Positions 1 to 30,776 of a stretch of DNA of 30,776 bases are shown piece after piece (within the stretch, counting starts at the first letter, position 1; every line of letters starts with the position of its first letter). The stretch comes from a virus. The translations under genes were made by a program, and so were the position numbers. Below the pieces are notes generated by a model, which saw nothing but the letters and a program-made list of their open reading frames with translations, did not search any database and was not told the origin of the DNA. Where the stretch lies: IMG/VR virus record IMGVR_UViG_3300047667_000187, positions 1-30,776 of that record; one strand, written 5' to 3'.

Positions 1-872
1 TTCCCTGCGTAGTCATAATTCCCGTGCTTTTCATACTTGGGACGCATCAACCCCGAACGCCTGAAAAGTCGATCCATTCGCGCGGTGTTCTTGCCTGTCC
101 AGAATGACAGGTGTGCCATTAGCGCCCCGTCAGCTGAAGACCTGTCAAACAGGTCACCAGAGACTGACGGGTAGTGTCGACCTAGTGCTTCAACGTCAGC
201 GTCCCAAAGGTCGCTGACAGTGGCTTTTTCACCGAACATTTGCGCAGCTGAACCGCGCGCCGTGGTCATCATCGAAATTAGTTGGTCATCGTCTTCAGGT
301 CCAGACCATTCGGGGTCAGCCTGATCAGTCACCGCAAGCATGGTCACAGCTTCACGGGTTGGCACAACCGTCTTCAGCGTTTCCGTCCAATCAAGATCAG
401 GCGTTCCGGTGGTGAAACCGTAACCAAGTGCCATGAACCTTTTTGTGTGGTAAAATTCGCATTCTACACCGTACAGATTGAACTTGTTTTTCCTGTCGCC
501 AAGCGTGACCGGCTGACACTGTCCAAGAATGTGCAAACCCTTGCCACTGATCGAAACTTCAACAGCCGCTTCAGGGAAAAGCGCAAGGATCGAATAGACA
601 CCCTGAACCCAATCGTTCCCATCATGGCAGTCGTCAAGGTCGAGTAGAAAATAGGGGTCAGCGTCAGACAGAACTACACCCTGACGAAGTTGGTGGGTGG
701 GGTTCGCTTCGATTAACTGTGAACACTGTTCAGAAGTCATCCACCACGACGGGTCATGTGGGTCACGCTCTGGAATGTCTGCGAAAATATCCCACGGAAC
801 TTTTCGGTTCTTTGCACCGACTATTTTAGGGGGAAGTTCACGCCATGTTATGAATGGAAGGTTCAGGTTCAT
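1..872 (-). CDS. NrS-1-like archaeo-eukaryotic primase-polymerase, N-terminal part (truncated by window edge)
   Basis: The reading frame starts at an ATG at 872, whose bases overlap the TGA of thyX (ATGA), and stays open to position 1, giving about 290 visible residues. It begins MNLNLPFITWRELPPKIVGA. A primase-polymerase metal-binding site is visible as FLLDLDD (D78, D80), followed by SISGKGLHI (about 107-115), the usual SxGxGxH strand of the AEP fold. Further on, FWTGKNTARMDRLFRRSGL matches the small helical domain that follows the AEP core in phage primase-polymerases of the NrS-1 type. In that family the protein synthesises primers and extends them on ssDNA and is often fused to a D5-like helicase; any helicase part would lie outside the window. 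Last gene of the minus-strand operon, translationally coupled to thyX. The family assignment is by motif reading; the polymerase activity is inferred. Confidence 0.82.
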   Translation of the reverse strand, partial: MNLNLPFITWRELPPKIVGAKNRKVPWDIFADIPERDPHDPSWWMTSEQCSQLIEANPTHQLRQGVVLSDADPYFLLDLDDCHDGNDWVQGVYSILALFPEAAVEVSISGKGLHILGQCQPVTLGDRKNKFNLYGVECEFYHTKRFMALGYGFTTGTPDLDWTETLKTVVPTREAVTMLAVTDQADPEWSGPEDDDQLISMMTTARGSAAQMFGEKATVSDLWDADVEALGRHYPSVSGDLFDRSSADGALMAHLSFWTGKNTARMDRLFRRSGLMRPKYEKHGNYDYAG

Positions 873-1837
873 TTTTGATAGTCACGAACCGGTTCAACCC
901 CGTCAATCAAATCACCCCACATGACAGCAAGGTCACGAATTTCACTTTGCGCGTGTGCGTCAGTTCGAAGCGCGTAAGATCGACGCCACGAAATCAGCGA
1001 TGACGTCACATAATAGCTGGTCATCATAGATTGTGGCAGAACCATTCGCGCCTGTTCAGGTGCAATGCCGCTTTTAATCATGGAGTTGTAGAGCATTCCA
1101 CAGTTTTCAAGAAACGCACTGTAAATTGCACCGATTTCGTCAGTGTAATTTTCACCGTAATCACCCATTGTCATCGTGAAAACTTCAGTTTCTGACGAAC
1201 CTTGCTTTGCACCGTTCGTTGGCGCGCCACGCCACGCTTCAGGAAAGAAAAATTCGGGAACGTCTGAAACATAACGCCGCGAAACTTCGTTGTAAGACGT
1301 ATCGACCACATGCTTGAAACGCTGACGCGCTGTGAAAATTGGAATGGTTTCACGAAGCGTGTGGTCAATGAACCGTTCGTCAGTTTCTTGTTCGCGCGTG
1401 ATGATTTTTAGTTGCGGGTCATCACTGAATGGACCCCACGAATTCAAACCAAAAGCTGCACACGAAACTGGCATGGCCTGAACCAATTGTTCACGAAGGT
1501 TCCCTTCATAAATCGGGTTAACGTGGCCTGAACGGATCAACTGAACCCAACCATAAAACGAGTGACGGACCTTCGCGCCACCGTTCGAAATCACCAGACC
1601 TGTGCGAAGTTCTGAAGCGTAAGGCAACCCGGTCAGCACGGTGTTCACAGGCGCAACGAACGTGAACCTGCAGTGTGCAAACGGGGTCCAGTGGTTGTGT
1701 GTCGCAAGGTAGTTGATCAGCCCTGTTTCACGATCTGACATAACGTCACTTTGTTTGTTGAACGATACTTTCGCAGCGTTCACAACGGTCAAGTCATCAT
1801 TCCCGTGGTCGATATATTCTGCTGAAATTTTAGCCAT
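869..1837 (-). CDS. thyX: Flavin-dependent thymidylate synthase, divergent (ThyX)
   Basis: 322 residues, longer than the usual 210-260 of ThyX. ThyX converts dUMP to dTMP with methylene-tetrahydrofolate, FAD and NADPH. Visible signatures are HNHWTPFAH (48-56), the core RQRFKHVVDTSYNEVSRRY (171-189), GAPTNGAKQGS, and the C-terminal APEQARMVLP...AQSEIRDLA block. The canonical RHRxxSxNExSxRY reads KHxxxxSYNEVSRRY here, so the second half is intact but RHR is KHV with altered spacing. About 105 residues (roughly 62-168) lie between the PFAH and RQ motifs, which are close together in ordinary ThyX. A clear GAAAGG ribosome binding site precedes the ATG at 1837. The gene sits between a DNA glycosyltransferase and the primase-polymerase, so it may supply dTMP for replication, or an altered product for base modification; the second is inference. 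All 20 Glu codons are GAA. Confidence 0.9.
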   Translation of the reverse strand: MAKISAEYIDHGNDDLTVVNAAKVSFNKQSDVMSDRETGLINYLATHNHWTPFAHCRFTFVAPVNTVLTGLPYASELRTGLVISNGGAKVRHSFYGWVQLIRSGHVNPIYEGNLREQLVQAMPVSCAAFGLNSWGPFSDDPQLKIITREQETDERFIDHTLRETIPIFTARQRFKHVVDTSYNEVSRRYVSDVPEFFFPEAWRGAPTNGAKQGSSETEVFTMTMGDYGENYTDEIGAIYSAFLENCGMLYNSMIKSGIAPEQARMVLPQSMMTSYYVTSSLISWRRSYALRTDAHAQSEIRDLAVMWGDLIDGVEPVRDYQK

Positions 1838-1861
1838 TTTTTAGCCTTTCAAGTGGTTGGT

Positions 1862-2761
1862 TTAACGAACGCAGTCGCCGGTTTTTTCTTCAGAACGTTT
1901 TTTGTTTAGTGTCAACATTTCAGGGTTCCAAGCTGGTTTTTCAATCGGTCGCTGTCGTTTGAATTTCAGTTTGTTTTTCTTAAAAATCCCGTAATTCACC
2001 GAATGGTGCCACCGTCCAAATTTCCAAACGACTTTGCAGCAATCGGGGTGCAAATCTTCCAACATTTTAGATTTTGGAAGTGTGCCTTCTTCACTGTAAA
2101 ATTCATCAGTGTTCCCCCCTTTCATTCGCTGTGTAGTAACCTTGCCGCACAGGAAAGCGTTCATTTGAATGGTGCAGTCACCCCGTTTTAAAACACGAAG
2201 TGACAGGTCAGTATCTTCGTTGTACCTGCCTCGCCAGTCAAGACCTATGTCGTTTCTAATCAACAAACATGAATAAATTCTAGTGTTAATCGTGAAGGGT
2301 GGAACACCGTCTGTGCTTTTACAGAAAGAATAATAATTTAAACCGGCAACAGGAACATTCGAGTAACGTGACACGAATTTTTCAGTTTCAGAAAAGATCA
2401 TTCCAGACCTGACCGGAATTTTAGAATTGTTGTGCAACCTGTGGAAGTCGTGCAAGTTGTCGTCCATCACCCAATGACTTTTGAAACCTGCGTTCGAAGA
2501 ATGCCACAGTGTGAAGTTTCTGGCCGGTCCAGGCCCCAAGCTTTTTGAAAAACCAAAACCGTCACAGGTTTCATAATCGTTCCTGAACCTTTCAGGTAGC
2601 GTCAGAACATTATTCGAACCGAACGCTTCAGCATACTTTTCACGTTGGTCAGGTTCCACAACTATTTGAAACGGAACACCCATAAGTTCTAAGACTTTTG
2701 CTGTCAGGCAGTTGTTCCAACGGTTTTTTGAAACGATATATATTGGAGAAATTAAACCCAT
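1862..2761 (-). CDS. TET-associated-type DNA glycosyltransferase (TAGT family)
   Basis: 299 residues with a GT-A-like layout: an N-terminal nucleotide-sugar half (SPIYIVSKNRW, residues 5-15), a DxD-like metal site in HWVMDDN (D100, D101), then RGRYNEDTDLSLRVLK (177-192) with the acidic pair expected for catalysis, and MKGGNTDE (213-220). This NEDTDLSLR...MKGGNT signature is the one I associate with TAGT, the glycosyltransferase family described beside phage TET/JBP dioxygenases, where it glycosylates hydroxymethylated bases in DNA. Recognition is from memory of the motif, without a search. It overlaps the upstream 75-aa gene by 10 bases and is followed by thyX after 24 bases. No TET/JBP, cytosine methylase or known hydroxymethylase lies in the window. 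A glycosyltransferase acting on something other than DNA is the alternative, but the location in a replication operon argues for DNA. Confidence 0.8.
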   Translation of the reverse strand: MGLISPIYIVSKNRWNNCLTAKVLELMGVPFQIVVEPDQREKYAEAFGSNNVLTLPERFRNDYETCDGFGFSKSLGPGPARNFTLWHSSNAGFKSHWVMDDNLHDFHRLHNNSKIPVRSGMIFSETEKFVSRYSNVPVAGLNYYSFCKSTDGVPPFTINTRIYSCLLIRNDIGLDWRGRYNEDTDLSLRVLKRGDCTIQMNAFLCGKVTTQRMKGGNTDEFYSEEGTLPKSKMLEDLHPDCCKVVWKFGRWHHSVNYGIFKKNKLKFKRQRPIEKPAWNPEMLTLNKKRSEEKTGDCVR

Positions 2762-2979
2762 CTTTTAAAACCGTCACCGCTGTTCTGCTTTTCAGGGAAC
2801 CACATGCTTTTTGTCTTTTCTGTCAATTTTTGTCCCGTCAATTTGCTGAACGCAGCAAGGTCTTCAGCTGTTTCAAATCTGACAATTAACTGTGAAAATG
2901 GCTGCTGTTTTACTTGCGTAAATTCTGGCATATTTCGCCAATGATCACACGGTGAAAGAGGTCCGAAAAGGTCATCCAA
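2752..2979 (-). CDS. Small conserved phage protein upstream of the glycosyltransferase
   Basis: 75 residues from a TTG at 2979, one base after the stop of the HTH gene; an internal ATG at codon 17 (MPEF) is the alternative start and would leave the conserved part whole. The body reads FSQLIVRFETAEDLAAFSKLTGQKLTEKT then KSMWFPEKQ. This strand-helix unit (an IVRF strand, an EDLAAFSKL helix, then GQKLTEKTKSMWFP) is a recurring standalone or fused mini-domain in phages, often near DNA-modification or ParB-like genes. No catalytic residues are evident, so a binding or adaptor role is more likely than an enzyme. It overlaps the glycosyltransferase start by 10 bases, which implies translational coupling. 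Function is unknown. Confidence 0.75.
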   Translation of the reverse strand: MDDLFGPLSPCDHWRNMPEFTQVKQQPFSQLIVRFETAEDLAAFSKLTGQKLTEKTKSMWFPEKQNSGDGFKRWV

Positions 2980-2980
2980 T

Positions 2981-3238
2981 TTACTTCAAACCCATCGCGA
3001 CAGCCTGTGTCTGAACTTCAGCTGAAGTCCGTGAATCGGCAATCACAGCCTGACGAAGTTCACCGATCTTGAAGTAATCACTGACGGTGCGTGACTTCGT
3101 TGGCATGTTGCAAGCGTCAGCGGTTGTTTTAAATGTCACTTCAGACAATCCGTCACGGTTTGCAACGATCACAGCTGCAGAAAGGATGACCGCGTGACGT
3201 TGCGCGCGGGGTAGTTTACTGGCGTTTTTCGTTTCCAT
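2981..3238 (-). CDS. Stand-alone TetR-like helix-turn-helix protein
   Basis: 85 residues. The segment RAQRHAVILSAAVIVANRDG followed by LSEVTFKTTADACNMP and then RTVSDYFKIGELRQAVIAD follows the pattern of a TetR N-terminal DNA-binding domain: first helix, HTH with T/A-rich turn, then YF and ELRxAVI in helix 4. It lacks the large ligand-binding and dimerisation domain of real TetR proteins, so it would act as a minimal DNA-binding protein. The ATG at 3238 overlaps the TAA of the 55-aa gene (TAATG). It is the only recognisable sequence-specific regulator candidate in the window and lies just downstream of one copy of the recurring direct-repeat element, so it may control the early promoters; that link is inference. 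Confidence 0.72.
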   Translation of the reverse strand: METKNASKLPRAQRHAVILSAAVIVANRDGLSEVTFKTTADACNMPTKSRTVSDYFKIGELRQAVIADSRTSAEVQTQAVAMGLK

Positions 3239-3405
3239 TATTTTGTTCTTTCGTTGTGCCTAATGGCGTTATTGTTTAAGATATTGGCTTGCATGGTGCG
3301 ACCGTCACCGGCAGAAACCGCAGCTTCTTTGCACGTCCACGGCCCTGATTTTCCGTCATCAGTTTCGATGAACCAGCCCTCTTTCGTCTGTGTCGGTTCG
3401 TTCAT
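3238..3405 (-). CDS. 55-residue hypothetical protein
   Basis: A short gene that fills the gap between the nuclease and HTH genes. It starts at an ATG at 3405 after AGGAAACAAGGTGTGAAA, which contains good Shine-Dalgarno matches, and ends in a TAA that shares two bases with the ATG of the next gene (TAATG). The product begins MNEPTQTKEGWFIETDDGKS and continues GPWTCKEAAVSAGDGRT before a basic C-terminus. Glu codon use, start context and coupling all match its neighbours, which is why I call it real despite its size. It shows no membrane segment and a single Cys; the WFIETDDGKSGPWT part looks like a short beta-hairpin. No function can be assigned. Confidence 0.7.
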   Translation of the reverse strand: MNEPTQTKEGWFIETDDGKSGPWTCKEAAVSAGDGRTMQANILNNNAIRHNERTK

Positions 3406-3431
3406 TTTCACACCTTGTTTCCTGTTCTACT

Positions 3432-3449
3432 ACACTTAAACACATTAAA
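3432..3449 (-). promoter_or_regulatory. Tandem TTTAA(T/G)TGT element upstream of the 55-aa/HTH genes
   Basis: Read on the minus strand, two 9-base units stand head to tail, TTTAATGTG then TTTAAGTGT, immediately before the ribosome binding site of the 55-aa gene and over the stop codon of the nuclease gene. Closely related pairs occur at 5820-5835 and 10941-10959. The spacing of about one helical turn suggests a protein-binding site or an internal promoter element. Confidence 0.4.
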
Positions 3450-3816
3450 CGACAGTCATCAACCCCTTAATTATTTTTTCGAATTCGTCAGCTGAAGTGC
3501 AGAAAAAAGCAATGCCCCCGCGCAAATTTATATCGTTGATTGCGTTCGCCTGTGCGACCTCTCGTTCAGCCCCTTTCCACACCCAACCGGGTCTTTTCAT
3601 TTCGACCCACAGCGCGCGCCCGTTTGGTCCGATGCCGACAAGATCAGACGACTTCCAAACCTTATTGATTTTCGGGCTATCGTTCCCAAGACCAAACCGA
3701 ACGTGACGGTGTTCTTCACGCGACACGCCCGAATTGTTCCGGTAAAGTGCGAAACCCATTTCGAACGCTCTTAGGATCGTTTTGGCTTGTTCCGGGAATT
3801 CTGTTGTGCCTGTCAT
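3445..3816 (-). CDS. VRR-NUC domain nuclease
   Basis: 123 residues, the usual length of a minimal phage VRR-NUC protein. The PD-(D/E)xK-type active site is visible as SSDLVGIG (D58) followed by ALWVEMKRPG (E72, K74), then a helix with Q (AQANAINDINLRGG) and a terminal strand IAFFCTSADE, the family pattern. Such proteins cut structured or branched DNA and probably resolve replication or recombination intermediates before packaging. The ATG at 3816 overlaps the TAA of the helicase gene (TAATG), and pairing of VRR-NUC with an SF2 helicase is common in phages. Metal-dependent nuclease activity is inferred from the intact motif. Confidence 0.88.
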   Translation of the reverse strand: MTGTTEFPEQAKTILRAFEMGFALYRNNSGVSREEHRHVRFGLGNDSPKINKVWKSSDLVGIGPNGRALWVEMKRPGWVWKGAEREVAQANAINDINLRGGIAFFCTSADEFEKIIKGLMTVV

Positions 3817-5474
3817 TAGATAAATTCCTTGCGAATTTCTTCAGTCATTTTAACCATTTCAGGCATTTTCATGCTTTGCGCAGTCAGGACGTCACAGCCA
3901 AATTTGTGATAAAATATGCGATAAGCGTTTGATTCCGTTCGTCCGTGAACCTGTGTCTGAACCCCCGCCCATAGTTCAATGGCTTCACGAAGTTCAGCCT
4001 GTGACGTCTGACGGTTTCTGAAGTTTTTGTGAATTGCGCCAATCACCCTTGGATCAGTGATACTGTGTGGAACGACCGCTTCACCACCTGAAACCGCTAA
4101 GACCTGACCCCGCATCATTGCCAAAGTTTCAGCGTCAATTTCAGACAGATCACCGTCAACGAACTGTGGACCGTTACGCGCTGCAGGTTCTTCAACGTGC
4201 TGGCAATATGGGCAGGTGCTGGTGATCGCTTCATAGGCGCTGAAGCATTTAGTGCAGCGCGTCAGGGGCAGAACGTTGGGGTCAGGTAGACCACGCGGCG
4301 TCCCACGAAGATCAGCTTCAAGTGACCAACTTCTGTGTGCGTCTGGCAGTCCGTGTCGTTTATAGTTGCCAACGTGGTCAATGATCATCCCGTGAAGTTT
4401 ACCGTCAAACACACGAAGCGCGCGCCCAAATTGTTGAAGGTAAAGACCGAACGATTCCGTTGGTCGACCCATCATGACAACTTCCACAGCGGGAACGTCA
4501 AACCCTTCACCAAACAGGTCGACGTTCACAAGAACGGTCAGTTCACCTTTGCCAAAACGTCGAATCGCATCCTGTCGAATTCTGTCAGGCGTTTTCGATG
4601 ACACAGCCATAGCTTTCACACCGGCTTCGTTGAATTTGTTGGCAACATTAACAGCGGTTTCAATATCCACCACGAACGCAATCCCGCGTTTTCCCGGTGC
4701 GTAGATCGAATAGTTTTCAACCATGTCACCAACGATTGTCGACTTGTGCGAAGCTTCACGCGTTTTGTTTGGGTTCAGTTCGCCTGTCTTGTCTGAAACA
4801 GGAATTTGTGAACGATCAATCGAAAGGGTAGGGGCAACCAAACGGTAATCTGAAAGAAACCCCATGTCGATAAGTTCGCGCATGGATGGACCGTGAACCA
4901 TGTAGTCAAACATTCCACCATGAACCCGCCCTAACGGTTGACGGTCAGCGCGCAACGGTGACGCTGTGAACGCCACACCGAACGCATTAGGCATCAACAG
5001 CGAAGCTTGACCCCACTGGTTTTTCGGGGTCATGTGGTGACCTTCATCCGTGTTCCATGCGCGAACCGAATTCAGATATTGTGCGAGAGGTTCAGCGCGG
5101 TTCAACAACGTCTTCACGCCTGACACTGAATCAGGTGCTTTATCGTGATGGAAGTTCGCGCCAACTTCTTCAATGTGTCGTGTGATGCAAAATTTAATTA
5201 CAGCGTCAGACGCGTGAATTCGGTGGTAAATTTCGTTCTTGGCTAATGCTAGGCTGATCTGCGAAACAAGTTCCTGACGGTGTGCAATTGATACGGTTGG
5301 ACCGTCAACGCTTTTCACTGTGGCTGACATGATCATGGTTTTACCTGCACCGGTTGGCGCATAGGCTAAAACGTTGCACGGACCCTGTTGATTATCAACG
5401 CGCGGAAGTTGCCAGTTTTCGAAAATCCCGTTCAGGATTGGTTGTTGATATTCAGGGCGCAAAATTACTGGCAT
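3816..5474 (-). CDS. Superfamily II DEAD/DEAH-like DNA helicase with C-terminal zinc ribbon
   Basis: 552 residues. Helicase motifs in order: LRPEYQQP (Q-motif-like, residues 5-12), Walker A PTGAGKT (40-46), DEGH Walker B (143-146), motif III FTASPLRADR, motif IV-like GIAFVVDIETA, motif V VLVNVDLFGEGFDVP, and motif VI QFGRALR. A zinc ribbon follows with C407, C410, C421 and C424 (CTKC...CPYC). This is the restriction-type (ResIII-like) helicase common in phage replication blocks, likely unwinding the template or remodelling forks for the phage polymerases. It overlaps the upstream acidic-protein gene by 10 bases and the downstream nuclease start by one base. A transcription-coupled or RNA role is possible but less likely in this setting. 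Confidence 0.92.
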   Translation of the reverse strand: MPVILRPEYQQPILNGIFENWQLPRVDNQQGPCNVLAYAPTGAGKTMIMSATVKSVDGPTVSIAHRQELVSQISLALAKNEIYHRIHASDAVIKFCITRHIEEVGANFHHDKAPDSVSGVKTLLNRAEPLAQYLNSVRAWNTDEGHHMTPKNQWGQASLLMPNAFGVAFTASPLRADRQPLGRVHGGMFDYMVHGPSMRELIDMGFLSDYRLVAPTLSIDRSQIPVSDKTGELNPNKTREASHKSTIVGDMVENYSIYAPGKRGIAFVVDIETAVNVANKFNEAGVKAMAVSSKTPDRIRQDAIRRFGKGELTVLVNVDLFGEGFDVPAVEVVMMGRPTESFGLYLQQFGRALRVFDGKLHGMIIDHVGNYKRHGLPDAHRSWSLEADLRGTPRGLPDPNVLPLTRCTKCFSAYEAITSTCPYCQHVEEPAARNGPQFVDGDLSEIDAETLAMMRGQVLAVSGGEAVVPHSITDPRVIGAIHKNFRNRQTSQAELREAIELWAGVQTQVHGRTESNAYRIFYHKFGCDVLTAQSMKMPEMVKMTEEIRKEFI

Positions 5475-5776
5475 TTAAAAAACAACCTCATGAAATCAAG
5501 TTCAAACTTCATCGCGTTAAACTGTGCAACGAAGTCTTCAGCTTCAGTGAAGTTCTGAAGGTCCATGAAATCAGTGAAAACTTCGTGATCAGATAAAGCG
5601 TCTTCAAGTGTGTTCCACTTCGAATCGTCAATAAATGACTGAAACCCGTCAACAAGTGCTTCTAATTCATCAACTTCAGCGCTTGCTAGATCACACAGCG
5701 CGCGTTGTTCGGGGGTTCCGTCACTGCGAATTTCACGGGTGACGTCGTCCCAAGTTGTGTTCAATGTTATTTTCAT
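5465..5776 (-). CDS. Acidic 103-residue protein, first gene of the early minus operon
   Basis: Starts at an ATG at 5776 after CAGGGTTT. The product is strongly acidic, with runs such as SAEVDELEALVDGF and DALSDHEVFTDFMDL, and ends in a more hydrophobic FELDFMRLFFKCQ. It seems mostly helical with no cysteine cluster, membrane segment or recognisable catalytic motif. As the promoter-proximal gene of the operon, made first after infection, a host-takeover or DNA-mimic role is conceivable, but nothing in the sequence proves it. Its 3' end overlaps the helicase start by 10 bases. Confidence 0.7.
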   Translation of the reverse strand: MKITLNTTWDDVTREIRSDGTPEQRALCDLASAEVDELEALVDGFQSFIDDSKWNTLEDALSDHEVFTDFMDLQNFTEAEDFVAQFNAMKFELDFMRLFFKCQ

Positions 5777-5804
5777 AAACCCTGAATGCCTGACTTTTTT
5801 GTTG

Positions 5805-5845
5805 TTGACAAGTGTTGTCTAATGTTTATTAGTGTTTCTTGTCAA
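5805..5845. promoter_or_regulatory. Nested palindrome with overlapping divergent promoters
   Basis: TTGACAAG at 5805-5812 is the exact inverse of CTTGTCAA at 5838-5845, and inside it CTAAT (5819-5823) is the inverse of ATTAG (5828-5832). Both dyads share a centre near 5825. The outer arms each provide a consensus-like -35 box, TTGACA on the plus strand (5805-5810) and on the minus strand (5845-5840). On the plus strand a TATTAG (5827-5832) follows 16 bases later; the minus strand has only a weak ATTAGA-type match. This lies between the divergent genes starting at 5776 and 5888, so it probably drives both operons. The centre also holds TAATGT...TTAGTGT, related to the repeats at 3432 and 10941. 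Confidence 0.6.
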
Positions 5846-5887
5846 ACGATAAACCGACACCCTGAAAATCTACAAGGATTAAAAAAC

Positions 5888-6592
5888 ATGCCACGTATTC
5901 TGACGATGACAATGGAAATTTCAGACAAAGAAGCTGAAAACTATCTTGAACGCTTATTCACACGAAGTGACGTTGAAATCACAGGTGACGGTGGTGGTCA
6001 AGTTGCTACAGCTATCGCTACACCATCCGCGCCTATGACACCTGCAGCGACCGGAACACTTGACAAAAATGGCGTTGAATGGAACGCAAGCTTTCACGCC
6101 ACAACCAAAACAATGAAGGCTGACGGAACTTGGAAAGCGGCGAAAGGCATGGACGCTGAAGTGAAAGCTGCAGCCGCTATCTATAACGCCACACCAGCTG
6201 CACCTGACGCACCTGCCGCTGTTTGCGAAGTGATGACACCAGCCGCACCCGTTGCGCCTGTCGCTGTTTGCGAAGTGATGACACCAGCCGCACCCGTTGC
6301 GCCTGTCGCACCGTCATCACCCGTTGCACCCACACCACCAGCCGCGCCTGTTGCCCCTGTCGCCGCGCCGGTTCTTCCTGTTGCACCTGTCGCCCCACCA
6401 GTTCCCGCGCCGGTCAGCTTTGAAGAACTGACAGCTGCGTTCGGTGTTGTCATCGCGCGCGTCGGTCAAGACGCGCTTATGGCTGTTCTTGGTCAAATTT
6501 ACACTGACGCAGGAACTGACGCAGCCGGTTCGACACTGCAGACCAACGAAACGCACCGTGCGTCTGTTTTCAACGCAATCAACGCGCTGTAA
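5888..6592 (+). CDS. Recombination-operon protein with Pro-Ala-Val linker
   Basis: I place the start at the ATG at 5888, which follows an AAGGA site, and not further upstream where the frame runs back into the promoter. The 234-residue product has a short N-terminal segment ([20 protein letters not shown]), then [20 protein letters not shown]...WKAAKGMD, a motif seen as NGxPWDxRIHxxTKxxxADGxWRxRRGVD in phage proteins next to RecB-like exonucleases and ssDNA-binding proteins. A long low-complexity PAAPVAPV linker (about residues 98-175) follows, including a perfect 15-residue tandem duplication containing a Cys, and then a compact helical C-terminal domain ([20 protein letters not shown]). First gene of the plus operon. 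A role as an accessory to exonuclease and SSB is inferred from context; the biochemical role is unknown. Confidence 0.8.
6218..6307 (+). repeat. Perfect 45-bp tandem duplication in the linker
   Basis: Two identical 45-base units, 6218-6262 and 6263-6307, encode [15 protein letters not shown] twice. The identity at DNA level, including third codon positions, points to a recent duplication or ongoing expansion and contraction. Confidence 0.9.
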
Positions 6593-6608
6593 ACTTTAAA
6601 CACGAAAA

Positions 6609-6636
6609 GTCGCGACGGTTTACGGATCGTCGCGAC
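6609..6636 (+). other. Intergenic hairpin before the exonuclease gene
   Basis: GTCGCGAC at 6609-6616 is repeated at 6629-6636. The octamer is itself palindromic, so the two copies pair, with one G-C and one G-T pair added inside, around an 8-base loop. No T-run follows, so it is not a classical terminator. It lies 22 bases before the next ATG, just ahead of a GGGAAGGCTAAA ribosome binding site also found before the polymerase gene. Confidence 0.6.
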
Positions 6637-6657
6637 ATGATCAGGGAAGGCTAAAAA

Positions 6658-7764
6658 ATGGTTAATTTTGCAGACAAACTGAAGAAAAAACGTTTCAGAC
6701 CATCACAGGCAAGCTATTGGTCGAAGTGTGCAGCGTTTCAACGTCTGACTTCGAACCTTCCTGAACAAGAATCAGGTGACGCAGCACGTGAAGGAACGTG
6801 TGCAGCTTGGGTCGCTGACGTTGTGTTGATGGATCACGACGGGATGACCTGCAGCGACCTGATAGGTGAAACCCATCCTAACGGGTGGTTAGTCACCACA
6901 GAAATGGCCGCTGACGTTCAGTTATATGTGAACCTCGTTCGATCCTATGGCGGTGAAGTTGTGGCTGAAGAATACGTCACGGCAAGCGAAAACCCGTTGA
7001 TCGCCGGTTCACTCGATTCTTCAATTGTGAACGTGACTGACGGGGTTCTTCGAATTATCGACTTGAAGTATGGTCGACGGATCGTTGAAACAACAGCCGC
7101 GCAGCTTATCCCCTACGCCTTTGGAAAGCTTTTGAAACTTCCTGCAGGTTCAGTGAACGAAGTTCATCTTTCGATCTATCAACCCCGCGCGTTCCACAAG
7201 GATGGAATTTATAGAACACGTGTGGTCACGGTTGAACAGTTGACAGCTGAATTCACTGAACTTTGGAACATGGCTGTTGAAGGTGAAAAACCTGACGCTG
7301 TTGCAACAGCCGGTTCACATTGTGCAGACTGTGAAGCTGCAGCCGGTTGTGTGACTTTGGCGCAAACAACTTACAACCTCGTTCACTTTGTGAATTCACG
7401 TGAACACAGGAACATGTCGCCGGTTGAACTTTCCCGTGAACTTGACATGATGGAAGAATGCGAAAAAACTATCATAGCACGGTTTAAGGCTGTAAGGTCT
7501 GAAGCTGAGGCACGGGCTAAACATGAATCAATTCCGGGGTGGGGGATATCCACAAAGAAAGGCAATTCTACGTTCACCGCTTCAGGCGTCACCATTAGTC
7601 TTTTGACCGGTGTGGACCCTTACGAAAAGAAGCTTTGCACACCTGCAGAACTTTTAAGACGTGGCGCGACTGAAGAACAGTTGAAGTCACTGACCACAAG
7701 ACCAGAAACCGGACATAAACTAGCGCGACTGTCAGAAAATGACATTGCGAAAATGTTCAGCTAA
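6658..7764 (+). CDS. DUF2800/RecB-like Fe-S exonuclease
   Basis: 368 residues with the PD-(D/E)xK nuclease signature of phage RecB/Cas4-like exonucleases: REG near residue 45, AGSLDSS (D120) and IIDLKYG (D135, K137), then a Q-containing helix (LSIYQPR). Four cysteines are placed as in iron-sulfur nucleases: C24 near the N-terminus and C222, C225 and C231 in HCADCEAAAGC. The C-terminal GVDPYEKKL...LLRRGATEEQLK...RPETG part is typical of DUF2800 proteins. It would resect dsDNA ends to feed the neighbouring ssDNA-binding/annealing protein in phage recombination. It starts after AGGGAAGGCTAAA. No motif residue appears to be lost. Confidence 0.9.
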   Translation: MVNFADKLKKKRFRPSQASYWSKCAAFQRLTSNLPEQESGDAAREGTCAAWVADVVLMDHDGMTCSDLIGETHPNGWLVTTEMAADVQLYVNLVRSYGGEVVAEEYVTASENPLIAGSLDSSIVNVTDGVLRIIDLKYGRRIVETTAAQLIPYAFGKLLKLPAGSVNEVHLSIYQPRAFHKDGIYRTRVVTVEQLTAEFTELWNMAVEGEKPDAVATAGSHCADCEAAAGCVTLAQTTYNLVHFVNSREHRNMSPVELSRELDMMEECEKTIIARFKAVRSEAEARAKHESIPGWGISTKKGNSTFTASGVTISLLTGVDPYEKKLCTPAELLRRGATEEQLKSLTTRPETGHKLARLSENDIAKMFS

Positions 7765-7785
7765 ACACCCTGAAAGGGAAAAATA

Positions 7786-8682
7786 ATGGCACATTCCAAA
7801 CTAATCGTTTCACCAATTGGCCGTTGGATTAACGGATCAATGACAGAAACAGTGAAAACCGACCACCTGAACCGCCCGATTGAAGCTGACAAATTTCACT
7901 ACAGTGTGGGTATTGCTTTTTCAAAAGCTGACCCCCGCACAAACGAAATGCTTCAGGAAATGGCTGCACACGCCTTTAATGAATTTGCGCAATACCCACC
8001 AATTCAGGCTATCATCGGAACCTACAACTTCGCGCCGAAATCTGGCTTTTCTTGGAAGATCAAAGACGGTGACGTTCCGAACGCTGAAGGCAAACTTCAG
8101 GCGAACGGTGCGGGCTGTTATATCATGTATTTCAGTTCGAACTTCGTGACGAAATGTGCCGACCACCTGAACGCTGACATTCCAAACGACAGCCCTTTGA
8201 TGACGCGCGGTAACAAAGTTCAGGTTGCGTTCACAACAGCGGGCAACGGTAACAATGACGGAACAGCCGGCCAATACGTGAACCCGCAAGTCTACCGTTT
8301 CGCTGACTACGGTGAACCGATTGTTGGCGGTGTTGACGCAGCTTCAGCGTTTGCTGGTCATGATCTGCCCGCACCAACCGGAACACCTATGACGCCAACT
8401 GCCGCACCTGCAGCGCCCGTCGCACCTGCAGCGCCCGTCGCACCTGCAGCGCCCGTAGCACCTGTCGCACCCGTCGCACCTGCACAACCCGGCGTGACAC
8501 CTGTGGCCGGTTTCGCTAACGGACCACCCGTTGCACCCGTTGCACCCGCTGCACCCGCTGCACCCGTTGCACCCGCTGCACCCGCAATGGCGCGCCCTGT
8601 CGATCCTGCACATATTCACCTTGCTGGCACTCCGGGTGAACTGTGGTGGGACGGTGCAGGGTGGGTTCCTTCCCCAAAGTAG
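7786..8682 (+). CDS. Single-stranded DNA-binding protein, DUF2815/gp2.5-like, with Pro-Ala tail
   Basis: 298 residues. The N-terminal 190 or so follow the phage DUF2815 pattern: a GIAFSKADPRTNEML start, a DGDVPNAEGK loop, a strand-rich middle with NKVQVAF, and the terminal GQYVNPQVYRFADYGEPIVGG, comparable to the GxYxNPxxVxFxGYG of the family, which has an OB fold like T7 gp2.5. A PAAPVAP low-complexity linker (about residues 205-268) follows, and then a small terminal unit HIHLAGTPGELWWDGAGWVPS instead of the usual acidic SSB tail. It sits directly after its likely partner exonuclease. ssDNA coating, and possibly annealing, are inferred. The WWDGAGWVP end may be a short protein-binding module. 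Confidence 0.85.
   Translation: MAHSKLIVSPIGRWINGSMTETVKTDHLNRPIEADKFHYSVGIAFSKADPRTNEMLQEMAAHAFNEFAQYPPIQAIIGTYNFAPKSGFSWKIKDGDVPNAEGKLQANGAGCYIMYFSSNFVTKCADHLNADIPNDSPLMTRGNKVQVAFTTAGNGNNDGTAGQYVNPQVYRFADYGEPIVGGVDAASAFAGHDLPAPTGTPMTPTAAPAAPVAPAAPVAPAAPVAPVAPVAPAQPGVTPVAGFANGPPVAPVAPAAPAAPVAPAAPAMARPVDPAHIHLAGTPGELWWDGAGWVPSPK
8404..8457 (+). repeat. 18-bp tandem repeat, three copies
   Basis: GCACCTGCAGCGCCCGTC occurs at 8404, 8422 and, with one base changed at the end, 8440. It encodes APAAPV units in the SSB linker. Confidence 0.85.
8527..8580 (+). repeat. 9-bp tandem repeat, six copies
   Basis: Six in-frame units of CCCG(T/C)TGCA encode PVA or PAA triplets in the SSB linker, differing only at the second codon (GTT or GCT). 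Confidence 0.85.
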
Positions 8683-8819
8683 AAAAGTCATGTGTGAAAT
8701 GTGGTGTCGTTGTTGGGCAAAAATGCTTAGGTGTGTTCGTCAACGACACTATCACCCAAACGCTCATGGCTATCTATCAACCGTCTGACGGTTGCATTGT
8801 GGATTGCATACCGTTTTAA
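8661..8819 (+). CDS. Possible small Cys-rich protein overlapping the SSB 3' end
   Basis: An open frame from a GTG at 8661 (another GTG at 8643) to a TAA at 8817-8819 would give about 52 residues. It contains SCVKCGVVVGQKCLGVFVND, a CxxC...C cluster like half of a zinc ribbon, and a second pair GCIVDC near the end. The content looks protein-like and the gap between SSB and polymerase is otherwise unusually long. Against it, there is no convincing ribosome binding site and a hairpin lies inside the frame (8778-8794). It may instead be an untranslated leader for the polymerase gene. Confidence 0.38.
   Translation: MGSFPKVEKSCVKCGVVVGQKCLGVFVNDTITQTLMAIYQPSDGCIVDCIPF
8778..8794 (+). other. Short hairpin in the SSB-polymerase gap
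   Basis: CAACCGT and ACGGTTG form a perfect 7-base stem around a 3-base loop. No T-run follows. It lies inside the possible 52-aa frame, so one of the two readings may be wrong. Confidence 0.45.
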
Positions 8820-8822
8820 AAA

Positions 8823-8855
8823 CGACCGTGGCGTGAATTCCTTGCACCACGGTCG
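8823..8855 (+). other. Intergenic hairpin before the DNA polymerase gene
   Basis: CGACCGTGG (8823-8831) pairs perfectly with CCACGGTCG (8847-8855) around a 15-base loop. It is followed by GGGGAAGGCTAAA and the polymerase ATG, the same order of parts as before the exonuclease gene at 6609. It may protect or pace the mRNA; a terminator is unlikely because no T-run follows. Confidence 0.6.
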
Positions 8856-8879
8856 ACCACAGGGGAAGGCTAAACCCAA

Positions 8880-10937
8880 ATGATCAACTCTAAACATTAT
8901 TCCTATGACATCGAATCTTACCCAAACTTTTTTTCTTGTGTGGTCAAACACCATGCAAGTGGTCAGCGTTGGATTTTTGAGGTCAGCGATTGGCAAAACG
9001 ACGCGCTTGCGTTTATCGAATTTATGTTTGCGCTTCAGTATCATGATTGTCAGTTAATCGGGTTTAATAATTTTGGTTATGACTGGCAAGTGATCGAACA
9101 TTGCCTTGCAATCGGTTCGTCATTCACAGCCGCTGACGCGTTCGCAAAAACTGATCAGATCATCAACGGTTGTGGCTATTGTTTCAAATGTCATCACGGT
9201 GACAGCTTTCGTTGTGAAACGAACTTCAAAAACACAGTGTGGGGTGGCAATCAAAAAGTGAAACAGATTGACCTTTTCTTGATTCACCATTTCAACAACT
9301 TTGCAAAATCGACTTCACTGAAAGAAACTGAATTCAACATGCGTTCACGCAACGTTGGTGACTTGCCAATAAAGCCCGGAACGTTTCTGACTTCAGCTGA
9401 CCGTGACGGGATGATTTTTTATAACTGTCACGACGTTGAAGAAACGCAAAAATTCGCAGGGTTCAGTGAACCAATGATTCAGTTCCGTGACAACCTCGTT
9501 TCGACATTCGGTCACGACGTGATGAACTGGAATGATACAAAAATCGGAAAGAAGTATTTCGAAAAAGAACTTAGGGAAAAAGCCCCGCAACTTTTAGGAA
9601 CTGGACGGAACAAACGACAGACCCGCCGCCCTGACGGGATTCGCTTGGCTGACGTCATCATTCCCACCATCGAATTCGAAACCCCCGAACTCCAACGGGT
9701 CTTGACGCACCTTCGCGCAACAACCCTGACGAAGACGAAAGCACCGCCCGAACTGAAAGACCTGTCAGCGTCCCTGAATGGTTTTCACATGGTTGTGGGC
9801 GCCGGTGGGGGTCACGGTAGTGTGTCGCGTCAGTGTGTGCGCCCTGAAGCCGGTTGGAAGCTGTTAGACGTCGACGTTGCCAGCTACTACCCGAATCTTG
9901 CAATTGTGAACCGGTTCTTCCCTGCACACCTGTCAGAAATGTTCTGTGACATTTACCTTGACGTTTACAATCAACGGAAAGCGACCGCGAAAAAATCACC
10001 TGAAAACGCTATGTTCAAACTTGCATTAAATGGCGTTTACGGTGACAGCGCGAATGAACACAGTATTTTTCTTGACCCCCAATACACCATGCAAATCACC
10101 ATAAACGGTCAGCTTCTTTTGTATCTATTGGCTGAAAAGCTTGTCACCCGAACACGCGCAAAAATGATTCAGCTGAACACGGACGGTGTGACATTCCTGA
10201 TCCCTGAAGATGACGAACAACTTGCGCGCGACATCTGCGAATGGTGGGAAGATTACACACGACTTGAACTTGAATTTGCTGACTATGAAGCGATGTGGAT
10301 TCGCGACGTTAACAACTATGTGGCAAAAACTGTTGGGACGCCTGACAAACCAAGCTACTGCAAACGCATCGGCGCATATGCTTATGAGACACAGCGCGAA
10401 AACCCCGGAACCCGTGAAGTGACATGGGGCAAGGATCACAGCGCGTTGGTTGTTCAGAAGGCTGCGTGTGCTGAAATGGTCGAAGGAATTCCGGTTCGTC
10501 AGTTCATAGAGAACCACACGGACGGGTTCGACTTTATGCTTCGATCTAAAGCCACAGGGAAGACCAGACAGCGACTACTTCACGCTGGTCAGGTCGACAC
10601 CCCCGCGCATCCTGAAATGTACGTTCACAGTGACGGTTGCAGCTATCCGGTGACACACACCGACCCGAAAGGAAAAACGGTTGTTCACATGGAATTCGAA
10701 CCTGACGCGGGTGAATGGCTTCAGAAGCTGACGCGCTATTACATTGCAAAAGTTGGTTCACCGCTGCAGATGGTTCACCGGCCCGCGCCCGCGTCACACA
10801 TGAAAAAGAAGGCACGCATTATCGGCGTGTGTGTCGGTTGGAACGTTGCTGTCTGTGACGACATAGACAACTTCGATCCCACAAACATTGACCTTGAATG
10901 GTATATTTCAGAAGCTGAAAAACTTGTGATCAGATGA
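8880..10937 (+). CDS. Family B DNA polymerase with 3'-5' exonuclease domain
   Basis: 685 residues. Exonuclease motifs: Exo I YDIESYPN (D10, E12), Exo II NNFGYDW, Exo III YNCHDVEET. Polymerase motifs: A DVASYYPN (D332), B KLALNGVYGD (from K380), C LNTDGVTF (N433, D435). Only about 48 residues separate motifs A and B, so the fingers are compact and there is no room for the TPR2 insertion of protein-primed polymerases; an RNA or AEP-made primer is therefore likely. In motif C the usual DTD(S) is NTDG: the first Asp is Asn, the second Asp is kept, a variant also found in other phage family B enzymes. A CGYCFKCHHGDSFRC cluster inside the exonuclease half could bind zinc. The start follows GGGGAAGGCTAAA. 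It should be the main replicative polymerase, working with the primase-polymerase encoded on the other strand. Confidence 0.93.
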   Translation: MINSKHYSYDIESYPNFFSCVVKHHASGQRWIFEVSDWQNDALAFIEFMFALQYHDCQLIGFNNFGYDWQVIEHCLAIGSSFTAADAFAKTDQIINGCGYCFKCHHGDSFRCETNFKNTVWGGNQKVKQIDLFLIHHFNNFAKSTSLKETEFNMRSRNVGDLPIKPGTFLTSADRDGMIFYNCHDVEETQKFAGFSEPMIQFRDNLVSTFGHDVMNWNDTKIGKKYFEKELREKAPQLLGTGRNKRQTRRPDGIRLADVIIPTIEFETPELQRVLTHLRATTLTKTKAPPELKDLSASLNGFHMVVGAGGGHGSVSRQCVRPEAGWKLLDVDVASYYPNLAIVNRFFPAHLSEMFCDIYLDVYNQRKATAKKSPENAMFKLALNGVYGDSANEHSIFLDPQYTMQITINGQLLLYLLAEKLVTRTRAKMIQLNTDGVTFLIPEDDEQLARDICEWWEDYTRLELEFADYEAMWIRDVNNYVAKTVGTPDKPSYCKRIGAYAYETQRENPGTREVTWGKDHSALVVQKAACAEMVEGIPVRQFIENHTDGFDFMLRSKATGKTRQRLLHAGQVDTPAHPEMYVHSDGCSYPVTHTDPKGKTVVHMEFEPDAGEWLQKLTRYYIAKVGSPLQMVHRPAPASHMKKKARIIGVCVGWNVAVCDDIDNFDPTNIDLEWYISEAEKLVIR

Positions 10938-10940
10938 AGA

Positions 10941-10959
10941 TAAGTGTTGCTAAGTGTTG
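10941..10959 (+). promoter_or_regulatory. Direct repeat TAAGTGTTG x2 after the polymerase gene
   Basis: TAAGTGTTG occurs at 10941-10949 and 10951-10959, ten bases apart, between the polymerase stop and the next gene. TTGCTA (10947-10952) and TAGAAC (17 bases later) could form a weak promoter. It resembles the elements at 3432-3449 and 5820-5835. Confidence 0.45.
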
Positions 10960-11009
10960 TTGTTGTCTGTAGAACTGGTTTAACGGAAGCAAACACAGGG
11001 AACGAACCG

Positions 11010-11462
11010 ATGAAAATGACATATGAAACTGAATGTTGTTCACGTTGTGCCGGTGACGGTCACTATTCCTACAACCGAATGACAGGCACACGTTGCTTCA
11101 AGTGTCACGGTTCCGGTGCGCAACTGACCAAGCGCGGCGCGGCAACCAAAGATTTTGCCCTAACTCTAACAACAGTGACCGGTTCTGAAATCAAAATTGG
11201 TGACGTAATGAAGTTCGGAAAATCAGGTCAAATCACCGTTCAGTCACTTCAAGTGACTGAAAAGCGTTCACATGCTAAACCAACGGGTGACGCTGAATTT
11301 CCTATGCGAAAAGTCGTGACGGTAACGGGTCCAAACTTTTCCCGTGATTTTTATGGTGATTGGGAATACACAAAATTTTTGACTGAAGACCAAGTTCAGG
11401 AACTCACAATCTATCAAGACAACCTGACAAAAGCAGGAAAATCACGGAAGGTCAAAACGTGA
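11010..11462 (+). CDS. DnaJ-type zinc-finger protein
   Basis: The start is placed at the ATG at 11010, after AGGGAACGAACCG; the frame extends 22 codons upstream but only across the repeat element. The 150-residue product begins MKMTYETECCSRC and has one DnaJ-like cysteine-rich finger, CSRCAGDG (C10, C13) and CFKCHGSG (C29, C32), the CxxCxGxG pair. The rest is a small beta-rich domain (GSEIKIGDVMKFGKSGQITV and RKVVTVTGPNF) with a basic end (KAGKSRKVK). Such proteins bind protein or nucleic acid. Its neighbour begins at an overlapping GTG, so the two are co-translated. Its precise role is unknown. Confidence 0.82.
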   Translation: MKMTYETECCSRCAGDGHYSYNRMTGTRCFKCHGSGAQLTKRGAATKDFALTLTTVTGSEIKIGDVMKFGKSGQITVQSLQVTEKRSHAKPTGDAEFPMRKVVTVTGPNFSRDFYGDWEYTKFLTEDQVQELTIYQDNLTKAGKSRKVKT

Positions 11463-11851
11463 ACCAAGAAATCAGAAACCGCGTCAGGCTGACTGTCGCT
11501 GCATATGCTTATGAATTCCGCAACGATTCGCTTATGACTGATCATGAATTTGACGCGCTTGCGTTAAAGATCGATCCTAGAATTTCCACAGGGAACGACA
11601 AACTTGACGAATTTTTCAGGACAGAATTTGTGACGTTTTCCGGTGTGTGGGTTCGCAACCACCCTGACTTGACCGCGACCCGTCAGGCATATGAACGCCT
11701 AAAACAGTTTAGGCCGAAAAGCTATGATCAAACGTTCAACGTCGATCTGTTCGGCCCGTTGCTAAACGCGCCGGTTCGGTCCGTCATATCTTGCAAGCGT
11801 TGTGGTGGTAATGTTTCAGCTTTTCCCGCTGACGGTGGCTGTCATTGTTGA
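11459..11851 (+). CDS. Conserved phage protein with ligase-Ia-like N-terminus and C-terminal Cys motif
   Basis: Starts at a GTG at 11459 that overlaps the TGA of the previous gene (GTGA). 130 residues. RVRLTVAAYAYEFRNDSLMT followed by DHEFDALALKIDP resembles the Y-x-D-x-x-(I/M)-(S/T)-D-x-E-(Y/F)-D-x-L helix pair at the N-terminus of NAD-dependent DNA ligases, and ISTGNDKLDEFFRTEF is a common block in phage homologues. The end, SCKRCGGNVSAF...GGCHC, looks like a small zinc-binding knuckle. No ligase catalytic domain is present, so any link to ligase is structural at best. Last gene of the plus operon; its 3' end overlaps the converging late operon by 36 bases. Confidence 0.82.
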   Translation: MNQEIRNRVRLTVAAYAYEFRNDSLMTDHEFDALALKIDPRISTGNDKLDEFFRTEFVTFSGVWVRNHPDLTATRQAYERLKQFRPKSYDQTFNVDLFGPLLNAPVRSVISCKRCGGNVSAFPADGGCHC

Positions 11852-12034
11852 AGGCGCACAATTTATAGCGCCGTTGAACAACGTTTCAGCACGGGTCACT
11901 GTGTTCTTTTCAACCCAATTTTCAACACTAAAACCAGCCGAAACCCCAACCCAAATTAGGAAAACAACTGCACACAAAAACGCAACAAAATCCACAACAG
12001 ACCATTCAGGACGGGTCAAAAAATGCTTCACCAC
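11816..12034 (-). CDS. Small single-span membrane protein, last gene of the late operon
   Basis: About 72 residues from tandem GTG codons (12034 or 12031); the second overlaps the TGA of the upstream gene (GTGA), and an AAAGGG site lies just before. It has a charged start (VKHFLTRPEW), one membrane span (VVDFVAFLCAVVFLIWVGVS) and a polar tail with AETLFNGAINCAPS. The gene fits the coupled pattern of its neighbours, but it overlaps the end of the converging plus operon by 36 bases. A lysis-related role is possible by position; no spanin lipobox is seen. Confidence 0.58.
   Translation of the reverse strand: MVKHFLTRPEWSVVDFVAFLCAVVFLIWVGVSAGFSVENWVEKNTVTRAETLFNGAINCAPSTMTATVSGKS
11846..11878. 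terminator. Possible bidirectional terminator between the converging operons
   Basis: GGCGC (11853-11857) and GCGCC (11868-11872) pair around an AT-rich 10-base loop, with imperfect TGTT/AACA extension on both sides. It lies at the meeting point of the plus operon and the minus late operon. The stem is short and no long T-run follows, so confidence is low. Confidence 0.3.
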
Positions 12035-12315
12035 CAGTCACCCTTTGTGAATGAAATTATCGCCTGAACAGCCAAACCCAAACCGGCAACGGTTGGCAAT
12101 AGATACACCGTTGCTCGTGTCAACCAAGACGCTCGTTCATACGTCGCAACAACCGCACGGATTTTCACAAGTAGGGGCTTGGCGTCTTTGGGTGAACCCG
12201 CCGGAACGCTTAGAAAAGCGTCGTGTAAATCTTTCAACATTTTCTGTTCAGATTGCGTCAACGGTTCACCCCAAATTTCAGTCACAGGTTTGCACTTTCG
12301 ATCTGTGTAAGTCAA
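12028..12315 (-). CDS. Small protein with C-terminal membrane span, lysis region
   Basis: 95 residues from a TTG at 12315 that directly follows the TGA of the upstream gene. The first 60 residues are soluble and mixed in charge (EPLTQSEQKMLKDLHDAFLS); a hydrophobic segment VYLLPTVAGLGLAVQAIISF near the end is followed by TKGDWW. This tail-anchored layout differs from holins and from i-spanins, which have the span first. The start choice is supported only by coupling, since no strong ribosome binding site is visible. Function unknown. Confidence 0.65.
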   Translation of the reverse strand: MTYTDRKCKPVTEIWGEPLTQSEQKMLKDLHDAFLSVPAGSPKDAKPLLVKIRAVVATYERASWLTRATVYLLPTVAGLGLAVQAIISFTKGDWW

Positions 12316-12690
12316 TCACCGTCGTTTGAAAAGTGCTGCAGTTTCATAAACAAAGAAAAATCCAAACACAATCATCATCAGGTTCCACAAATCGGGTGAC
12401 AGATCATCAGTGACACCCCACCCTAAAACCTTGTCCCAAATGACAACTTTCCACAGGAAAACCGCAAAAGGAAACGCAAGGAACATTCGAAAAAATACGT
12501 TCCAATTTCCCTTGGCTTCAGCCACAAGAACCGCGCGCCGGTTTTCCATCACCGCAATTGTTGATTCAAGTTCAATGCGGCGTTCAGTGTTTCCGGCGTC
12601 AAGTGCGTCTTTCCGCATGTCGCGGATAGCGCCGGTGATGGACAAAACACCACCACCGGTCACCCATGAAAGGATCGTTGCAAGCATCAC
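12316..12690 (-). CDS. Two-span membrane protein, holin-like or accessory lysis protein
   Basis: 124 residues starting GTG-ATG at 12690/12687, the ATG overlapping the TGA of the upstream gene. A short hydrophobic start (LATILSWVTGGGVLSITGAI) is followed by a charged, probably helical region (RDMRKDALDAGNTERRIELE) and two membrane spans, RMFLAFPFAVFLWKVVIWD and LWNLMMIVFGFFFVYETAAL, ending in KRR. The arrangement resembles three-span holin-like proteins found in release cassettes. It follows the more typical small holin, so it may be a second holin or an antiholin; this is inferred from order and topology. Confidence 0.72.
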   Translation of the reverse strand: MMLATILSWVTGGGVLSITGAIRDMRKDALDAGNTERRIELESTIAVMENRRAVLVAEAKGNWNVFFRMFLAFPFAVFLWKVVIWDKVLGWGVTDDLSPDLWNLMMIVFGFFFVYETAALFKRR

Positions 12691-12896
12691 TTCACCGGCT
12701 TTTTCTGATCAACCAACCGACCAATCGCACCAACCAAAGCCAAGAAAATAGTCAGCCCGATTACGAATGATTCAGGAACCATCGCCTTCACATCGTCAGG
12801 GACGGTCAACCACGCGGATTGAATAACACCCACCGCAACAAACGCCTGAACAGAAAACCACTTCAGCGCCGCGCGCCAATCGTCAACCATTTTCAT
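12687..12896 (-). CDS. Holin, two-span (DUF7940-like)
   Basis: I choose the ATG at 12896, which overlaps the endolysin TGA (ATGA) and follows AGAAAGG; a longer frame from 12941 lies inside the endolysin gene and lacks these signals. The 69-residue product starts MKMVDDWRAALKWFSVQ and has two spans, roughly FSVQAFVAVGVIQSAWLTV and FVIGLTIFLALVGAIGRLV, with a basic end (DQKKPVK). A charged DDWRAALK start, two spans and a short basic tail are the pattern of small class II-like phage holins. It would form the membrane lesions that release the endolysin. Position directly after the endolysin supports this. Confidence 0.8.
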   Translation of the reverse strand: MKMVDDWRAALKWFSVQAFVAVGVIQSAWLTVPDDVKAMVPESFVIGLTIFLALVGAIGRLVDQKKPVK

Positions 12897-13723
12897 TTCG
12901 AAAACCTTTCTAAGAATTTCACGAACATTTTCAGCAACCAACCATTTTCAGCGACAGGTTCTGATTTTTTAGCAATGTGTGCAAGTGTGACCGGCCCCGC
13001 TTTACCGTCAGCCACAAGGCTGTTTTCACGCTGATAGTCCAGAACAGCCGCTTGGGTTCCGTGACCGTAAACATCGTCAAGGGTTCCGTCATAAAAACCA
13101 AGATCGTGAAGTCTGACGATAAGTTCAGCGACTTCAACACCGCGTTCACCACGTTCAAGCATCCCGTCAGCCATAGCGTCGACAAGAACACGTTCACCAG
13201 TCGCGCTGTGTGGTGTGTCAACGCCAATATAAACCCCGTCAAGGATCAGAACGGCTTCTTCCTTACGTCTGCGTACCAGACCGGCCAAACGAACGCCCTG
13301 CGCCGTTGTCCCTGTGGTTGTCAGACGTCGCGCCCCATCTTTGATATCACCACGCTTGATCGCTGCAGCCCATGTCCATTTCAGTGAACCCGGTCCCATG
13401 TTGAACACAGGCGAAACCATCCCGTCATAAATGTTTTGTGGGACTGTCGCGCCAAGGAAATCGTTCACGGCTTTTCCGTATTCGTTATTCACAAGATACT
13501 GCAACGCGTCATCGGCTTCAGCGCGGGTCATCGTCACACCGCGTTTGAATTCCACACCGGGCTTGTTATTCGCCCACCACACACGGAACGAATCTGAACG
13601 CCATGTGAACCCGATCCCGATTGTAGGGATACCCACGGGGTCAAGATACCATCGCGAAACGAACCCTTCGTGAAGTCTGGTGAACGTCGAACCTTTGGCT
13701 GAAAATACGTTGAACGGTTTCAT
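12893..13723 (-). CDS. Endolysin: T4-type lysozyme (GH24) with C-terminal peptidoglycan-binding domain
   Basis: 276 residues, start after AAAGGGAATCACC. The catalytic set E19-x8-D28-x5-T34 in HEGFVSRWYLDPVGIPTIGIG has the same spacing as in T4 lysozyme. The lysozyme domain covers about residues 10-165 and includes a FNMGPGSLKWT segment. Residues about 195-255 (VAELIVRLHDLGFYDGTLDD...AAVLDYQRENSLVADGKAGP) form a PG_binding_1 repeat: LQxLGFYxGxxDGxxGxxTxxAVxxFQ. The C-terminus ends in a helix rich in hydrophobic and basic residues. No signal peptide or SAR anchor is seen, so export depends on the neighbouring holin. Confidence 0.93.
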   Translation of the reverse strand: MKPFNVFSAKGSTFTRLHEGFVSRWYLDPVGIPTIGIGFTWRSDSFRVWWANNKPGVEFKRGVTMTRAEADDALQYLVNNEYGKAVNDFLGATVPQNIYDGMVSPVFNMGPGSLKWTWAAAIKRGDIKDGARRLTTTGTTAQGVRLAGLVRRRKEEAVLILDGVYIGVDTPHSATGERVLVDAMADGMLERGERGVEVAELIVRLHDLGFYDGTLDDVYGHGTQAAVLDYQRENSLVADGKAGPVTLAHIAKKSEPVAENGWLLKMFVKFLERFSK

Positions 13724-13746
13724 GGTGATTCCCTTTGGGTTAAATT

Positions 13747-14106
13747 TCAGTAATGGTCAGGGTCTTGGCTGTTCAGGAACCCACCCATCATGTCAGCTAG
13801 TTCACGTCGCGCGGGATCGCCGTGAGACTTTAGTCGTTTCAGACGTGTCGTGGTTTGGAATTCACGTGGAAATTCTGTGAACAGGATTGTGCAGACTGTC
13901 CAGTTGTGAATCGTGTTGATCACAGTGAACATGATGACAGGCAGGGCGATAACCCACCGTCGCCAGCCTATATGCCAGTTGTTACGCTTCAGCCAATGAC
14001 CCGCGCTGTAGAGCATAAACACAGGAAGAATGAAGATTGCCAAAGCAAGAAACGCACACAATCGCTTGAACCCGATAACGCGGGTTTCAGAATAATGGTG
14101 GTTCAT
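13747..14106 (-). CDS. Membrane protein between tail and lysis genes
   Basis: The start is placed at the ATG at 14106 (MNHHYSETRVIGF), eight codons inside the longer frame, because a TAAGGACAAAAAC ribosome binding site precedes it. The 119-residue product has two hydrophobic spans, FLALAIFILPVFMLYSAG and ALPVIMFTVINTIHNWTVC, separated by a basic aromatic loop (HWLKRNNWHIGWRRW), and a soluble C-terminal tail (RLKRLKSHGDPARRELADMM). The family is not recognised. The position between a tail-fibre gene and the endolysin suggests lysis timing or superinfection exclusion, but neither is shown. Confidence 0.72.
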   Translation of the reverse strand: MNHHYSETRVIGFKRLCAFLALAIFILPVFMLYSAGHWLKRNNWHIGWRRWVIALPVIMFTVINTIHNWTVCTILFTEFPREFQTTTRLKRLKSHGDPARRELADMMGGFLNSQDPDHY

Positions 14107-14135
14107 GTTTTTGTCCTTATATTTTTGCATTCATC

Positions 14136-14885
14136 TTACCTCAGCTCATACCACTCAGGGTCGTTTGTCCCGCCTGTCGTGTCAGAACGATAGTAGTGGT
14201 CGTCAGGGATAATCACCCCAGTCATAGGCACGGGCGCACCATCACTGCTGTCGGCGTAAATGCGAACCCATGTCGAATTGTCTGTCGAGACTTCAAAATA
14301 CGCCTGATTGAAGTCGCCCGCATACATGATGTTTACTTGGATCGGTTTGCCAGTTGTGTTTTGGTACACCGTAAGGTCGGACAGGCGAGACGCGCTCATG
14401 TCCTGCCATGTTTGCCCGACGCCGATTGCAACAGCATTAGCAGAAACTTCGGCAACATTTTTAGCGAAAGCAGTCGTTGCAACGATGTCTGAATTGTTTC
14501 CCGCTGTCGGTGTTGGTGCTGTAACTGTTCCAGTTAAAATAGCATTATCAAGAGGTGCCTTCAGCGCCAATCCTGACGTCAAATCACTGTCAGACGCCGC
14601 CCCAATCGCAGTCAAGACCTGCGCTGGTGTCAGGAATTCAACACCATCTTCAGCGGCTTTCACACGAATGTAGTTCAAAGCCTGTCCGGTAATCGGCGGC
14701 AAGTCGCCAGCCGTTGCCGCCGCTAACGCCGCGTCAGCTTGTGCTTTTGTGAAGGTTCCCGTTTCGTCCAAATAAGTGGCAAACGTGGTCCAAAATAAAA
14801 GACTTGCTTCGAGTCTTGCACTGAACGTCGCGGGCTGACTTCTTAAAGGTGCGTCAGGCACTGTCGGTTTTGTCGGTTGTGTCAT
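14136..14885 (-). CDS. Tail fibre-like protein
   Basis: 249 residues. The N-terminal part (VPDAPLRSQPATFSARLEAS) is a common phage motif (P-x-P-x-R-x-x-P-x-x-F-x-x-R) at the start of tail fibre proteins. The middle has the fibre repeat pattern LKAPLDNAILTGTVTAPTP followed by NNSDIVATTAFAK. The C-terminal domain (GQTWQDMSASRLSDLTVYQN, TTGKPIQVNI, ending DDHYYRSDTT...EWYEL) looks like a small beta-rich receptor-binding or trimerisation tip found in many phage fibres. The ATG follows the TAA of the upstream gene with no gap. It is probably part of host recognition, though short for a complete fibre. Confidence 0.82.
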   Translation of the reverse strand: MTQPTKPTVPDAPLRSQPATFSARLEASLLFWTTFATYLDETGTFTKAQADAALAAATAGDLPPITGQALNYIRVKAAEDGVEFLTPAQVLTAIGAASDSDLTSGLALKAPLDNAILTGTVTAPTPTAGNNSDIVATTAFAKNVAEVSANAVAIGVGQTWQDMSASRLSDLTVYQNTTGKPIQVNIMYAGDFNQAYFEVSTDNSTWVRIYADSSDGAPVPMTGVIIPDDHYYRSDTTGGTNDPEWYELR

Positions 14886-15821
14886 TTACACGATCCCTTG
14901 TGTTTCAATTGTGATCAACGTTTCGTCGCCTTCAGAATAGATGGGTCGATATGACCTGTAAAATCCATAACTTGTGGCGGCTTTACGTCTGTTTTCATCA
15001 CCAACCCACACGACAGGAACGCCACCCCTTAGTTCGTTCATTCGGTTTCTAAAACCTAAAGTTTCGTTGACGTCCAAAACAATGTCAAACGTGTGCAGTG
15101 ACGTTGCGGCGCGTTTGTTGGTTTTCAAATTACCGTATTCGTCAACCCCTACGTCAGAAAAGTCAAGACCTCTGAACCCCGATTCGCCCGTTTCGACATA
15201 TCCGATTTCCCAAATTGGTCCAAAACAAACCTGACCGATTCCAATATCGTTACCTGTAAAAGTGAATTCAACGGTTGCTGTCTGGTACGGCGGTAAGTCA
15301 GTTAAAACCAGTTCGGGAAGTTGCTGAATTTCACTGAAATAGTAAGACCAACCGTCAACCACTACGCTTTCATCTTGCATGGCTGTTTCAACACTGTAGA
15401 CCGTGACACCCGAAACTTTCATTTCTATCAACAATGTGGTCACGCCGGTCACGTTAAAAACAGCCACACCCGTCACGAACTTTGCAGGCGTGACGGTCAG
15501 CGTGACTGACGTGGTTCCTGTTGCGGGAACGCTTGGTTTTTTGTCAAACAATTTCCAAAGGTTTGTGGCGCTGAACACCTGCCAATAAATCGGATTAGGT
15601 GTCGTCACAAACGGGTCGTTTATCGCCACCTGTTCAACGTCAGGATCGTTCCCCGTGTTAGCGTCAAGAAGTGATCTGTAGACAGTGTGTGTCGTCAGTG
15701 ACGTTGCGAAATCCCCCCGCGCGTAGGTTGTCCCACCGGCCCACGGCAAGTGTGCGTCTTCAGTCAGGTTCGAAGCTGTGACCATTGCGTCAGTGACGTC
15801 TAAAGGGCGAATTATTTTCAT
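14886..15821 (-). CDS. Tail tip/baseplate protein (possible distal-tail equivalent)
   Basis: 311 residues. It begins MKIIRPLDVTDAMVTASNLT and continues with a domain like WAGGTTYARGDFATSL...VYRSLLDANTGNDP, which resembles a small carbohydrate-binding (CBM5/12-like) unit. The C-terminal part, TNKRAATSLHTFDIVLDVNE then FRNRMNELRGGVPVVWVGDE, resembles the end of distal-tail-type proteins of some phages, where VVW(V/I)G follows a helix. The ATG overlaps the tape measure TGA (ATGA). Because it is the first gene after the tape measure and no classical Dit or Tal is visible, it may combine hub and cell-surface binding; this is inference. Confidence 0.7.
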   Translation of the reverse strand: MKIIRPLDVTDAMVTASNLTEDAHLPWAGGTTYARGDFATSLTTHTVYRSLLDANTGNDPDVEQVAINDPFVTTPNPIYWQVFSATNLWKLFDKKPSVPATGTTSVTLTVTPAKFVTGVAVFNVTGVTTLLIEMKVSGVTVYSVETAMQDESVVVDGWSYYFSEIQQLPELVLTDLPPYQTATVEFTFTGNDIGIGQVCFGPIWEIGYVETGESGFRGLDFSDVGVDEYGNLKTNKRAATSLHTFDIVLDVNETLGFRNRMNELRGGVPVVWVGDENRRKAATSYGFYRSYRPIYSEGDETLITIETQGIV

Positions 15822-18800
15822 GTTACCACTTCCGGGTTCAGTTCATCGCGTTCAGCGTTTGCAAGTTGTTCGGTCAGAAGTCGTGCGGTGTTCACGTTAC
15901 CAGTTCGAACCGCAACCACAATTTCACGAAGAATTTCACGATCAGCTTCAGCAGCCGCCGCAATTTCGTCAGTCGGGGTTCTATACCCGCCGCTTGTGGC
16001 TGCAAACATTGCTTCCTGAAGCGTGGTGAATGAATCATTAGCTAGTGCAGCCTGTGCTGCAGCGGCGTCTTCAGCTGCAAACACACTTGCAAGCAACACT
16101 TGGTTCAATTCACTGGTCACAGCCATTTCACGTTCACGAATGCGTGTGGTCAATTCTTCAGTTTTACCCTGCGCTTGCAACAACCGGTCTGTCAGGCTGA
16201 CGCGATTGGCCGCAACCGCAAACAATTGGTTCATGTTGTCGATGTGTGGGACAAGACCCGCAAGGCTATCACCCATCTTCGTGAATTCTTCACTGATAGC
16301 TGAAGCGCGCGCAGCTTCGTCAAGACCCTTCAGCGACAGTTCAAACTTGTGGCTGAACCCGTTGAACACATCACTTGAAACGCCAAGCGATTCAGTCGCA
16401 CCAATCACGCTTTCACGGATTGCAAAAACCGCGTCATCTAGTGGCGCGCTATCCGCACCGGTCAATTCGTTGAAGCTAGTCGAACGTTTCTTAGACAAGC
16501 CCCAAAAACGCGATTTTTCAATTTCCTTGAACGATTCGAACATGGCGTCTTCCATGTCAATCGTTGCACGGATTCCGCTGTCAATCGTTTTCGTTTTGGT
16601 TCTGAAGAAACTGACCACTGCCAGCACTGCCGCCACAGGGAGGGCGATTGCACCAATAGCTGCACCCATTGCTGCCATGCTTGCACCTGCAGCCGTTGCC
16701 GCTCCCACCTGCGCTGTAATCGCGCCTGTCATTCCAGCAAGACCACCACCCATCAAACCACTTGCTGCCATGCCAGCGCCCGCGCCTAAACCACCCATCA
16801 AGCCCGTGACACCCACAAGACTACCGCCACCACCTAACGCCGCGCCCGCGCCACTCATCAACGCGCTACCCGCCCCACCGCCACCAGTTAAACCACCTAC
16901 GCCACCACCGCCTGACATACCCAATGAAATCATGATCTGATTTTGCGCAGCCATTGAAATCATTTTGATCAGCATGTTTTTGAAAGTGTCGACAACGGAA
17001 TTTGCGAAGCTTGCAAAATCTTTAAGCCCACGCATAACCAAATTAGCGAACGCGTCTGACACACCGGTCACAGCGCCTTCAACGTTTTCTTTCAGCGTAT
17101 CGGCAAAAGATTTTGCGACCTTTTGCCCGTCGTTCATTTCTTTTGTGAGGTCTTCAACGCCTTTTGCATAAGCCCCATCGCTGAGACCTAGAAGCTTCAT
17201 TTCATCAAGTTCAGCCATACCGCGATTAAATACGCGCATAGGGTCAGCAGAATCTTCAAGGGCGCTGATCTGACGTGCCATTGCATCAGCTGAACGTTTC
17301 AAAGCCCCTGCAGCCCCCCCACCTTCAACTGAACCAGCGGCTTCAGTTAATGCTTTGAAGTTTTCAACAGCGTTTCGTTGTGCGTCCCTCATCCCCGCGT
17401 CCGGTGTGACTTGCATGGACATTGCCGCATCTTCGTCAGACATCATCGGCGTGGTTGCGTTAAGTTGTAACGCAGCGGAAAGGGATATTTGCAAGAAATT
17501 TGCGAGTGATTGCGCGTCAGAAATAGCGCCTTCAAAGTTGATCCCTGCAGCCACATTCGCCAAGCGTTCAGCAATCGTTGCAGCGTTTCCAGTTTCGCCA
17601 CCGAATGTGACCACACCATCAACAGCTTCGTCAATTTGAACTTGCATCACAGCAATGTCAGCTTGCAACGCTTGGTATTCTGCAGACGTGTCACCGACCG
17701 TCGCAAGCATTTCTTGCTGAAGTCGTGAAGCCCTTTGAAGTTGCGCGACTATGTCACGGAAGTTTTCAGCATCCCTAGCACCTTCGATTTCACCTTGTGC
17801 TGCAGCTTCAGCCCTAAATTGATAATATGCGGCAAGGTCGGTTTGCGCTGATCTTTGAAGTTCAGCTTGTTTTTGAAATTCACCAGAACTACGAATTGAA
17901 GCAATAGTTTCTTGACGGATAGCGTCAGCAACAGCCAAATGCGCCCGCGCCTGTGCAAGTTTAACACCAGCGTAATCAATTGAAACTGTTTGGCCGGTGT
18001 TAAGACCTTCCATCAGTCCACTTGCAATTTCTGTTTCAACTTGCATTGCGACAGCAGCTGACGCAGCGGCTTGTGCAATTATATCGTTTGCACCGGCGAA
18101 CCCTAACATTGAGCCAATGGCGTCTGTAATGTTGGCGAACCCGTTGACAAGCCCTGTGACGAACCGCGTCAAGTCTGTGACCATACCAATCACACCGCGC
18201 AAGATCGCAGTCAAACCAGCGTCACCCAATGCAAGAATCAAACCTTGTGCTGCACTTTTCGCGCCTTGAATGTCACCGCCAAGGTTGTCACGGAAAGTTT
18301 CAGCCATGCGCGCGGCTTCACCCTCTACGTCACCAAGTTCACCGGATAGTTCACGAAGGCTGTCAGATTGGCTTGTGAGTGCCAGCAACGCCGGTCCACC
18401 CCTGTCACCAAGGATCGTCATAGCGTCTGAAGCTGTCACACCTGCGTCAGCAAATTTCGCGATGATATCCACAAGATTGTTCGTTTGTGGCGAAATCTCA
18501 TCAACAGTTAAACCAAGACCCTGAATCGCAGTTTTCGCCGCGCCTGTGGGGTTGACCAGTCCTGACAGAACCTGACGTAGTGACGTCCCTGCCATGCCTC
18601 CCTGAATACCAGCGTCAGACAGGACGCCGATAGCTGCAGCCGCGTCAGACATTTCAATTCCCAAAGCTGACGCCACGGGTCCAACAAACTTCATTGCATC
18701 GCCAAGCTGTGCGACGTCCGTGTTCGCGCGACTGGACGCAGCCGCCAACAGGTCAGCAACGTCAGCCGCTTGTGTCGCAGCCACACCGAACCCTGACATG

Positions 18801-19276
18801 ATGTTTGAAGCTGTGTCAGCCGCTGCAGCTAGTCCCATCCCTGACGCTGTCGCAAGGTCGAGAACAGCGGGCAGTGCTGCAATACTTTCAGACGCTGAAA
18901 AACCAGCCATTGCAAGGAACGTCAGACCGTCAGCGGCTTGGGTCGCACTGAATTCTGTGGCTGATCCGAATTCTTGCGCAATGTCACGCATGGCCGCAAG
19001 TTCAACGGTTGTCGCGCGTGACACCGCGCCCATCTTTGAAACTGAACTTTCGAAGTTTGCAATGGTCATGATTGCAACGCCTAAACCGGCAGTTGCTAGT
19101 AAGGTTGCAGCGATTGAATTTTTGACCGAGTTAAATCCCCGCGTCATCAATCCTGTTGATTTATTTACCTTGTCACCAGTCTGTTTGCCCTTGGTTGCAA
19201 ACGTGTCAAGATCGCGCCCGCCTTTACGCAGACCACTACTGTCAACCTCAATTCCTAGATATGCTGTGTCAGCCAT
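15818..19276 (-). CDS. Tail tape measure protein (TP901 family)
   Basis: 1152 residues. Residues of about 60-240 carry the TP901 core: FESSVSKMGAVSRATTVEL, EFGSATEFSATQAADGLTFL, a long alanine-rich stretch, then GIQGGMAGTSLRQVLSGLVN. A membrane-like and glycine-rich region (roughly 795-910: SGGGGVGGLTGGGG, LPVAAVLAVVSFF) follows, with helical coiled-coil-prone segments between. The protein spans the tail lumen and sets tail length; with the known ratio of about 1.5 angstrom per residue it would predict a tail near 170 nm. It lies just after the frameshifting chaperone genes, the standard order. The start follows AAGGAAAC. Confidence 0.95.
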   Translation of the reverse strand: MADTAYLGIEVDSSGLRKGGRDLDTFATKGKQTGDKVNKSTGLMTRGFNSVKNSIAATLLATAGLGVAIMTIANFESSVSKMGAVSRATTVELAAMRDIAQEFGSATEFSATQAADGLTFLAMAGFSASESIAALPAVLDLATASGMGLAAAADTASNIMSGFGVAATQAADVADLLAAASSRANTDVAQLGDAMKFVGPVASALGIEMSDAAAAIGVLSDAGIQGGMAGTSLRQVLSGLVNPTGAAKTAIQGLGLTVDEISPQTNNLVDIIAKFADAGVTASDAMTILGDRGGPALLALTSQSDSLRELSGELGDVEGEAARMAETFRDNLGGDIQGAKSAAQGLILALGDAGLTAILRGVIGMVTDLTRFVTGLVNGFANITDAIGSMLGFAGANDIIAQAAASAAVAMQVETEIASGLMEGLNTGQTVSIDYAGVKLAQARAHLAVADAIRQETIASIRSSGEFQKQAELQRSAQTDLAAYYQFRAEAAAQGEIEGARDAENFRDIVAQLQRASRLQQEMLATVGDTSAEYQALQADIAVMQVQIDEAVDGVVTFGGETGNAATIAERLANVAAGINFEGAISDAQSLANFLQISLSAALQLNATTPMMSDEDAAMSMQVTPDAGMRDAQRNAVENFKALTEAAGSVEGGGAAGALKRSADAMARQISALEDSADPMRVFNRGMAELDEMKLLGLSDGAYAKGVEDLTKEMNDGQKVAKSFADTLKENVEGAVTGVSDAFANLVMRGLKDFASFANSVVDTFKNMLIKMISMAAQNQIMISLGMSGGGGVGGLTGGGGAGSALMSGAGAALGGGGSLVGVTGLMGGLGAGAGMAASGLMGGGLAGMTGAITAQVGAATAAGASMAAMGAAIGAIALPVAAVLAVVSFFRTKTKTIDSGIRATIDMEDAMFESFKEIEKSRFWGLSKKRSTSFNELTGADSAPLDDAVFAIRESVIGATESLGVSSDVFNGFSHKFELSLKGLDEAARASAISEEFTKMGDSLAGLVPHIDNMNQLFAVAANRVSLTDRLLQAQGKTEELTTRIREREMAVTSELNQVLLASVFAAEDAAAAQAALANDSFTTLQEAMFAATSGGYRTPTDEIAAAAEADREILREIVVAVRTGNVNTARLLTEQLANAERDELNPEVVT

Positions 19277-19280
19277 TGCG

Positions 19281-19718
19281 TCACGTTTCCTTCGCGGGTG
19301 TCTTGGTCACAGTGCTTCCCTGACCTTTAAACATTTTTTCGACCGCGTCACTCACTTTCGACCGGTCAAAGTTTTCGTCATACCACGGTGGCGGTGTTGC
19401 GGCTTCCCCATCAAGCGACGTTTTCTGTCCCACGTAGACCCTTGACATAAGAATCAACCATTCAACAGCCCTTGCGGAAAGTGACGCGCCAATCATGTCA
19501 GACCAAGCTTTCACTTCACTAAACGTCAGGGGGTTTGTGCCTTGCGTTCCTGACATTGAAAAACCTAACGCTTCAAGGTCTTCAACCAAACTTTCGTCAT
19601 CTTCGTCTAACAGTTCCGGTGTGTTTCCGCGCTCTAATCTGTTGGGCTTTTTTGCGCCTTTAGGGGTGGCGTCACACCACCCCCTGAACTTCGCCCAAGT
19701 GATCAAAGCGTTTAGGCG
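19281..19718 (-). CDS. Tail assembly chaperone T-part, expressed as a -1 frameshift fusion (GT-like)
   Basis: The frame begins at the frameshift site: after slipping, reading continues RLNALITWAKFRGWCDATPK and ends KTPAKET, adding 145 residues to the first 149 of the upstream chaperone for a fusion of about 294. It has no good start of its own (a TTG at 19706 without a ribosome binding site), which supports expression only as a fusion. The sequence is acidic in the middle (LLDEDDESLVEDLEALG) with a helical SEVKAWSDMIGASLSARAVE segment. By analogy with lambda G/GT, the short form coats and the long form links the tape measure to the tail tube protein. Confidence 0.82.
   Translation of the reverse strand, partial: RLNALITWAKFRGWCDATPKGAKKPNRLERGNTPELLDEDDESLVEDLEALGFSMSGTQGTNPLTFSEVKAWSDMIGASLSARAVEWLILMSRVYVGQKTSLDGEAATPPPWYDENFDRSKVSDAVEKMFKGQGSTVTKTPAKET
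19663..19683 (-). other. Hairpin downstream of the frameshift site
   Basis: GGGGTGG (19663-19669) pairs with CCACCCC (19677-19683) around a 7-base loop, beginning 34 bases 3' of the slippery heptamer in the mRNA. That is farther than the usual 5-9 bases, so a stimulatory role is uncertain. Confidence 0.4.
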
Positions 19719-20164
19719 TTTCCCAAGTGGTTCGCACGGTCGGTGTAGAATTCAACCGCTTGTTCTTTGTAACCGGGGTTCGCCAAAAGGAAATCTTTCA
19801 GAACCGATTTTTCAAACTTCACGGGACCTTCTGACGTCGTGAAGTTTTCCCAATCGGTTGTCATTGCGACCACAATGTCAGCGTTCGATTTTTCGCCCTT
19901 CAAAACCAGTTCAACCAGTTCGTCAGCAGTCTGTTTCACAATGTCAATTTTCTTGGCTTTCGCCGCTTTTTGTTGGTTAAGGCCTATCGCCTTTTTGAAC
20001 GACCGCGCGTCAACGCCAAGCATCCAAAGCCCGATTGGTTTTGTTTCGTCGTTTTCACCGTTTTCGTCAGGCACGTAAAGCCACGCCCCTGAATCAATTC
20101 CCTTCAGGTGACAGAAAGCCGGTTTTTCTGAAAGTTCGCCGGTGCGTTGATCAAGAATGTTCAT
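19712..20164 (-). CDS. Tail assembly chaperone (G-like)
   Basis: 150 residues, starting MNILDQRTGELSEKPAFCHL. The central part is helical and charged (NQQKAAKAKKIDIVKQTADE, LVELVLKGEKSNADIVVAMT), followed by FEKSVLKDFLLANPGYKEQA, VEFYTDRANHLGNA and stop. It lies between the tail tube and tape measure genes, the universal siphovirus order for the G-like chaperone, and carries a GGGAAAC frameshift site at its end. It should bind the tape measure protein during tail assembly and be absent from virions. Confidence 0.85.
   Translation of the reverse strand: MNILDQRTGELSEKPAFCHLKGIDSGAWLYVPDENGENDETKPIGLWMLGVDARSFKKAIGLNQQKAAKAKKIDIVKQTADELVELVLKGEKSNADIVVAMTTDWENFTTSEGPVKFEKSVLKDFLLANPGYKEQAVEFYTDRANHLGNA
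19718..19724 (-). other. Slippery heptamer G GGA AAC (-1 programmed frameshift)
   Basis: The mRNA reads TTG GGA AAC GCC TAA at the end of the first chaperone gene. The heptamer GGGAAAC is in the X-XXY-YYZ register, two codons before the stop, and a -1 slip enters exactly the open frame that follows. The position between chaperone and tape measure genes is where such sites are known. Confidence 0.88.
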
Positions 20165-20194
20165 GTTGTTTTTCCATTTTGGGCTTTTGGGTGG

Positions 20195-20259
20195 GACGGT
20201 GACACACCACCCAAATAATGTGTCACCGTCTTTTTCACGTCAGGTGTAGTGGCCTGACG
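20195..20259. other. Two stem-loops between tail tube and chaperone genes
   Basis: CGTCAGG (20238-20244) pairs with CCTGACG (20253-20259) around 8 bases. GACGGTGACACA (20195-20206) pairs with TGTGTCACCGTC (20219-20230), a perfect 12-base stem with a 12-base loop. In the direction of the late operon no T-run follows either stem. A TTTTT follows the second stem only on the plus strand (20231-20235), where it could stop antisense transcripts. The stems may protect or partly terminate the abundant tail tube mRNA. The rest of the 103-base gap holds only the next ribosome binding region. Confidence 0.65.
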
Positions 20260-20267
20260 CGATTAGT

Positions 20268-20729
20268 TTACGCCGCTACCTGAACGATAGGTTTGTCTGT
20301 AACTTCGATCATAGGTTTGCCCATAACGACACTGTCGTTTTCGCCAACGGTCATTGGGTTCGACATCACAAGACCTTGGAAGTAAACGATATGACCTGAC
20401 TGCGTTGTCAGTTCGAATGACAGTGTGGCTGTTGCGTCGACGTCAGAATCAGCAGCCGTTGTCAGAATGACCTGACCAGCATCGTCAAAATCAAACGCAA
20501 GGTCAGGCGACACTTGACCGTTGTTGAACGATCCTTTGCCTTTTTTCACACCGCGTGAAGACAGTGGTGAATGTGTGACAAGGTTGTAAACCTTACCGAC
20601 AAATTCACCGGCGTTCGTGATTTCACCGATGTTCACAAACGACAAAGCGACATAACCAGCCGCGTCAAACGTTGCGGGGGCGGCGACAGCACATTTCAGA
20701 GTTGTTCCGGCTGCAGTTTCGAAAGCCAT
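20268..20729 (-). CDS. Major tail tube protein
   Basis: 153 residues, start after AAAGGAAATATC. The sequence is beta-rich with few charges in strands: GYVALSFVNIGEITNAGEFV, then KVYNLVTHSPLSSRGVKKGK, LAFDFDDAGQVILTTAADSD, VDATATLSFELTTQSGHIVYF and a conserved-looking NPMTVGENDSVVMGKPMIEV end. This is the pattern of compact phage tail tube subunits (T-x-SxxxRxxKGxxxxG near residue 55-65). Position between the connector genes and the chaperone pair fits. It would polymerise around the tape measure protein. Followed by two stable stem-loops. Confidence 0.87.
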   Translation of the reverse strand: MAFETAAGTTLKCAVAAPATFDAAGYVALSFVNIGEITNAGEFVGKVYNLVTHSPLSSRGVKKGKGSFNNGQVSPDLAFDFDDAGQVILTTAADSDVDATATLSFELTTQSGHIVYFQGLVMSNPMTVGENDSVVMGKPMIEVTDKPIVQVAA

Positions 20730-20793
20730 GATATTTCCTTTCAGGGCATTTTATGGCACAAAGCGCGCCGGTTCATCACACAGGTGTGCGATT

Positions 20794-21099
20794 TTATTTG
20801 GTATAAGTCAATTCACCAACAAACGTCAAAAGAACTTCACCGTCAATGGTGGTGACTTCTTCCACTGTGCCGGTGTAAGTGAACCCGTTTTCGTGAAGGA
20901 ACGACACGCACGCGCCGGTTTCAGGTGCGTCACCGCGATAAATCAGGGTCGGAACCGTCCGATTGCCTGACGTCATCGGGATGATTTTCAGCCCTTCACC
21001 TTCGATCTTCACAGGTTTTCCACTTGTCTTCAGCGGTGCATAAGTGACAAGAGGTTTCGATGGTTTGGAAGGTGACAGCGGCTTGTGTGTGTTTGACAT
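20794..21099 (-). CDS. Hypothetical protein between tail terminator and tail tube
   Basis: The start is the ATG at 21099 (MSNTHKPLSPSKPSKPL) after AAGGAAAAATC; the longer frame upstream has no such signal. The 101-residue product has a flexible Pro/Ser/Lys-rich start and a beta-rich core (KPVKIEGEGLKIIPMTSGNR, VPTLIYRGDAPETGACVSFL, ending VEEVTTIDGEVLLTFVGELT). Small genes at this position are common in siphophages; their products may be minor tail or neck parts. Family not recognised. Confidence 0.72.
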   Translation of the reverse strand: MSNTHKPLSPSKPSKPLVTYAPLKTSGKPVKIEGEGLKIIPMTSGNRTVPTLIYRGDAPETGACVSFLHENGFTYTGTVEEVTTIDGEVLLTFVGELTYTK

Positions 21100-21109
21100 G
21101 ATTTTTCCT

Positions 21110-21523
21110 TCAGGTCTGGTTTGCAATGAACGGGATATGAACGGGAACACGATATTCACCATCAGCGTTAAAACCCGTTTTTATGTCAACGGTTCCGATA
21201 ATTATTACCCCACCTGTGATCGAAAGTTTCAGGATTGGTGAGGCTGTGAAAAGTGTTTCGATACTGTCAGCAAAACCTTCAGCAGCGACAACACCACCCC
21301 CGTCAGGGACAACCACAACGCACTGAAGAATTCCGATTTCCTGACGAACACTCGCTGTGTCATATCCCGCGCGTTGTGTTCTGGACGCAGCAAACGTGAC
21401 TTCGAAGTAAGTTGTTGCAGCTTTCACTTCGTCTGACGGTTTGACGTTTGGCATGTAAGCGGGCAAAATGTCAGCCGTGTCTATGCGTCCACAAAGTGCG
21501 TCAGTGATTGCGTTTTTCTTCAT
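21110..21523 (-). CDS. Tail terminator-like protein
   Basis: The ATG at 21523 overlaps the TGA of the previous gene (ATGA), so I choose it over the longer frame. The 137-residue product contains YFEVTFAASRTQRAGYDTAS, a strand IGILQCVVVVPDGGGVVAAE, a helix FADSIETLFTASP and closing strands KTGFNADGEYRVPVHIPFIA. This order (strand-loop-strand, FADxIxxLF helix, long strand pair) is the pattern of phage tail terminator/DUF4128 proteins, which cap the tail tube and join it to the head. Position directly before the tail tube region fits. Confidence 0.8.
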   Translation of the reverse strand: MKKNAITDALCGRIDTADILPAYMPNVKPSDEVKAATTYFEVTFAASRTQRAGYDTASVRQEIGILQCVVVVPDGGGVVAAEGFADSIETLFTASPILKLSITGGVIIIGTVDIKTGFNADGEYRVPVHIPFIANQT

Positions 21524-21948
21524 CCTGTGATTGCCCTTGCCCTTGCTGCAGCCGCGTTGAACGTCACGGGCCAATTGTTAGCAGCTTCTTCAACCCAATG
21601 CCAACCCTGTTGGCCTTTGTAACCCCAATTCTTCGCTTTAGCATATGGCGCTGTCCATGCGAACACGGCCCGATCACCCGCGCGCATTGAACCAACCACC
21701 ATCGAAAAATCACCTTCACCTTGGGTGATCGCTGTAGAACCGTGAAGAGTGCTGACCAGTGACGCAGCCAATGTTCCATCCATGCGGGGAACAAAACCCT
21801 GTTTCACTACCCCGCCACGTGACACGCCAGTTGCGGTTCGTGACGCTCCAACAATCATGTCATTCGTTGCCTGTGCAACAATTGCGTCACGAATTCGCTT
21901 TTCTTTTTCGGCCCAGTCACCAAGGTTTGCGAATGTGAAACGGGTCAC
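21520..21948 (-). CDS. Neck/minor tail protein, HK97 gp10-like
   Basis: 142 residues. It starts MTRFTFANLGDWAEKEKRIR with helix KRIRDAIVAQATNDMIVGAS, then GFVPRMDGTLAASLVSTLHG and a closing segment AWTAPYAKAKNWGYKGQQG. The S-x-P-x-x-(T/D)GxLxxS and TxYAxxxxxG elements are those of head-tail connector proteins of the gp10/minor tail Z type. It starts at ATG 21948, overlapping the end of the minor head protein gene, and overlaps the next start (ATGA). Likely part of the neck between connector and tail. Confidence 0.78.
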   Translation of the reverse strand: MTRFTFANLGDWAEKEKRIRDAIVAQATNDMIVGASRTATGVSRGGVVKQGFVPRMDGTLAASLVSTLHGSTAITQGEGDFSMVVGSMRAGDRAVFAWTAPYAKAKNWGYKGQQGWHWVEEAANNWPVTFNAAAARARAITG

Positions 21949-22994
21949 AGTGGGTCACCTAACGAAGCCAAGAAATCAATCGAAACCACCACACGACAGC
22001 GACAGTTCACAATTTCTTCAGCCGGTGCCATTAACGAACTGTCACCGGGAAACTTCATCGAATAGCCGCCAATCGTGAAAACGCCTGTCACCTTGTCACG
22101 AACTTGATCATCAGCCGCGCGGTGCGTTGATCGTGTGGCGCTGTCCGTCGCACTGTCCCACTTTTCCGTGATATCCTGTCTTCGAACTTTTCCAGCATCA
22201 ACCATCTGATTCAATGCTTCGTCTTGTGCAGAATGTAGCGAACTAAGAAGTTCGGTTCTTGCAATCGTTTCACCACGCAAGTTCAGCAGCCGGTCAGAAT
22301 AACGCCCTGACATTCTCTGAACGATTTTTTCAGGAATCGGTTTTCCGCTTTCAATCGACTGAAGAACATATGTGTCAAGTCGACGGTCACGCAGTTCACG
22401 TGTCAGATAGTTTCTTAATTGTGCGCTATCGCCTGAACGCAACTCACCTGTGGCTGTCTGCAACCATTGGGCTTGATTAGACGCCAGACCCATCAGACCG
22501 CCTTCACGCCGCCCCGTTGCGCGGCTAATTCGTCCCATTAGGTCAAGTGCAGCCCGTCGCGGTGCCACACCATCACGCATGTTTCGTGAAAGAACTTCAC
22601 GCGCTAGTTCGATCTGTTGTTCAACGATCCCTGAAGGTCCGGTCAGCAGTGATGCAGCGCGCTGTGCAAGATAGTTTTCAGCCCTTGGGTTGCGACCGTC
22701 GAACCGCGCGACAATCGTTGCACCCTGACCCGTCGCGATTGCTTTCACACCTTCAGTGACGAAGTTGCCACCGGTCACATATGCTTCACGAAGTTTCGCT
22801 TCAAGCGGTGCAAAGTATTCAGGGCCAATGTTGATCGCACGAAGCGCCGCGTTTATGTCACCGGCTTCAAGTGCTTCGATCATGATTTTTATCTGAACGT
22901 CTTGCTGAACGTCACGGATCGAAACAAGAAACGCTTCACGGACGTCAGGAACGAGTTCGTCAAGTAAGTCTATCAGGTTTTTACGTCTTGCCAT
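21945..22994 (-). CDS. Minor head protein, phage Mu F/SPP1 gp7-like
   Basis: 349 residues. Mostly helical N-terminal two thirds; the C-terminal part has the Mu F domain signature: RGETIARTELLSSLHSAQDE, KWDSATDSATRSTHRAADDQ, then EEIVNCRCRVVVS with the CxC motif. Such proteins are bound to the portal inside the procapsid and may be ejected with DNA. The gene lies between two connector genes here, downstream of the capsid gene instead of right after the portal, which is a less common position. Start after AGGGGTGACCCA. Confidence 0.87.
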   Translation of the reverse strand: MARRKNLIDLLDELVPDVREAFLVSIRDVQQDVQIKIMIEALEAGDINAALRAINIGPEYFAPLEAKLREAYVTGGNFVTEGVKAIATGQGATIVARFDGRNPRAENYLAQRAASLLTGPSGIVEQQIELAREVLSRNMRDGVAPRRAALDLMGRISRATGRREGGLMGLASNQAQWLQTATGELRSGDSAQLRNYLTRELRDRRLDTYVLQSIESGKPIPEKIVQRMSGRYSDRLLNLRGETIARTELLSSLHSAQDEALNQMVDAGKVRRQDITEKWDSATDSATRSTHRAADDQVRDKVTGVFTIGGYSMKFPGDSSLMAPAEEIVNCRCRVVVSIDFLASLGDPL

Positions 22995-22998
22995 TGGG

Positions 22999-23382
22999 TC
23001 ACCCCTTCAGGTGTAAAGTGTAGAACAAACCCACACCACCTGACTGAAGTGGTTCAATCCGTTTAATCACGTGCTTCCGCGTTTCACCAGCGAACCGAAC
23101 TGTGTCTGTGGTTTCTGGTGTCACACCCTGTCCCGCACCGACCATCAATTTTATGTCGGTTGATTCCACAAGGGAAGAACCACGCTCATAAGTGCTGTAC
23201 GTTTGAAACAATGCGTTGACGTTTGGAAAAACCAGATCAGGGCCTTGTGTGGGTTTGTGTGCAGGTCCAGTCATTGCGCCAACGCGAAGAACTGAAATCA
23301 ACAACGGACCGTCACCGACAGCTTCAGACGCCTGACCAAGTGCAGCGGCAATCTGTGCAGCTATGTCGTCAGCGTTACTCAT
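22999..23382 (-). CDS. Head closure-like connector protein
   Basis: 127 residues. The ATG at 23382 overlaps the TGA of the adaptor gene (ATGA). The C-terminal half, VRFAGETRKHVIKRIEPLQSG followed by GVGLFYTLHLKG, matches the usual end of head closure (stopper) proteins, where a strand, K-x-(I/V)-x-x-(I/V)-x-P-L-x-x-G, and a final strand close a small barrel. The N-terminus (MSNADDIAAQIAAALGQASE) is helical. Placement between adaptor and neck genes agrees. The call rests on pattern and order. Confidence 0.68.
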   Translation of the reverse strand: MSNADDIAAQIAAALGQASEAVGDGPLLISVLRVGAMTGPAHKPTQGPDLVFPNVNALFQTYSTYERGSSLVESTDIKLMVGAGQGVTPETTDTVRFAGETRKHVIKRIEPLQSGGVGLFYTLHLKG

Positions 23383-23774
23383 CCAACCGAACCAATCCCA
23401 ATGTAGGTTGCAAGGTATGGACGAAGCATAGCTTCAATTTTTGTGCTGGCAGGGGTTGCGGAAAGTGAACCATTAACGGTGTCACCAATCGGGGTCCACT
23501 TAATGCCTTCAACCTGCGTCAACATTTTCTGATCAGCAGGGGTGAACGTTTTGGTGAAGAAATTTGGCGTCACGACTTCAATCATCGCGGCTTCATAAAT
23601 CGCTTCGTCAACGTTCGGTGACGTCAGGCCGTAGCCCTTTGAAAATCGGTTCACGTATCCAAACGTGATGTAGTCCGTCGCCCGTGTCAGGGCTTGCGTT
23701 GTGGCGGTGTTGTCAGCAACTGTGACACCCCGCGCAATTGCATAAGTTATGAGTGAGGCAACGGACGTTGTCAT
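23379..23774 (-). CDS. Head-tail adaptor (DnaT-like family)
   Basis: 131 residues, all-helical, with ALTRATDYITFGYVNRF then VDEAIYEAAMIEVVTPNFFT, and KMLTQVEGIKWTP. The A-x-x-RA-x-x-YI-x-x-x-Y and (D/E)EAxxxAAxxEV pattern is that of the phage family called DnaT-like ssDNA-binding, now generally read as the gp6/gp15-type adaptor bound to the portal ring. It overlaps both neighbours (TAATG before, ATGA after). The replication-type name of the family is probably misleading here. Confidence 0.78.
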   Translation of the reverse strand: MTTSVASLITYAIARGVTVADNTATTQALTRATDYITFGYVNRFSKGYGLTSPNVDEAIYEAAMIEVVTPNFFTKTFTPADQKMLTQVEGIKWTPIGDTVNGSLSATPASTKIEAMLRPYLATYIGIGSVG

Positions 23775-23992
23775 TATTTTTTACCGGGTACAGATGCGGA
23801 CGGGATGACCGGCGCGGTAGGAACTGCAGCGTCAGCGTCAGGGTTGACCACAAGTTCAGCGTCAGGAAGTTTCGCCTTGCCTTCAAGGTAGCGTGGCAGG
23901 GTGTCACCTTTGAAATCAACAAAAGAACCAACTTCCAGTTCTTCGCCTTTTTGGTTAAACACACCTTTTTGAGTAATTTTAGCACGTGCCAT
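23774..23992 (-). CDS. Small hypothetical protein of the head-connector region
   Basis: 72 residues from an ATG after GGAAATATC, the same start context as the tail tube gene. The front half is beta-like (KITQKGVFNQKGEELEVGSF, VDFKGDTLPRYLEGKAKLP) and the back half is a flexible Ala/Pro/Val-rich tail (ADAAVPTAPVIPSASVPGKK). Short proteins with a GxxxxxGxxxxVG core at this place occur in many phages with this capsid type; a minor head or decoration role is possible but unproven. Confidence 0.72.
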   Translation of the reverse strand: MARAKITQKGVFNQKGEELEVGSFVDFKGDTLPRYLEGKAKLPDAELVVNPDADAAVPTAPVIPSASVPGKK

Positions 23993-24017
23993 GATATTTC
24001 CAATTTTTAAGGGTGGT

Positions 24018-24043
24018 GAAGGGGCGAAAAATCCCGCCCCTTC
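24018..24043 (-). other. Stem-loop after the major capsid gene
   Basis: GAAGGGGCG (24018-24026) pairs perfectly with CGCCCCTTC (24035-24043) around an 8-base loop, ten bases after the capsid stop. No T-run follows in the operon direction. It may stabilise the upstream capsid mRNA or act as a weak terminator. Confidence 0.6.
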
Positions 24044-24052
24044 GTTTATCGT

Positions 24053-25048
24053 TTACGCCAGCGAACTGTGCGCAATTCCGCAATTGTCATCAGCATCGAA
24101 ACGAATTTCAACAGCAGCTGCAGCCATGCGAGTGAACTGGTAGTCATCCATCACGTTTGCACGGAACTTTGCAATTGTCGAAGGTGGCATCGCAGACAGA
24201 ACCTGAATGACTTCTTTCGACTTCACGACCGCAATGATGTCACCAGCCACAACACTGGACGAAGGAACAACGGCTTGAATGCCAATTTCCAAAAGACGCT
24301 GAAGAATCGTCTTGTTTGGATAGGCTGCGCTGAAGTCCGTCACAGAAGCATAAAACCAATCGTTATAGTTCAAATACAACGTAGGTGCGACGAAGAAGTT
24401 TTTCACGTGGAGAAGGATCACAGTTGCCGTGATATCAGCAAGCCATTGCGCCCCGGTCGCGCCGTTCAGGGTCTGACCTGTTGTGCGTGTCGAGCGTTTC
24501 GGGTGGTTCGTGATACCGTAAAGCTGATTACCCTGAACCTTGATCTTCGCGTCACCGATCAACGCAATCGATTCCATTTTTTCAGCGATGCGGCGTGTGG
24601 CATTGTTTCGGCTTGCGGCGTCGAGTTGGAAACCCTTTGATTCAGCAGCCTTCATCTGACGCCAGCCAAAGGTGAACATCGTGTCGATGATTGGAACGGG
24701 TGTGCCGTGGTATTCAAACTGTGCTTGGTCACCCTTGGCATCTGAACGCCCGTCAAGTGACGTGTTCACTTCACCGCTGTCAGACACTGTCAGGAAGTTG
24801 TTCACAGTTTCACCAATGTCAATTGGTTCACTAAGGGTCAACGCCAAGTCATTGAAGACAGCAAGAATAGGACGCTGAAGTTCAACAGCTTCAGTTTCGA
24901 AACGCTGCCAGACGTCACGCGGCAACGTCGAAGCGTTACCTACAATCGGGTTCGCACCGGCTGCGTTTCGCATTGCAGTCTGTGATTCACCGAAAGATTT
25001 CCAGTTGGCGATTAGGCCAGCCGCTTGGTTTGCAGTATATTTAAGCAT
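24053..25048 (-). CDS. Major capsid protein
   Basis: 331 residues, start after AAGGAAATCTGAA. Its features fit an HK97-fold capsid protein of the DUF6260/encapsulin-like type: N-terminal helix (NQAAGLIANWKSFGESQTAM), PRDVWQRFETEAVELQRPIL, a glycine-poor spine helix (RRIAEKMESIALIGDAKIKV), GITNHPKRSTRTTG, a strand LYLNYNDWFYASVTDF, and a closing TRMAAAAVEIRFD before the C-terminus. It follows the DUF2213 protease/scaffold and a decoration-type gene, the normal order. It forms the icosahedral shell. No separate N-terminal scaffolding region is present, consistent with an independent scaffold. Confidence 0.87.
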   Translation of the reverse strand: MLKYTANQAAGLIANWKSFGESQTAMRNAAGANPIVGNASTLPRDVWQRFETEAVELQRPILAVFNDLALTLSEPIDIGETVNNFLTVSDSGEVNTSLDGRSDAKGDQAQFEYHGTPVPIIDTMFTFGWRQMKAAESKGFQLDAASRNNATRRIAEKMESIALIGDAKIKVQGNQLYGITNHPKRSTRTTGQTLNGATGAQWLADITATVILLHVKNFFVAPTLYLNYNDWFYASVTDFSAAYPNKTILQRLLEIGIQAVVPSSSVVAGDIIAVVKSKEVIQVLSAMPPSTIAKFRANVMDDYQFTRMAAAAVEIRFDADDNCGIAHSSLA

Positions 25049-25059
25049 TTCAGATTTCC

Positions 25060-25497
25060 TTATGCTGCCATTACGAATGAGTTTGCGATGGTGACATCAG
25101 CAAGGACGCCCGCACCGATTGCACCGGCTGTGCCAGTGAAACGAGCGATGACGACTTCACCAGCAACAGCCGCTTCAAGATAACCTGACGCGCCGATTGA
25201 AAGAAGATCGCCAACAGCGTAGGTTGCTGCAGCCATGCGAACCTGAAACTGGTCACCCGGTTTCGTTTCGTATGCTGTCGCAGTGTCACCAGACAGGTAA
25301 GCGGTTTCAACCGCCTGACCGATGAATTCGTTGTTGGACAGAACCAGAAGATTCTTTTCAACGTCAGCAGCGACAGCGACAACCACAGTTGAACCTACAA
25401 CAACAACCATCGAACCCGGTAAGGCTGTGGAAGTCACGGGAAGGTTCACGGTGACCGGCTGAACTTGGGTTGTGCCGCGATAAATTACATTTGCCAT
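25060..25497 (-). CDS. Head decoration/stabilisation protein
   Basis: 145 residues from an ATG after GGAGGC, one of the best ribosome binding sites in the window, as expected for an abundant product. The sequence is beta-rich, small-residue rich and low in charge: STALPGSMVVVVGSTVVVAV, LLVLSNNEFIGQAVETAY, TKPGDQFQVRMAAATYAVGD, GASGYLEAAVAGEVVIARF. The PGS/V-x-x...GDxxxVR...GdlL...GxxxxA pattern is that of capsid cement or DUF2190-like proteins. It lies between the scaffold/protease and capsid genes. Likely a capsid-surface protein; assignment by pattern and position. Confidence 0.72.
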   Translation of the reverse strand: MANVIYRGTTQVQPVTVNLPVTSTALPGSMVVVVGSTVVVAVAADVEKNLLVLSNNEFIGQAVETAYLSGDTATAYETKPGDQFQVRMAAATYAVGDLLSIGASGYLEAAVAGEVVIARFTGTAGAIGAGVLADVTIANSFVMAA

Positions 25498-25498
25498 G

Positions 25499-26635
25499 TT
25501 ATTTGCCTCCGTCCATGATCGCGTTCAGGTCAAGATTGGCGTATTCGTCAACGTTGCCAATTGGCGCGCCGTTGACGTTCAAAGCTGTGCCGGGAACAGC
25601 AGTCGCGGCAAGTGCTTTTGCAGCGTTCAACGTCAGTTCACCTGCAACAGCTTCTGTCATCACGTTTGCTTTCACAATCGTAGCAACGTAACCGGCCAAT
25701 TCAACAGCGTTCGCTGCGTCAAGGTTGGTTTGCATTGTGGTTTGCGCATCAATCAAAGGCTTCACAGCATTTGCAATCAGCGTCGGAATGCTTTCGATCA
25801 TGCCGTTCACTTGCGCGGTCAGATCATCAAACTTTTTATCGTTCATTTCGTTCTCGCTTTCATTTGTTCGAGGTTGTTCAGTCGGTGTTGTGCTGAAGGC
25901 TTCTATCAGCATTTGTTTTACACGGTCGACCATACCTGATTTTTCACGACGGTCCAGTGCTTTGACAACGTGTGCAACCGCGTAGTCAAGGTCTTCTTCA
26001 GCCATTTCAATCGCTGAATTTATCACTTGAATTTCTTGACCCGTTTCACGGTCGGTTGCCTTGTGGTTGACCATCATGCCGACACCCTGTGCAGGTGTAG
26101 CAGCGCCAGCTTCATTCAACAGAATGGCGTCATGATCAAAATAAATGTCACGGGCTGAATGTTCAAAACCTTCACCAGCGTTTGCAGCGTCCAACATGCA
26201 GAACAGACCAGTTGACGTGTCGACCGGCGCGCCGTTCTTCACAGCTTCAAGAACGTCTTTCCCGTTCTGTGTCTGGTTCGCTACTTCAATGTCAATGACC
26301 TTATCCAGAAGAACGCGCCCGCCTTCCTGACGAACGTTTTCGTTCCATGCGCCAATGTAACCAATGTTAATCCCTTCAGGATCAGACGCAGAAACGAAAA
26401 CACCGTTGATCATCGGGTGACCGTATGGCGCGGGCGTGCGGTTCAGCGTCATGAAACTTTTTGCAATTTCATCAGCAGGGTATTTGATCCCGTTCATGAT
26501 CACATCGTCAGGAAGGGTTGCGCTCGGCACGATCACGACGTCACGCCCGTTGCGTTTTTCGTATCGAACCGCTTTCGTGTTGGCACGTGAAAGAACGTTC
26601 ACATAAGCCTTTTGACTTGCAATAGCTTGTGGCAT
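25499..26635 (-). CDS. DUF2213 prohead protease/scaffold protein
   Basis: 378 residues, start after GGAGAATAACTGAA. The N-terminal two thirds hold the DUF2213 pattern: RYEKRNGRDVVIVPSATLPD, GIKYPADEIAKSF, TLNRTPAPYGHPMINGVFVS, GRVLLDKVIDIEVANQT, ending in STGLFCMLD and HDAILLNEAGAATPAQGVG. These proteins act as capsid maturation proteases; GHP and STG may mark the active region. The C-terminal third is helical and Ala-rich (DDLTAQVNGMIESIPTLIAN onward) like a scaffold. An ATG at 25846 (MNDKKFDDLT) could start a separate 115-residue scaffold in the same frame, as in lambda C/Nu3; its ribosome binding site is only moderate. Confidence 0.85.
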   Translation of the reverse strand: MPQAIASQKAYVNVLSRANTKAVRYEKRNGRDVVIVPSATLPDDVIMNGIKYPADEIAKSFMTLNRTPAPYGHPMINGVFVSASDPEGINIGYIGAWNENVRQEGGRVLLDKVIDIEVANQTQNGKDVLEAVKNGAPVDTSTGLFCMLDAANAGEGFEHSARDIYFDHDAILLNEAGAATPAQGVGMMVNHKATDRETGQEIQVINSAIEMAEEDLDYAVAHVVKALDRREKSGMVDRVKQMLIEAFSTTPTEQPRTNESENEMNDKKFDDLTAQVNGMIESIPTLIANAVKPLIDAQTTMQTNLDAANAVELAGYVATIVKANVMTEAVAGELTLNAAKALAATAVPGTALNVNGAPIGNVDEYANLDLNAIMDGGK

Positions 26636-26640
26636 TTCAG

Positions 26641-27945
26641 TTATTCTCCATCATCGGTGTATTTTGCTTTTACGCCTAAAGGTTTGTCGTGTGTAACCTC
26701 GCGTATTTCTTCAGGTAAGTAAACAAGTTCCCGCGTCACGGCTGATTTTGCGTTCACTTCCGCCATTTTTACAGCACGATCTATCTTTTCAGCCGCTGAA
26801 GCTTCAGTCAGATCAGACCATTCAATCGACCAGTCTGCAGGTTTCAGAATCTTAAACTTCACCAGTCGGTCAATGATTTCCATCAACTTAGGTTTACAGA
26901 TCAGGTTGCGGCGTGACATATTCGTTCGCGCCCATTCAGCAGCGTCTTCAGTCGAAGCGCGTTCACCGGTCTGACTTCCAGTTAGGATTTTCTGTGGACA
27001 GCTAACAGACGCGGCGAAGATCATCAGCGGTGTTCCAAAGAAGTGTTCAGGTGACATCAAGCTGACGTTCTGTTTGTCAGCTTTCATTCCCTGCAGTAAT
27101 AGCATGGCGTCGAAACCGGTGTTGAAGTCTTTCACTTGTTCGTTGATTGCGTCTGCAATTTCAGTGACTTCTTTGCCCATACCCTTAGCCATTGCTTCAA
27201 GGTTTGCGCCTTCATTAATAGTCAAAATGGGTGCAGATTTTGCGTTTTTGTAGAACCCTTCACCACCCGCGCCGCTGACTTTTTCCATGTCCTGCAGTGA
27301 GTTGTAACCGGCTTCAAGTAACGAATCACAGTGAACAGTTCCGTCTTTAGACCACACAATCACACGATCAGGGTGAACTTCGAACGCGCGGGTCTGTCCC
27401 TGCATGTTTTTCTGAAGGTTCGCTTCATTGAACGAAAACATCTTAGGTTCACCGTAGTTCGGCAACCTAAGATCATCATGCCATTCAGAAACGGTCAGCT
27501 GACCCTTCCAAGCCGGTATGACACCCGCAAGCCCATCAATACCACCCGGAACCGTGTCGACGGGTTCAACAAACTGTTTCCCGTCAGCCAAGCGTAAAAT
27601 CAAACCACCGTAACCACCAACCAACGAACGCCGGTCAGCTTCAGAAACGTTTTGCCAAAACAGAATTTTTTCGAACCGCTTTCGAAGATCAGCTTCAGTG
27701 GATGTTTCTTTGGTGTCTGCATTTTCAACGAACATGGGCATATCTTGCCACGTCTTTTCAATCGTCTTTTCAACAGCAGCTTTCCCCATACCGTTACGAC
27801 GATACATCGCATATAAAATGTTAAATTCTAAATCTTTAGGCCAACCAAAGTCGTCATAATAATTGTGCTTTGCACCTTCAAAATAACCGGGAAAAAGTGC
27901 AGCGATTTTTCGGGTGGCGTTTGCTAGGAAGTTATTGGGGGTCAT
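26641..27945 (-). CDS. Portal protein (DUF1073-like)
   Basis: The ATG at 27945 overlaps the terminase TGA (ATGA) and follows AAGGAAGAAG, so I prefer it to the longer frame starting inside the terminase gene; the product is then 434 residues. It starts MTPNNFLANATRKIAALFPG and has LEFNILYAMYRRNGMGKAAV, the WQDMP and GGYGGLILRLADGK strands, the long helix region before GFDAMLLLQGMKADK, SPEHFFGTPLMIFAASVSCP, and TGSQTGERASTEDAAEWART. This is the DUF1073 portal pattern. The protein forms the dodecameric ring at the capsid vertex and the docking site of the packaging motor. Confidence 0.9.
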   Translation of the reverse strand: MTPNNFLANATRKIAALFPGYFEGAKHNYYDDFGWPKDLEFNILYAMYRRNGMGKAAVEKTIEKTWQDMPMFVENADTKETSTEADLRKRFEKILFWQNVSEADRRSLVGGYGGLILRLADGKQFVEPVDTVPGGIDGLAGVIPAWKGQLTVSEWHDDLRLPNYGEPKMFSFNEANLQKNMQGQTRAFEVHPDRVIVWSKDGTVHCDSLLEAGYNSLQDMEKVSGAGGEGFYKNAKSAPILTINEGANLEAMAKGMGKEVTEIADAINEQVKDFNTGFDAMLLLQGMKADKQNVSLMSPEHFFGTPLMIFAASVSCPQKILTGSQTGERASTEDAAEWARTNMSRRNLICKPKLMEIIDRLVKFKILKPADWSIEWSDLTEASAAEKIDRAVKMAEVNAKSAVTRELVYLPEEIREVTHDKPLGVKAKYTDDGE

Positions 27946-29453
27946 CTGTTCTTCTTCCTTAAAATCACACCGGCCATTTGAAGCGCGGCTTTGCATGGAA
28001 AATACACCATCATGATTGCATCTGCAAGGTTTGGCGACTTCGCACCGTCAGGCTGTTTGTCAACCATCGTCTTACCCGTGCCGCTGATCTTCTGGTGGGG
28101 TTGTGTCAGTTCTTCTTCGATCTGCAAAAGGTTCGTCAAGTGGCGTGGCAAGCTGATCAACATTTCAGCGTCATAGGGTAAACCCTTACGCGCCTTGTAA
28201 GCATTTTCAAAACGTTTTCTGAGCGCAAACCATCCCTGTGCTTTTAGGTTCATGTATTGGTTCTTGTTTAAAGGGCTGTGAAGCTGACCTTCTTCGATCT
28301 TTTTGTCAGGGTCGAGAACACCCGCGCCACCGGACCAAGGGTAAAATTCCATTCCTGCAGGTTGTTCTTTTTGTCGTCCCAAACGCGCCCATTCAGCAAG
28401 AACACCTTCACCCACACCAACGCTGTCATAGTAAATTTCTAAAATGTTTTTCGGTGCAGCTAAGACGATAGTTTTTGTTGTGGTTTCTGAAGTGTCAAGA
28501 CCGTTCCACACTTCAACACTTTGCAGTTCGATTCCCTTGCGGTGCGCAAACGCGTTTTCGTCGCCACCGTCTTCAGCCCCTGCAACGTCGAGCGCGCCGT
28601 AATCCTGCCCCGTGACGTCGATCCCTAGGTCATCGGCAAGCCCTATTGCAGCCTTGACCCATAGCGTAGGAATAACGACCTTGGAACCAACATCTTCATA
28701 GTCACCCAACCACGTGTGCGGAAACCCTTCAGGATTGATCACAAGGTCGGTTTCAGCCTCTTTCAGCAGGGTGACAGGGCAGAACGGGTTCTGATCATAG
28801 TTCACATGAACAACGATTGAATCAGCCCTTAAACCTTTGTTACCGCGCAACAGCTTTTCAACAGGGTCACCGCGTCGCCTTGGGTTCCAACTGAACCAAA
28901 TCTGTGAACCTTCTTCACGAATGGTTGGACGCAAAAGGTCCATTGAACGCTGTGAAAGACTTTGGGCTTCTTCAACCCATGCGATTTTCATTCCTTCAAG
29001 TGATTTTACTGAATCCGCTGTGTGATCTTGCATACCCTGAAAGATACACACGCCGGTTCCACCAATGCGTTCAATGTGAGTTTTCAGAACCCTGAACAAG
29101 TGCTGAACACCAAATTCAATGATCTTTGCTTCGATCACCTTCTTTGCAGAACGTGCCAGTGATTTCTGAATTTCACGAATACAGACAACTGAACAGTCAG
29201 GGTCGGCAATCATTTCTTCAACGACCATCCCGGCCATTTCTTGCGACTTACCTCCGCCACGCCCGCCATGCGCCCCACGATAGCGGACGATTTCACCGGC
29301 TGTGGTTTCAGTGGCGTGAAGTGGAACAGCCCAACGCGGTGTGGGAATGATCAGTTCGAGAGGTGAAAGCGGTCCTTCGAAGTCGTCAAGTTCTAGCCCG
29401 AAAAGTTCAGCGAACGCTTCAGGGTCTACCGTAAAATTCTGATCATACTTCAT
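27942..29453 (-). CDS. terL: Terminase large subunit
   Basis: 503 residues. ATPase domain: Walker A GGRGGGKS (63-70), Walker B with catalytic Glu IAWVEEA (157-163), and a coupling motif WFSWNPRR (186-193). Nuclease domain: GALDVAGAEDGGD (D289 in the first RNase H-like acidic site), further acidic residues in YYDSVGVGEG, and a C-terminal KSPNLADAIMMVYF typical of this enzyme class, with Asp in the last helix. It packages DNA into the procapsid and cuts concatemers. It overlaps the small subunit gene by 11 bases and the portal start by 4. Motif set complete. Confidence 0.96.
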   Translation of the reverse strand: MKYDQNFTVDPEAFAELFGLELDDFEGPLSPLELIIPTPRWAVPLHATETTAGEIVRYRGAHGGRGGGKSQEMAGMVVEEMIADPDCSVVCIREIQKSLARSAKKVIEAKIIEFGVQHLFRVLKTHIERIGGTGVCIFQGMQDHTADSVKSLEGMKIAWVEEAQSLSQRSMDLLRPTIREEGSQIWFSWNPRRRGDPVEKLLRGNKGLRADSIVVHVNYDQNPFCPVTLLKEAETDLVINPEGFPHTWLGDYEDVGSKVVIPTLWVKAAIGLADDLGIDVTGQDYGALDVAGAEDGGDENAFAHRKGIELQSVEVWNGLDTSETTTKTIVLAAPKNILEIYYDSVGVGEGVLAEWARLGRQKEQPAGMEFYPWSGGAGVLDPDKKIEEGQLHSPLNKNQYMNLKAQGWFALRKRFENAYKARKGLPYDAEMLISLPRHLTNLLQIEEELTQPHQKISGTGKTMVDKQPDGAKSPNLADAIMMVYFPCKAALQMAGVILRKKNR

Positions 29454-29844
29454 TTTGCTTCACGTCAACAATCTGACGTGTGATGACAGCAGGTGTCATC
29501 GTCCCTGACGGGCTTTCAATGTTCACAGATTGAATAGGCGTCCCCAAGCCACGGTCTTCAGTGTCTTTCAACAGCTTCAGAACGTTTGCATTGATCATCA
29601 GTTTTGCTGCGTTCACTGTCATCACACGTTCAGGGTTGTTTTCCATCACAGCGGCAAGTTCAGCGGCGTCAGCTTCATCAAGTTCAGCTTCAAGTGCTTC
29701 GAGCATCCGACCACGCAAACGGGTGGCGGCTTCAGCGTTTCGATATTCTTGTTTTTTCTGTGCTGACGTTTTGCCTTGCGGGTTGCGGTTTTCACCCTTT
29801 TTAAACCGCGTGGCGTGGTTGTTCGGGTTTCTGCAAGCTGGCAT
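29443..29844 (-). CDS. Terminase small subunit-like protein
   Basis: I place the start at the ATG at 29844, which lies eight bases after GAGGCG; a GTG at 29859 would add five residues. The 133-residue product has an N-terminal basic motif RFKKGENRNPQGK, like the RFxKGxSGNPxGR motif (DUF5681) common in proteins before terL, then long charged helices (LRGRMLEALEAELDEADAAE, VNAAKLMINANVLKLLKDTE). The DNA-recognition role is inferred from position directly before the large subunit and from helical content. It is the first gene after an intrinsic terminator. Confidence 0.75.
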   Translation of the reverse strand: MPACRNPNNHATRFKKGENRNPQGKTSAQKKQEYRNAEAATRLRGRMLEALEAELDEADAAELAAVMENNPERVMTVNAAKLMINANVLKLLKDTEDRGLGTPIQSVNIESPSGTMTPAVITRQIVDVKQNEV

Positions 29845-29892
29845 GATTTCGCGCCTCACTGTTTTAAAGGGTTTCAGTTGACATCATTACAT

Positions 29893-29923
29893 AAAAAAAC
29901 GGGACACTGTAAAGCATCCCGTT
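29893..29923 (-). terminator. Rho-independent terminator upstream of terS
   Basis: On the minus strand AACGGGA and TCCCGTT form a 7-base stem with a 12-base loop, followed directly by a run of seven T (29899-29893). It lies after the small membrane protein gene and before terS, so it would end transcripts from the promoter near 30312 unless antitermination or a second promoter operates. Confidence 0.85.
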
Positions 29924-29946
29924 CAATTAAGTTCCGTGAATGTAGT

Positions 29947-30207
29947 TTAGACGCCACGCATTGCGTAACGATCCACGGTTCGGTGTGTGACGCTGTCAAT
30001 GAACGCTTTAATCTTTGGTTTGAAGAATTGCGCGGTTCCAACCGTTAAGGCAACACCTGCCCCCATCGACAGCAACACCGGCGAAGTGAAGAAGTCGAAC
30101 ACCATGAACATGAAACCGGAAGGGACAAGGAACAACGCCGCACACATTGTGACATATAGCGTCAGCCCGATCAGGGCAGACAGTGGGGAAAACCGTATTC
30201 GTGACAT
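29947..30207 (-). CDS. Small two-span membrane protein
   Basis: 86 residues, start after CGAAAGGCTACCAA, the same AAGGCTA context as thyX and the plus-strand replication genes. Two hydrophobic regions, LSALIGLTLYVTMCAALFLV with GFMFMVF close behind, and VLLSMGAGVALTVGTAQFF, precede a basic soluble tail (KPKIKAFIDSVTHRTVDRYA). The gene stands alone between a leader region and an intrinsic terminator. Family not recognised; roles such as superinfection exclusion or membrane takeover are possible, but there is no direct evidence. Confidence 0.75.
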   Translation of the reverse strand: MSRIRFSPLSALIGLTLYVTMCAALFLVPSGFMFMVFDFFTSPVLLSMGAGVALTVGTAQFFKPKIKAFIDSVTHRTVDRYAMRGV

Positions 30208-30225
30208 TTGGTAGCCTTTCGATTG

Positions 30226-30277
30226 TTTCAGATTTTTAGTGGGTGGTGGTGACGTTACATCACCGAAAACATCTGAA
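30226..30277 (-). promoter_or_regulatory. Structured 5' leader of the late-side transcript
   Basis: TTCAGAT and ATCTGAA (30227-30233 and 30271-30277) pair, and adjoining T4/A4 tracts extend the stem with one bulged base. Inside, GGTGA (30248-30252) pairs with TCACC (30260-30264) around a 7-base loop. In the minus transcript this lies between the promoter-like sequence and the ribosome binding site of the 86-aa gene. The other bases of this 170-base gap hold the promoter described separately. Confidence 0.5.
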
Positions 30278-30311
30278 CCCCCTGTTTGGTCTGGTTAACT
30301 CTAACATGATC

Positions 30312-30339
30312 AGTTTAACGACATTTAACGAGCGGTCAA
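30312..30339 (-). promoter_or_regulatory. Promoter candidate TTGACC-N16-TAAACT with direct repeat
   Basis: On the minus strand TTGACC (30339-30334) and TAAACT (30317-30312) are 16 bases apart, good matches to sigma70 boxes. The spacer and -10 contain CGTTAAATGT followed by CGTTAAACTG, a 10-base direct repeat related to the TAAGTGT-type elements elsewhere. It would transcribe the 86-aa gene and, past the terminator, the late operon. Confidence 0.55.
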
Positions 30340-30377
30340 GCTTAGAATATCTTAATCCAGTTCAGGATTCTTACTAC

Positions 30378-30776
30378 CTACTTGTAAAATACCTTCACCA
30401 GACTGTACTCGGTGTTTACGTTTAGCACCCTAAAGGACTTTGCATCCGTTCTACTACAAAGCACCGCTTTACCGCCTGTATCGGGGGTGATGTAATCGCC
30501 AACTTTGACAACTTCGTTGGCAGCTAAGTAAACCCATAGTTTACCTAGAAGGCCAATTGGACTCCACTCTGGGCGTTCACTACGCGGCAAATATTCCAAC
30601 GTCTCATCAAAGGTGTCTGACAGAACTTTATCGATCATGGTGTGAGTATAGGTACCAATAACTTCGACTTCGAAATCATAAAGGCGATTACCTGCTATAG
30701 CGGCTTCGTCGGTAAGGGTCTCAAGAACTTCTTGGGTTTCCTTGTTCTTGATCTCAACAAGGAAGGTTTCCATTTC
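30378..30776 (-). CDS. C-terminal part of a tail fibre-like protein with auto-processing (Peptidase G2-like) domain, cut by window edge
   Basis: The frame is open to the right edge, so the 5' end may lie outside; an ATG at 30773 without visible upstream context is the only internal candidate near the edge. The visible 131 residues include YLPRSERPEWSPIGLLGKLW, which matches the RPEWxxVGLLGqv motif of the C-terminal intramolecular chaperone/auto-cleavage (Peptidase G2-type) domains of tail fibres, then VGDYITPDTGGKAVL and a terminal strand. In such proteins the domain helps trimer folding and is then cut off. Codon use differs from the rest of the window: GAG codons and CTC triplets are frequent here and rare elsewhere. 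Confidence 0.62.
   Translation of the reverse strand, partial: EMETFLVEIKNKETQEVLETLTDEAAIAGNRLYDFEVEVIGTYTHTMIDKVLSDTFDETLEYLPRSERPEWSPIGLLGKLWVYLAANEVVKVGDYITPDTGGKAVLCSRTDAKSFRVLNVNTEYSLVKVFYK

Follow-up and report, generated by a model that had tools for sequence, protein, structure and literature searches.

What is the short stretch between two divergent gene sets in the viral record IMG/VR IMGVR_UViG_3300047667_000187: a start site for both sets, a switch between them, or a chance crowding of ordinary signals? We analysed the whole 30,776-base record (hereafter, the window), in which the element in question reads TTGACAAGTGTTGTCTAATGTTTATTAGTGTTTCTTGTCAA. As an earlier note on this DNA had claimed, two facing TTGACA boxes lie between divergent operons (Table 1). 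The leftward gene starts at 5776 and the rightward gene at 5888, which confirms the divergence and leaves a gap of 111 bp; the rightward start at 5888 is backed by homologues, and a mechanical ORF start at 5786 is not.

Results

Sequence of the facing-box element

The outer dyad of the element has perfect 8-bp arms (TTGACAAG/CTTGTCAA). The exact TTGACA..TGTCAA pair (span 20-70) occurs a single time in the window, which is weak evidence because ~0.53 such pairs are expected by chance per shuffled whole window; a facing TTGACA pair fell inside the 111-bp intergenic gap in 46 of 20,000 dinucleotide shuffles. Two co-centred inverted repeats had been described here, and both dyads are indeed present, their centres (5825.0 and 5825.5) standing half a base apart rather than coinciding exactly. 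The inner palindrome, CTAATGTTTATTAG, has 5-bp arms that are equalled in 2.7% of shuffled 29-mers, and it is absent from all relatives compared (46 other junctions), a single one of which (L084) has a central palindrome, unrelated to that of the window. A description as direct repeats spaced by 10 bp (AGTGTT/AATGTT/AGTGTT; p ~0.001 at lag 10) suits the inner sequence better than one as a palindrome.

Table 1. Positions in the window of the predicted promoter parts, sequence motifs and neighbouring genes.
Feature	Positions	Strand	Basis or remark
Interlocked double promoter element, predicted	5805..5845	.	Outer span 41 nt; 40-44 nt layout conserved at the same junction
Rightward -35 box TTGACA	5805..5810	+	Sequence; left member of conserved facing pair
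Leftward -35 box TTGACA (TGTCAA on +)	5840..5845	-	Sequence; right member of conserved facing pair
Rightward -10 candidate TATTAG, spacer 16	5827..5832	+	Best-scoring hexamer
Leftward -10 candidate TAGACA, spacer 18, weak	5816..5821	-	Best-scoring minus-strand hexamer
Inner palindrome CTAATGTTTATTAG	5819..5832	.	Named in the earlier note; not conserved
Direct repeats AGTGTT/AATGTT/AGTGTT, 10-bp spacing	5803..5836	+	Possible regulator site, class I junctions
Palindrome GACAA-GTG-TTGTC over left box	5807..5819	.	Read directly from sequence
85-aa protein with TetR-type DNA-binding domain, candidate regulator	2981..3238	-	Profile, structure model, conserved position
SF2 helicase, leftward operon	3816..5474	-	PHROG 16, Pfam Helicase_C and ResIII; 42-54% identity to relatives
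First leftward gene, 103 aa, no assigned function	5465..5776	-	ORF
First rightward gene, Pro/Ala-rich, no assigned function	5888..6592	+	Homologues in L002-L008
DUF2800-family exonuclease, rightward operon	6658..7764	+	Annotation and homology

Conservation of the geometry across relatives

Relatives were gathered by exonuclease-anchored and helicase-anchored searches, which returned 54 and 80 viral loci, respectively (many contigs being common to both), and 1 bacterial contig; single-protein scans of viral contigs found almost nothing, and alignment queries were needed. By exonuclease, the nearest named relatives are Schmittlotzvirus 7-7-1, Milano, OLIVR4, Rhizobium RHph phages and Sinorhizobium HMSP1-Susan. 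We counted exact TTGAC..GTCAA pairs near the helicase/DUF2800-exonuclease junction and clustered the helicases at 70% identity. Facing boxes were visible already in the first relatives examined, and 40 of the 67 helicase clusters have a facing pair with a span of 40-44 nt. Where the earlier note had staked its reading on dyads conserved in relatives, the outer pair is conserved and the inner palindrome is not. Of the 97 facing pairs with spans of 20-69 near the junction, 69 fall within 40-44 (42 and 43 being commonest), vs. 5 pairs in the everted orientation, and neither everted nor tandem box pairs near the junction peak at 40-44. The carriers include Agrobacterium phages 7-7-1 and Milano and Rhizobium and Sinorhizobium phages and, among named phages from other hosts, Klebsiella SBP and MEW1, Vibrio VP16C and Pseudomonas MR14. 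The geometry is kept among phages whose exonucleases are only 27-30% identical. Near-exact versions stand at three further junctions (L022, L054 and L056), and among the matches listed by a collection-wide pattern scan, L184, L185 and L247 also belong to the group, each having these genes at its divergent junction. Among the 27 clusters without an exact pair, some are degenerate and in others the junction possibly lies off the contig; no 40-44 nt facing pair was found at the junctions of Edwardsiella MSW-3, Vibrio 1.195.O and Escherichia AVIO78A. In most rows of the comparison the pair lies tens of bases from the start codons on both sides, as do 60% of random positions. That a near-identical 40-44 base layout stands at this gene junction in dozens of phages, distantly related to one another, makes the element look like an old start site common to both halves of a replication gene set.

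The closest competing reading is chance or mere compactness, two ordinary promoters being crowded into a short gap while their spacing is not under selection. Intergenic gaps here are short, and similar 42-43 nt pairs are also present at some divergent junctions of unrelated viruses; however, the spans peak sharply at 42-43 instead of spreading broadly, across loci with GC of 0.39-0.69, and other lengths are represented by about one facing pair each, which makes this reading improbable. Among the matches listed by the collection-wide scan, a divergent context was found for 21 of 127 with the 42-43 nt geometry vs. 17 of 130 with a 52-53 nt control, a mild difference, and a survey of one host genome gave no excess over the backward control.

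At four unrelated viral divergent junctions (L172, L187, L268 and L272) we observed facing promoters, nearly symmetric and 42-43 nt in span, in which either strand has a good -10; the genes flanking these look-alikes bear no useful names. Separately, within a group of close relatives (L066, L067, L068, L069, L118 and L144), the inner TGACA...TGTCA is changed to TGTCA...TGACA in L068, with symmetry kept, and its symmetry is broken in L067 and L069.

Predicted promoter anatomy

For 45 non-redundant junctions we took the best hexamer 16-19 bp from each box and compared its score with 2000 shuffles. We found that -10 hexamers are enriched on both strands, with 0 of 2000 shuffles reaching the observed score for either one, and that 31 of the 45 junctions have a rightward spacer of 17 bp. 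This enrichment argues that each box has a -10 of its own, which would lie inside the spacer of the other promoter, each predicted start then falling at the edge of the other's -35; together with the conserved geometry, it supports the earlier suggestion that the divergent promoters overlap almost completely. Family-wide, -35 and -10 elements 16-19 bp apart are present on both strands, overlapping, between divergent genes, the window's own -10s being weak. The TATTAG of the window recurs at spacer 17 in L021, L045, L072 and L080, and a strict E. coli-type promoter scan scored no promoter at the window element because both of its -10s are poor. From the usual -10-to-start distance, starts are predicted near 5839 and 5809, ~30 bp apart, with leaders of ~49 nt (rightward) and ~33 nt (leftward). 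Judged from sequence, the element most likely consists of two interlocked sigma70 promoters, and we regard the pairing of promoters, taken by itself, as highly probable.

Candidate operator motifs and a candidate regulator

Many junctions, here called class II, have a left box that forms part of a longer TGAC-N6-GTCA motif, the only arm spacing that is clearly enriched (17 copies in junctions), with GTCA exactly at position 12 in 14 of 45 junctions. This motif overlaps the left -35 and the leftward -10 at many junctions and is lacking in the window; where it covers the left box, it is likely an operator. Two copies stand in the gap of Klebsiella SBP, Klebsiella MEW1 and Edwardsiella MSW-3, and many copies outside the junction lie ~1.7-2.2 kb away, where they may reflect a conserved coding peptide. 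In MSW-3 (L145 2695-2810) two TGAC-N6-GTCA palindromes take the place of the 40-44 nt pair, and one of them could supply -35 boxes for both directions. In SBP (L146 about 2280-2435) the facing pair seems to have lost its rightward -10, and just downstream lies a second promoter (TTGACG...TATAGA), with its own TGAC-N6-GTCA copy, that seems to be a replacement.

Class I junctions (n=11), the window's kind, have 10-bp direct repeats in place of this motif, with a lag-10 identity of 0.489 vs. a largest shuffled value of 0.383, a signal that arises partly because the two -10s are themselves ~10 bp apart. We assigned the window to class I manually, on the ground that the class I insertion is present in its HTH protein; the automatic regulator classes had misfiled it, and probably also L006 and L034. 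Operator class and regulator class co-occur, an agreement that is not independent evidence because both follow phylogeny. More speculatively, the GACAA-GTG-TTGTC palindrome over the window's left box might be an analogue of the class II operator.

The small HTH gene is conserved with the junction, typically lying between the nuclease and primase genes, and the loci compared contain 98 reading frames for it, some of them the same contig twice. The window's copy, already singled out as an HTH protein, matches PDB TetR chains by profile (E 1.6e-13), and its AlphaFold2 model (85 aa, five helices, pLDDT 92.7) agrees with EilR-DNA (Z 9.8, rmsd 1.3 over 59 residues); Foldseek alone on the model gave no match under 0.001, and Pfam TetR_N is above its cut-off in L146, L113 and L080 and below it in the window protein. 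Profile and model together identify a TetR-type N-terminal DNA-binding domain, and the C-terminal ligand-binding/dimerisation domain of the TetR family is absent from the 85-aa protein. We consider this protein the best candidate ligand of the junction site; that such a regulator acts at the junction is a serious possibility, slightly less likely than not.

Flanking operons and proposed joint expression

Leftward from the junction run the 103-aa gene, helicase, nuclease, TetR-type HTH, a TAGT-type glycosyltransferase, ThyX and a primase-like protein, and rightward the Pro/Ala-rich protein, DUF2800 exonuclease, a Gp2.5-like annealing protein and DNA polymerase; in other phages, the first leftward gene is often the helicase itself or another small gene. 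In L002, a GIY-YIG-like homing endonuclease frame (1491-2126, by eye) is the first leftward gene adjoining the double promoter, and in Rhizobium phages a tRNA-Gln gene separates the exonuclease from the first rightward gene (L008 4384-4458, L009 3880-3954). Within the window's leftward operon, the ThyX-type thymidylate synthase is paired with the TET-associated glycosyltransferase (TAGT; 869-2761), which suggests hypermodified DNA bases, and the primase-like protein (3-872), cut off at the window's left edge, has an NrS-1 polymerase HBD domain.

We think it probable that the 41-bp element is a pair of host-type sigma70 promoters with joint expression of both half-operons. Host RNA polymerase would start both replication half-operons from one ~42-bp site, the promoters firing away from each other into their own genes and yet interlocking. 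By the geometry, polymerase would sit in one orientation at a time, so that one short site would feed both half-operons, and competition between polymerases is plausible here because both -35s are strong. Most likely, the small TetR-type protein from the leftward operon would bind within the site and later shut both directions (autoregulation). Promoter activity, exclusive occupancy and regulator binding are what we infer from these data.

The earlier note had instead proposed an on/off switch, in which a dimer on the dyad sets one operon on and the other off. Simultaneous occupancy would be forbidden by the geometry and an HTH protein is encoded nearby, as a switch would have it, but both operons hold replication genes (helicase, nuclease and primase-like protein on one side; exonuclease, annealing protein and DNA polymerase on the other), the inner dyad is not conserved and no two-state regulator pair lies beside the junction, all of which leaves alternation quite unlikely. 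Because replication genes stand on both sides, joint on/joint off control of the half-operons is more likely than an either/or switch. Least likely of all, and very improbable, is an operator without promoters, an origin-like element whose boxes would serve mainly as half-sites for a protein of regulation or replication, their TTGAC resembling a -35 only incidentally: the palindromic TGAC-N6-GTCA at many junctions and the replication genes on both flanks would suit it, but -10 hexamers are correctly spaced on both strands, a span varying over 40-44 is ill-suited to one rigid dimer on the outer arms, and there are no iterons except three short 10-bp repeats. A replication origin, which the earlier note also suggested, drew neither support nor contradiction from the analysis; no initiator is known for this phage group.

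Discussion

Lysis-lysogeny switches resemble the junction in having promoters that oppose each other across a short gap and an HTH regulator; unlike those switches, the junction is flanked by replication genes and genes without assigned function rather than by a repressor/antirepressor pair. The closest working analogue is Tn10 tetR/tetA, whose overlapping divergent promoters were reportedly described by Bertrand in 1983 and contain TetR operators through which one repressor controls both directions. The likeness lies in the overlapping divergent promoters, binding by a TetR-type protein being only proposed here; Tn10 has a full-length TetR with a ligand domain and serves resistance, whereas here a stand-alone HTH domain accompanies replication genes.

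Among phages, divergent sigma70-type promoters have been predicted at the helicase/exonuclease junction of Agrobacterium phage 7-7-1, from which two large transcription units leave, and the authors state that they found no evidence of how transcription is regulated in time (PMC3517404). That prediction, as far as the paper's main text goes, is like ours in junction, genes and sigma70 type; that text does not mention that the promoters overlap, that their span is fixed or that the arrangement is conserved (PMC3517404). In the literature searched we came upon no report of the fixed 40-44 bp layout or its spread. The bidirectional promoters of E. coli and Salmonella are likewise two opposite-strand sigma70 promoters that share a short stretch and make polymerase compete with itself (PMC12825309, PMC10268837); in E. 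coli this competition is slight at basal activity and strong once one side is improved (PMC12825309). They are defined by starts 7-25 bp apart (18 commonest) and overlapping -10 elements (PMC10268837). Here, in contrast, the -10s are predicted not to overlap, the starts to be ~30 bp apart and the -35s to be strong on both sides, so that, by its predicted geometry only, the element falls outside the published definition.

The double-promoter model is testable because some carrier phages have cultivated hosts. To our knowledge, non-coding phage regulatory sites are rarely recognisable once proteins have diverged to ~27-30% identity; elements of this type keep their geometry despite divergence to that level. 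A selected 42-43 bp span, ~30 bp between starts and a stand-alone TetR domain may together mark a distinct, ancient class of two-way promoter, retained at one replication-gene junction in phages of Alpha- and Gammaproteobacteria, a proposal that we advance tentatively. Such a conserved double promoter bears directly on that statement about temporal regulation in the 7-7-1 paper (PMC3517404). Its confirmation would broaden what counts as a two-way bacterial promoter, with a compact promoter and a minimal regulator paired in many phages.
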